Positions 1 through 64,000 of a stretch of 64,000 bases of DNA are shown here, piece after piece. The stretch is from Schoenoplectus triqueter (Eukaryota; Streptophyta; Magnoliopsida; Poales; Cyperaceae). Position 1 is the first letter of the stretch. Every line of letters starts with the position of its first letter. The stretch is taken from assembly GCA_964058805.1 (NCBI GenBank), contig CAXKVV010000043.1:124001-188000 (forward strand), read 5' to 3'. The position numbers were made by a program, and so were the translations under genes. The notes beneath the pieces were generated by a model, which ran no database searches, was not told the DNA's origin, and saw only the letters and a program-made list of their open reading frames with translations.

Positions 1-1430
1 AAGATTTATTTTATTATTATATTTTATTTAAATTTTAGACTTTCTTTTTATAATGACCAAAAGAATATACTTTGTTTATCATGTAGTTTTATTTCGAATT
101 TTCATATGATGGTCAATAGGGTAAGGTGTATTTATTACTTATTATTTTTATTTATCTTTTGTTTTTATGAAAAAATTATTCAAAATAATATCTAACTATT
201 ATTCATGAATTTTATTGTTATTTATTTTCTTTTTATAATAGCTAAATAATAGAATTTGTTTCATTGAATTTTATTATTATTCATTTTATGAAAAATCACT
301 TAAAAAATAGTAAAATATATATAATAATGATTTATGATTTTATCTGGATTTTTAGAATTTTTATAATAGCTAAAATCACAAGTCAAAGCTAAGTCAAATA
401 GAAAAATTCAATATAATATCTTTTTCTTTTAAATTGTTTTCATATAATAGTATTTACAAAATTAAACAATTTTTATATAGAAAAATACTATGGAAAATAA
501 AGAATTTTTAGAAATAAATTTGAGTAAATTTGAAGTTTGAAAATATTTTTAAATGATTTATTTACTCTTTATTTCCAATTTTCTGTTATTAATTGAATTT
601 TGGGTTGAATGAACTGGGCTGAGATTTATTAACTGTTAGGCCCATTTACTAACTGGGCTGAGATTAATGCATGGATTAATCTGGACCATTGGATTTATAT
701 TGAGATTAGCACATATATTTTATTTAATATTTTATTATACTTGGGCCGCCATATATTGTTAAGATACGCACTAAACAAATTAAAGGCCTAGATTAAATTG
801 TGCTTTAATTTTCTAAACGCCCAATGGTCCAGATCTCTTGAATTTGTCCCAAGATTCGTGTGATCCTTTGAGATTAGTGTTGCACCAGTCTCCCTCTGTC
901 CCCTCTCTCTCATGCTTTAATATACGTGTTGCGGTGGTGATCTTGGTGTTACGATGGCCTGATCGGAGATCAGACACCACTGTTGGCGTCGCCTTGGTAT
1001 GGGGAGTGTGGCTGCACACTCTAATTGTGCATCAATGCGTTGGATCGCCGACACCACCTCTAATGGTTGAGTTCTGTACCGAACTTCGGTACCAAGAGTA
1101 TCTAACTTGCAATTAGAGTACATTTTGTTGTCATTCTCCTTAGTTCTTGACTCGTCTTGTAAATTAAAGCCTTAATCAACATTGATAAGGCACCTTGTGC
1201 TTGTGATTTCATTTGTTCTCATTTGAATTATCATGGAGCAGTACCGAAGATCGATATTGATCACTTACTTCCGATTATAAGCTATACTCTCAATTGATTG
1301 TCAAGATCAACTCTTCTCATTGTCATAGGGTTATTCGCCTATATTTTAGCAGTCAATTTGAATGCATAACCCTCTCAATTGGCGATGCAATTGGTACTGC
1401 TATGCTTATTGTCAAACCGTGAAATTTACT
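1..1430. repeat. Left arm of a diverged large inverted repeat
   Basis: This gene-free, AT-rich stretch reads as a diverged reverse complement of roughly 7280-8700. Matching landmarks include the TAGCTATTATAAAA-type blocks (about 220-370 against 8400-8580), the CTATGGAAAATAAAGAATTT block near 488 against its complement near 8270, and the 'CCCAGTT/AACTGGGC' words near 620-660 against 8030-8170. A looser match covers 830-1100 against 7650-7950, with shared GTCGGAGATCGG-like and CGGTACC words. Similarity was judged by eye. Together with the other arm it brackets about 5.9 kb, so it may be two copies of one retroelement end in opposite orientation. No real gene is visible; the open frames near 0.8-1.1 kb have no recognisable domain. 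Confidence 0.5.
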
Positions 1431-4400
1431 TAAGAAATAAGGATAATTAATATAACAAATAAATTAATTTAATATAAATTAGTAAATAACCTAAAATAAT
1501 AATTAAAGAAATATAAATATAATTATACAACTATAAATAAACAATAGTCCAAGTTAACAACAAAGAAAATAAAATTTGAATTTAAAACAAATAGATCGAT
1601 AAAATAAATATTAGAATAAAGATCTCAAAATTTAATCTATAACTTAACTGACCGACAAATCGCGATTTAAAATTAAAATAAGTAACTCAACCCATATCGA
1701 CCCATTACACCCAATGACCTACCTCACCAAGATCACTCTTGACTACCACATTTGATCCCTACTACCACCTCCATCTCTCCCACTCATTAAATGTGGCATT
1801 TAATGTCGATGTACTCTATCCCTTTCTCTCTCTTTCCCCCGCCACGCACTCCTCATCTCTCTCTTTTTCTCTCTCTCCCTGTCCCCTCGCTTTCAATCCC
1901 CCGTCCCTTCGTCTCTTCTCCCCTCTGCTCTCTCTTGCGACTCTGGTTCAAACCTCCGAGTTCTTTTCCCCTTTTTTTCCACCCCGCTCTCCCATCTGCT
2001 CTCTGGCGAGAGCCTACCCTAGCACCCCCCTCTACCTATTTCCGTTGACGGAAACCCTAAAGTTCCAGTGGCTCTCGCCTAGCTGTCTTGTCGGGGCAGC
2101 CGAGTGTCTGTTGCTGTCACAAGTTGTCTTCATTTTCGCCCCTTTCCGCCCTCTTGCCCCCGGTTTGTGTTGTGTCCCTTATGACAGGGTTGAAAACCCT
2201 GGATTTGTCACCTGTCAATCTAGGGTTACTCACCCGATCATGATCGCGCGTCTGACACTCGCGCTCCTGGAGCCTCACCCCCGCTCCCCCTATAAATAAT
2301 GGCTCTGTTCTCCTCTCTGATTTTGCTTGCTTTGTTCTCATGTGCTGAGATTGATATTACACTATTAAGATCACTTTTCTTGCTTGGTTCTTTTTCTTTG
2401 CTTGTGAATCCGAAAAAGGGGAGGAGCCAGGAGTAGCGGTGAGGGAGGAAATAACACGCGCCACCCCTGTCGCCCCTTTTTGCCTGTATCGGCCTGTCCC
2501 TGACTTGTCTGGTAAAAACTCTAGCTCCTATTTTGGTTCTTTGTATGCTGATGCATGCTGGTTTCTTGTGTTGATTTTTTTCTATTTGTGGTTCTGTGAG
2601 GTACCCTCTACCCTTGAGATCCACCGATTATTTGGTGTGGTCTCGGGATGAGCTTGTATCTGTCTGGCTTGCTATGACTGTGGGTTATTCTGGGTTCTAA
2701 TTTCTGGTACCAGCCCCCTGACTGACCTTGTTGTTCTGGGATGTTTGGGTTGAACTGATCGGAACTGATACTGAACTGATCTGGTCTTGTGGTTCACTAT
2801 TATCTTTTCTTTGTGTTGTTTGCTGGTACTATGGCTTGTGTGTTACCTGTGTTGTTTATTCTGGTTACTGGTACCACCCCTTTTATGCTGTCTTTCTGAT
2901 TCTAGTAAATTGCTGGATTTGGAAGTTGCCCTTCTGTTATAAGTTGCATGTTGTCTATGCTTGTTGTATGTTGTTGCCTATGCCTTTGTACTCTGTTGTT
3001 GTTGGTACTAGTTGCTGGTACAGCTCTGAGCCGCGCTGGTGTTTTGTTCTAGCATGTTGTTTAAACTGGCATCTTGTCTGTTACTTGTCTGAACTTTTGT
3101 TGGTCCTGTTAATTTGCCTTGTACTGTTAGTGCTTGTGTGTGATTGTGATTGTGGTACATGACACTGCTGCTCTGAACATCCTTGTATTATTGCCCTCTG
3201 TTGCATACTTAGACCCTGTGGCTTATTGTTATACCAGTTTCATGCGAAGTTGATTATTGAATTGCCTGTTTTACTTGCCTATAGGCTGTCCTTGCTGCCT
3301 GGATTAAGTTTTTACCTTTAAATATATTAATGGGTTAATATGGACCTTGGAATGAGTTGGCAAGAATTTTAGAGGAATGGGCTAAACCCATTAATAAGCT
3401 GGTTTGTATTAAATAGGTTATTGGGCCGTTTGGGCTTGGAACTAAATTGAGAAATTTAATAAGAAATTATAAAGATAGTTTAGGCTTGCTTTAATTAGTC
3501 AGGATTTAAGAAAGATAAGAATCTAATTAGGCCACTTATTAAGTTATAAATAATTAAATTTAAATTTTTCATTTCGGATTGGGAAGTTAAAATGATTAAG
3601 ACCTAATGATTTAAAAGTAGCAAGATGACTAAGTGATAAAGTAAAAATATGATCAATTAATTGGAAGCCGCCCCGAAAGGTTTGGCGGTATCCATGGGTA
3701 ATAACGTAAACTTGAATAGGAGAAATGATTATATTCCCTGACTGCCCCCGATTTGGGATATCGGTGCATTGGCACCAACGATTTGGTAGTCAACGTATGA
3801 TCCCGAACATTAAAACACCAACACATTTATAATATAAAAACTTTTCTTTAATTTTGTTTTATTTTTCGTTTACTTTATTTCATTTACTTCTTTTATTTTA
3901 TTTTATTTCCTTTATTTTACTTTAAAACTAATTTTCTCTAACTTAACCTAATAATAACACTTATATAAAAACAAAGTAAACTACATAAATTAAAAACATC
4001 ATAAAAATAATAATTAAGATATAATTAATATATATTAGAATATATATTAATTAATTTCTCTATTTTAAATATTATTAATAAATAAAAGACTATTAGGATA
4101 AAATACGATATATACTATATGGATATATTAATTAATTTCTCTTTAAAATACATTATTCTATTTCTTTTATTTTATTTATTTTGATTCTCATTGTACTTGT
4201 AAACTGTAGTTGTAACAGAAATGGAATAATAAAATGAATCAGTATTTTTTATGTGTTATATATTGAAGTTGTTTCCTTGAGTATTTATTGATTATCGAAG
4301 TTAAAACTTCAATTAACCTAAAGTGAATCACTTAACGAGAAACACGCTAAAGATAATGAACAAATAAAATAGATGACAATTTTGATCGGGACTTAAATTA

Positions 4401-4870
4401 ATCAGAAAGAGGATTCACGTCCGAACCCTAACACAAATAAATGGTTAAATCAATGAACCCGGGCAAAATAAAAATAAACATTAAAATGGGCGATTAATAT
4501 AACAAACGTGCATTAAGAATAAGAATACGTTAAGTACAAATTTTGACACCCCTAATTACTGCAGAAATGCTGTCAAAATTTTGATGGAAAAACGGAATAA
4601 TGACCGAACGGACGTTAAATAAGAATATGCTTTAATTAATTAATAATCCTAAATTAAATAACGTAAAAACTGATGGACACTCAATTTAAATAAATAATAG
4701 GTGATATAGTCGACTCGGATCCACTCGCGGAGACCGAGGTCGATCCCGACCTCGTGTACGCAGGCGCTGATCCCGAGACGGACGCGCTGCCTCCGGAGTA
4801 GAGCGACTTCACGATCCTTGCCAGCACTCTCAGGTATGGTTTCCTGGGATTTAATTTTCTTTTTTTAGAA
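1431..4870. other. Gene-free stretch: AT-rich DNA with an LTR-like promoter block
   Basis: 1431-1740 and 3820-4700 are very AT-rich with nothing recognisable. 1740-2050 is a pyrimidine (CT) tract. A TATAAATA box sits at 2291-2298, followed by a GT-rich stretch (2640-3260) with repeated CTGGTAC words, which looks like the U3/R/leader part of a retroelement. Near 3665-3690 there is a hairpin with CCGCC/GGCGG arms. 4705-4800 is an abrupt GC-rich island that can be read as a short acidic peptide ending in TAG. No LTR pair or PBS was identified, so the element class is unknown. Confidence 0.35.
2291..2298 (+). promoter_or_regulatory. TATA box of an LTR-like promoter
   Basis: TATAAATA lies directly downstream of a C-rich stretch and upstream of a long GT-rich leader-like region with no conserved coding frame. 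This is the layout of a retroelement promoter, but no protein domains follow to confirm it. Confidence 0.35.
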
Positions 4871-5299
4871 ATAGGAACCCAAACCGAAAATAAAATCGTT
4901 TTTAAAATAAATCTGAATTGCGGTATTTTCTGACCAAAAATTTATAGAGACTAAATCTGACATGTCATATGCATCCGGTAAATTGACCAGCATAGTTGAG
5001 ACATACCCGCATTCATATGTCATATCATGTCATACTGCACGTAGACAGGATAGGAGTAGGATTCGGGAAATAGTCCCGAGATAGGATTAGATAGAATTAA
5101 ATAATTCAAGTTGTAGATTATATTTATTAAGTGTTTACCCCTGAAAGGTTGAAGGAAGAAATACAAAAGAAAAAAGCCAAAATCAAACCCTATGAGCAGA
5201 ACCAATACAATCCCTGTGCAACAAGGAATGATGTCAATGCCAAGCCAGTATTTTGATACAACCAATCATGAGAAATCTCAATATGATTTTGCTTTCAAG

Positions 5300-5502
5300 G
5301 CTGACCTGGTGCCAAAGCTGCGAGCAACCACCTAACCATGTTTTAATTTGTGTCAATTGCTGATAAGTAGTCAGCTTTTTGACCAAATTACCCTCATGTT
5401 AAGGGATTAAAAGTCAATTTCACAAGACTGATCAGGTGCCAAAGCTGGGAGCAACCACCTGATCAAGTCTAGATTTGTATTAATTGCTGATAAGTAGTCA
5501 GC
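5300..5502. repeat. Tandem duplication (about 125 bp) with internal hairpins
   Basis: Two copies of one unit start near 5300 and 5427. Both contain CCAAAGCTG.GAGCAAC followed by CACCT, and later GCTGATAAGTAGTCAGC (5359-5375 and 5486-5502), a 5-bp hairpin with a 7-nt loop. In the second copy the segment 5429-5465 is a perfect 10-bp stem (TGATCAGGTG and its complement) around a 17-nt loop. The first copy keeps the loop but has partly mismatched arms. Confidence 0.7.
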
Positions 5503-6682
5503 ATTTGATCAAATCAAACCCTAATAAGCATCAGTATTGGTGTTAATTGGGGTGGAGTTTCCGCAAGGAGAATTTATTTGGCAGAGACACTGAGCTACAG
5601 TTGTGAAAATTGGGATTAACTGAGAAAAACAGGGGTTCCTTGATCAAGGAATTTTTAGCACAAGCAAACAGGGGTAAAAATGGAATTAAAAAATACAGAG
5701 GTGATCATCATGAATTTAGGGATTTTTGAAGAAAATTTCATAATTTTTGGATGAAGGGATCTATTAAAATAAATTGGAGAAAGAAAATTGATCAATCAGA
5801 AGGCTGAGATCTGATCAAAGGACTTTTAAGGGTGCAACTTGGGGCTAAAGGTTTAGCTGGGTGTAAATTGGGTCTACCAAACAAATGAAAGACTGTTTTG
5901 GCGCTGGGGAGAAATTATGAAAAAGCAAATTACTGCATACACCCGGTTTATTATAATTGAGTCTCATTAAACCCGACGTGTGGGGCCGGATCACATGCAC
6001 CGAGTCCACCCGATCAGCGCCACCTTTCCCCTCCACTTTCTTCACTGCTGCTGGGTCCCACAGGGCAGAGCCCTCTTCCCTTCTTCCCTGCTGCGCCTTC
6101 TCCTTTTCTGACCCGATTCCTTCAACAGAAAACTAAATTGAAAATGAGAAATGGCTCAATTGGTTATGAAATTTTGCAAATAATATATTGCTGGAAAGCT
6201 CTAACCGAGGAGAATCTATTGAAGTGATTGATTTTAAGAATGGTGCATTGTGCATCACTCGTATCAAGGAGAAGAAACTCGAGTGTATAATGCAATTAAG
6301 CGATTTAGAAGATAATTGGGCAAATTGGCGATTGGGAGAGCGTCGTGTGGGTCCCACGATTCTGTTAAGGCAGTTGCTGGCACACATTTACTTCCTTTTA
6401 TATATTTTCCATAATGAAGTTGGTGTGTTGGACCGAGAACAATGAAATTACAGAAATTCACTTGGTGTTTTGAGAAGAGAGAGTAGGGAAGAGATGAACT
6501 ACGATCACAATGCCACGCTGGCGATCCAAACCATCAATTTTGTTCACAACAAGCACATGCCAGATTAATCCACACCATTGAACTATTGGGTTAAGGGCTG
6601 AGATGCAACCATGTTAGCAATCCAGGGGAGAAAAGAAACACAATTTGTGCATAAAGAAGCACAATTGAGATGTAATTGAGCC

Positions 6683-6690
6683 TATATAAA
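6683..6690 (+). promoter_or_regulatory. TATA box of a promoter-like block
   Basis: TATATAAA is followed about 25-30 bp later by a C run and CT tract and then a long purine-rich leader. No gene with recognisable coding follows, so this is probably a retroelement promoter remnant. Confidence 0.35.
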
Positions 6691-7279
6691 CCCTGGAGCA
6701 ACAATTGATCAACCCCCCCCCCCCCGATTCATACTCTCTCTCTCGGCTGAAATTCATTATACTTCACTTCCTTTTTTTGACTGATAGATCTCGGTGGATA
6801 ACTTGAGAACTCAGTCACACCCTATCTTAGATCCGAAAGGGGAAGAAAAGAGGCGGCAACACAAGTGATTGAAAGAAAGAGAGAGAAGCTAAGAGAGTTC
6901 AATTTTCATTTTCTTGATCAAGATTAGACCTTTGATCACCTATTCATCTTCAGAATAATCAAGGTCTAGGTAATTCTCCACTGTGATGTATAATCCTCTT
7001 GGAAGAGCAATGTAAGTGATTGTACAATGAAGAATTTGAGTTGAATTTCTTTTAATTTCATTTCTTTCTAGTTTTCTTTCCCCTCTCTATCCTTCTTATA
7101 TCTTTTACTGTCCCTAATCATTCTTTGGAGCTATACAACAGTAGAATTGTTATTCAAATCTCGGTTGAAAGGGTTTTTGTAACCCTCCCGGGTTCAATTT
7201 GGATAAACCAATTGGATTAGAATCACAATTGAAATTGATTGAAGGGTTTGTGCAACCCTCCCAATACTATTGCAATACT

Positions 7280-8700
7280 GATCATTCAAATTCAGTAGAT
7301 CTCAATCGGGATTTCAGCCGTACTAGAAATAATTAAGTGATGTGTATTGCTCGTACTTGCTATCCCAATTATAAAATATGAAATTCATGTAGAATCAATA
7401 CACAGAAGGCATAAGGTAATGTACAAAAACCAGGGATGTGTGCTTGACATCAATGAAACTTGAATGATCAAGATTGCCATGATTTCAGAGCTAATACCGA
7501 GTAGTACCATTTGATAAATCGGCTCAGTTGCTAATTGGACAATCTCAGGCGCGAAATCAGTCATTGAACATGTTGACTAGGCCAAAGCGACGCACTTTGA
7601 TATAAGAATTGTGAAGATTGTTAATCAATTGAGTGAGGAATTGATAAAACAATCAACTCGGTACCGGGATTATCATTGGTACCGAAAACGGTATAGGCAT
7701 CGTCACTCTTCTACCGTACCGATTCGAAATCCAAGACCACAACCGAACTCCAGACACCCAGGCGATCCCAGTAGTGCCCTCCGATCTCCGACTAGCTAGC
7801 GGAAATACCATATCACCACCTGGGCACGTATCTCAAAGTACCATCGGAGAAGATGATGAAGAAGTATTTGAACGAAAGGTCTAAAGAAACACGCACAAAT
7901 CGTGAAGCAATCTAATGGAACACATGAAAGCATGGGCTGGAGATTGGAGCAAAGCGGCATCTCACCTGCACAGATCTAAATGTCCATCCAACGGCCCAGA
8001 TTAATCAATGAATTAATTTCAGCCCAGTGCCATATTGGGCCCAGCAAAAAAAGAAGGAATAAATAACAGAAGGGGGTCAGCCCAGTTGCGCATTCGGCCC
8101 AACTCAGAGAAAATAATGAAATGGGCCCAGTAGTTAAAGAAAGATTAATCTCGGCCCAATCTGTTAAGCCCAACTGATAATTAATAACAGAAAATCAAAA
8201 ATAAATAGTAAATACATCATTTGGAGGTCTTCCCAAACTCCAAATTAACTCAAATTTGTTTCTAAAAATTCTTTGTTTTTCATAGTATTTTTTCTATATA
8301 AAAACATTTCAAATTTAAGAATTTTACAGTACTGAAACAATTTAAAAGCAAAATGACATTGTTGCTTTTCCCTATTTGACCAAGCTTTGACTTGCTATTT
8401 TGGCTATTATAAAAAATCCTAAAAATCCAAATAAAATCATAAATAATAGCCAGCTTATTTTCTATTATTTTTGTAAGTAATTTTCTACAAAAATAAATAA
8501 AGTTCAAAATAATAAAAATAAAATTCTATTACTTTAGCTATTATAAAATCCTAAAAATATATAACAAAATTCTAGTTAATAGCTAACCCATTTCCTATTA
8601 TTTTTGTAAATAATTTTCTACAGAAATAAATAGAGTTTAAAAATAAAAATAAATTCACCTTTATAATAGAGATAATAATGAAAGGTATTATCTTAATAAT
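7280..8700. repeat. Right arm of the large inverted repeat, with internal tandem duplication
   Basis: This is the partner of 1-1430 in inverted orientation. It contains its own tandem duplication of about 135 bp (about 8398-8530 and 8534-8660), each copy with TAGCTATTATAAAATCC-like, TTTCTATTATTTTTGTAA and TTTTCTACA-AAATAAATA blocks. The central part (7650-7800) has several CGGTACC words. No supported coding sequence was found. Confidence 0.5.
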
Positions 8701-8750
8701 AAAATCAATAAAAAAATGTAATAATCTTTTTACATTTTAGAGGTGAACAA

Positions 8751-9326
8751 ATATGCTCACACAAGGGGTGTAGAGCAACACAGTGATTTTGCACACATAA
8801 TGCAACATCTAGAACGATTAGTCGGGACAAGAACATCTTGACGAAGAATAACCAAGGCTGCGACATCAACATGAAGGGATATGTCGACTTTGAGGAAGAA
8901 GAACATTACGATGTCTGAGAGAAATGACATCTTAATGACTCAGTGCCATGAACAAGTAATTCATGACTAAATACGCTCACACAAGGGGTGTAGAGCAAAA
9001 CAGTGATTTTGCACACATAATGCAACATCTAGAACGATTAGTCGGGACAAGAACATCTTGACGAAGAATAACCAAGACTGCGACATCAACATGAGGAGAT
9101 ATGTCGAGACAAGAACATCTTGACGCTCGTTGAAGAATAACCAAGACTGTGACATCAACATGAGGAGATATGTCGAGACAAGAACATCTTGACGCTCGTT
9201 GAAGAATAACCAGGGCTGCGATATCAACATGAAGAGATATGTCGACTCCAAGAGATGAGAACATTACGATGTCCGATAGAAGTGACATCTTAATGACTCG
9301 GTGTCATGAACAAGTAATTCATGATT
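8751..9326. repeat. Tandem repeat block (220-bp unit with 61-69-bp subunits)
   Basis: A unit beginning ATATGCTCAC at 8751 recurs as ATACGCTCAC at 8971. The second copy is longer because a subunit starting ACAAGAACATCTTGACG is repeated at about 9048, 9109 and 9178. Each subunit carries small hairpins: CAAGA-ACA-TCTTG; CGACAT with ATATGTCG around a conserved CAACATGA-containing loop; GATGTC with GACATC; and ATGAA with TTCAT. The minus-strand open frames here are read-through of the repeat, not genes. Confidence 0.8.
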
Positions 9327-9398
9327 ATTTGAACTAGTAAGACTGAACTCATCCGTCGATAAGTTTGTCTTCTAGTTTATCTCCCGAGATGTGAGATT

Positions 9399-10199
9399 GA
9401 ATCGTCATGTAGTAGATTCATCCACAAAACAGTGAATGAGAACCGTTCTGTAGTAGGTTCCCTCACTAACACATGCCTCAACGTTAAGCTGGCTTAGTGC
9501 TTCAGGTTTGATTTGTGCGTAGTTGTGTTCCTAGGTTTATGAATCGGCTTAGTGCTTCGAATTCATGATCTAGAAGATCGGTGAGAAGAAACACGTGGGC
9601 CAAATCCACCCTTCTCCTGATTCACCAACCTCAAGATCAACCGGCTCAGTGCTTCGAGTTGTATTTTGTGTGATTGGTTGTTGACTGGTTAAGATTGAAC
9701 CGTTCTGTAGTAGGTTTATCTTCTAGATCAACTGAGGTTGAGTCGTTCTGTAGTAGACTCACCTCAAGCCCCTCTGAAGAGATTAATCTGATCTGTAGTA
9801 AGGTTTTCTCTCGAGGCGGTATAGACTGAACCGATCTGTAGTAGGTTCATCTTCCATAGGATCAACTGTGAACCGTTTTGAAGTAGGTTCATTTTCTAGA
9901 TCAACTGAGGTTGAGTCGTTTTGTAGTAGACTCACCTCAAACCTCTCTGAAGAGATTAATCTGATCTGTAGTAAGGTTTTTTTTTCTCTCGAGGCGGTAT
10001 AGACTGAACCGATCTGTAGTAGGTTCGTCTTTCATAGGATTAACTGTGAACCGTTCTGAAGTAGGTTCATTTTCTAGATGAACTGAGGTTGAGTCGTTCT
10101 GTAGTAGACTCACCTCAAGCCCCTTTGAAGAGATTAATCTGATCTGTAGTAAGGTTATCTCTCGAGGCGGTAAAGACTGAACCGATCTGTAGTAGGTTC
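9399..10199. repeat. Array of 14 short dyads with constant loop and variable complementary arms
   Basis: Fourteen 21-nt elements have the layout 5-nt arm, 11-nt loop, 5-nt arm. The loop is GTTCTGTAGTA or a close variant (GATCTGTAGTA, GTTTTGAAGTA, GTCATGTAGTA). Elements start at 9399, 9440, 9697, 9740, 9785, 9828, 9870, 9913, 9958, 10006, 10048, 10091, 10136 and 10179. Arm pairs are GAATC/GATTC, GAACC/GGTTC (one GGTTT), GAGTC/GACTC and AATCT/AGGTT (one G-U pair). From about 9774 the elements sit in a higher-order unit of 172-178 bp repeated about three times. Three related dyads with a GGCTTAGTGCTTC-type loop lie at about 9486, 9539 and 9638. Function unknown. Confidence 0.85.
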
Positions 10200-12036
10200 G
10201 TCTTCCATGGGATCAACCTTTTAGTGAACCCAGACGACCACTTGACCATCATTTAACTATACTATTTGCTTCTCCCTTTTAAAGATCCAGAGGTGCCTCG
10301 AGGTTAGTAGCCCAGGGTAATTAACGATGGGGGCTTGCGCCCACCGGAATCTACAAGAACTCACAATCACTAAAAAACCCCCTAAATGTGCATCCAAATC
10401 TTCCTAAACGGCAAAATCAGCCGGCATTAAACAGATGCACGCTTGGGAGGGATCTCCATGTCCTTCTTCCGCATCCTATCGCCCAGCGGCGGTGCGGAGC
10501 GCGCGAAAAAGGGTCGCACATTAAGAAAATATTATTACTATTACTAAGTATTAATTAAGTTAGGCAGTTAATCATGCATTAAATGCATGGGAGTGCTGAG
10601 AGACAGATCAGGTAATTCTCAGTCTGAGTTGCCTTGCATAACCAGACCGTTGTGGTTACGTACGGTGACCCATAGGCCTGTGGGACCCACCAGTCTGTAT
10701 ACGTACTACGCATCTATGCCTGTCGGATTATCCACCGATCCCGTCATTTGGCAGGTTCGGCTGTGCCAGAGTGTTTTCTTTTGATCTTTATTATATTTTA
10801 TTATTATTCTTTATATGATTAAATGTTTAATCCAAATTTGAGTGATTAGGATACCGTGTACTTCAGTGTTTAGTGTGGGCGGCCATATCCGAGACTGGAA
10901 TCTATTTCGTGCTACTATATTATTATATCTATTCGGCTTATTTAGGATCCTAGTATTGTCCGAAGGGCTTTCTCATTTGGCCCTTAGTTGGTACAGAGGA
11001 AGTCGGGATGCGATCCACTGACCTTAGTGGGTACAGTGTAGGCTCTCATTCGTTTATATTTAATTTTGACACTTTTACGGGATGTGGTCCTCTGACCCTT
11101 TGTTGGTACAGTGTAGACTCCAATTTGTTTTCGATTTGTTAATTCACGGGTAGTTATCTCCTTTTTACGATATGGCAACTGAAGACATACTATATCCGTT
11201 TGTTTCTATTTTTATAAGGTAAATTACCAGATTCAGCAGACCAGAGTACGTGCTTTATAGCCGTTCACTCTCCTAGGGCGTTATCGCCTCGGGAGCCTGA
11301 ATTATCGTTTGTGCGACGTTGCCGCTGCACAAATATAAAGTCCTAAGTTAGTAAGTTGGGCCCTGGTAGTGCCCGCTTAGGCAAGACCCGAGTTAGTAAG
11401 TTGGGCCCTGATAGTGCCCGCTCGGGATGAGTCTAGTAAATTTACAATCGAGGTATTTATTACGGGTGTTTGACTCTCATACATTATATTTTATATTATA
11501 CTATTTTCACAGATTTTTTATTTTGGGTTTCTTCACCATGCCATGTCATATCATGTAGGACAAATGTGCATGATAATATTATTATATTTACTCATCAATA
11601 TTATATTGCATTTCAAATATCAGTATCGATTTTTGGGTCCAGTCTAGAAAAGAAGATCAAATCTTAAGGCTGGATCTAAATCTGTACTGAGGAATTTTTA
11701 AATTACTCACGTTTCCACGGTGGTTGTGGGATCCAGGTATTTTCAGGTTCGGGATTTTGCTAGAGTGAGTGCTAGGGACAGTCCTGCGCGATGACAGGGA
11801 TGCTTCGCTGCATTTGCATGTGAGCCGGGTAGTCAGATAGGATCCATCGGGTTTTTGAGTCTTACTTCTTTCTTTTGGGTTTTTATTTGAGAGATTCCTG
11901 CCCATTCCGATGGAGCTAGCCCCCGCCTATGTAGGCGTTGTATTCTCTTTGTTCATTCTGGACTGTATGGTCATGTATATTATATTATTAGTTTTGTTTT
12001 TTCTGTGATTTTCTTATTTTATTTCATTTAGTCTTT
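10200..12036. other. Gene-free, repeat-rich stretch
   Basis: No coding gene is recognised. 10290-10520 is moderately GC-rich with no coding signal. 10975-11130 has about three diverged copies of a unit containing CTGACC-TT-GTTGGTACAGTGTAG. 11342-11426 has two hairpins with a shared core, listed separately. 11650-12036 reads like the distal part of a Gypsy-type LTR: an ACGGTGGTTGTGGGATCCAGG word, then a T-rich stretch leading to the hairpin at 12037. Confidence 0.4.
11342..11426. repeat. Two hairpins with a conserved 28-nt core and different arms
   Basis: Copy 1 has CCTAAG at 11342-11347, a core at 11348-11375 and CTTAGG at 11376-11381. Copy 2 has CCCGAG at 11387-11392, a core at 11393-11420 and CTCGGG at 11421-11426. 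The cores differ at a single position (GGTAGT against GATAGT), while both 6-nt arms changed together and stay fully complementary. Confidence 0.85.
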
Positions 12037-12062
12037 CGTACGCACGTCTCGTCGTGCGTACG
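12037..12062. other. Perfect 10-bp hairpin near an LTR-like end
   Basis: CGTACGCACG (12037-12046), loop TCTCGT, CGTGCGTACG (12053-12062). It is followed by a GCACCCCTAATCCG word and GGGGTGTGACA near 12105-12115. A related LTR-like sequence in opposite orientation at 21560-22000 carries a hairpin in the same relative place with different arms. Confidence 0.7.
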
Positions 12063-14229
12063 TGGCGAGATTAAGCACCCCTAATCCGTTCAATTTATTT
12101 CTGGGGTGTGACACTTATACTTCGGTTTTTCGTCAATTGTTCAGAGTTTTAACTGATTTTATTCAATCAAAGTCGATACTTTTGAACAACCAATTGAGAG
12201 TATAGAGACTGAGAGACCTATGGTCTTCGATTAGTTGATTATCAGGGTGTGATGCTAGGAGATCGTTCGATCTTCGACTAGCGTAGGCTCACACACCCGA
12301 TTTAACCCATTAGTAGCCGAATTGATCAAGAAAAAGGAAGAACATAGAATAGAAAGAATCTAAATAGTAAGACGATAGATCAGAGGAGAAATTCAATCAA
12401 TAAAATCAAAGAATTCGATTGAATTGGAAGAAAAATATACAAGAATGCAAAGAACATTACCAAATTTCAGTGAATTGAACAAATTGTGTATAGTTACATC
12501 TCGAGCTCATAATTTTCATTGAATTACTCACCTCTCTTCTCTTCTTGTCACTTTAAGTTCTTCAGTTGACTGTTAATGGTGGAGAGATGAGTGGATACCG
12601 AGCTCTCAATACTTGTTGAGATCAATCGGTTAATTGGTTTCTTACTTGGTCTCTACATACCAACTTTGGAGAAAATATTAAGTAAAAACTAAAAGTAAAT
12701 TCTTGGTCTTCAAAGGGTAATTAAACCAACTGATGATGAAACAATGGATATTAAAATGTTGAATTGGTGCATACATGAACTTTTCAGTTGTGGCACTTGG
12801 GTGATTGGTACCGATTGTGAGTGGTACCAATTATAACCAGAAAACTAGTACCGATTATAACCACAAACTGGTACATGAGTGGTATCAATTATAACCAGAA
12901 ACTAATATCGATTATAACCACAAAACTGGTACATGAGTGGTAGCGATTTAAATAGCTCCAATCAATTAATGTAATCAGAAAAATTGGTACCGATTCATAT
13001 TTTGCACACTGGTATAACACATGGATCTTTTGGAATATTCTTTTGAATTCTTCTGTTGAGTGGCTGACAAGTCGGAGCAGTTGGCCGTTGCAGTCCGGGC
13101 ATCCTACATTCTGCAGACGATGAAGATCGGTCGAACAATTCATGGCTCGCGATCAAGATCAGTTGAACGAGCTGATGGACGAACTGGGATTTTGCAATCA
13201 CAGGTGAGAATGAAGACAGTAGCGACGATTCTGTGTGAAGATTTTACAATCAGAGGAGATGATAGTGAGAATGAAGATAGTAGCGGCGATTCTGTATGAA
13301 GATTGGCGATTTTAACAAGGAAAGGTCAAATGGATGGAATGGGGTATTTTTAGAAATCCAGAAATACATTTAGAAAATACTGTGATTTCTAACTAAACTT
13401 AATAAAGAATGTATAACAAATGTATAAGTGTGGCATTTTACTAATTATTTATGTTTTATGGTGGCATTAGATGGAGATTAGAATTTATTGTGGCATTTTG
13501 CTAAATTAAGTGTTTTAGAGTGGTATGGTGCTAATTTTCTCTTTTTTTAACACTTCTTGACATATTTTTGCAACATTTTCTTCTTCCAAACCGTTAGAAA
13601 ATTATTGAACTTATTTTTTAAAATAGTATCACCTAATATTACTAACAGTTTTTATTAAAAACCGTTAGTAAATTGGTATTACTCAATCTATTACGTATCG
13701 ATTCCACTGTAGCCTATGTGGTACCAATTAAGAGAGCAATTTGAAGCATCTACAGTTAATACTCATCAATTAAAAAAATATGAACTTTAAAATATTGTAA
13801 TTAACTTTTGGGGTGGCAGGTACGTACCGGATAAAAATTAACGAACTTATATATTTAAGACGCATTGATCGATCATGAACGATATATATATAGCAATAGA
13901 TATGGCACAGCATAAAGCAAGATCAGTAGTTAATTCTCCGAACAAGCCCATAAATTGACAAATTTAATGAGAAGAGGTACCATATATTGCTGTTCACGTT
14001 TTAATTTCCTAAAAATTAGGGCGCCATGCTTCTCCTTCCCTCCTAGTAAAAAAGTTTGGAAAGAATCCAGCTGGCAGCTAAGCTACTACTAGTCTATTAC
14101 TCACCAAAATGTTCATAATCATCCACTAAGCACAAATATATATATATATAAAAGCCTAAACTAGTTATAGGCACATGGCCTGTATATAATTAATAATTTA
14201 ATATTAAATATGAAGGTTCTTTGTGTGTG

Positions 14230-14263
<34 letters not shown>

Positions 14264-14319
14264 ATCATATGGATCATATCTTTTTCATCATCATTTTATT
14301 ATTGTAACTATCAAGATCA
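12063..14319. other. Gene-free stretch with GGTACC-rich minisatellite
   Basis: 12795-12960 contains about 2.5 copies of a unit of roughly 57 bp built from GTGGTACCAATTATAACCAG-type and ATTATAACCACAAACTGGTAC-type words. 13203-13300 holds two copies of a 62-bp unit (GTGAGAATGAAGA.AGTAGCG). The frame at 13060-13299 only reflects that repeat and has no domain. 13400-14319 is AT-rich and unremarkable, with AT microsatellites at about 14136-14152 and 14233-14263. Confidence 0.45.
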
Positions 14320-17300
14320 CACTACTAGAATTGTTGTTATTACCGTGGAATGAAAAACGCTTGTTCCGTGAAATCAAGCACGGAAAATACGTCATTTCCG
14401 TGAATTACCCACGGAAAGGCTTCCACGGTACTTTCATCGCTAGAACAAATACTATTTCCGTAGAATACCACGGAGATAATCCTTTTCCGAGGAATTAAGC
14501 ACGGAAATAATTCTACGGAAATAGGTTCCCGTCTGAGTGCTCTGGTTCTTAATTTCGTAGTAAACATTTGGCAATTCTGAGGAATTGAGCAACGAAATAA
14601 CTCATATTATTTCCATGGTTTTTACATCTACGGAAATAACTTTAACAAGTCACGGAATAACTCTACTCATCCATATTATTATTTTTCTATTATTAATTAA
14701 TTTGTCAAGAAATCTATTATTTATGGGAGTAACACCACTTATTCTGGCAGTAAAACTCATTCCTGCACAAAATAACATCCCTAATTTTTATTTTATTTTT
14801 CAATTATCAACTGATGACAAATTAAAACAATCAAATATTAAAAATAACTTCAGAAAAATAATATAGCATATAAAAATACCAATTGGAAGTACATCAAATT
14901 AAAAAATACAGGTATTGAACTGCCAAAATATAAACCCGTACATCAACTGCTATATTGCCATAATTAAAAAGCTGTTTGTCTGCTATATTGCTATAATTGA
15001 ACATTCTATTACCAAAAAAATTGAAAACCATTAACCATACCAAACCTAACTACTATATTTGTTGATTGTCCGAGTTCGATCCCTCGTACCATCAGTTCAT
15101 GGCTGTCTCACCTGTTGCAGCTTGCGTTACAAGTACTTGTATTCCTCCCATCACATTTGATTGCGACATTGAAGATAATCTCTAATATAGAACAAAAAAA
15201 ATACTTAGGATCTTTTACTTTGAAGCATCAGTACAATTAAACAACCTACATTTATAAAATTGGGTCGTTTGTATCTCTTTATTTTGAAGCATGTACAATA
15301 CAGTTTTTTCTTCTTACCCTCAAGCATGACTAATATAAATTTATAATATTTACCACTAAAAGCATGCTTAAACCCAATATTGAAAATTGATCAAATCTTA
15401 GACATAACAACAAAGTTGAATCTATATATTTTGTTCTTACTTAGTGCAGAGGCATTTGCATTTCAATAAGTGCACTGTAAGGAAGGGCCATGTGACCCTA
15501 AGTAAATAATATGAAAATATTAATATTATGATGATATTCTTTTATGACTGCATAAGAACCCTAAAATTTGCCATAATTCCTTTTTAGAATATATATATAA
15601 TTTTTAGTGAAATATGATAATTATCAACATTCATACCTATATGTTATATCAATTTCAGTAAAGTCTTAAAACACAAACTAAATCTACAGACTTTGACATG
15701 CATGAATTTCACAATACTAGTCCACTCCAATGTTAAAAACTATGAAAACCTTACACAGCTCCCGTCAAACACCATCACCCATTCAAAATTGTTAGAAATT
15801 ATACTTACCTGAAATAAAAGACATTTGTTATCCTTGAGTTGGCTGAGAAATGAGATCATGAGCCTACAAGCACAACATACAGTGAACAACAAAAATTAGT
15901 ATTATGAAACATCAAAATCTGACTTGTTTGCACTCAATTCCCACTATAGAAAGCTAAAAATTCACCTGAGATAAAACTCTGCCGTGACATTTCCTACTCG
16001 ATATTTAAACTGCTCCTTCATTAATAAAACAATACAATAGCAATTTGGTGAATACATTAATTAATCAATTACCGAGTTAATAAAATCTACTGGTCTCCAT
16101 TTATATATATATAAATTATAAATTAACAATCATTTTTATTTACCAAAAATTGGATCTCCAAAGTATCTCTTGTAGTCTGATCAAATATGCGAAAACTTCT
16201 AAATGGTCCTGGCATGAGGTTCTAAATGGTCTTAGAATTCGTTTTATCTGTTTTTCAGTGGTGAACTCTTCTAAATGGACGAGGCCATGTTGGGTGTATT
16301 TAACCATTTTTCCCCTTGGTAGAGAAGACTTTGTACCAGCCATATGAAGGAATCTGTGCCATAAACAACACAAAAGAGTGTTTGATTAAGGCAGAAAATA
16401 GTATATATGTGTTGTTTGAATAGAAATTAAAGTATCAAAAGTTATTTTAGGGCAAGCTAGCATATATATTACCAGTACAAAGAAATAACTATTTATATAG
16501 TAATGCTAATATTTCTATGCGGCAGAGATTCTTTAGTTTTCACTTGAGTCCACACTAATATTTGTTCTTTTGTTAGAAGAGAAAATATGACACCAACTGT
16601 AAAAATAAAATTAGAGTCATTATTTCTGTGAGTAATGTCAATATTCCTGTGAGTAATAATGAAAATGAAGTCAAACTGCTCAAATTCCAGAAAATAAGGT
16701 TTTCTAACAGAAGAAAAGGGTCACGGGGCTCAGTTCTAGGCACCGCGAGATGGCACACTAGGCTAGGAAAAGAAAAGAAAGGGAGTACCAGAATGTCAAG
16801 GCGATGACAGAGAGCAAGGTACAAGAAGGGGGGCTTGGCCAAGATCAGCCCGAGATTGTATCGACCGTGTCGAGGCGACCACGAGTGAGGAGGCGAATGG
16901 TGGTCAGCAAAGTGGGTAAGCCGAGAAAAAAAGGTGTTGGGATGAGCACTCGACGACCACTAATGGCTGAGTGGCGAGGGTTTCACAGCGGAACCCTAAC
17001 TTGGAGATGAGAATGGTGGGGAAATGAAGACGGAGAGCTAGCTTGGAGGATATTTGTGTACTTTTTTTCAAAATATGTCTCATCTTTCTTAATTTTAGGC
17101 CCCTGAAATTGCTTATGGACCGTTAGATTTATGATGTGATATATTTCTGGACGTTGCGATTATCATTTTATGGTTTCTCTCCAATGTAATTTATTTCTGA
17201 GTGAAATGATTAGGGGGGATTTCCAGCGGAGGGAAATGAGAGTTTTGGCCTCCCTCCCAAAAATTTCACTTTCGCTGTATTTTTCAAACATATAGAAAGT

Positions 17301-17485
17301 TCTGGAGTATTTCTGTGAAAAGATAGATTATATTCCGTGAATTTTATTTTCATGTAAATTTCTTCTGTGGATTTGTCTACAGAAATGATGAACGTCACGC
17401 GTCAATCTCTTTATTTCCGTAGAACTCAGATTTACCACGGAAAAAACATCAACTAACCACGGTAATAACTCAAATTCTAGTAGTG
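14320..17485. mobile_element. Complete non-autonomous CACTA (En/Spm) transposon
   Basis: The left end starts CACTACTAGAATT at 14320. The right end, read on the complementary strand from 17485, starts with the same CACTACTAGAATT, and both continue into GTTATTACCGTGG. A 3-bp TCA duplication flanks the element (14317-14319 and 17486-17488), the size CACTA elements make. Subterminal repeats built on the words TTCCGTG and CACGGAA cluster at 14340-14640 and 17330-17465 and are the likely transposase-binding sites. The 3.2-kb interior has no recognisable transposase, so it would need an enzyme from elsewhere. Identical outer TIRs suggest it was mobile fairly recently. Confidence 0.88.
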
Positions 17486-17488
17486 TCA

Positions 17489-18576
17489 AAGAGCCTTCGA
17501 GTAGAATGCTAGACAGGAAATCTGATGACTGGCCCATGAGCAAAGCTGAGCCGTCTGATATCCTTGTTATTTTGTGTGGGCTCTATTCACGAGGAGATCA
17601 AACGTGCTGAGGCTTGCACAACACACATGCCAGAGGATAGGGTTTCCTCTGGAGTCTCTCTCAGTCTCAACTCTCAACTCTCAACTCTCAACGGTTGAAA
17701 CCTGAAAGAAAAATCATGGGAGGAGGGCAAAAGAAAAGACAAAAAGGGGCAAGCATTGAATCTTGTCTTGAATGCCACTCTGAAACTATCAGCATGCATG
17801 ACAGCACCTCGTCTTCATCTTTTCCCCTGCAATTTGTCAATATTTTATGTCTGGTCACTAAATTGAGTACAATCTTTCCACTTAATTAATTAGATCTCAT
17901 CTAACTCACATGTATATCTTTATCCATGCATGGATAAGTGGAGTTTTTTTTCTTTTTGTAATTTGAATTGATAACACCTTGCCGCAATGGTGTGTGGAAG
18001 TTGGTTGCCCTATGTACTAGCATGTAAATTTGAAGGTGCAGTATATGTATCTATATATATTGGGATCCCTTGATAAATATGAAAAAAAAAATCTTAAAAG
18101 TAGAAAAAAAAACTTATAAATATATTTTTCTACTTATAAATTGATGTTGATTAAAATTTTATGTAATTTAATTATTGTTTGCTAATTCATCAAAAGACAT
18201 CAAAATATTATGTACTTTCCAATGGTTCTAATTTAACGGTCTTTGATAGATCATTAAACGGTAATGAAATTATATGAAATTTGAATCAAAGTCAATATAT
18301 AAATAGAAGAACATATCGATAAAAAAAATATTTTTAAATTTTTTTTTTCATATTTACATGAAGACTCATTGTCAAAATTATCAACATAACCATTATAAAG
18401 TGATACCTTCCCATATATATTAGCATGTAAACTTTAACGTGCAGTATATGTATCTATATATTTGTCGTTCGGTTGAACTGCCACTTCAGAAAACACATAG
18501 ATATATATATCTTACTTTAATAGTTAGAGTTTCGAAACAAAAATTCTAGTTATACAGATTTAAATCATGATCATAA
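17489..18576. other. Gene-free stretch
   Basis: 17530-17890 has a small open frame (17695-17889) rich in Lys and Ser, with no domain and no splice evidence; I do not call it a gene. 18062-18370 has weak inverted symmetry starting GGATCCCTTGATAAATATGA and ending in a TCATATTTACATGA-like complement, possibly an old MITE related in its ends to the one at 56.4 kb. Confidence 0.3.
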
Positions 18577-20289
18577 TGTTAAAAGAGAAGAGATGGATAA
18601 AACATGTTTTTCTTACTATTAGACACTCTTGTATCTTTCTTGCTTACAAAATAACAAAATACAACTCTTTATATAGACTAAACATCTGATAAGACTCTAG
18701 AAATTCGTAATAAAAATATATAATAAAAACAGAATTCTAAACAACACCCTTTCAGCTGACCCCTGCCTACTAACATCGTCATAACTTTTTGTAGGAAACT
18801 CCAAACGACTTAGAATTTGAACCATTGGAAACTAGACTTCAAGATCTTTTTCTCCATAGGTCATACACTAAATTCCACGTCTATTTGCCCCTTCAAATAC
18901 TGTCATTAATCAGCCTTAAAATTCTGCCAAAATGCTGAAGCCAAAGAGTCTCCCTTTATTTCCTAATTTATTTAACTTTAATACTAAAATTAAGTTTATA
19001 TTTCAACACCCCCTCTTAAACTTAATTTCTTTTTCTTCCTTCATGCCAATTATCATTGAACTTCTTCATAACTCGCAGCGAATAGCGACGTCACTCATTG
19101 ACGGCTTCTTCTCGATTCATTGATCTAGAAAATTCAAAAAATCAATCGTGGTTTCATCTCATATGCCATCCAATTTGTCTAACTCTTCAGGTCATGTATA
19201 TGTGATATTCACACCCACACCGCATTTTTTTCATGTGGCTCCACACCACATCTTCTCATGGTCTTCGCACACTTCTAGCAAAACATCTCATAATGTTGCT
19301 AGTTCTTTTTTTCTGGCACTCATTGCACAGGCTACCATGAGTCATTGCTAATGTCGGCTTCACTCACCGATTCTTCGAAGACCACTGGCAAAAAATTAAC
19401 CACACTTTTGTAACATTCGCTGCTTGATACATAACTCTCATCATTGACAAATTTTCTTTTTTTTTACAATATCTCTAAAACTATCTCCACTCTTTTTTTT
19501 CAACACATGATTTTTTTTCCAACACTTTTTCTTTTCTCACAAAAAAATATGGGGATTCAATTTTTTTTCACTCATTTTTTTCAATGCTCATAATAACAAA
19601 GAAAAAACTCACATACTAAAATAAATTCAGAAAACATTCTTAACCCTTAACTTTCTTTAAAACAAACATCGAAACTTACCATATTTTTTTTCGACATCTC
19701 TCTCTCTTTCTTCTTTTTTTTCTTCTTTTTCTTCTTCTTTTTCTTCGCCATGGTAGATCTATCTTGATCGACTGAACCTGACACTGATATAACTTTGTTA
19801 AAAAAGAAGAGATGAATAAAACTTGTTTTTCTTACTATTAGACACTCTTGTATCCAAACTATATCTTCTATTTCTCTTTCTATTCAAACTATATCTTCTA
19901 TTCCTCTTATATTTTTTTTCTTCTCTCTTACTTGCTTACTACAGAATACAAGTCTATTTATAGCTTTACACATGACTCTTAAAATTCGTAATAACAATAT
20001 ATAATAAAAACAGAATTCTAAACAACACCCTTTCAGCTGATCCATGCCTACTAAAATCGTCATAACTCTTTGTAGGGAATTCCAAACGACTTAGAATTTG
20101 AACCATTGGAAACTAGACTTCAAGAGATTTCCCTCCATAGATCATACACTAAATTTCACGTCCATTTGCCCCTTCAAATACTATCATTAATCAGCCTTAA
20201 AATTCTGCCAAAATGCTGAAGTCAAAGAGTCTCTCTTTATTTCCTAATTTATTTATATTTAATACTAAAATTAAGTTTATATTTCAACA
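18577..20289 (-). mobile_element. Short Copia-like LTR element (TRIM-like or deleted), minus orientation
   Basis: Two LTRs, 18577-19008 and 19796-20289, begin TGTTAAAA and end TTTCAACA on the + strand, giving TGTTGAAA...TTAACA on the element's own strand. They flank only 787 bp. A 5-bp duplication CATAA borders the insertion (18572-18576 and 20290-20294). On the minus strand a polypurine tract (AAGAGGGGG) precedes the 18577-19008 LTR. A decayed Met-tRNA-type primer site (TTATATCAG) follows the other LTR, then an ATG opening a lysine-rich frame near 19752. No pol domains remain. The 19796-20289 LTR has about 60 bp of extra CT-rich sequence, and the LTRs differ at scattered positions, so it is not very young. 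Confidence 0.82.
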
Positions 20290-20294
20290 CATAA

Positions 20295-21550
20295 AACTAA
20301 TTAATTTTCTCTGCCTAGAGAAAGTTCTATTGCCCACTGCCCTTGTTTTGTACATGCGCGCATGGTTCTGCTTAACACACGTTTCCTTTTGTTAATATAC
20401 CTGAATCAAGATGGGTTATGTATTTGCATGCAGCTTTGTAACCTTCATCCACTAGCGTACAAGCCAGTCTTGCTCAGCTAGGTAACAATTAACCATAATC
20501 ATTTTGTTAAACAAATTAATACTTTAAAGAGATTTTTCCCTTCCAAATTATTTAATTTTCTTTTGTTTCCTAATGCCACCCGACCTCTCTTTTGTATTTA
20601 TAAATCGAACAATTCAAATAACTGATATTCTTCTTAATTTTTTTCATGAGAAATCCGTTAACGTACGTACACATTTTATATATAGTTTTAAAAATTATTT
20701 AATATTTGACTAAAGTGACGAGCGTTAGACTACAGTCATCAATCACACTGCACTAGGTTCATTCGTTTTATGAATTATAAGTCTTGTTTAAAACGAATTT
20801 AAAAATTATAAAATTGTATGCAGACACTTTCGTGTGAAAAGAACAACATCAATTTATTTATTTCAAAATGTGAGATGTGAATGCATAGATCATATTTTGA
20901 CATTTGAAGGCATAAAAAAAATTGGCAATTAGAAATTTTAGCATAATTTAATACCAATCAATATCACCCTTAGGAAATATGCACAATTTATTTTGCTAAT
21001 TAAACTATGATAAGTTGTTGAACCATACAATTAAACATAATGTTATGTGTACGAAATCAAATGAAGTTATTTCCAAAGGATAACATAGACTACAAGAATA
21101 AATATGATACGGTAATTCAAAAAATGAAAATGTTTTGCGTCCACCCAACAAAACAGTTACATTTTTTCACTCACGTGCAATATAAAATTTGAATGACTGA
21201 TATAATTATTAAGATCATTATATATTTATTAAACCGAACATAATTATTTATTAAATCAAACACATGATTGTTAATTATAATTTGTCCACCCAAAAGCAGC
21301 AACAACTTTTGCATCTCACGTACAGCGCAAAAAGTTGAAAGTCTGACATAATTATTAACGATGATTATAAATTTGTTGAATAAAATACATAATTATTAAT
21401 AATAATAGTTGAATATTTTTTAATAAATCTAAGTTATATTTTATCTTTTGACAAATATAAGTTCAACTTTTAAATTTAACAGATATGCTAATTTTATAGT
21501 TAATAATTATGTGTTTTATTTAATAAATATATGTATTATATTTAACAAAT
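20295..21550. other. AT-rich intergenic stretch
   Basis: I see no gene, RNA or clear repeat here beyond AT-rich DNA and short direct repeats around 21180-21420. Confidence 0.4.
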
Positions 21551-22010
21551 ATATAATTATCACACCTCGAACCAAAAAGAATAGTGCTCGGGGTGACAGC
21601 CGCTACGTGTACGCGAAGCCACGAGTACACGTAAGACTCAAAATTACACAAGCCATTCATTTATCTAAATAAAATAATAACAGTCCATTTATACATGCCA
21701 TAATAAATAAAATAATAAAAAAAATCATTTTCTTGTGGAAGTACAAATAATAAATAATATAAAATGAGATAGTGTTGGGAGGACAACCAATAATCAAATA
21801 CAGACTACCTAATAACTCCAAGATAATAAAATAAAATAAAATAAATGGCAGCAAAATTATAAGCATCTCCTAAAGTCGATCCTCACAGTCTATCATCTAT
21901 CTCCAAATCTGAAACCCAAAACCACCGTAGAACTTGAGTGACAAGTCACTCAGCGCGAATTTCGGTCTAGGCACCGAGATATCAAATATCTCTATAGATT
22001 TAGACTTTAA
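21551..22010 (-). mobile_element. LTR-like end, minus orientation (probable Gypsy remnant)
   Basis: Read on the minus strand this resembles 11650-12115 in layout: an ACGGTGGTTTTGGGTTTCAGA word near 21920, a T-rich middle, an 8-bp perfect hairpin (ACGTGTAC at 21605-21612 with GTACACGT at 21625-21632), then TCACCCC. No partner LTR, primer site or target duplication was identified, so this could be a solo or truncated LTR. Confidence 0.4.
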
Positions 22011-23138
22011 CCCGTTTAATTTTATTTATGATAAATGCAATAAATATATTTGTAGTTAAACTTTTAAATTGATTTATTATTCATAGGTGTGGTGTAAAGT
22101 GAATGCAAGAAAGTTTAAAAATATACGCTACATGAGGTGCCATCATAATTTTATATCAAAGAAATAAAAATATTTGAAATATAATAATAATATAAATATG
22201 AGAGATAACCCCTATAGCACATATACATATGACTCAACGAGATCTGAAATTTTAAAAGAAAAGTCAACTATGACAGGATAAGGACACGTACACCATGTTG
22301 ATTTATTGTATTTATCCTGCTTAACCTTTTAGCCCATTTAGTTCTTATTTTCTGACCTACATTACGACATCGATTATCAGCCTAGATTTATTTTGTGCAT
22401 ATAACCCTAAAAAAGGTGTTATTACCGTAAAAGTTCATTTGGCCCTTAAACTTTATATTTTTCACAATTTAGTCCCTTGCGTTCTTGAACCGATAACTAT
22501 ATTTTCGGCCTAGCCTCCTTCATCCCTCCCTATCAACAAAGGGTAAGTACAAGAATATTCACATGTTGGCTATCTACTATGCCTTTCGATTTGATTTTAG
22601 GCTCTGACTCATCTTCCATGGACAAACCTTACAGATGAACCCTTAGATTTTTGGGACATTGGATTCTCACCAATGCTTTCATTACTCAAGCCAACATTCT
22701 CGTTTTTAGGCTCTGACTCATCTTCCCTTCAAGGCAAAACATGTAGCTTTTATCCTTCAAGCTGGGACGACAGTCGACCTTAGTGATCATTTAGTAAATA
22801 TCTATATTTGAGTTAACAAATATAATATCCGACGTTCAAAGAAAAAATTGTAACAATTTTTGAGTGGACGCCTCGATCTCAGGGCTCCTCAGAAAAAAAA
22901 AAATTCTGTTTATCATGCAAAAATATATATTGAACTAGATGTAACAAACAAACTAGTATTACTAACTTGGGAGAGCCATCATTAATGATCCATCACTTTT
23001 CTCTCTCTTCCTTAACTCCATATCCTTTTTGTCATTTGTCTCACCTCCATTGACCGTTGGACTTGGACATCACTCTCTGCCTATTTCATACACTATAGCT
23101 ACATCTTAAGCTCTACATATCCGTTTGTTCCCTAGATC
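22011..23138. other. WOX3 upstream intergenic region
   Basis: AT-rich DNA. 22590-22740 contains two near copies of TTTTAGGCTCTGACTCATCTTCC, a short direct repeat. Nothing is coding until the WOX3-like gene. Confidence 0.35.
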
Positions 23139-23146
23139 TATAAATA
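23139..23146 (+). promoter_or_regulatory. TATA box of the WOX3-like gene
   Basis: TATAAATA lies 95 bp upstream of the conserved-position ATG at 23234. Plant transcription usually starts about 30 bp after the TATA box, which would give a 5' leader of about 60 nt. The reading frame upstream of 23234 is therefore promoter or leader, not protein. Confidence 0.6.
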
Positions 23147-23233
23147 ACCCCCAAACCCTGGGAGAATCATATATTGACAAACGCACCTCACTTGTATTTT
23201 CTAGTATTCACAACCCACCAGTAAGAACTAAAG

Positions 23234-24379
23234 ATGCCTCAAACTCCTTCAACCAGTGGTGCCCCACACCAGAGCAGGTGATGATCCTCCAAGAGATGTA
23301 CAGAAGTGGCGTGCGCACCCCTAATGCCACTCAGATACAGCAGATCACGGCGCACCTCTCTTTCTATGGAAAGATTGAAGGTAAAAATGTTTTTTATTGG
23401 TTCCAAAACCATAAGGCACGTGAGCGCCAGAAGCTGAGGCGCCGCCTCTGCCGCCACCATCAACTGCTGCTTCTGAATAACAACCACCACCAGCAGGCGG
23501 CAGTTCCCGATGATGTACCGCCGCCTTCTCCTACAACACCTACTAGTGCCCCTCTGACTCCCCATGGGCTTTTGCCACCTCATCCTCATACTACTGCAAC
23601 TCCATGTTTCATTCCTCAGGTGCACTTCCATAAAAGAAATTTTCATTTTATGTGTATATAGTTAAGGCTTTATACTTGAGAACCTACAGTCATTCAAAAT
23701 TAACAAGAAAAAAAAAGCAGTGAAAAGATGAATCATAAACTTCCTGATGGAAAAAATTATGCATTATTGCTTCTCGCAGCAGAGAAAAGAGGGTTCGCGG
23801 AAGAAGTGCTCTTTATAATACTTTAGTTTTTAAAATTTATTCAACTGTGAAAAATCTAATGTTCAAGATGTATAGAAATACTGAATAAGCGCAAAGATAT
23901 ATAGTGTAAAAGTTATATCGTTAACAAAAGTAAATTGGTCTAATTTGCTGCGCACACTATACACACATGTACAGACTCAACTGTACACAAGTTTCAGATC
24001 TTAATTAGTTTGAAATGTTATTTTATTTCCTTAATTAATTTATTTATTATCTCAAGCATATTGTGTGTTCTCCTTATGCGAGTGGCATACTGCATTCTAT
24101 TTTTTTTCTTTTAATTCTATATAGGGCTATAATTTGCATGAAGCTTCTGTTCGGGGGCTTGATCCTGTTGGGAGTTTAGATTCTATTGAAACCCTAGAAG
24201 AAGATCCGATGGCTGGTATTGCAGCAGAAGACTGGACAGCAGCAATGGATTTTAGCGCCACTCTACCGCCATGTTGCCGTCCTCTCAAAACCCTAGATCT
24301 CTTTCCCACCAAAAGCACTGGGCTAAAGGAAGAATGCCGTCCCTCCAAATCCTCTTCTCGTTCTACTTCTACGAACTAA
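23234..24379 (+). CDS. WOX3: WOX3/PRESSED FLOWER-like homeobox transcription factor, start out of frame
   Basis: The WUSCHEL-related homeobox domain (about 23261-23450) contains [35 protein letters not shown] and ERQKLRRR. The wording '[16 protein letters not shown]' is typical of the WOX3/PRS clade, which promotes outgrowth of leaf and flower margins. Exon 1 ends with CAG at 23619 (donor GTGCAC), and exon 2 runs 24125-24379 after acceptor ATATAG. Exon 2 ends with the WUS box TLDLFP at 24290-24307, a repressive motif. Oddity: ATG at 23234 begins a peptide matching the expected short N-terminus, but the codon before the conserved Trp is only AG, so one base is missing and the ATG frame is shifted. 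The homeodomain frame has no in-frame ATG after the stop at 23107 until 23281, inside helix 1. It is either a real frameshift allele or a sequence error. The family call is confident; functional status is open. Confidence 0.9.
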
Positions 24380-26189
24380 CTACCGAAATCTATAAAAATT
24401 ACAAAATGGCCCTTTAGCTTTTAGGTTTAATTTCATCTTATAAACATGTACTGATCAATTTGAGAAAGTGCTGAAGGAGCAATCAAGTACTGTACGACAA
24501 ATGGTAATTAAAGGACATTTCTGTATGTCACTATAAATCCTTTTGAAAGTTGGATTAGTGAGTTTCTATAATTGTAGGCTAATTAAGGTTAAAAGAAGTA
24601 TGTGCTTCTCAATTAGAATCTTATATATGTACCTTAGGTTTTCTTTTTCTTTGTCAAGTGTTGTCGTGCTGGCCGGAGCATATATTGTTAAATCATGTAT
24701 ATGTATCATGTATGCATTTAGGTTAGTGAAACAGATGCAAACTCATCTTTTCTTTCTTGGATTTGCTTATCAGTTAATGTGTTTCTTAATTTCAGGATCA
24801 TTTGATGTTATTGCTAAACAATAATATTCTAGCAAAGATAAGAATATTTTTTAGACAAAAAGAAGAGAATAATTGCATGTGTTTGTTGTGGTTATGCATT
24901 ACTAATTTGACATGTGCTGAAAAAAAAAGGAAGTAAGAATTAGATACATGATGGCTTTATTGATCAAATTTTAATTGTACGGCCTCTTGAGTTTCGCCTA
25001 TAACAGCTTGATCTGAGAGTTTGCATACAATAATTCAAAAATAAAAGCTTGGCATCCATGATCATCAACAAATTAAAGGTTTAAAAACAATAACAAAAAA
25101 TATCTGGTGCACAAAGGTGGAACTAGGATTTCGATATAGGAAGTCCGAGATGTAGATCTACGCCACTAAAACATTAAAAATTAATAAATTAGAGAGACTA
25201 ATACATTTTATGAAATAAAAATATATTATAAATTTTAAGTTTTAACGCTCATATGTAACTTTCATGAAATTTAAGGAAGGGTGAGGCGGACCCCCACCTC
25301 CCTTGTCTCCGCCTGCTCATTCATACCTAGTCTGAATACAAACTAGAAATAGAATTTGCTTTATTTTGGAATTATAACTAGTACTTTGAATTCGAAGAAA
25401 ACTTCCATTATATATGTTCATTAATTGATGAGGCATACAATAGGTTGGACATATTTGGTATTTCTTTTGAACAAGTTTGTTATTGTACAATGTGCTTTGC
25501 TTTAGTATTTGAATGTTCGTTCTATCATTGTATTGACATGATAGAGCGGCCTAGCACGCTCTCTGCGAAGAACCAAAGCTCCCATACACATGGTATGTAG
25601 CACAAAGCAACCAATTATTTTATTTGGTTTTAAACCTAAAAATATTGCCGCTAAAGGGAGGCTCAACTTGCATGAAAATAATGGAATGCGGATTTCTGGA
25701 TGATTAACTGGTACTGTTATTGACCACAATTTTCTGGTACCTCCTTTAGCTCAAGTTAATTTCACCAATAGCAAAAACTGAACCCTTTCCAGTTTCCAGT
25801 GGAAAGTAGCTAACCTGTTTGTAATAAATTTTAGATGCAAAATAACTCGCTTTGGTCGAATTTGTGATCCGATATTAGCTTGCTTTTTATGTATGATAAG
25901 TATATTGTCAATATATTAACATATTGCTATTTTCAGAAGAAAAAAAACAAAGAAAATTCAGGAAAACGAACCTTAAATAATAAGGTAAAAATCACACATT
26001 ACCTAAAGAGTTTATAAATTAATCTACAAATTATACTGATAAGAGCCAAATTAACATATAATTATTTAAAAATTATATAGGGTTAAACTTAAAAAATGGA
26101 CCAAATGATTTAATTTCTATAAATTAGGGTTAAAGATCAATTAACCATCTAATATTTGATATTTACTGTAAAAGAAAAAGAATGAAACG
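24380..26189. other. WOX3 3' flank and AT-rich intergenic DNA
   Basis: 24380-24850 may hold the 3' UTR. The rest is AT-rich with no recognisable gene. 25260-25320 has an isolated GC-richer patch with no domain. Confidence 0.35.
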
Positions 26190-28860
26190 AATTAGATGTG
26201 ATTTGGAGCAAGAACGAGTGAGAAACGATAAATATACGGATTTTCAGAGTCATCTGCAATTCGTGCGGACTCTATTCAGGTACACATGTGGTATGAGACA
26301 AAGCATTTTTCAGCCTACTGTATTAATAGTTATTTGCACCTTCTGAGAGAATCATTTTGAGTTTTTCAATGTTATTGGACTCATTTTTCTCCTGACAATG
26401 AGGAGAATACAACTCTTAAGGTCTCATAATCGAAATAGATAACTAAAGAGGCGAAAAATACAGAAGAGTGAGACGGTTTAGAATTAGAGATAGAAAACTT
26501 CTTCTATTTCTCTTCAAAACTTCTTTCCTTATTTTTTCTCTCTCATGTGTATCTTTTACCTTTTCTCTCTTATTGTTTATTGTCTTGTGGAAGCCTAAAC
26601 TACCCTCTACTAGAGCTTAAGGTATGTAGTTGATATTTATGTTAATTTGATTCAAATTGTATTGTTATTTCAATTATTGTTTTTAGTTGATCTTTGTTTG
26701 TGAATTATTTATGTATGATCTGATAAATTGGATGATTGATTGCTTGTTTGAGTAGTGGTCAATACTTAAACTTATACAAAAATTGACCGATTGAATATTT
26801 ATATGTAAAATCGTAGATTTGAGACTAAGTACTAAATGGAGACATTGATTGTCTGACCTAAACTAAGACTTAGAAAAATAATTTCGTTAGATGCCTTAGT
26901 ATCTTTGGGGATCCAGATTTAAATTTTATTGTTGAGTCCATAAGAAGATTCGATGGCTTGAGTAAACAACCCGCCCAATCACAAAATTATTGTGTTTAGT
27001 GTATGTCATAAAATATAATATGCCCTAGATAGGAGATTGTATCATGAAAGTGAGCAGATTTCAAATTAGGATTGAGAAACCTTCAATTGCAATTACATGA
27101 GAAAATAAAATTTTGATTTGGAATTAAAATAGTATTAGTATTTAATTATAGCCTGAAAGCCCTACATACTTTCTATTTTCTGAACTTTCTTGATTTTCTT
27201 GTTTTAAATTTAGGATAATATTTACTTTTCTAAATTTACTTTAGTGTAAACTTAGGATTATATTACCAACTTCACATGCTATTATTTAGATAATTGAACT
27301 TTAAATTACTTAGTATCAAAAGTTATTCATTGGATCGACCCCTAGTTATACTACAATGAATAATCATTAGGTATATATGCTTATAAACATGACTTTTAGG
27401 TGTATTTTAAGATATAAATTTATTAGCACCTAACTCACATCAATTTTTTTTGGCGCCGTTGCCAAAGACAATACAAAAACTATGTTTGAAATTTGCACTT
27501 TGTACTAAGTTTTCATTAAGTAAATTAGGCTAAACATTTTTTTATGTTTCCTTTAGTATTTTTCTCTGTAGGAACACAATATAATTTTCTCCAATCTAAA
27601 AAATCTAAAGCAAAGATGTATCAAGAAGGGAGACATGGTGTTAGTAAGGTGACTATTTTCCGAGCTAAGGCTAAGATAAAGGTGCATAAATGAAAAGTAT
27701 AGCAAACAAAAGCTTCCACTGTCAAAAAATAATATCAGTATGAAGTCTATGGTGAGAGCGATCATATCACAAGTGAGTATCATTTTGCAAATAATATTGA
27801 ATAAGAATAGATAAGTATTTTAAATAATTCATTTGACCTCAACTTTATCCCACCACCAACACATGCTATAATAATTGAGGGAACCACTAAATTTTTTATT
27901 ATGATAATGATCATGGTTATCCGCAATTGTATCTCAATCAAAACTACTCCATCTAATTAATACTCTAAATGTTTAGAAAATTTTTCTAGTCTAAACTCCA
28001 TGGTTAGATCCATCACTTAGGGTTATATATCACTTTTGGGGTCTAAGAACCGTCAGATTTTGGTTAGAAACTTAAATAATTTTCTAAGGAACATGTGCAA
28101 TTCTAATATCATTTGTAGATTACGAATCTATACTATCTAGAATTTTTTAATCCTATACAAAACTTCAGTAGTTCAATTTATGCACAATTAAATCAATCAC
28201 AAAAGTAGCTGACAAATTAAGCAATTAAAATAATAAATTGTATGATTAATACTCAAGTTTTAAGGTTCATATGTCTAAACCCTAGAATAAATCTATTCTT
28301 CCATGAGGTAGAGAGAATCACAAAAAAAATACAATAAGAAAACTATGCAAGGATAATTCTCAACCTAAATATGAGCTCTTTTATAAGAAAACTATGCAAA
28401 AATAGCAAAAGCCATCAGTTTGGACGAATAATATAGAAAACCGACTAACTGGGCTTCGATCCAAAAAAGGGCATCTTTGGTCCATAGAGGGGTGACTCTG
28501 GTGCTTTGGTGTTTGGTTGGTACATCTACGATCCGCAGAAGAAAGTTTTAACGCCTGGTTTGTACTCATTTGCTTGTATCTCACTCGTCCATTGTTCATT
28601 TTGCCTCAAATTTATATTTTTCTCCATTTTCAATGGGACTCAATCTAAACCTGAAAATTCAATAAAATCTAGGCAATACCTTGAACTTAATAATTTAAAC
28701 CATAAATTAAACCTAACTAGCTCTAGTAAATGTCTATGTTATTTCTTAATTAATATCTTATTATAGAATCTGATTCAATCTTTTTTGAAGTGATATATGA
28801 GCCCGTGATGCGGAACGGATCTGATATTAGAATTATAATTTAGCGTTATTTTAACAGTAC
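26190..28860 (+). mobile_element. Decayed Athila/Tat-like Gypsy element (LTR plus start of interior)
   Basis: TGGCGCCGTTGCC at 27451-27463 matches the Asp-tRNA-type primer site typical of Athila-group Gypsy elements. It lies just after a plausible LTR end (ACCTAACTCACATCA, about 27428-27442). Upstream sequence from about 26190 has the TGTGATTTGGAGCAAG and CGGATTTTCAGAGTC words seen in Athila LTRs. The interior (27470-28860) is full of stops and I find no gag or pol domain. The second LTR is not seen, so the boundaries are approximate. Confidence 0.45.
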
Positions 28861-28881
28861 TGGTAATTTATCTTAAGGGCG

Positions 28882-28882
<1 letters not shown>

Positions 28883-28941
<59 letters not shown>
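28883..28941. repeat. (TA)n microsatellite
   Basis: About 29 TA units lie immediately left of the foldback element. A short TA run also lies on its right (29347-29361), consistent with insertion into TA-rich DNA. Confidence 0.95.
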
Positions 28942-28945
<4 letters not shown>

Positions 28946-29346
28946 TAATGCTATGGTGCTTCGCGAAGTAAAAAAAAATTTGTGCTTCGCGTCCGTATCT
29001 CGAATTTAAAAGTTCAAACGGCCGATCCAAACCGTTGAGCATCATCTTCATATTGAAATATCCTTGGAGATCAAATTTTATATTTTTTTGAATTTTTTTG
29101 ATATTTTTTAGATGAGTACAAAGTCGCTTATTTTGGATGGTGCAGAAATCTTTAGATTAACAAACTTTGTACCCATCTAAAAAATATCAAAAAAATTCAA
29201 AAAAATATAAAATTTGATCTCCAAGGATATTTCAATATGAAGATGATGTTCAACGGTTTCGATCGGCCGTTTGAACTTTTAAATTCGAGATACGGACGCG
29301 AAGCATAAAAGATTTTTTGATTCGCGAAGCACCATAGCATTACTCT
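28942..29346. mobile_element. Long foldback MITE-like element (182-bp arms, 41-bp spacer)
   Basis: The left arm 28942-29123 starts AGAGTAATGCTATGGTGCTT. The right arm 29165-29346 is its near-perfect reverse complement, ending GCACCATAGCATTACTCT. The spacer is 29124-29164. By eye the arms differ at only a handful of positions. TA-rich DNA flanks both sides, so the target duplication cannot be resolved. The structure fits a foldback MITE, possibly Mutator-like. A transcript through it would form a hairpin of about 180 bp. Confidence 0.85.
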
Positions 29347-29411
29347 ATATATATATATATATGCCAATAGATTCTTCATAATTAGATTTTAATATTTTTA
29401 TCAAACCAGTC

Positions 29412-30840
29412 ATGATTTTCCTGCGGCCTCCAGGTGAAGTGGTGAACCATCTTCGACTCGCCACCGTAGGATCAGATCACAGATCACTGAACAAGAAATT
29501 GATTGGCATTTCAGCCAGATTGCACACTTTAATTTTCAAGGGATTCCAGTTCAGGGTCTTCTCTAATCGAGCAGAAGGATGGGGTTCTTCTTTCATTAGA
29601 AGGCAGGGGCAAGGTGGATATTGTTGGAAAAAATGGAAGGATAAACAAATAAATAATTTCTGCTGAAACTCTTTTCTTAATTCATTGCATATTGGAGACA
29701 TACAATTACATAATGTTCTATGGTTTATATAGCATAAAACTTTCTTAAATTAACTCTACTACATTCCTAAAATATCATCCACTACTTCCTATAAATTACC
29801 CCCACTAACTCCATTACTTTCTAAATATAATTGCTACTAATTTTGACTCTTGTCTTTCCTAAAATAACCCTATAATAATTCTATCCTTGCTGAAATTAGT
29901 TTTGCTAAAAATAATTTCCTAAATAAAAATATTCTAAAAATATATTTTGAATCAATTCTCAACAGATATATCTCGTAAAATGTTGGAGTACCAACTCGAT
30001 TTCATAGGTGGTACTGGTATCGTATAATTGAGATGAGGGTACGACTAGAGTCAATGGCAAGGTCCCACTTCTGACTTCTCAGGCTTCTTTTGGTCTATTG
30101 GTCAAGGGGGTCAAAGAACTATTAAAATCTCCACATATTTTTAATAAGGGGAAGCTTTCTGGTAATCTTTCCTTTCCTGAAGAAATTATTTATAAATTAT
30201 TGCCATTTATGAGGCTGGGAATGAGGAAGTGAGCGGGCAATGACAAAGGCAAAGATACTCTTTTTTGACATGATATTTGGTATAATAATTCTTCTCTTGC
30301 AACTTCATTTTCAAATTTATATCAAAAGGTCAAATTTGATTTTACTATTACAATGGCTCAGGTTTGGAATAATGGAAGTATTAAAATTCAACTATTTTGG
30401 GTGCTATTAAGACAGAAGAAAGCTGCTATACTTGATATTTTATTACATTTTAATTTTAATCTGTTACAATCAAATACAGACTCCTGAAGTTTCATTCTTC
30501 TAATATCATTTCAGTACCATTAATGTATATGTTTCTTAATTTTTTTGATGTATCAAAGTCTCTATGGCAGTTCAGTTTGAAATTTAAACTCTCTCTTAAG
30601 ATTAAAATATTTATTTGATTGACATTACTAAGTAAAATATTGATTAAAGATGTTTTGGTCTGAAGGGGATGATCAGGCTCTTAAATTTGTGCTTTTTTCT
30701 CATCTAATGAAATGATTGATCATTTATTTGTTTCCTGCAGTGTGATCTTTTATTTTTTTCATAATTTTAATGGATATGATAGTCGGAGCATTTTTCTTTT
30801 TTTTCTTGTTCCTTTTAGGAAAAGTGAGTCTACTTTGTCT
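29412..30840 (+). pseudogene. LINE retrotransposon ORF2 fragments
   Basis: The frame around 30268-30345 reads HDIWYNNSSLATSFSNLY followed by an AQVWNNG word, typical of the region before the zinc-binding RT C-terminus (zf-RVT) of plant LINEs. Around 30570-30750 the frames give WQFSLKFKLSLKIKIFIW and an IDHLFVSCS-like Cys/His stretch, again zf-RVT-like. 29412-29666 has a possible endonuclease-end motif (HLR..TVGSDHRSL), which is weaker. Stops and frame changes separate the pieces. I see no RT catalytic core. Confidence 0.5.
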
Positions 30841-30863
30841 TTGACATTTTAAAACAGGGTTTA

Positions 30864-32100
30864 CACTACACCACAAAAGAGCTTTTATAGCAATTATTTC
30901 TCTCAGTTAGCAGTAGTTGTACAATCGCTATTATTGGCAGCGCTGCAAACTTTAACATCGGTTTTGTTAAAAACCGTTGCAAATTATTTACAGCGGTTCT
31001 TATATAATAACCCGTTGTAAACATGACCTTTTGCGGCGATTTTTCCATAAAAACCGCCGTAAATATTTTTTTCAAAATTATTTTGCAGCGGTTTTTCATA
31101 AAAACCGCTGTAATTTTTTTTAAATTGTTTTTTGTTTCTCTGAAATGGTTTTTGTAGCGGTTTTTCCATAAAAATCGCTGTAATTTTTTTTCAAATTGTT
31201 TTGCGGTGATTTTTCATAAAAATCGCTGTAAATTTTTTGTTTTAAATTATTTTTTTTTGTTTCTGCGACTAGCCCCTATATGCTAGCCATATATAATATT
31301 TTCATCACATGTATTTTCACAAAAATAATAATAACTATATTTAATTACTAATTAACTACATCTAATTAATTAATTTATCTAACATACACACATAATGCTA
31401 CATAATACAATAAAATATAACAAATATTTACAAAATTATAAAACTTGATAAAAAAAATGTCAAAACAAGAAAATCACAAACTCAACCCAAAGTTTTTTTA
31501 CTTCCTCGTACTCTGTCGGTGTCAAAGGATTGTAAGTTTTGATGCTCTGAAAAAAGAAAATGATTAGTACATAAATATTTATTGAAAAAGTTAATAAATT
31601 TACTAGGGTATATTTAATTTTTACTCATCTTAGAAAAATAATTTAATGGGTAATTCTTGATGATTTCAATCATGTTCCGCATGACATAATATCCGCACTC
31701 GTTATCGCTAGGTTGTGTAGGGCACTAATAATAATTATAAATATAACAATAACAGATTAATACACATAATTATGCATGCATGTACAAGGACCTAATTAAT
31801 TATAATTAATCATAACGCTAATTATATAATATGTAACCATACCGGAATCTGTCAAAAAACTAATGGATCATTTACTCCCACAAGTTTACTTGAGTTGTGC
31901 AGTTGCCAATAACGCTTACACCCCCTGCAAGCGAATTTTTAAGATTTGTACAAATATTTAAAAATTGAACTAAGTATGAGAATACTTACGCATTCAGAGC
32001 AAACTTGAGCGTCAACTCTGAAGGATTGACTATGAGGTTCATTGAATTCGCATAATACAATATGCAACTATGGTACACTTAGTGTACAAGTAAATATTGG
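30864..32100 (-). mobile_element. One end of a CACTA transposon with subterminal repeats
   Basis: CACTACACCACAAAAGAGC at 30864 is a CACTA terminus. It is followed at 30950-31235 by about six subterminal units alternating GCGGTTTTT.CATAAAAA and CCGC(T/C)GTAAA, each nearly palindromic, as in CACTA ends. The minus strand then carries protease exons (see next entry). The other terminus was not found within the window. The right-hand limit given here is only where recognisable sequence stops, and the neighbouring hAT element may have interrupted it. Confidence 0.7.
31470..31930 (-). pseudogene. Ulp1-type (C48) cysteine protease exons of the CACTA element
   Basis: The minus-strand translation near 31640-31720 reads PTQPSDNECGYYVMRNM, then IEIIKNYPLNYF. 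The Gln...Cys-Gly-Tyr-Tyr-Val-Met-Arg motif is the catalytic-cysteine region of Ulp1/SUMO-protease-like proteins that plant CACTA elements often carry. The next fragment downstream on that strand (31480-31555) reads SIKTYNPLTPTEYEEVKKLW, like the usual C-terminal helix. Exons appear split by introns, the catalytic His/Asp part was not located, and completeness is unknown. Confidence 0.6.
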
Positions 32101-32367
32101 TGAGATAAAGATATAAAATAAAAATCAAGTGTAATCAAATATTGGTGAGATAAAGATAACAATTATATATAAGTGTAATACAAAAATGAGGGAGATAAAT
32201 ATTTCTATATAGGTGTAAAAGATCGATGATGCAATTAACATAAAACCAACATCTAATGCACAACAAGAAGAATCCAATGTTTGCTACAATTAAAGGCTTA
32301 TTAATTAGATGCAATATATATATAGGGGGTATCCAGAAATGATCTGTAGGGGTGCCCTAACTAATAT

Positions 32368-32423
<56 letters not shown>

Positions 32424-32689
32424 TTTCTAAGATATATGATTAAATGATAAAAATATATTTAACATACGATTATCATAATGTTTTAATTTTCTAAAAGTAA
32501 ATGTTGAAGAAAATAAATATTAGATTGAAGATCAAATGTATACCTAAGAAATACTTCGATGAATTATTCTTCATATCTTGAAGCCAAAATAAAACATGAA
32601 AAATAACCTACATAATTAAATTATCAATTATAATGAATCCACATATCACAATCATAATGATTTAAAATTTTCAAATAGAAAACGTACCG
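32101..32689. other. AT-rich spacer with (AT)n
   Basis: It contains an AT microsatellite at about 32370-32421. The left end of the neighbouring hAT element should lie here, but I could not identify it. Confidence 0.4.
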
Positions 32690-35270
32690 CTAATGTCTAA
32701 TTTGAGATAGTTGCATCTTTCGAGTCTTCATATTTTGAAAACGCTGTAAAATCCTTTCATCGTCAATAGTGATAAAAATCTCTCGCTCAATGTAACAAAC
32801 CATGTTATCATTCATCCATTTATCACCCATCTTGTTGCGCAATTCTGTCTTAATGATATTCATCGCTGAGAATGCTCTTTCAACTGTTGTTGTTGCCACG
32901 GGTAAGATCAAGGCCAACTCAATGAGGCGATATACTAATGGAAAGAATAAATGTCTTTCAGTTTGAACCATTTGGATGGCAAATGTTACAAGATCATGAC
33001 AATCTAAAAATTCTGAACTATTTCGCACATCATAAATGAATGTGCCGAGCTCGCCTCTTAAAAATGTACGGTCAACTGATGAGAAGTCAGCAGAATAAAT
33101 ACTAGCAAGTTCAAGAAGTTTATCGTGATCAAATTTAGAGAAAGAATCTCTTGGATCAAGACAAGCAATGCATTTGAATAAATTAGTAGATGTTTCACTA
33201 AATCGTTCATCCATCTCAAAAAGTAGCGAGTCAAGCACAGCCAAAAAAATATCAACACAGTAGTGATGTGAGTACTTCATCATTTGACCATCACGTCTTG
33301 ACTTACCTACAACAACAACAACAACAACAAATTAACAACAAAGCATTCAATTCCAAATCAAGGATAATAATAGTGATAATAGCATGCCTTGACTTACCTC
33401 TTGCTGGTATTTTATCATCCATATTAGGCACTGGAATTTTCATATTCATACAAAAACCCTTTACTTCTTCCAATAGTTTATCATATCCATTGTCCCTTAA
33501 GTGTTGCACATTTTACTTTGCAACAACAATCAAACTAACTGCACGAATGATGTTCTGATCTTTCCTTTGCAGTGCATGTGATAACTCACTAGTACAACCC
33601 AAAACTTGTAGCATTAGATGCATTATAAATGCAAATTCAAAACTCTCCATTTTCTCTATTAAACCCGCAACTGTGGTTTTTTGTGTCAAATTAGTTACAT
33701 CATCACTCACATTCTCCAACACTTTTAATATCGAGTCCCACATTATAAAGAGGCGAACCAACGTTATGTGATGTGAACCCCATCGGGTATCACCTGGTCT
33801 TGCAAGACTAGTTTCTTGATGTTTTCCTCTTCCCGAAAAAAATATCACCACGCTCTAGTTTCATTACAATACTGTCATGGTAATCTTGAAGTAATCAATC
33901 TTTTCTTTTGCAAGATGCATCTACAATATTGACAATTAAAGTGGTATAATTAAAAAAATCGGCTACAGATGAACTGCACTTTGCAACAACAACTAACATT
34001 AACTGCAATTGATGAGCAAAACAATGGACATAAAAGGCATGAGAATTTTCATCCAAAATTCATCTTTGCAACCCATTGAATTCTCCTCTCATGTTTGAAG
34101 CACCATCATATCCCTGTCCTCGTAATCTAGAGATAGATAAATCATGTCAAGCAAACAAAGCCTCCAATGCTATTTTTAATGAAGATGTCGTAGTGTCAGA
34201 AACATGCTCAATGCCAAGAAATCTCTCAATCACATGTCCTGTCTTGTTTACAAACCTACATAGTAATAAATCAACAATAATAAAGTTAAGAGTTAAAAAT
34301 ATTATTTTAGTAATGGCTAATTGAATTTAGAAGCATTAGTTAGTAACCTCAAAACCACAACCATTTGATCCTTAACTGATGCATCACGATACTCATCAAC
34401 AAGTACGGCAAACAACTTATCTCCAAGTTCATTACTAATGGCAAGTGAGGTCTCTTCTGCACAAGCTTTCACCATCTCTTTTTGTATACTCGGGGAAGTC
34501 ATCTGATTATTCCTAGGAGCATTTTCATAAAGTACTTTAGCAATTTCGGGTTTTCTTTCTTTATACCAGTTTAGTAACTCCAAAAAATTTCCTCTATTGC
34601 TAGAACTATGAGTCTCATCATGTCCACGAAAAATAAGAGCTTACAATAGGAAAAAAATCTTGTAATATGTAAAATAGAAGTGATGCGTATTCTGTATACA
34701 ATCTCAGCTTCCTTGCTATGTGTAGATAACACATATGATATGCTTTGTTTTTTATTTTTGAAATCTTGACAAACTCGTCTTGCATAGTTGTGGCAAGAGT
34801 TTAGTCCACCTACATGATCTTTAAAAGCTTCCAATGCTTTCCTCCAATTATTAAATCCTTCTTGTGTGAAGACTTCATATCCAAATTTTTCACCTCTCAC
34901 TTGTTGCTTAAAAAGATAACAATAAAAGCAATAAGCTGAATCATTTTCTACACTATATTCTAACCAATCAAATTTTTTGAACCATGATTCTTGAAAAGTC
35001 CTAAAATGATCTCCTTGTTGTTTGCGAGGAAAATTATGACCAATTGGTTGAGTTGGACCATTCAACAAATATGCTCTTCTAATTTCATCCCTAATTTCAT
35101 TGTCATAATCGTCAATTGGCTTGCGAATCTCAGGGTCGACAATTACTTCACTTGAACTCAAGTCGACACGTGCTTTCTTTTATGCAAGCACTCCCCCACG
35201 AGATGATAAATGTGAACTCCTTTCATTTTTATTATTCTTTGACTTAGGTTTGTAATACTTCTCTATACCT
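32690..35270 (-). pseudogene. Decayed hAT transposase (TTF zinc-finger / DUF4371 / dimerisation type)
   Basis: Read on the minus strand from about 35265: an IEKYYKPKS-like start, then a TTF-type zinc-finger region with YCFYCYLF (about 34900) and a conserved FNNWRKALEAFKDH. Next come DUF4371-like pieces (34317-34583, 33513-33851) and the C-terminal hAT dimerisation domain (32690-33283) with TTTVERAFSAMNIIKTELRN. Plant proteins of this type are usually about 750-800 residues. Breaks include an in-frame TAA just before 35161 and several frame changes between the segments, so no intact enzyme is encoded. Nearby + strand open frames are shadows. Confidence 0.82.
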
Positions 35271-36329
35271 AGCAAAATTAAGGTAGAAAGGATATAAAAG
35301 ACAATGGAAGTGCAGAGTCTATTATTTTGTAAACTATAATCTATTATTTATGTCAGGGGTCGTCATTTTGGTTCATTAATAGAAGAACTATGCAAAGGTT
35401 GATGGTAAAATATGCAAGCAACATCATTGATTATATGCATGAACAACTATATTAATTCAACTTATATTAAAATATTAAATTTGCATTAAACAGTGGCAAC
35501 TATTAATCTAGTTTTTTTGGTGTCCGATGGAATCATGGAATGAAGCCATCGACAGCCTCTCATATTGATACAACAAGAACAAATCTTTTAATCTCAAATA
35601 AACTGGGGTAGGCAGAGATTTTTACCAATCAGTTAGGCGCGGAAAAGGGCCAAGAGACGATCATCGGTTGGTGTGTCTCGCGTCGAAACATAGGAAGGGA
35701 GAGGGGAGCAGAAGAGGGCAAGAGGCGATCACTGGTGGGCGGTGGCAGTTTGGTGCGTGACCGGTGGGCGGTGGCGGTTTGGTGCGTGACCGGGTGCGAT
35801 TTGGTTCGTGACCGGTGGGCGGTGGCAGTTTGGTGCGTGACCGGGTGCGATTTGGTTCGTGACCGGTGGGCAGTTTGGTGTGTGATCGGTGTGCGTGACC
35901 GCTACTCACCATTGTCACCAGCGAGGCGTCAGTGAGGCGTGGAAGAGGCGATCACCGGTGGGTGGTGGCGGTTTGGTGTGTGACCGGTGGGCGATTTGGT
36001 GCGTGACGGTTACTCACCACTGTCACCAGCGAGGCGTCAGTGAGGCGCGAAAGAGGTGATCACCGGTGGCCGTAGGCGGTGGCGGTTTGGTGTGTGATGT
36101 GCGTCTCGCGTCGCGTCGAAACAGAAGAAAGGAGATGGGAGCGGAAGAGGCGATCAATGACGATCCATTTTCTTTTTATTTTTGGTATACGTGAGATCAA
36201 AACAGAAGAGCTAGAGGGGCTGGGTCGGATGGGCCAGATGAAGAGTTTAATTATTTTACAAAGGGTTAAGGGGCTGATGAATTTTTCTGAGTTAAGGGGG
36301 TGCCAAGGCACAGGCTGGCCCAGGCCCTG
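35271..36329. mobile_element. GC-rich terminal region of the hAT element
   Basis: 35730-36090 is a minisatellite of roughly 51-bp units containing GTTTGGTGCGTGACCGG and GGGCGGTGGCG words. The end at about 36313-36329 reads CTGGCCCAGGCCCTG, which on the minus strand is CAGGGCCTGGGCCAG, a typical hAT-like terminus. The opposite end was not found, so the target duplication is unverified. Confidence 0.5.
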
Positions 36330-37718
36330 AATCCGACCTTTTATATATATATATATATATAAAGGCTAATTAATTAGGGTTTTAGAATAAGATCGAGTAA
36401 TTCTTACTACTGTATATATGGCAAAAAGATGTATTCGTCGTGTTGGGGCGTTTGCAATAGTTTCTGCAGGTTCGCCCTCGATCTCTTGTTGTGGGAACAC
36501 TCTTCCTTCGAGTGTTGAGGCTTGTCATGTTGGTCGTTTTCATCTGACGATATGTCTCCATTCAAAAAATCTAATTATCAAAAAAATTAGCGATATAATT
36601 TCACATTATTCCCAATTTAACTACAATTTTGACAATTTCAATTCAAAACCAAATACTAAACTAAATTTTCCAATTTTATTCATAATTAAACCAAAATTCT
36701 CATTTTCATTCACACAAACTCTTTTTCATTCGCACATAAACCTAAATTAACCAAATAATTTCCCACTTAAATTCGCACAAACCCCTTTTAAATCCAATTA
36801 AAAACTAACTCAACAATTTCAATTAAAAACTAACTCAACAATTGCAACCTCGCACTTGAATCATATTTCGTAATTCCAATTCAATCACAACATTTTAACT
36901 CGTCATTTAACACCAATTACTCCGACATCTCAACAAAAACTGACATGAGTGTGAGAAGTACCTCAAGTAGGAGAGGGGCAGCGGTGCAGCGCGGGGGAGG
37001 GGGGAGGGCAGCGGCAGCGACGGGGCAGGGCGAGGTCGCTGCGTGGCGCGGGGGCAGCGGCAGTGGCGCGGCGGGGCATCTAAACTAGTGTTGAAAATCC
37101 CCCCTTTTTTGGGTTTTGGTGACTGTTGCAGTTCATTGTTAGCTGCACAGTTCTTCGATGGCTGGTACAGTTCCTTTGTTAGTTGTACCGCTCCTTTTTG
37201 TGTTTGGAGATTGTTGCAGTTCCTTCATTAGCTAAACAACTCCTCTTTCGTCAGTGAGTTGTTGTCCTTGTGCAGGTGCTGGTACATATCTCCCTCACAA
37301 GATTTTGTGAGTTGTAGCTCTGTATCAGTTGCTGGTACAGGTCGGCTCACTGACTTTCTTTTATGGTCCTATATATACTGGTTTCTATTTTGTTATCGTG
37401 GTAGCTATTTTGTTGTCCGACATTGCTCTCTCTCATGGAGATTTCTGAATTTTTTTTTATCTCTTGGAGTTGCTCTCTATCGAACCTTCTCTCTTGGTTG
37501 CTGTCCTTTTAGCTAAGAATAGTTTACAGAAGTCTTCTTTTATTTTTGGTATGAGCTAATACCAGGCAGCTGTTTGCTGGTTTTGAATTTGAGACAACTG
37601 TTGCCTGTTGTGGATTTGTGGCTGTTGCAATTTTTTTGGTATGCTTCTTTTGCTAGTAGTTGTTTGTTGTTTGAGCTGTGCGATATTGAATCAGGATTTC
37701 GAACTTGCTCTGATATCA
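36330..37718. other. Gene-free stretch with GC-rich and GT-rich blocks
   Basis: 36550-36930 is AT-rich. 36970-37080 is a strongly GC-rich GGCAGCGGC-like tract. 37110-37680 is GT-rich with repeated CTGGTAC words and may be the interior leader of the Copia element whose LTR follows. No gene is supported. Confidence 0.35.
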
Positions 37719-38002
37719 TGTTGATTTTCAGTGTTTAACAAAGATAGAGTAGAAGAGAAAATGTGATTTATTGAAACTTCATTTGTATTATTATTGTGTA
37801 TTGTCTTATATTCTTACAATCTATAAGTTTGTATTTATAACAAAACTAACTAGCCATTATACTGTAACAACGGTAATATTCATATTTACTAGACTAACCT
37901 ACTTCGAGACTACTGTTGGTTATTGTAACTAACAGTACCCTATGTGTCCTCTATTTATTACTAATTACATTAGAACCCTCTCTTTTATTAATATTCTCAA
38001 CA
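37707..38002 (-). mobile_element. Copia LTR with adjacent primer-binding site, minus orientation
   Basis: On the minus strand the LTR (38002 to 37719, 284 bp) begins TGTTGAGAATATTAAT and ends AAAATCAACA. It is followed at once by TGATATCAGAGC (37718-37707), the Met-tRNA-type primer site of Copia elements. No second LTR or pol domains lie to the left, so the element is truncated. Confidence 0.7.
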
Positions 38003-40024
38003 TTATGTTCTGTTTTGAGAATTCTGGATATTTGCTTGGTTATTTTGGTTAATAGGGTTTGCTAGGGGATTGGTTTAAATTTGGAGCTTATGTTGGTTGT
38101 TGATTAGGATAGCTTTGTTATGATCATCTATAAGAACTCGATTTTGTATGAAGGTTTCGAAACGCAACGGAAACTGACAATCATGTTTCACTATTGGAAA
38201 TTATAAGAGAGAATTATTTGATTCAATTGTATTTGTGGGTAAAAATATTATAACAAGTGGGAGAAGAAGAAGATCAAAATTGCAACGAGATGAAATGAGG
38301 ACTGAATCAGGTTTGATAATGTCTAAAATATTTAGGCATTCCCTCAAATTGCATTAATAACAGTTGACGTACATGACAGCAGCAACAAGTGCCACAGCAG
38401 AACCATATATATATATATATAGTGAAATCTTATCATCCAATCGATCGCTATCAAATTGGATTCCGCGAGACACTGGTTTATCCGTTACGATTACATGAAT
38501 ATAATAATAATAATATAATAATAATATAAGTTTGATAGATGCAGATAATCCAAGAACTCCGGCTCGAGTGCTACAGTGCAGAGCAAACTCCTCACTCTGA
38601 TTGAGAATTTGAGAGAGAGAGAGAGCGAAGCAGAGCAGTCCGAGCAGAGATACAAACAAAGCAGCGTGGTGCAGTGAGAGGTGCGCCATATTCGTATTCT
38701 GGCAGCGGTGCAGTTCCAGTTCCTGTTCCTCCCCCCACGTGCGCTGTCATGCGGCCCCATCCCTAGCGATAAGTCCCCTGCTCTATATACCTGCCTGCCT
38801 GCCTGCCTGCCTGCCTGCTATGCATACACTTACACTACTCGAGTATGATTGGATTGCAATAGAGGAGCTACCTTAGATACATAGAAGAGCAAGCTAGCTA
38901 GCTAGCTAGCAGCAATTCTCCACTACTTGATATATAAATATAATTAAGAGGTAACCCTCCTCAGGAGCTAGCTTTAATTTCTACTCAATTTTTGTCTATC
39001 TATCAATTTAATTACTTGTAGTTGTTAGGGAACACAAGTACCCTTTTCGCGTTGAAGAATATATCATATCATGTTCTAGCTAGTTAAGCTAGCTCCACGA
39101 TGGTTGTAATTGACCAAAAATTAATATTGGTTGTTTGTAGCAACGACCAACGCAACGCTAGCTGACACATCAGCCATCAGTCATCAGTGCAATTAGCAAT
39201 CTTCATCTTCATCTTCATCTTCATATAGAGAAAGAGAGACAAAGAGAGACGAAGAGAGAGAGGGGAGAGGAAGGGGTGAATGTGAATGGGTGCATGGTGG
39301 CCGATGGGTCAACTCAGGGCTGTGAATAGAATAGTTACAAAATTTTAATGTGTGATGTCTGTTTCCTTTTTTGGAACTTGGATCAGAGGATCACTATTAA
39401 CAATTAATTAGTTAGTAAATCCAGACTATGTGGGACCCAGACACCCAGCCAAGCCAGGGCAGCTAGCCATACAAAAGAGAGAGAATATCTATCACTTCAA
39501 TCCATAAGTTAAACATATTATATACATAAAAAAAATATGACAATATATGTACATTTTATTGTTTATCACATGTCATATATAAATAGTTTATTGGCTTGTT
39601 TCAAAATTGACACAATTAATTTATCAAAATAAAAATATATCGATTTTTTTTTCACATATGAAAACAAAATATTGTCATCGTCATCGTCATCGAATGATTG
39701 AATATTTTATTTACTTATCCATGGTAGGAAGTCCGGGTTGTTACAAAACGTCACTGTTTTTCTGCAATTTTACTAGGATAAGTATGTCATTAAAAAAGAA
39801 GGAATATATATGTGTGTGTGTGTAATTGTGTGGACCGCTCATCTAAATTCCTAACAGTGTTGCCCATGTGGGCAAGGCAAGTTTTGTTAGATTCTACATT
39901 GCAGCCACATTTTGAGCATGGAATCATGCATGTGTCAGGACAACAAGATCAACGACTTTCATTCATTAATCCAAACTTTTTTTTAATAATATTAATATAT
40001 TATATTATATTGTTGCAATTTCAG
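38003..40024 (+). promoter_or_regulatory. PHOT1 upstream region
   Basis: This holds a possible TATATA box at about 38784 directly before a (CTGC)7 tract (38791-38818), GA-rich tracts near 38612 and 39230, a CTAG repeat near 38893 and a TCTTCA repeat near 39200. TTGCAATTTCAG ending at 40024 looks like a splice acceptor 16 bp before the ATG, so a 5'-UTR intron is likely, as in other PHOT1 genes. The donor was not fixed. Confidence 0.45.
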
Positions 40025-40040
40025 ATCATAGAAGGAGCAT

Positions 40041-54103
<14,063 letters not shown>

Positions 54104-55620
54104 TTTCTGGCAGGTAACTTCTATTTTTAAATTTTAACAGGAAACTGCCCAACTAGGAAGTAGGAACCCAGTTGCATGTATTTTTTTTTTTTTATATTCT
54201 TTGTAATTATCAGATAATATGAACGTGTATTTCATTTTTGCAGATGTGTGATCTTGCTGTTTCAAGTGGGTTCAGGAAGAATTCACTCCGTTTTAATCTT
54301 AGTTTTATTTATGTTTGCATATGTTTTCTTCCTTTTGTAATCACCCTGTACGGAACATCTGTTGTGTGATCAGACGTATAAATTTCAAGCTTGTTGTTAG
54401 CATGTTTTTTTCATCGTTTCCTTTTCTTTCAATTTGTCATGTCATGATGCAATTGAGTTGAAATGCGAGATAAACAGCTGTCAATAAATAAATAATAATT
54501 TATGATTTTAAATTTTAAATTTGAAGTGTTATAGCTATTCGTCTGCTATTTAAAAAAAATGAAGTGTTACAATATTGTCTACGTACGAACGAACGGATAA
54601 AAAAAAGTTGAAATTGTAATCGAGTGAGATGGGTTGTCAGTCAGCGTTCCAATATCATCTTTAGATTTAATACAACTTGACAAAAATAACTGCATATATA
54701 TCTATTATTATTAATATAATACTAATTTTGGATAACCTAATTCACTGTATCTCTACAGTGTAAACAACAGTAACTATAAAAATATCTTTACACAGTAATG
54801 AGGGTAAAAACATGTCGATTAAGAACTTTCTAGAGAAATTATTTATTAAAACTGCTTTCTAATGAAATAAAGAACTTCATTTGTTCGATACAAATACAAT
54901 ATAAGATTTTAAAAATAAGATATCTGATATTGAAAAAAATACATTTAAAACATTAATAAGCTTTGTTTTGAACTCTATTCGTGATGACTATAAAATTCGG
55001 AATAATAAAGAATTTGAATATTTGTTGAAGCATTTGGTTAATCAGGTTATTGTATAAATTTATGCATTTCAATCAAAATATAAATGGTTCAAATTATATG
55101 TTTTTTCATAGCTGAACAATGGATCCATGGCAGTCTATGTGATAGCTGAAGTAAGTATTTGTTTCATTTGTTTATAGCTGAACATTTCAATTGATCTATA
55201 ACTGAACTATTTTTTTTAGTCTCAAAAGTATTTGTTTTATATTTTCTTAAAATGAAACTACAATAATAATAAAATAATTAATCTTTACATATAAAAATAA
55301 AGTCACTTTAAAAATTCAAAATAAATATTTAAGAAATTCAAAAAAATATATATCTCATAATATTTGGATATAAAGAATTCATTGAGATATATAAATCAAA
55401 ATTTAGAGATGATTAAATATATTTTTGAGAATTTATTTATCTATAAAAGTCTGCTTTATTTTTTTTCTAAGTAAATTTAGTTTTTTATCCTAGTATTTTT
55501 ACCGAGTACAGATTGCAGCAGAATCAATTTGGAAATGAAGCTTTTTGAGGTATTGAATTGAATTTAATTGAATTGAATTTTCTGAAGGCAGTTTAAAAAG
55601 GGGGGAGAATCAGAAAGCAG
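54104..55620. other. PHOT1 3' flank and AT-rich intergenic DNA
   Basis: 54104-54500 is the probable 3' UTR; AATAAATAAATAATAA near 54484 can act as a polyadenylation signal. A late 3'-UTR intron is possible near 54110-54243, where GTAACT is followed by TTTTTGCAG. 54500-55500 is AT-rich with no recognisable feature. Confidence 0.4.
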
Positions 55621-56631
55621 GCCTCGGCCTCTCCTTACTTCTAAGTTGTAACCCTATCGCACTCTCCTTCGCCCAATCTCCCTTTCCCATTCCCAATCGG
55701 GCTGTCGTCGCCTTCTCCGGCTATTGCCGGAGCCACTCCTCGCTGTCTTTCTGCGACCGTCTGGTAATTGATCTCTCTCTCTCTCTCTCTCTCTCCCTCT
55801 CTCCAGCTCTTTCGGCCATCGCGTTTGATATCCAATCACCGTTGCATTCTGTTCTGAGCTAGATTTATACACTGTATGACGTCTTCCTTCAGAAGTTTGA
55901 ATTTTTCAGCATTTCTAATCAATCTCTTTGCTGCAATTTTGGGCATCTACTATTATTTGATACTGTTTGAGCATAGATTTGTCTTATTTCCGGGAAAATG
56001 TGTCATTATTGCATCATATCCTTCTTTTCTAAGCTGTAATTTCAATTTGCTTGACCAGTCCATTTTGTTACCTACAACTTTTTTCTCCATCTCTCTATTT
56101 AGTGTTTTTGTATTAATCAGGACCAATCTCATGATTCAATACATCTTTGCATATCTAGTTGCATCTGTACCGTCAAGTGAATAGCAATGGTTAGTTTTCC
56201 CTCATTCAAAATGTAGATATCATGATTATTCATGCAGTGCCGTTTCAGTCTGATTTTGATGCTTAAGAAGCCAAGATTACCAGTGATGCATTTGAAACTT
56301 AATTTAGTTTTATTCGAAATTAGGCACTGATGATTTGATAATACTCATTGACCATGCCATCAGTATCAATTTAGGGGAGGGGTCACTTGATGATGGCTAT
56401 TTTGACAATCTTGACAATGGAACTTTAAATAATTCGAAAAAAAAATCTTAAAAATAGAAAAAGAAAAAGTTTATCTATATTCTTGAGCATAGACCTTTTT
56501 TAAGATTTTTTTGAATTTGTTTGAAGTTCTATTGTCAAGAGATCCCTCCCCATCTGTTTATTGTCTTTTCTTGTCCATTGAATATATTTCTCTTGTATTT
56601 CAGGTGGATACTTCTATTATAAATTGTAAAA
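55621..56631 (+). promoter_or_regulatory. TOP1 5' leader with an intron
   Basis: A C/T-rich leader (about 55621-55763) ends CTG before donor GTAATTG. An acceptor TTGTATTTCAG ends at 56603, and 28 nt later comes the ATG in good context (AAAATGG). The leader intron is therefore about 840 bp, begins with a (TC)n run (55769-55802), and holds the inverted repeat at 56374-56551. The open frame 55876-56184 within it is not conserved coding. Confidence 0.6.
56374..56551. repeat. Imperfect inverted repeat, MITE-like, in the TOP1 leader intron
   Basis: GGGGAGGGGTCACTTGA at the left end pairs with GGGGAGGGATCTCTTGA on the other strand at the right end. Inner arms around GACAATGGAACTT and AAAAAAATCTTAAAAA also pair. 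No clear target duplication is seen, so the transposon class is open. Confidence 0.55.
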
Positions 56632-58585
56632 ATGGCAGTGGATGGGTGCATAAAGCCAGTGCCTTACAACCCTCCGAATGATGACTCTGACGATGATGAT
56701 ATGCCATTGACTTTCAAAAGACCATCGTCTAAGAATAAACCAACAAATGTAAAACCAGCCCTGGCTCCTCCTAAGGCTACTAAACTGCCACAAACCTCGA
56801 TCAATGGAAAAAGCTCTAACAAATCAAGGGGAAAATTGGTTGCATCTACCTCAAAACCACTATCAGTAGCTAATGAAAGGACCAATTTGAAGAGGACTCT
56901 CAAAGTAGAGAAGGACTCTGATGACTCAGAAGATGAGAAGCCAATCAGTAAAAAACTTAATCTTTCTTCATCAGGTCAAAAGCCAGTTTCAGGTGGTACA
57001 AATAAAGTGGTTTCTATTAAGGAATTGGTAAAGAAGGAAGAGCCACCAGATGATTCTGATGACGAGAAACCTTTGATTGCTAGGTTTTCAAATACCACTG
57101 CAAAATCCACAAACACATCTAGAACAACACTAAGTTCCCGTAAACCTGATTCCGATGATTCAGAGGATGAAAAACCTTTATCCTTTAGATTTGGCACGTC
57201 ATCAAATCATTCCAAGTCCAAGGAGCAAGTGAAAGACACTCCTGGTACCAACAAAAGCTTAAATAAGCGTCCTTTAAGTAGTAGCGGCAACAGTGCTCCT
57301 ACACCATCTAGTTCTGTCAAAAAGGTGAAAACAGATGCAGGGTCATCAAGCTCAAAGTCCACAAAGGATTTGAAGAAGAGCAGCACTAGATTCTCAAAGA
57401 AGGATTTCAAGAATAAATCAAAGTTGAAAAATAAAGATTCAAAAAATTCCAAGTTCAAAAAGCCACCTGGGTCAGGCGGTGGCCGGAAATGGACCACACT
57501 GGTGCACAATGGGGTTATCTTCCCACCACCCTACAGTCCTCACAGGGTAAAAATGTTATATAATGGGCAGCCAGTTGATCTAACACCCGAACAGGAGGAG
57601 GTAAAGTATTTTTGGTAATTTATTTTCATGCTTCAGATTGGGTGTAGTTTGTTGGCTTGGTTGTGTCTAGTTGAGATGGATTAGAAATATGAAATTATGG
57701 GTCAATGCTATCCTGATTGCATTGAGATGTTGATCCACTGGCACTTTGATTAGGTAATATGGCTGTGATAGGCTTGTAATTGGATTTCATACGCATGTTG
57801 AACTGGGAGGTCTTCTATAGAATCATGGGGGCATAATCCTCCACCATAATCGTAATTCTCTTAGGGGAGCCTTGTTTTAGCTGGATAGGAACATGACTGA
57901 AGAAATAGTGCTGGATTAGAATTGGATTCATATTATTCTTCCAAAATTATATTTGCAGAACTTAGTAACCGTTATCTATTCAATTTTTTATGAATTTTTT
58001 TTTGTTGTCAGGTTGCAACAATGTTTGCTGTGATGAAAGACTCTGATTATGCAACAAAGCCGAAGTTTCTAGAGAACTTTTGGAATGATTGGAAGCAAAT
58101 ATTGGGTAAAAACCATGTAATTAAAAAAATTGAGCTGTGTGATTTCACCCCTATTTACAAATGGCATCTTGCTGAGAAGGAGAAGAAAAAACAGATGACC
58201 TCTGAGGTAAATTTACAAATCTAGAAGTTTTCACATTCACCATATAAACCTGATACAGGGTATAAACTCTGGATGGTATGACTGGCAAAATTAGAAGCTC
58301 CGCTCTGCTGCTATGAAAAATGATATGAGCTGTCTAGGCATGTTATTCTGTGCTATGCAAGTACATGCACTCTTAATTTAAAGGATGGTCTAGGACTTTA
58401 GGGTTAATACCTTTTGAATCATAATGAGGAAACTAAAGAGGCCTAAAATTCAAACTCAAGTTTTTCCAGCTTAATGAAATAACAAACAATGATGATTGCT
58501 ACAGGAGAAAAAAGCTTTAAAAGAAGAAAAGCTCAAGCAAGAGGAGAAGTTCATGTGGGCCATAGTTGATGGAGTCAAAGAGAAG

Positions 58586-58622
<37 letters not shown>

Positions 58623-61600
58623 ATGTTATATATATCACCCGGAAGAACATTCTATTGACATAGCTTTTTTTTCACTTGTAGGTTGGCAACTTCAGAGTAG
58701 AGCCGCCGGGATTATTTCGAGGACGAGGAGAGCATCCGAAGGTCATATACAATCATAAGTAAATTCTTGTATGTCTATTTAGTAGAGAAATTATGTCGAA
58801 TGTTAATTAAAGTATTTAATGCAGATGGGGAAGCTCAAACGGCGCATCAGGCCTAGTGACATAACAATCAATATTGGAAAGGGAGCTCCAATTCCTGAGT
58901 GTCCCATTCCTGGTGAAAAGTAACTTTCTTCTGGTTTTTCTGCTGTCCTTATTATTATCACTCCTCTTATTATCATTATTGCCCTTGTTGCCCTCATTAT
59001 TGTTATCTTGATGTTTTACATCATCATTTATTTTTCTGATGGAAAGGTAATTCTATCCTTAAGTTGCTAGGCCCTTACTGATTTCCTTAATAGACAGCTC
59101 AGAAAAACAAACAAATCAAATGTATGAAAGTACACTTTTAATTAAAATGAAATTTATTTTTAGGTGGCAGGAGGTGAAGCATGACAACACAGTGACATGG
59201 CTTGCATATTGGAGTGATCCCATAAATCCTAGAGAATCAAAATATGTTTTTTTGGCTGCTAGTAGCGCTTTGAAGGGTCAGAGTGACAAGGAAAAATATG
59301 AAAAGGCTCGCCTTTTAAAGGTATCCCTCCTTGCATACTATGCTTGGGTATTTCTTGATGCTGATTTATATTTCTTTTAACTTTGCAGGAATATATTCAC
59401 AACATTCGTGTGAACTACACAAGAGATTTTACTAGCAAAAATGCTATGAAGAGGCAGATAGCCGTTGCCACTTACCTCATTGATAAGCTTGCACTCAGGG
59501 CTGGCAATGAAAAGGTGCCATTTATTTGGGAATTAATTTTAATACAAATATCTTTAAGCCATCCTTTATGAAAATTAATAGTGATATTTTGTCCAAAGGA
59601 TGATGATGAGGCTGATACAGTTGGTTGTTGTACTCTTCGGGTGGAGAATGTCACATGTCTGCCACCTAACAAGTTACAGGTGAAACTAGAAACATGCAAC
59701 TGTAATTTTACTATGAACTCACCTTTTTGTTGTGTTAAACATCTCTCTCCCCGCCCCCCCCCCTCCCCTCTAGTTTGACTTCCTGGGTAAAGATTCGATA
59801 AGATACTTCAATACTGTGGAGGTCGAGTTGCCAGTTTACAAAGCTATTGAGGATTTCCGAACCTGTAAGCTCTCTCTATCACTCTCTCACATCTTATAAA
59901 TTGTGTTGTTTCCTTTCTCTCTTTTCACCTCTCTTGTTTTCCTTATCTGTCGCATGATTGAACAGCAAAAAATGGTGAAGGGAAAAGAAAAGGACCTGGA
60001 GATGATTTATTTGATAAACTTGACACTAGTAAATTAAATGCTCATTTGAGGGAACTTATGCCTGGCCTGACTGCTAAAGTTTTCCGTACCTATAATGCTT
60101 CTATCACCTTAGATGACATTGTAAGATTCTTTTATCTTTTATTTTTTACTGTCAATTTTGTGTTTGGAAGTCATATGGCATAGATAGATATCAAATGGTT
60201 TTCTTTAGAATAACCTTCATTGCAATCTCACAGAATGTTCGATTGGAATATCCAAAGGATGTTAGTTATAAATTCTATAAAAATTTCAATCTGTGTGCAT
60301 GTGAAAAATTCACCTCATATCGAGAACATGGAAAATGTTCCAATATTGTGTTTCTGTTTTGTAATTTTAAAATTTATTTGCTTGTTGCTTTGATCATTAT
60401 TTATGTGTTCATTTAGTTTTCTGTGCATACAGTTGAGCCGTGAAACAAGGGATGGTACCCTCCCAGAAAAGATTGCTGTCTATCAAGGTGCAAACAAAGA
60501 GGTGACCTAGAAAAAATAAATTATATCACTCACTCCAATTTACTCGCATCGAAATGTGAATTACCTCCCTCACATTCTCTCCTCCCCCCCCCCCCCCTCC
60601 CTTACATTGATAAATAGGTGGCCATTATATGCAATCACCAGAGGAGTGTCTCCAAGTCGCATGAAGCACAGATGTTGCGACTGAATGAGAAGATAGATGA
60701 GTTGAAGGTTTGTGGTTCTTTTTTTTTAATTAAGGTTATATCCCAAATCTCAGAAGATTTTAATCAAAACGGATATCGGTTTAAGATTTTTGTGATGTTT
60801 GCATTGACAGGAGCAAAGAGAAGAATTGGAGGAGGACTTCAATCGAGCAAAGAAAGGAAAACCTCCACTAAAGGACAAAGATGGGAAGGCAAAACGCAAC
60901 TTGGCACCTGAAGCGTAAGAAATCTTTAGGCCCCAAAAAATAGGAGTGCAAACGGATCGGATACGGTCAGATAGTGGTTAAAACTACATCCGTATCTATT
61001 TTAAGTTTTCGACGAATATGAATAGGAATACAAATATTTCTGGATACGAATACGGATACGGATAATTTCGAATATGAATACGGATAATATGTATATATTG
61101 TCACAGATAGATATAAAATCCATAATATCTATCCAATTGTAATGGAGAATAGCATTAATTTTTTTTATGATATGTATTGAATAATATATTATACATCTAG
61201 TATTCGGATACAGATAATTAAAACTGAAAACCTTATCTATACCATTTTTTGTCCGGATATTTGGATATGGATCGAATACGGTCGGATGTTATCCATATAA
61301 ATTTGCACCCCTACCCAAAAAGCATCTGTTTCATTGGATCTGAAAAACTAATCACCTACTATACTTATCTTTTGATGTTAACAAACTTCTATTGGGAAAT
61401 TGTTGAAGTTAATCACCTAGTACATTCTAATAATGTTGATGAACTTCGAACAAAAAGCTAATCAACTCAAGTCTGGAAGCTTTTTAAGTTTGTGAGCATT
61501 GTGTACTTGTATGTTGTGGCGAAATACAGGATTGAGAAGAAGCTGACCCAAATAGATGCCAAAATAGAAAAAATGGAGCTTGACAAGAAGGTAAAGGAGG

Positions 61601-62335
61601 ACCTGAAGACGGTTGCTCTAGGCACATCAAAGATAAACTACCTTGATCCTAGGATTACTGTTGCATGGTGCAAGCGCCATGAAGTCCCCATCGAGAAGGT
61701 AATATTTGCATATGGTTTTGTGGATGCATCTGTTGTTGATATTCCACTTTGCCTATTCATTAAGGGTGTGTTTGGATGGTGAAGGGATTAGTGTAAGAAT
61801 AGCACTGTTTGGGTTCGTAGTTGAGAATAGTGTGAGGTTAGTGATATCTCGGAAAATATGAGAAAAGTGCTAATTTTTACTATTTCGGGTTAGTAAAATA
61901 TTAGTTGGATAGAAACTTGAGAATGGTGGAGAGAATAGTTAAAATAATTAATTATTTTTTAGTATTTTATTTAATACTACATACTAATAGAAAAGAAAAA
62001 AAATATTTTTTTATTATTTTCACTACCCTCATGGACGTTAATCCGCTAACCCAATGTTTTTTATGGGTTAGCGGATTAGCACCGTTCTTCTACTATTCTC
62101 GATTTTAATTTTGTATTTGAATGGTTATTAATCTGAGAATGGTACTGTCATTCCTAAAATAGTGTTATTCTACACCATACAAACACACCCTAAGAAAGTA
62201 TACATGCCCCTTGGAACAAGAAACTTATGAAAATATATTTGTTTTCTTATTCCGCTTGATTTACAGATATTCAACAAATCGCTCCTGGCAAAATTTGCAT
62301 GGGCCATGGATGTTGAACCTAGCTACAGATTTTAA
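56632..62335 (+). CDS. TOP1: DNA topoisomerase I (nuclear, type IB), 15 coding exons
   Basis: Relaxes supercoils by nicking one DNA strand through a 3'-phosphotyrosine; nuclear. Exons: 56632-57600, 58012-58206, 58505-58585, 58682-58741, 58825-58919, 59164-59320, 59389-59514, 59599-59679, 59774-59864, 59966-60120, 60433-60501, 60618-60707, 60811-60914, 61530-61698, 62267-62335, giving 836 residues, near the size of plant TOP1. Residues 1-290 are a charged, disordered N-terminus with repeated [13 protein letters not shown] acidic blocks and Lys-rich stretches (nuclear targeting). The core begins near [16 protein letters not shown]. The active-site set is complete: Arg556 (ALRAGNEK), Lys594 (LGKDSIRYF), Arg659 (VFRTYNAS), His700 (CNHQRS) and nucleophile Tyr795 (SKINYLDPR). 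All introns have GT..AG borders and all joins stay in frame. Confidence 0.96.
58588..58619. repeat. (TC)n microsatellite in a TOP1 intron
   Basis: About 16 TC units start just after the donor of the exon ending at 58585. They may be length-variable between individuals. Confidence 0.9.
60941..61313. mobile_element. hAT MITE in a TOP1 intron
   Basis: The ends TAGGAGTGCAAAC and, on the other strand, TAGGGGTGCAAATT form short terminal inverted repeats. Flanks share CCCAAAAA, about 8 bp, with a one-base offset on the left. Inner sequence is rich in GGATACGG/CGAATACGG words. It lies in the intron between exons ending 60914 and starting 61530, only 27 bp after the donor. Confidence 0.75.
61764..62190. 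mobile_element. PIF/Harbinger (Tourist-like) MITE in the last TOP1 intron
   Basis: The ends GGGTGTGTTTGGATGG and, on the other strand, GGGTGTGTTTGTATGG are flanked on both sides by TAA (61761-61763 and 62191-62193), the 3-bp target used by Harbinger elements. It is 427 bp long with an AT-rich interior and no coding. It lies between exons ending 61698 and starting 62267. Confidence 0.88.
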
Positions 62336-64000
62336 GATGTTGTGACTAGGGACAAGGTCTTGTCGTGTTTTAAAGTAGCCTTTTTTCCCCTTTAAGAGGG
62401 GGGAGGGAAAGATAGAGCCTCCAATTTTCTGTCGATGTAGGACGTTGCTCTTATGTTATTTTTATATATATTATTTATTTATTTATTTATCCTTTTATAT
62501 GGGTGGCTTCTGGGCCTGGTTGAGTGGCAATTGTTAATTATGATGCCCCTGAATTTGTTGAGATTTACTGGATAGATGTTGAGAGTAACACACTGGGAGA
62601 GAATATAGAGTCCGGTAAATTTGCTATTGGGACTTGAAATCAGTACAATTAAGTTAATTGTCTGTTTGTTTGTTTGTTCTTCGTTAAATGATCTTAGAAC
62701 TCGAATGCAATAATGCAAGATCAGGCTCGCTATCTAATTAACTAATAAGCTATTAGCTATAATATATATATATATATACACAAACACGCCATGCGCCATA
62801 TACTCACACGTGTTGTTGATGTGTGTTTTTCTTTTGCTTCGGAGAATAACTATGTCATATATGTTTTAATGCTTGAAGTCGAAGGACTGAGTGACATTAA
62901 GTGCTTTTGCAAGATTTTCTATCTGACGATGTCCTTTGCAGTACTATTACATTACATGCTGTGTAGTGGCCGGGTTCAGATTGAGATTGTATTTCATGAC
63001 ATCAGCAATTGGCGCGCCAAACTTGAGTTATAGAATTAATACTGTTCACGTATGAAGATTTATAGTAGAAATTACAAGTAGCTTAATCTATGGTAAGTAG
63101 ACCGTCAGAAAATTATTTTTCGTTAAACTAACAAAGAAAATTATTAAAGCGCCAGAAACAATGTGCCTTACAAAAGAATAATTATGATGTATCAATTTTG
63201 AAAATGTAGCTCGCTTACCTTAACATATTGATAATACCTGTCAAAGTAGAGAAATAAATTTGTTAGAGATGTGATGATTATTATTTTATTTATGGACAAT
63301 ATTGCTTGCCAGTTTTGGGTTTTGGTGCTACGATACCAGTTCAACAGAACTCACACAGAGATAAGGGGCATGGACACATTTTACTTGTAACTCTTGATCA
63401 TATGTATATCTCATACATCAACAAATTAAATAACATATTATGATCAATAAATATTCCTACATATGGATAAGTATTCCTAACAAAAACTATTTTGAAAAGA
63501 ACATGTTCAAACAAAATAACATAATTTCTAGAAATTTTGTGGGTTTTTATGCAAATTTTCTTAAAGAACATTGTTGAAACAAGCAGTACATTCCTGGTAT
63601 TTGCCGGTAGCAGTCAGCACCATAATGTTACTTTATATGATTGTCTAAGCCCAAAATCTGATAAGGAGGTGAGCTATACATGTTTGTACCAGTATGAATT
63701 AACTAGTACAACTATACCTAGATGGGCATGTATATACCTCTCTTTGTGGCCCTTGAAAGTACCGTAGACATCGATTGTTATACATGAAGAGGTACCACAA
63801 AGACTCGTCGGACTCCAATTTGTTCCTAGAAGAACATAAAATAGAGCTTGGGTGGTCTTTGAAATAGACCTTATCTGCACTATGGCTTTTTATGATACTC
63901 ATTTTTAAAAGCCTGAACTATAAATGCAATTCATCAGCACCACAACAAAGAAATGCAAGCACCTGGGACTTGAATAGCTTTGCAAAAGCCCTTCCTGCCC
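62336..64000. other. TOP1 3' flank and intergenic DNA
   Basis: 62336-62700 is the probable TOP1 3' UTR, with TTATTTATTTATTTATTTAT near 62472. The remainder is AT-rich. Open frames at 62791-63033 and 63537-63767 have no domain or splice support, so I call no gene. Confidence 0.4.

Follow-up and report, generated by a model that had tools for sequence, protein, structure and literature searches.

The window analysed here, a 64-kb stretch of genomic DNA, carries inside a long terminal repeat (LTR) a compact array of small dyads. We consider it probable that this array represents one class of RNA hairpin in sense RNA, together with a second class, and that the hairpins are recognized through their loop and bulge, are bound multivalently and have Gag as their likeliest partner. 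The data suggest that the array is a repeated RNA structure needed by the element that carries it.

Hairpins of the window copy

All 14 dyads announced in the earlier note were present, with loops starting at positions 9404, 9445, 9702, 9745, 9790, 9833, 9875, 9918, 9963, 10011, 10053, 10096, 10141 and 10184. Its four arm versions were also found, GAATC once, GAACC seven times, GAGTC three times and AATCT/AGGTT three times (with a T.G pair in the middle); the list was nevertheless incomplete, as the partner of GAACC at 9702 is GGTTT, which gives an outer G.T pair. The loop is near-constant, as claimed: the motif GWTCTGTAGTA with at most one mismatch matched 14 times in the 64 kb, 12 of them within the array, versus 1.94 expected, and two of the 14 dyads have two mismatches to it. 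When the dyads were folded one by one, 13 of the 14 were predicted to adopt the drawn hairpin, the exception being that at 9963.

These type-1 hairpins all lie on the plus strand. Hairpins 1 (9398-9420, GAATC/GATTC) and 2 (9440-9460, GAACC/GGTTC) were identified by sequence and fold. Hairpins 3 (site A, 9696-9718, GAACC/GGTTT), 4 (site B, 9739-9761, GAGTC/GACTC, with a lower stem GAGGT/ACCTC) and 5 (site C, 9784-9806, AATCT/AGGTT) were identified in addition by comparison of the same site between copies. Sequence and fold again define hairpins 6 (9827-9849) and 7 (9869-9891), both GAACC/GGTTC, 8 (9912-9934, GAGTC/GACTC), 10 (10005-10027) and 11 (10047-10069), both GAACC/GGTTC, 12 (10090-10112, GAGTC/GACTC), 13 (10135-10157, AATCT/AGGTT) and 14 (10178-10200, GAACC/GGTTC), and hairpin 9 (9957-9979, AATCT/AGGTT) was assigned by sequence, its window copy failing to fold alone. 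The higher-order units of 172-178 bp mentioned in the earlier note are real: repeat analysis delimited three tandem units of this approximate size on the plus strand (9696-10217), each with four hairpins.

The three sister dyads are likewise real and form the type-2 class, also on the plus strand. S1 (9483-9512, GTTAAGC/GTTTGAT, loop TGGCTTAGTGCTTCAG) and S2 (9538-9567, TATGAAT/ATTCATG) were identified by sequence, sister copies and fold; pairing of S1 requires two inner G.U pairs and one terminal G.U. S3 (9638-9661, CAAC/GTTG) has just 4 bp, is defined by sequence and, taken alone, is not the minimum-energy fold. One more related hairpin, the fifteenth, was recognized at 9339-9371 (plus strand) by sequence, sister copies and fold; its loop has diverged (AAGAC-bulge-GAACT/AGTTTGTCTT).

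Further upstream, at the transition from AT-rich to GC-richer sequence, lies a plus-strand hairpin GCTCACAC/GTGTaGAGC (8755-8776, predicted fold energy -10.8 kcal/mol), whose motif also occurs in sister LTRs; by eye, its arms in locus L049 are altered yet paired. It is possible that this hairpin is the start of the structured part. No conserved TATA was seen by eye upstream of it in the sister LTRs. Tandem repeats of 69 bp at 9063-9245, immediately upstream of the array, might themselves contain small dyads, and AT-rich repeats of about 133 bp occupy 8396-8656, with related sequence inverted at 231-594. By eye, a sister LTR has a perfect 11-bp hairpin (GCTTCAGTGAT/ATCACTGAAGC) downstream of the array (L049:1150-1180); L052 has an altered, mostly paired version of it, and none was seen in the window copy.

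The array lies in a solo LTR of a Ty3-type element

The 14 dyads are inside a solo LTR on the plus strand (5132-10520, 5389 bp), with TG...CA ends that were read directly. The match between the window and related loci ends at 10518-10528 in 19 of the 20 loci of this LTR family, the remaining one (L019) ending earlier, at 10308. Locus L010 is an empty site, which joins window positions 4823-5129 directly to 10520-12113 without an insert. This empty site and the target-site duplication TTAAG on both flanks (5127-5131 and 10521-10525) establish the LTR length of 5389 bp.

Past the LTR end (...GGTCGCACA), related loci continue into unrelated sequence or, in L023, L024, L026 and L027, into GGATCTGGCACGCCC or a one-base variant. 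The PBS, TGGCACGCCCGGTGGGAC, matches as a complement the 3' terminus of a tRNA-Arg(TCT), including its CCA, and two tRNA genes terminate in GTCCCACCGGGCGTG. Downstream of the PBS, the internal region of relatives encodes gag (Pfam PF03732), then an aspartic protease whose Pfam matches score below the curated cut-off; one related element has reverse transcriptase (RT) and RNase H (PF00078, PF17917, PF17919). With its TG...CA LTR, its 5-bp target-site duplication and the gag, protease (below cut-off) and RT-RNase H of its relatives, the element is, as judged from sequence, a Ty3-type (Ty3/gypsy) LTR retrotransposon. We file it as Tat-like solely by gag likeness and the tRNA-Arg PBS. The closest gag proteins came from a JGI metagenome (57% identity across 47% of the query) and from Ananas comosus (52% across 17%).

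Some elements repeat the PBS two to three times at about 145-146 bp (C22:535544/535690/535836, C463:27381/27526/27671, C1004:5012/5158/5304 in G000, and C1489 near 26046). The final 75 nt of the LTR recurs nearby in four places, and LTR end and PBS seem to be tandemly duplicated. In L041 (1300-1330), a splice-acceptor-like stretch (TTTTTGTTTTTGCAG/G), noted by eye right before the ATG that opens the gag frame, may mark a leader intron.

Related LTRs are abundant in the genome. The dyad pattern TGAACYGATCTGTWWGTARGTTCA, with at most three mismatches, matched 2226 times in 82 Mb (reversed control, 1), and the LTR-end motif matched 736 times versus 0 for its reversed control. Pairs of same-strand matches separated by about 22 kb, as on C469, C502 and C167, suggest full-length elements.

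Other parts of the window contain a WOX3/PRESSED FLOWER homeobox exon (23110-23661; best named matches in the sedges Carex littledalei, 83%, and Rhynchospora pubera, 85%, by which the host is sedge-like), Ty1/copia-type fragments in several frames (45250-49694; integrase and an SH3-like domain at 46766-48250 by Pfam, the rest by eye) and a topoisomerase I N-terminal exon (56623-57618, PF02919). On the minus strand, ORFs at 32690-33331 and 34571-35179 resemble, by eye only, pieces of hAT-type transposase.

Array plan across copies

Across copies, the type-1 hairpin consists of a lower stem (about 4-5 bp), a single-base 5' bulge, an upper stem (5-6 bp) and a loop of 11-12 nt, the consensus of which is near-constant, mostly G-A/U-U-N-U-R-U-(U)-N-G-U-A. 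Dyads follow one another with a median spacing of 44 (interquartile range 42-46; 769 intervals below 70 nt), and stretches that span the array hold from 7 (in one family) up to 20 paired dyads. In the LTR family of the window, the number of paired dyads is exactly 10 in 11 of the 18 single-LTR loci and ranges from 8 to 14; the copy in the window has 14 dyads and an extra higher-order unit. Loop and spacing are common to diverged LTR families, and the type-2 class, with another constant loop, behaves like type 1. Four elements include internal sequence; in these, every dyad with four or more pairs is located 334-942 nt upstream of the LTR end, and the 3.9-4.9 kb of internal region examined in each gave no loop match.

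The arms of the dyads covary

The earlier note proposed that the arms change together and remain complementary. We measured this with a scan that used the loop only (at most two loop mismatches, arms unused), a design chosen to avoid bias, over 74 loci from which L001-L006 and L008 had been removed beforehand as duplicates. Five of the 74 are flank pieces without a paired dyad (L053, L055, L058, L059 and L060), and L045 and L056 have one. Since dyads were located by their loop, loop constancy is partly built into this sample; arm pairing is not. The scan returned 979 loops, of which 590 (60%) had five of five and 866 (88%) at least four of five Watson-Crick arm pairs. When partners were shuffled, these values fell to 14.5% and 43.8%, with a maximum of 169 of 979 at five of five in 500 shuffles; shuffling inside a locus gave 23.9% and 52.7%, and sliding the partners by 1-3 bases gave at most 0.7% and 1.6%. 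Restricting the scan to the 54 loci shorter than 5 kb left 694 loops, 411 with five pairs and 614 with at least four, and scans of smaller sets of loci gave a consistent picture. On the opposite strand of these 74 loci there were 91 loop matches, which means that a fraction of the 979 must be chance hits. Thus the arms pair far above shuffled partners, as the proposal implies. The perfect 5-bp arms come in 16 versions, of which 12 recur (GAACT, GAACC, GAGTC, GAATC, AAACT, GATCT, AACCT, GGACT, AAACC, GAATT, GAGTT and AATCT).

Shared ancestry was taken into account with a tree-based null in which the substitutions of each branch are kept and moved among columns (730 unique dyads, 528 column pairs). 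Three stem pairs ranked first, L3-R3 (E 0.005), L1-R1 (E 0.01) and L2-R2 (E 0.23, not significant by itself). A non-stem pair, R7-R11, ranked fourth; the lower-stem pairs L9-R8 and L11-R10 ranked fifth and sixth and were not significant, and their shift by one base on the left corresponds to the single-base bulge of the predicted folds. A run on 470 unique dyads agreed (E 0.01 for both L1-R1 and L3-R3, 0.14 for L2-R2). Neither of the refuting outcomes named in the earlier note was obtained.

Individual sites, recognized across copies by sequence outside the stem, show how the arms change. Site A occurs as GAACC/GGTTC, GAACC/GGTTT, AAACC/GGTTT and GAACT/AGTTC; site B as GAGTC/GACTC, GAGTT/GACTC and GAGTT/AACTC; site C as GATCT/AGATC, GATCT/AGGTC, AATCT/AGGTT, AACCT/AGGTT and AATCT/AGATT. 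Rarer and unpaired rows also occur. The same site passes between copies through G.U intermediates, as in GAUCU/AGAUC, GAUCU/AGGUC, AAUCU/AGGUU and AACCU/AGGUU. At the type-2 site S1 the right arm is mostly GTTTGAC, and the left arm is GTTGAAC, GTTAAGC, GTCAAGC or GTCGAAC, all paired when G.U is counted.

Pairing is probably on the sense strand

A G.U pair on one strand is an A.C mismatch on the other. In type-1 pairs 1-5, arm versions present in at least three loci had 19 G.U versus 6 A.C (binomial p 0.015), and single-locus versions had 33 versus 31 (Fisher comparison of the two groups, p 0.055); versions in exactly two loci gave 11:8 and those in at least five loci 7:3. With pair 6 included, the ratios were 25:13 for versions in at least three loci and 50:37 for single-locus versions. 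Type-2 versions in at least two loci gave 15:1, single-locus versions being also skewed (30:10). As arm versions share ancestry, these counts are not independent. When each of 42 site-pairs was counted once, with one row per locus, at least 10% G.U was found in 8, at least 10% A.C in 2 and another mismatch in none (one-sided p 0.055), a count slightly biased towards G.U since sites A, B, C and E needed at least three of six pairs counting G.U. In this count the type-2 sites were assigned by the letters of their right arm, so that the G of S2 pair 7 is fixed. Fold energy was uninformative as a strand test: over nine windows the mean z was -1.92 for sense and -1.66 for antisense, which does not clearly separate the strands, and predicted pair probabilities were alike on both.

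Because shared mismatches favour G.U over A.C, pairing seems to take place in the sense strand, which points to RNA rather than to a DNA-binding dyad; each test is modest, and all go in one direction. Among the options raised by the earlier note (a hairpin in RNA, a hairpin in single-stranded DNA or a dyad-binding protein), the data speak for an RNA hairpin of the sense strand and against a protein that recognizes the arm sequence.

What the array may do

The combination of a near-constant loop and bulge with a stem that covaries is the signature of an RNA hairpin bound by a protein. A partner would recognize loop and bulge, while the stem would need only to pair, and the many copies would give multivalent binding, making the array a multivalent binding platform in the RNA of the element. 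In LTR retrotransposon RNA, U3 is present at the 3' end and U5 at the 5' end, so the array would be transcribed in genomic RNA wherever the start site lies. Together, the hairpin pattern and this position favour a multivalent RNA platform, with packaging by Gag as the first candidate function and a host factor as the second. The element's own Gag may bind the array, which would thereby select and condense genomic RNA for packaging; this is our leading, still tentative, assignment of the partner. The traits of a packaging-signal array, namely repeated stem-loops, a shared loop motif and paired stems, were found here in sequence, covariation and predicted folding.

The same RNA hairpins could instead be bound by a host RNA-binding protein and steer nuclear export, 3'-end formation (polyadenylation) or translation rather than packaging, the other main option and one that we hold possible. 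UGUA, used by plant far-upstream polyadenylation elements, lies within the commonest loops; however, it is absent from some (GATCTGTTAGTA, 21 of 506 matches), and nothing found here connects the array with a poly(A) site. For export, structured elements do occur in animal LTR elements (PMC12786077). That the dyads work as DNA, as palindromic transcription-factor sites of an enhancer in U3, like the proposal made for Sirevirus repeated motifs, seems improbable to us. Many copies do lie in the LTR upstream of an AT/pyrimidine stretch (TTAACTATACTATTTGCTTCTC at 10253) that is conserved among LTR copies and is a candidate core promoter, but the arms (GAACC, GAGTC, AATCT, GGACT, GATCT) do not share a half-site while the spacer is near-constant, the reverse of the Sirevirus motifs, and the excess of G.U over A.C among shared mismatches also argues against it.

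Template switching can produce paired changes, and arrays grow in 172-178 bp units; the array might therefore be functionless, template switching correcting quasi-palindromes so that arms stay complementary and tandem duplication multiplying them. We regard this as quite unlikely, since correction would erase the G.T pairs and the one-base bulge, both of which persist across many copies, and predicts neither a strand bias nor a constant loop; the sharing of loop and spacing by diverged LTR families also goes against a lack of function. Least probable, in our judgement, are small-RNA precursors or silencing decoys: repeated hairpins do occur here within an abundant element, and hairpins in maize transposable elements have been linked to small RNAs (PMC10760457), but the near-constant part is the loop and not the stem, which speaks against a precursor. 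Stems of 10-11 bp are also far below the usual length of a Dicer substrate. Loop-loop or loop-target pairing was rejected, antisense loop matches in four elements being few and without a common position. A search of Rfam gave no family above the gathering score; its sole weak match, DAOA-AS1_2 on the minus strand, was below that score and was taken as chance.

We return to the proposed RNA platform bound through loop and bulge. Little seems to be known about RNA structures that act in cis in plant LTR retrotransposons: the main text of a 2025 review of the plant LTR retrotransposon life cycle (PMC12786077) does not contain the terms "stem-loop", "hairpin", "dimerization" or "secondary structure", and examples of structured elements that it names come from mouse. 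The array offers a specific RNA motif in many repeats, for which nature supplies compensatory variants, and a direct search for its binding partner is therefore feasible; it may also account for part of the long non-coding stretches of giant LTRs. More generally, it is possible, though less likely than not, that Tat-like plant retrotransposons carry in their LTR a dedicated, near-regular array of Gag-binding RNA hairpins that serves as a multi-site packaging and assembly signal.

Comparison with known systems

No LTR hairpin array of this layout was found among the titles and abstract openings listed by searches of the open-licence literature. The closest described LTR feature found is the Sirevirus repeated motif (Bousios et al. 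2010, PMC2829016): each element has between 8 and 32 palindromic boxes, placed in the LTRs and also in linker regions. As here, many palindromic units lie in the LTRs of plant retrotransposons, but the constancy pattern is opposite: as described there, Sirevirus arms are shared (CGG-CCG core, Tnd-1 excepted) and the intervening bases vary between elements, whereas here the loop is near-constant and the arms covary within one LTR; shared palindromic arms with a CGG-CCG core were not found in the array. Sireviruses are, moreover, Ty1/copia elements, and their boxes are discussed as DNA-level regulatory sequences upstream of the TATA (PMC2829016). The transport elements of IAP and MusD are likewise cis-acting RNA elements in LTR retrotransposons, but that of mouse MusD is a single complex fold with a pseudoknot and a kissing loop, in contrast to an array of one hairpin (PMC12786077).

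Ogre/Retand elements are likewise Tat-type elements with tandem repeats, which sit downstream of the coding region and ahead of the 3' LTR, whereas the present array is inside the LTR. We know of no description of those repeats as hairpins. The stems of dispersed packaging signals of RNA viruses, such as phage MS2, are variable. In MS2, the signals are many stem-loops that have in common a loop motif together with a bulge on the 5' side (Twarock et al. 2018, PMC6281560), and in these traits the LTR array resembles them; RNA-virus signals are dispersed through the genome (PMC6281560), whereas the predicted hairpins described here form a compact, near-regular array within an LTR.
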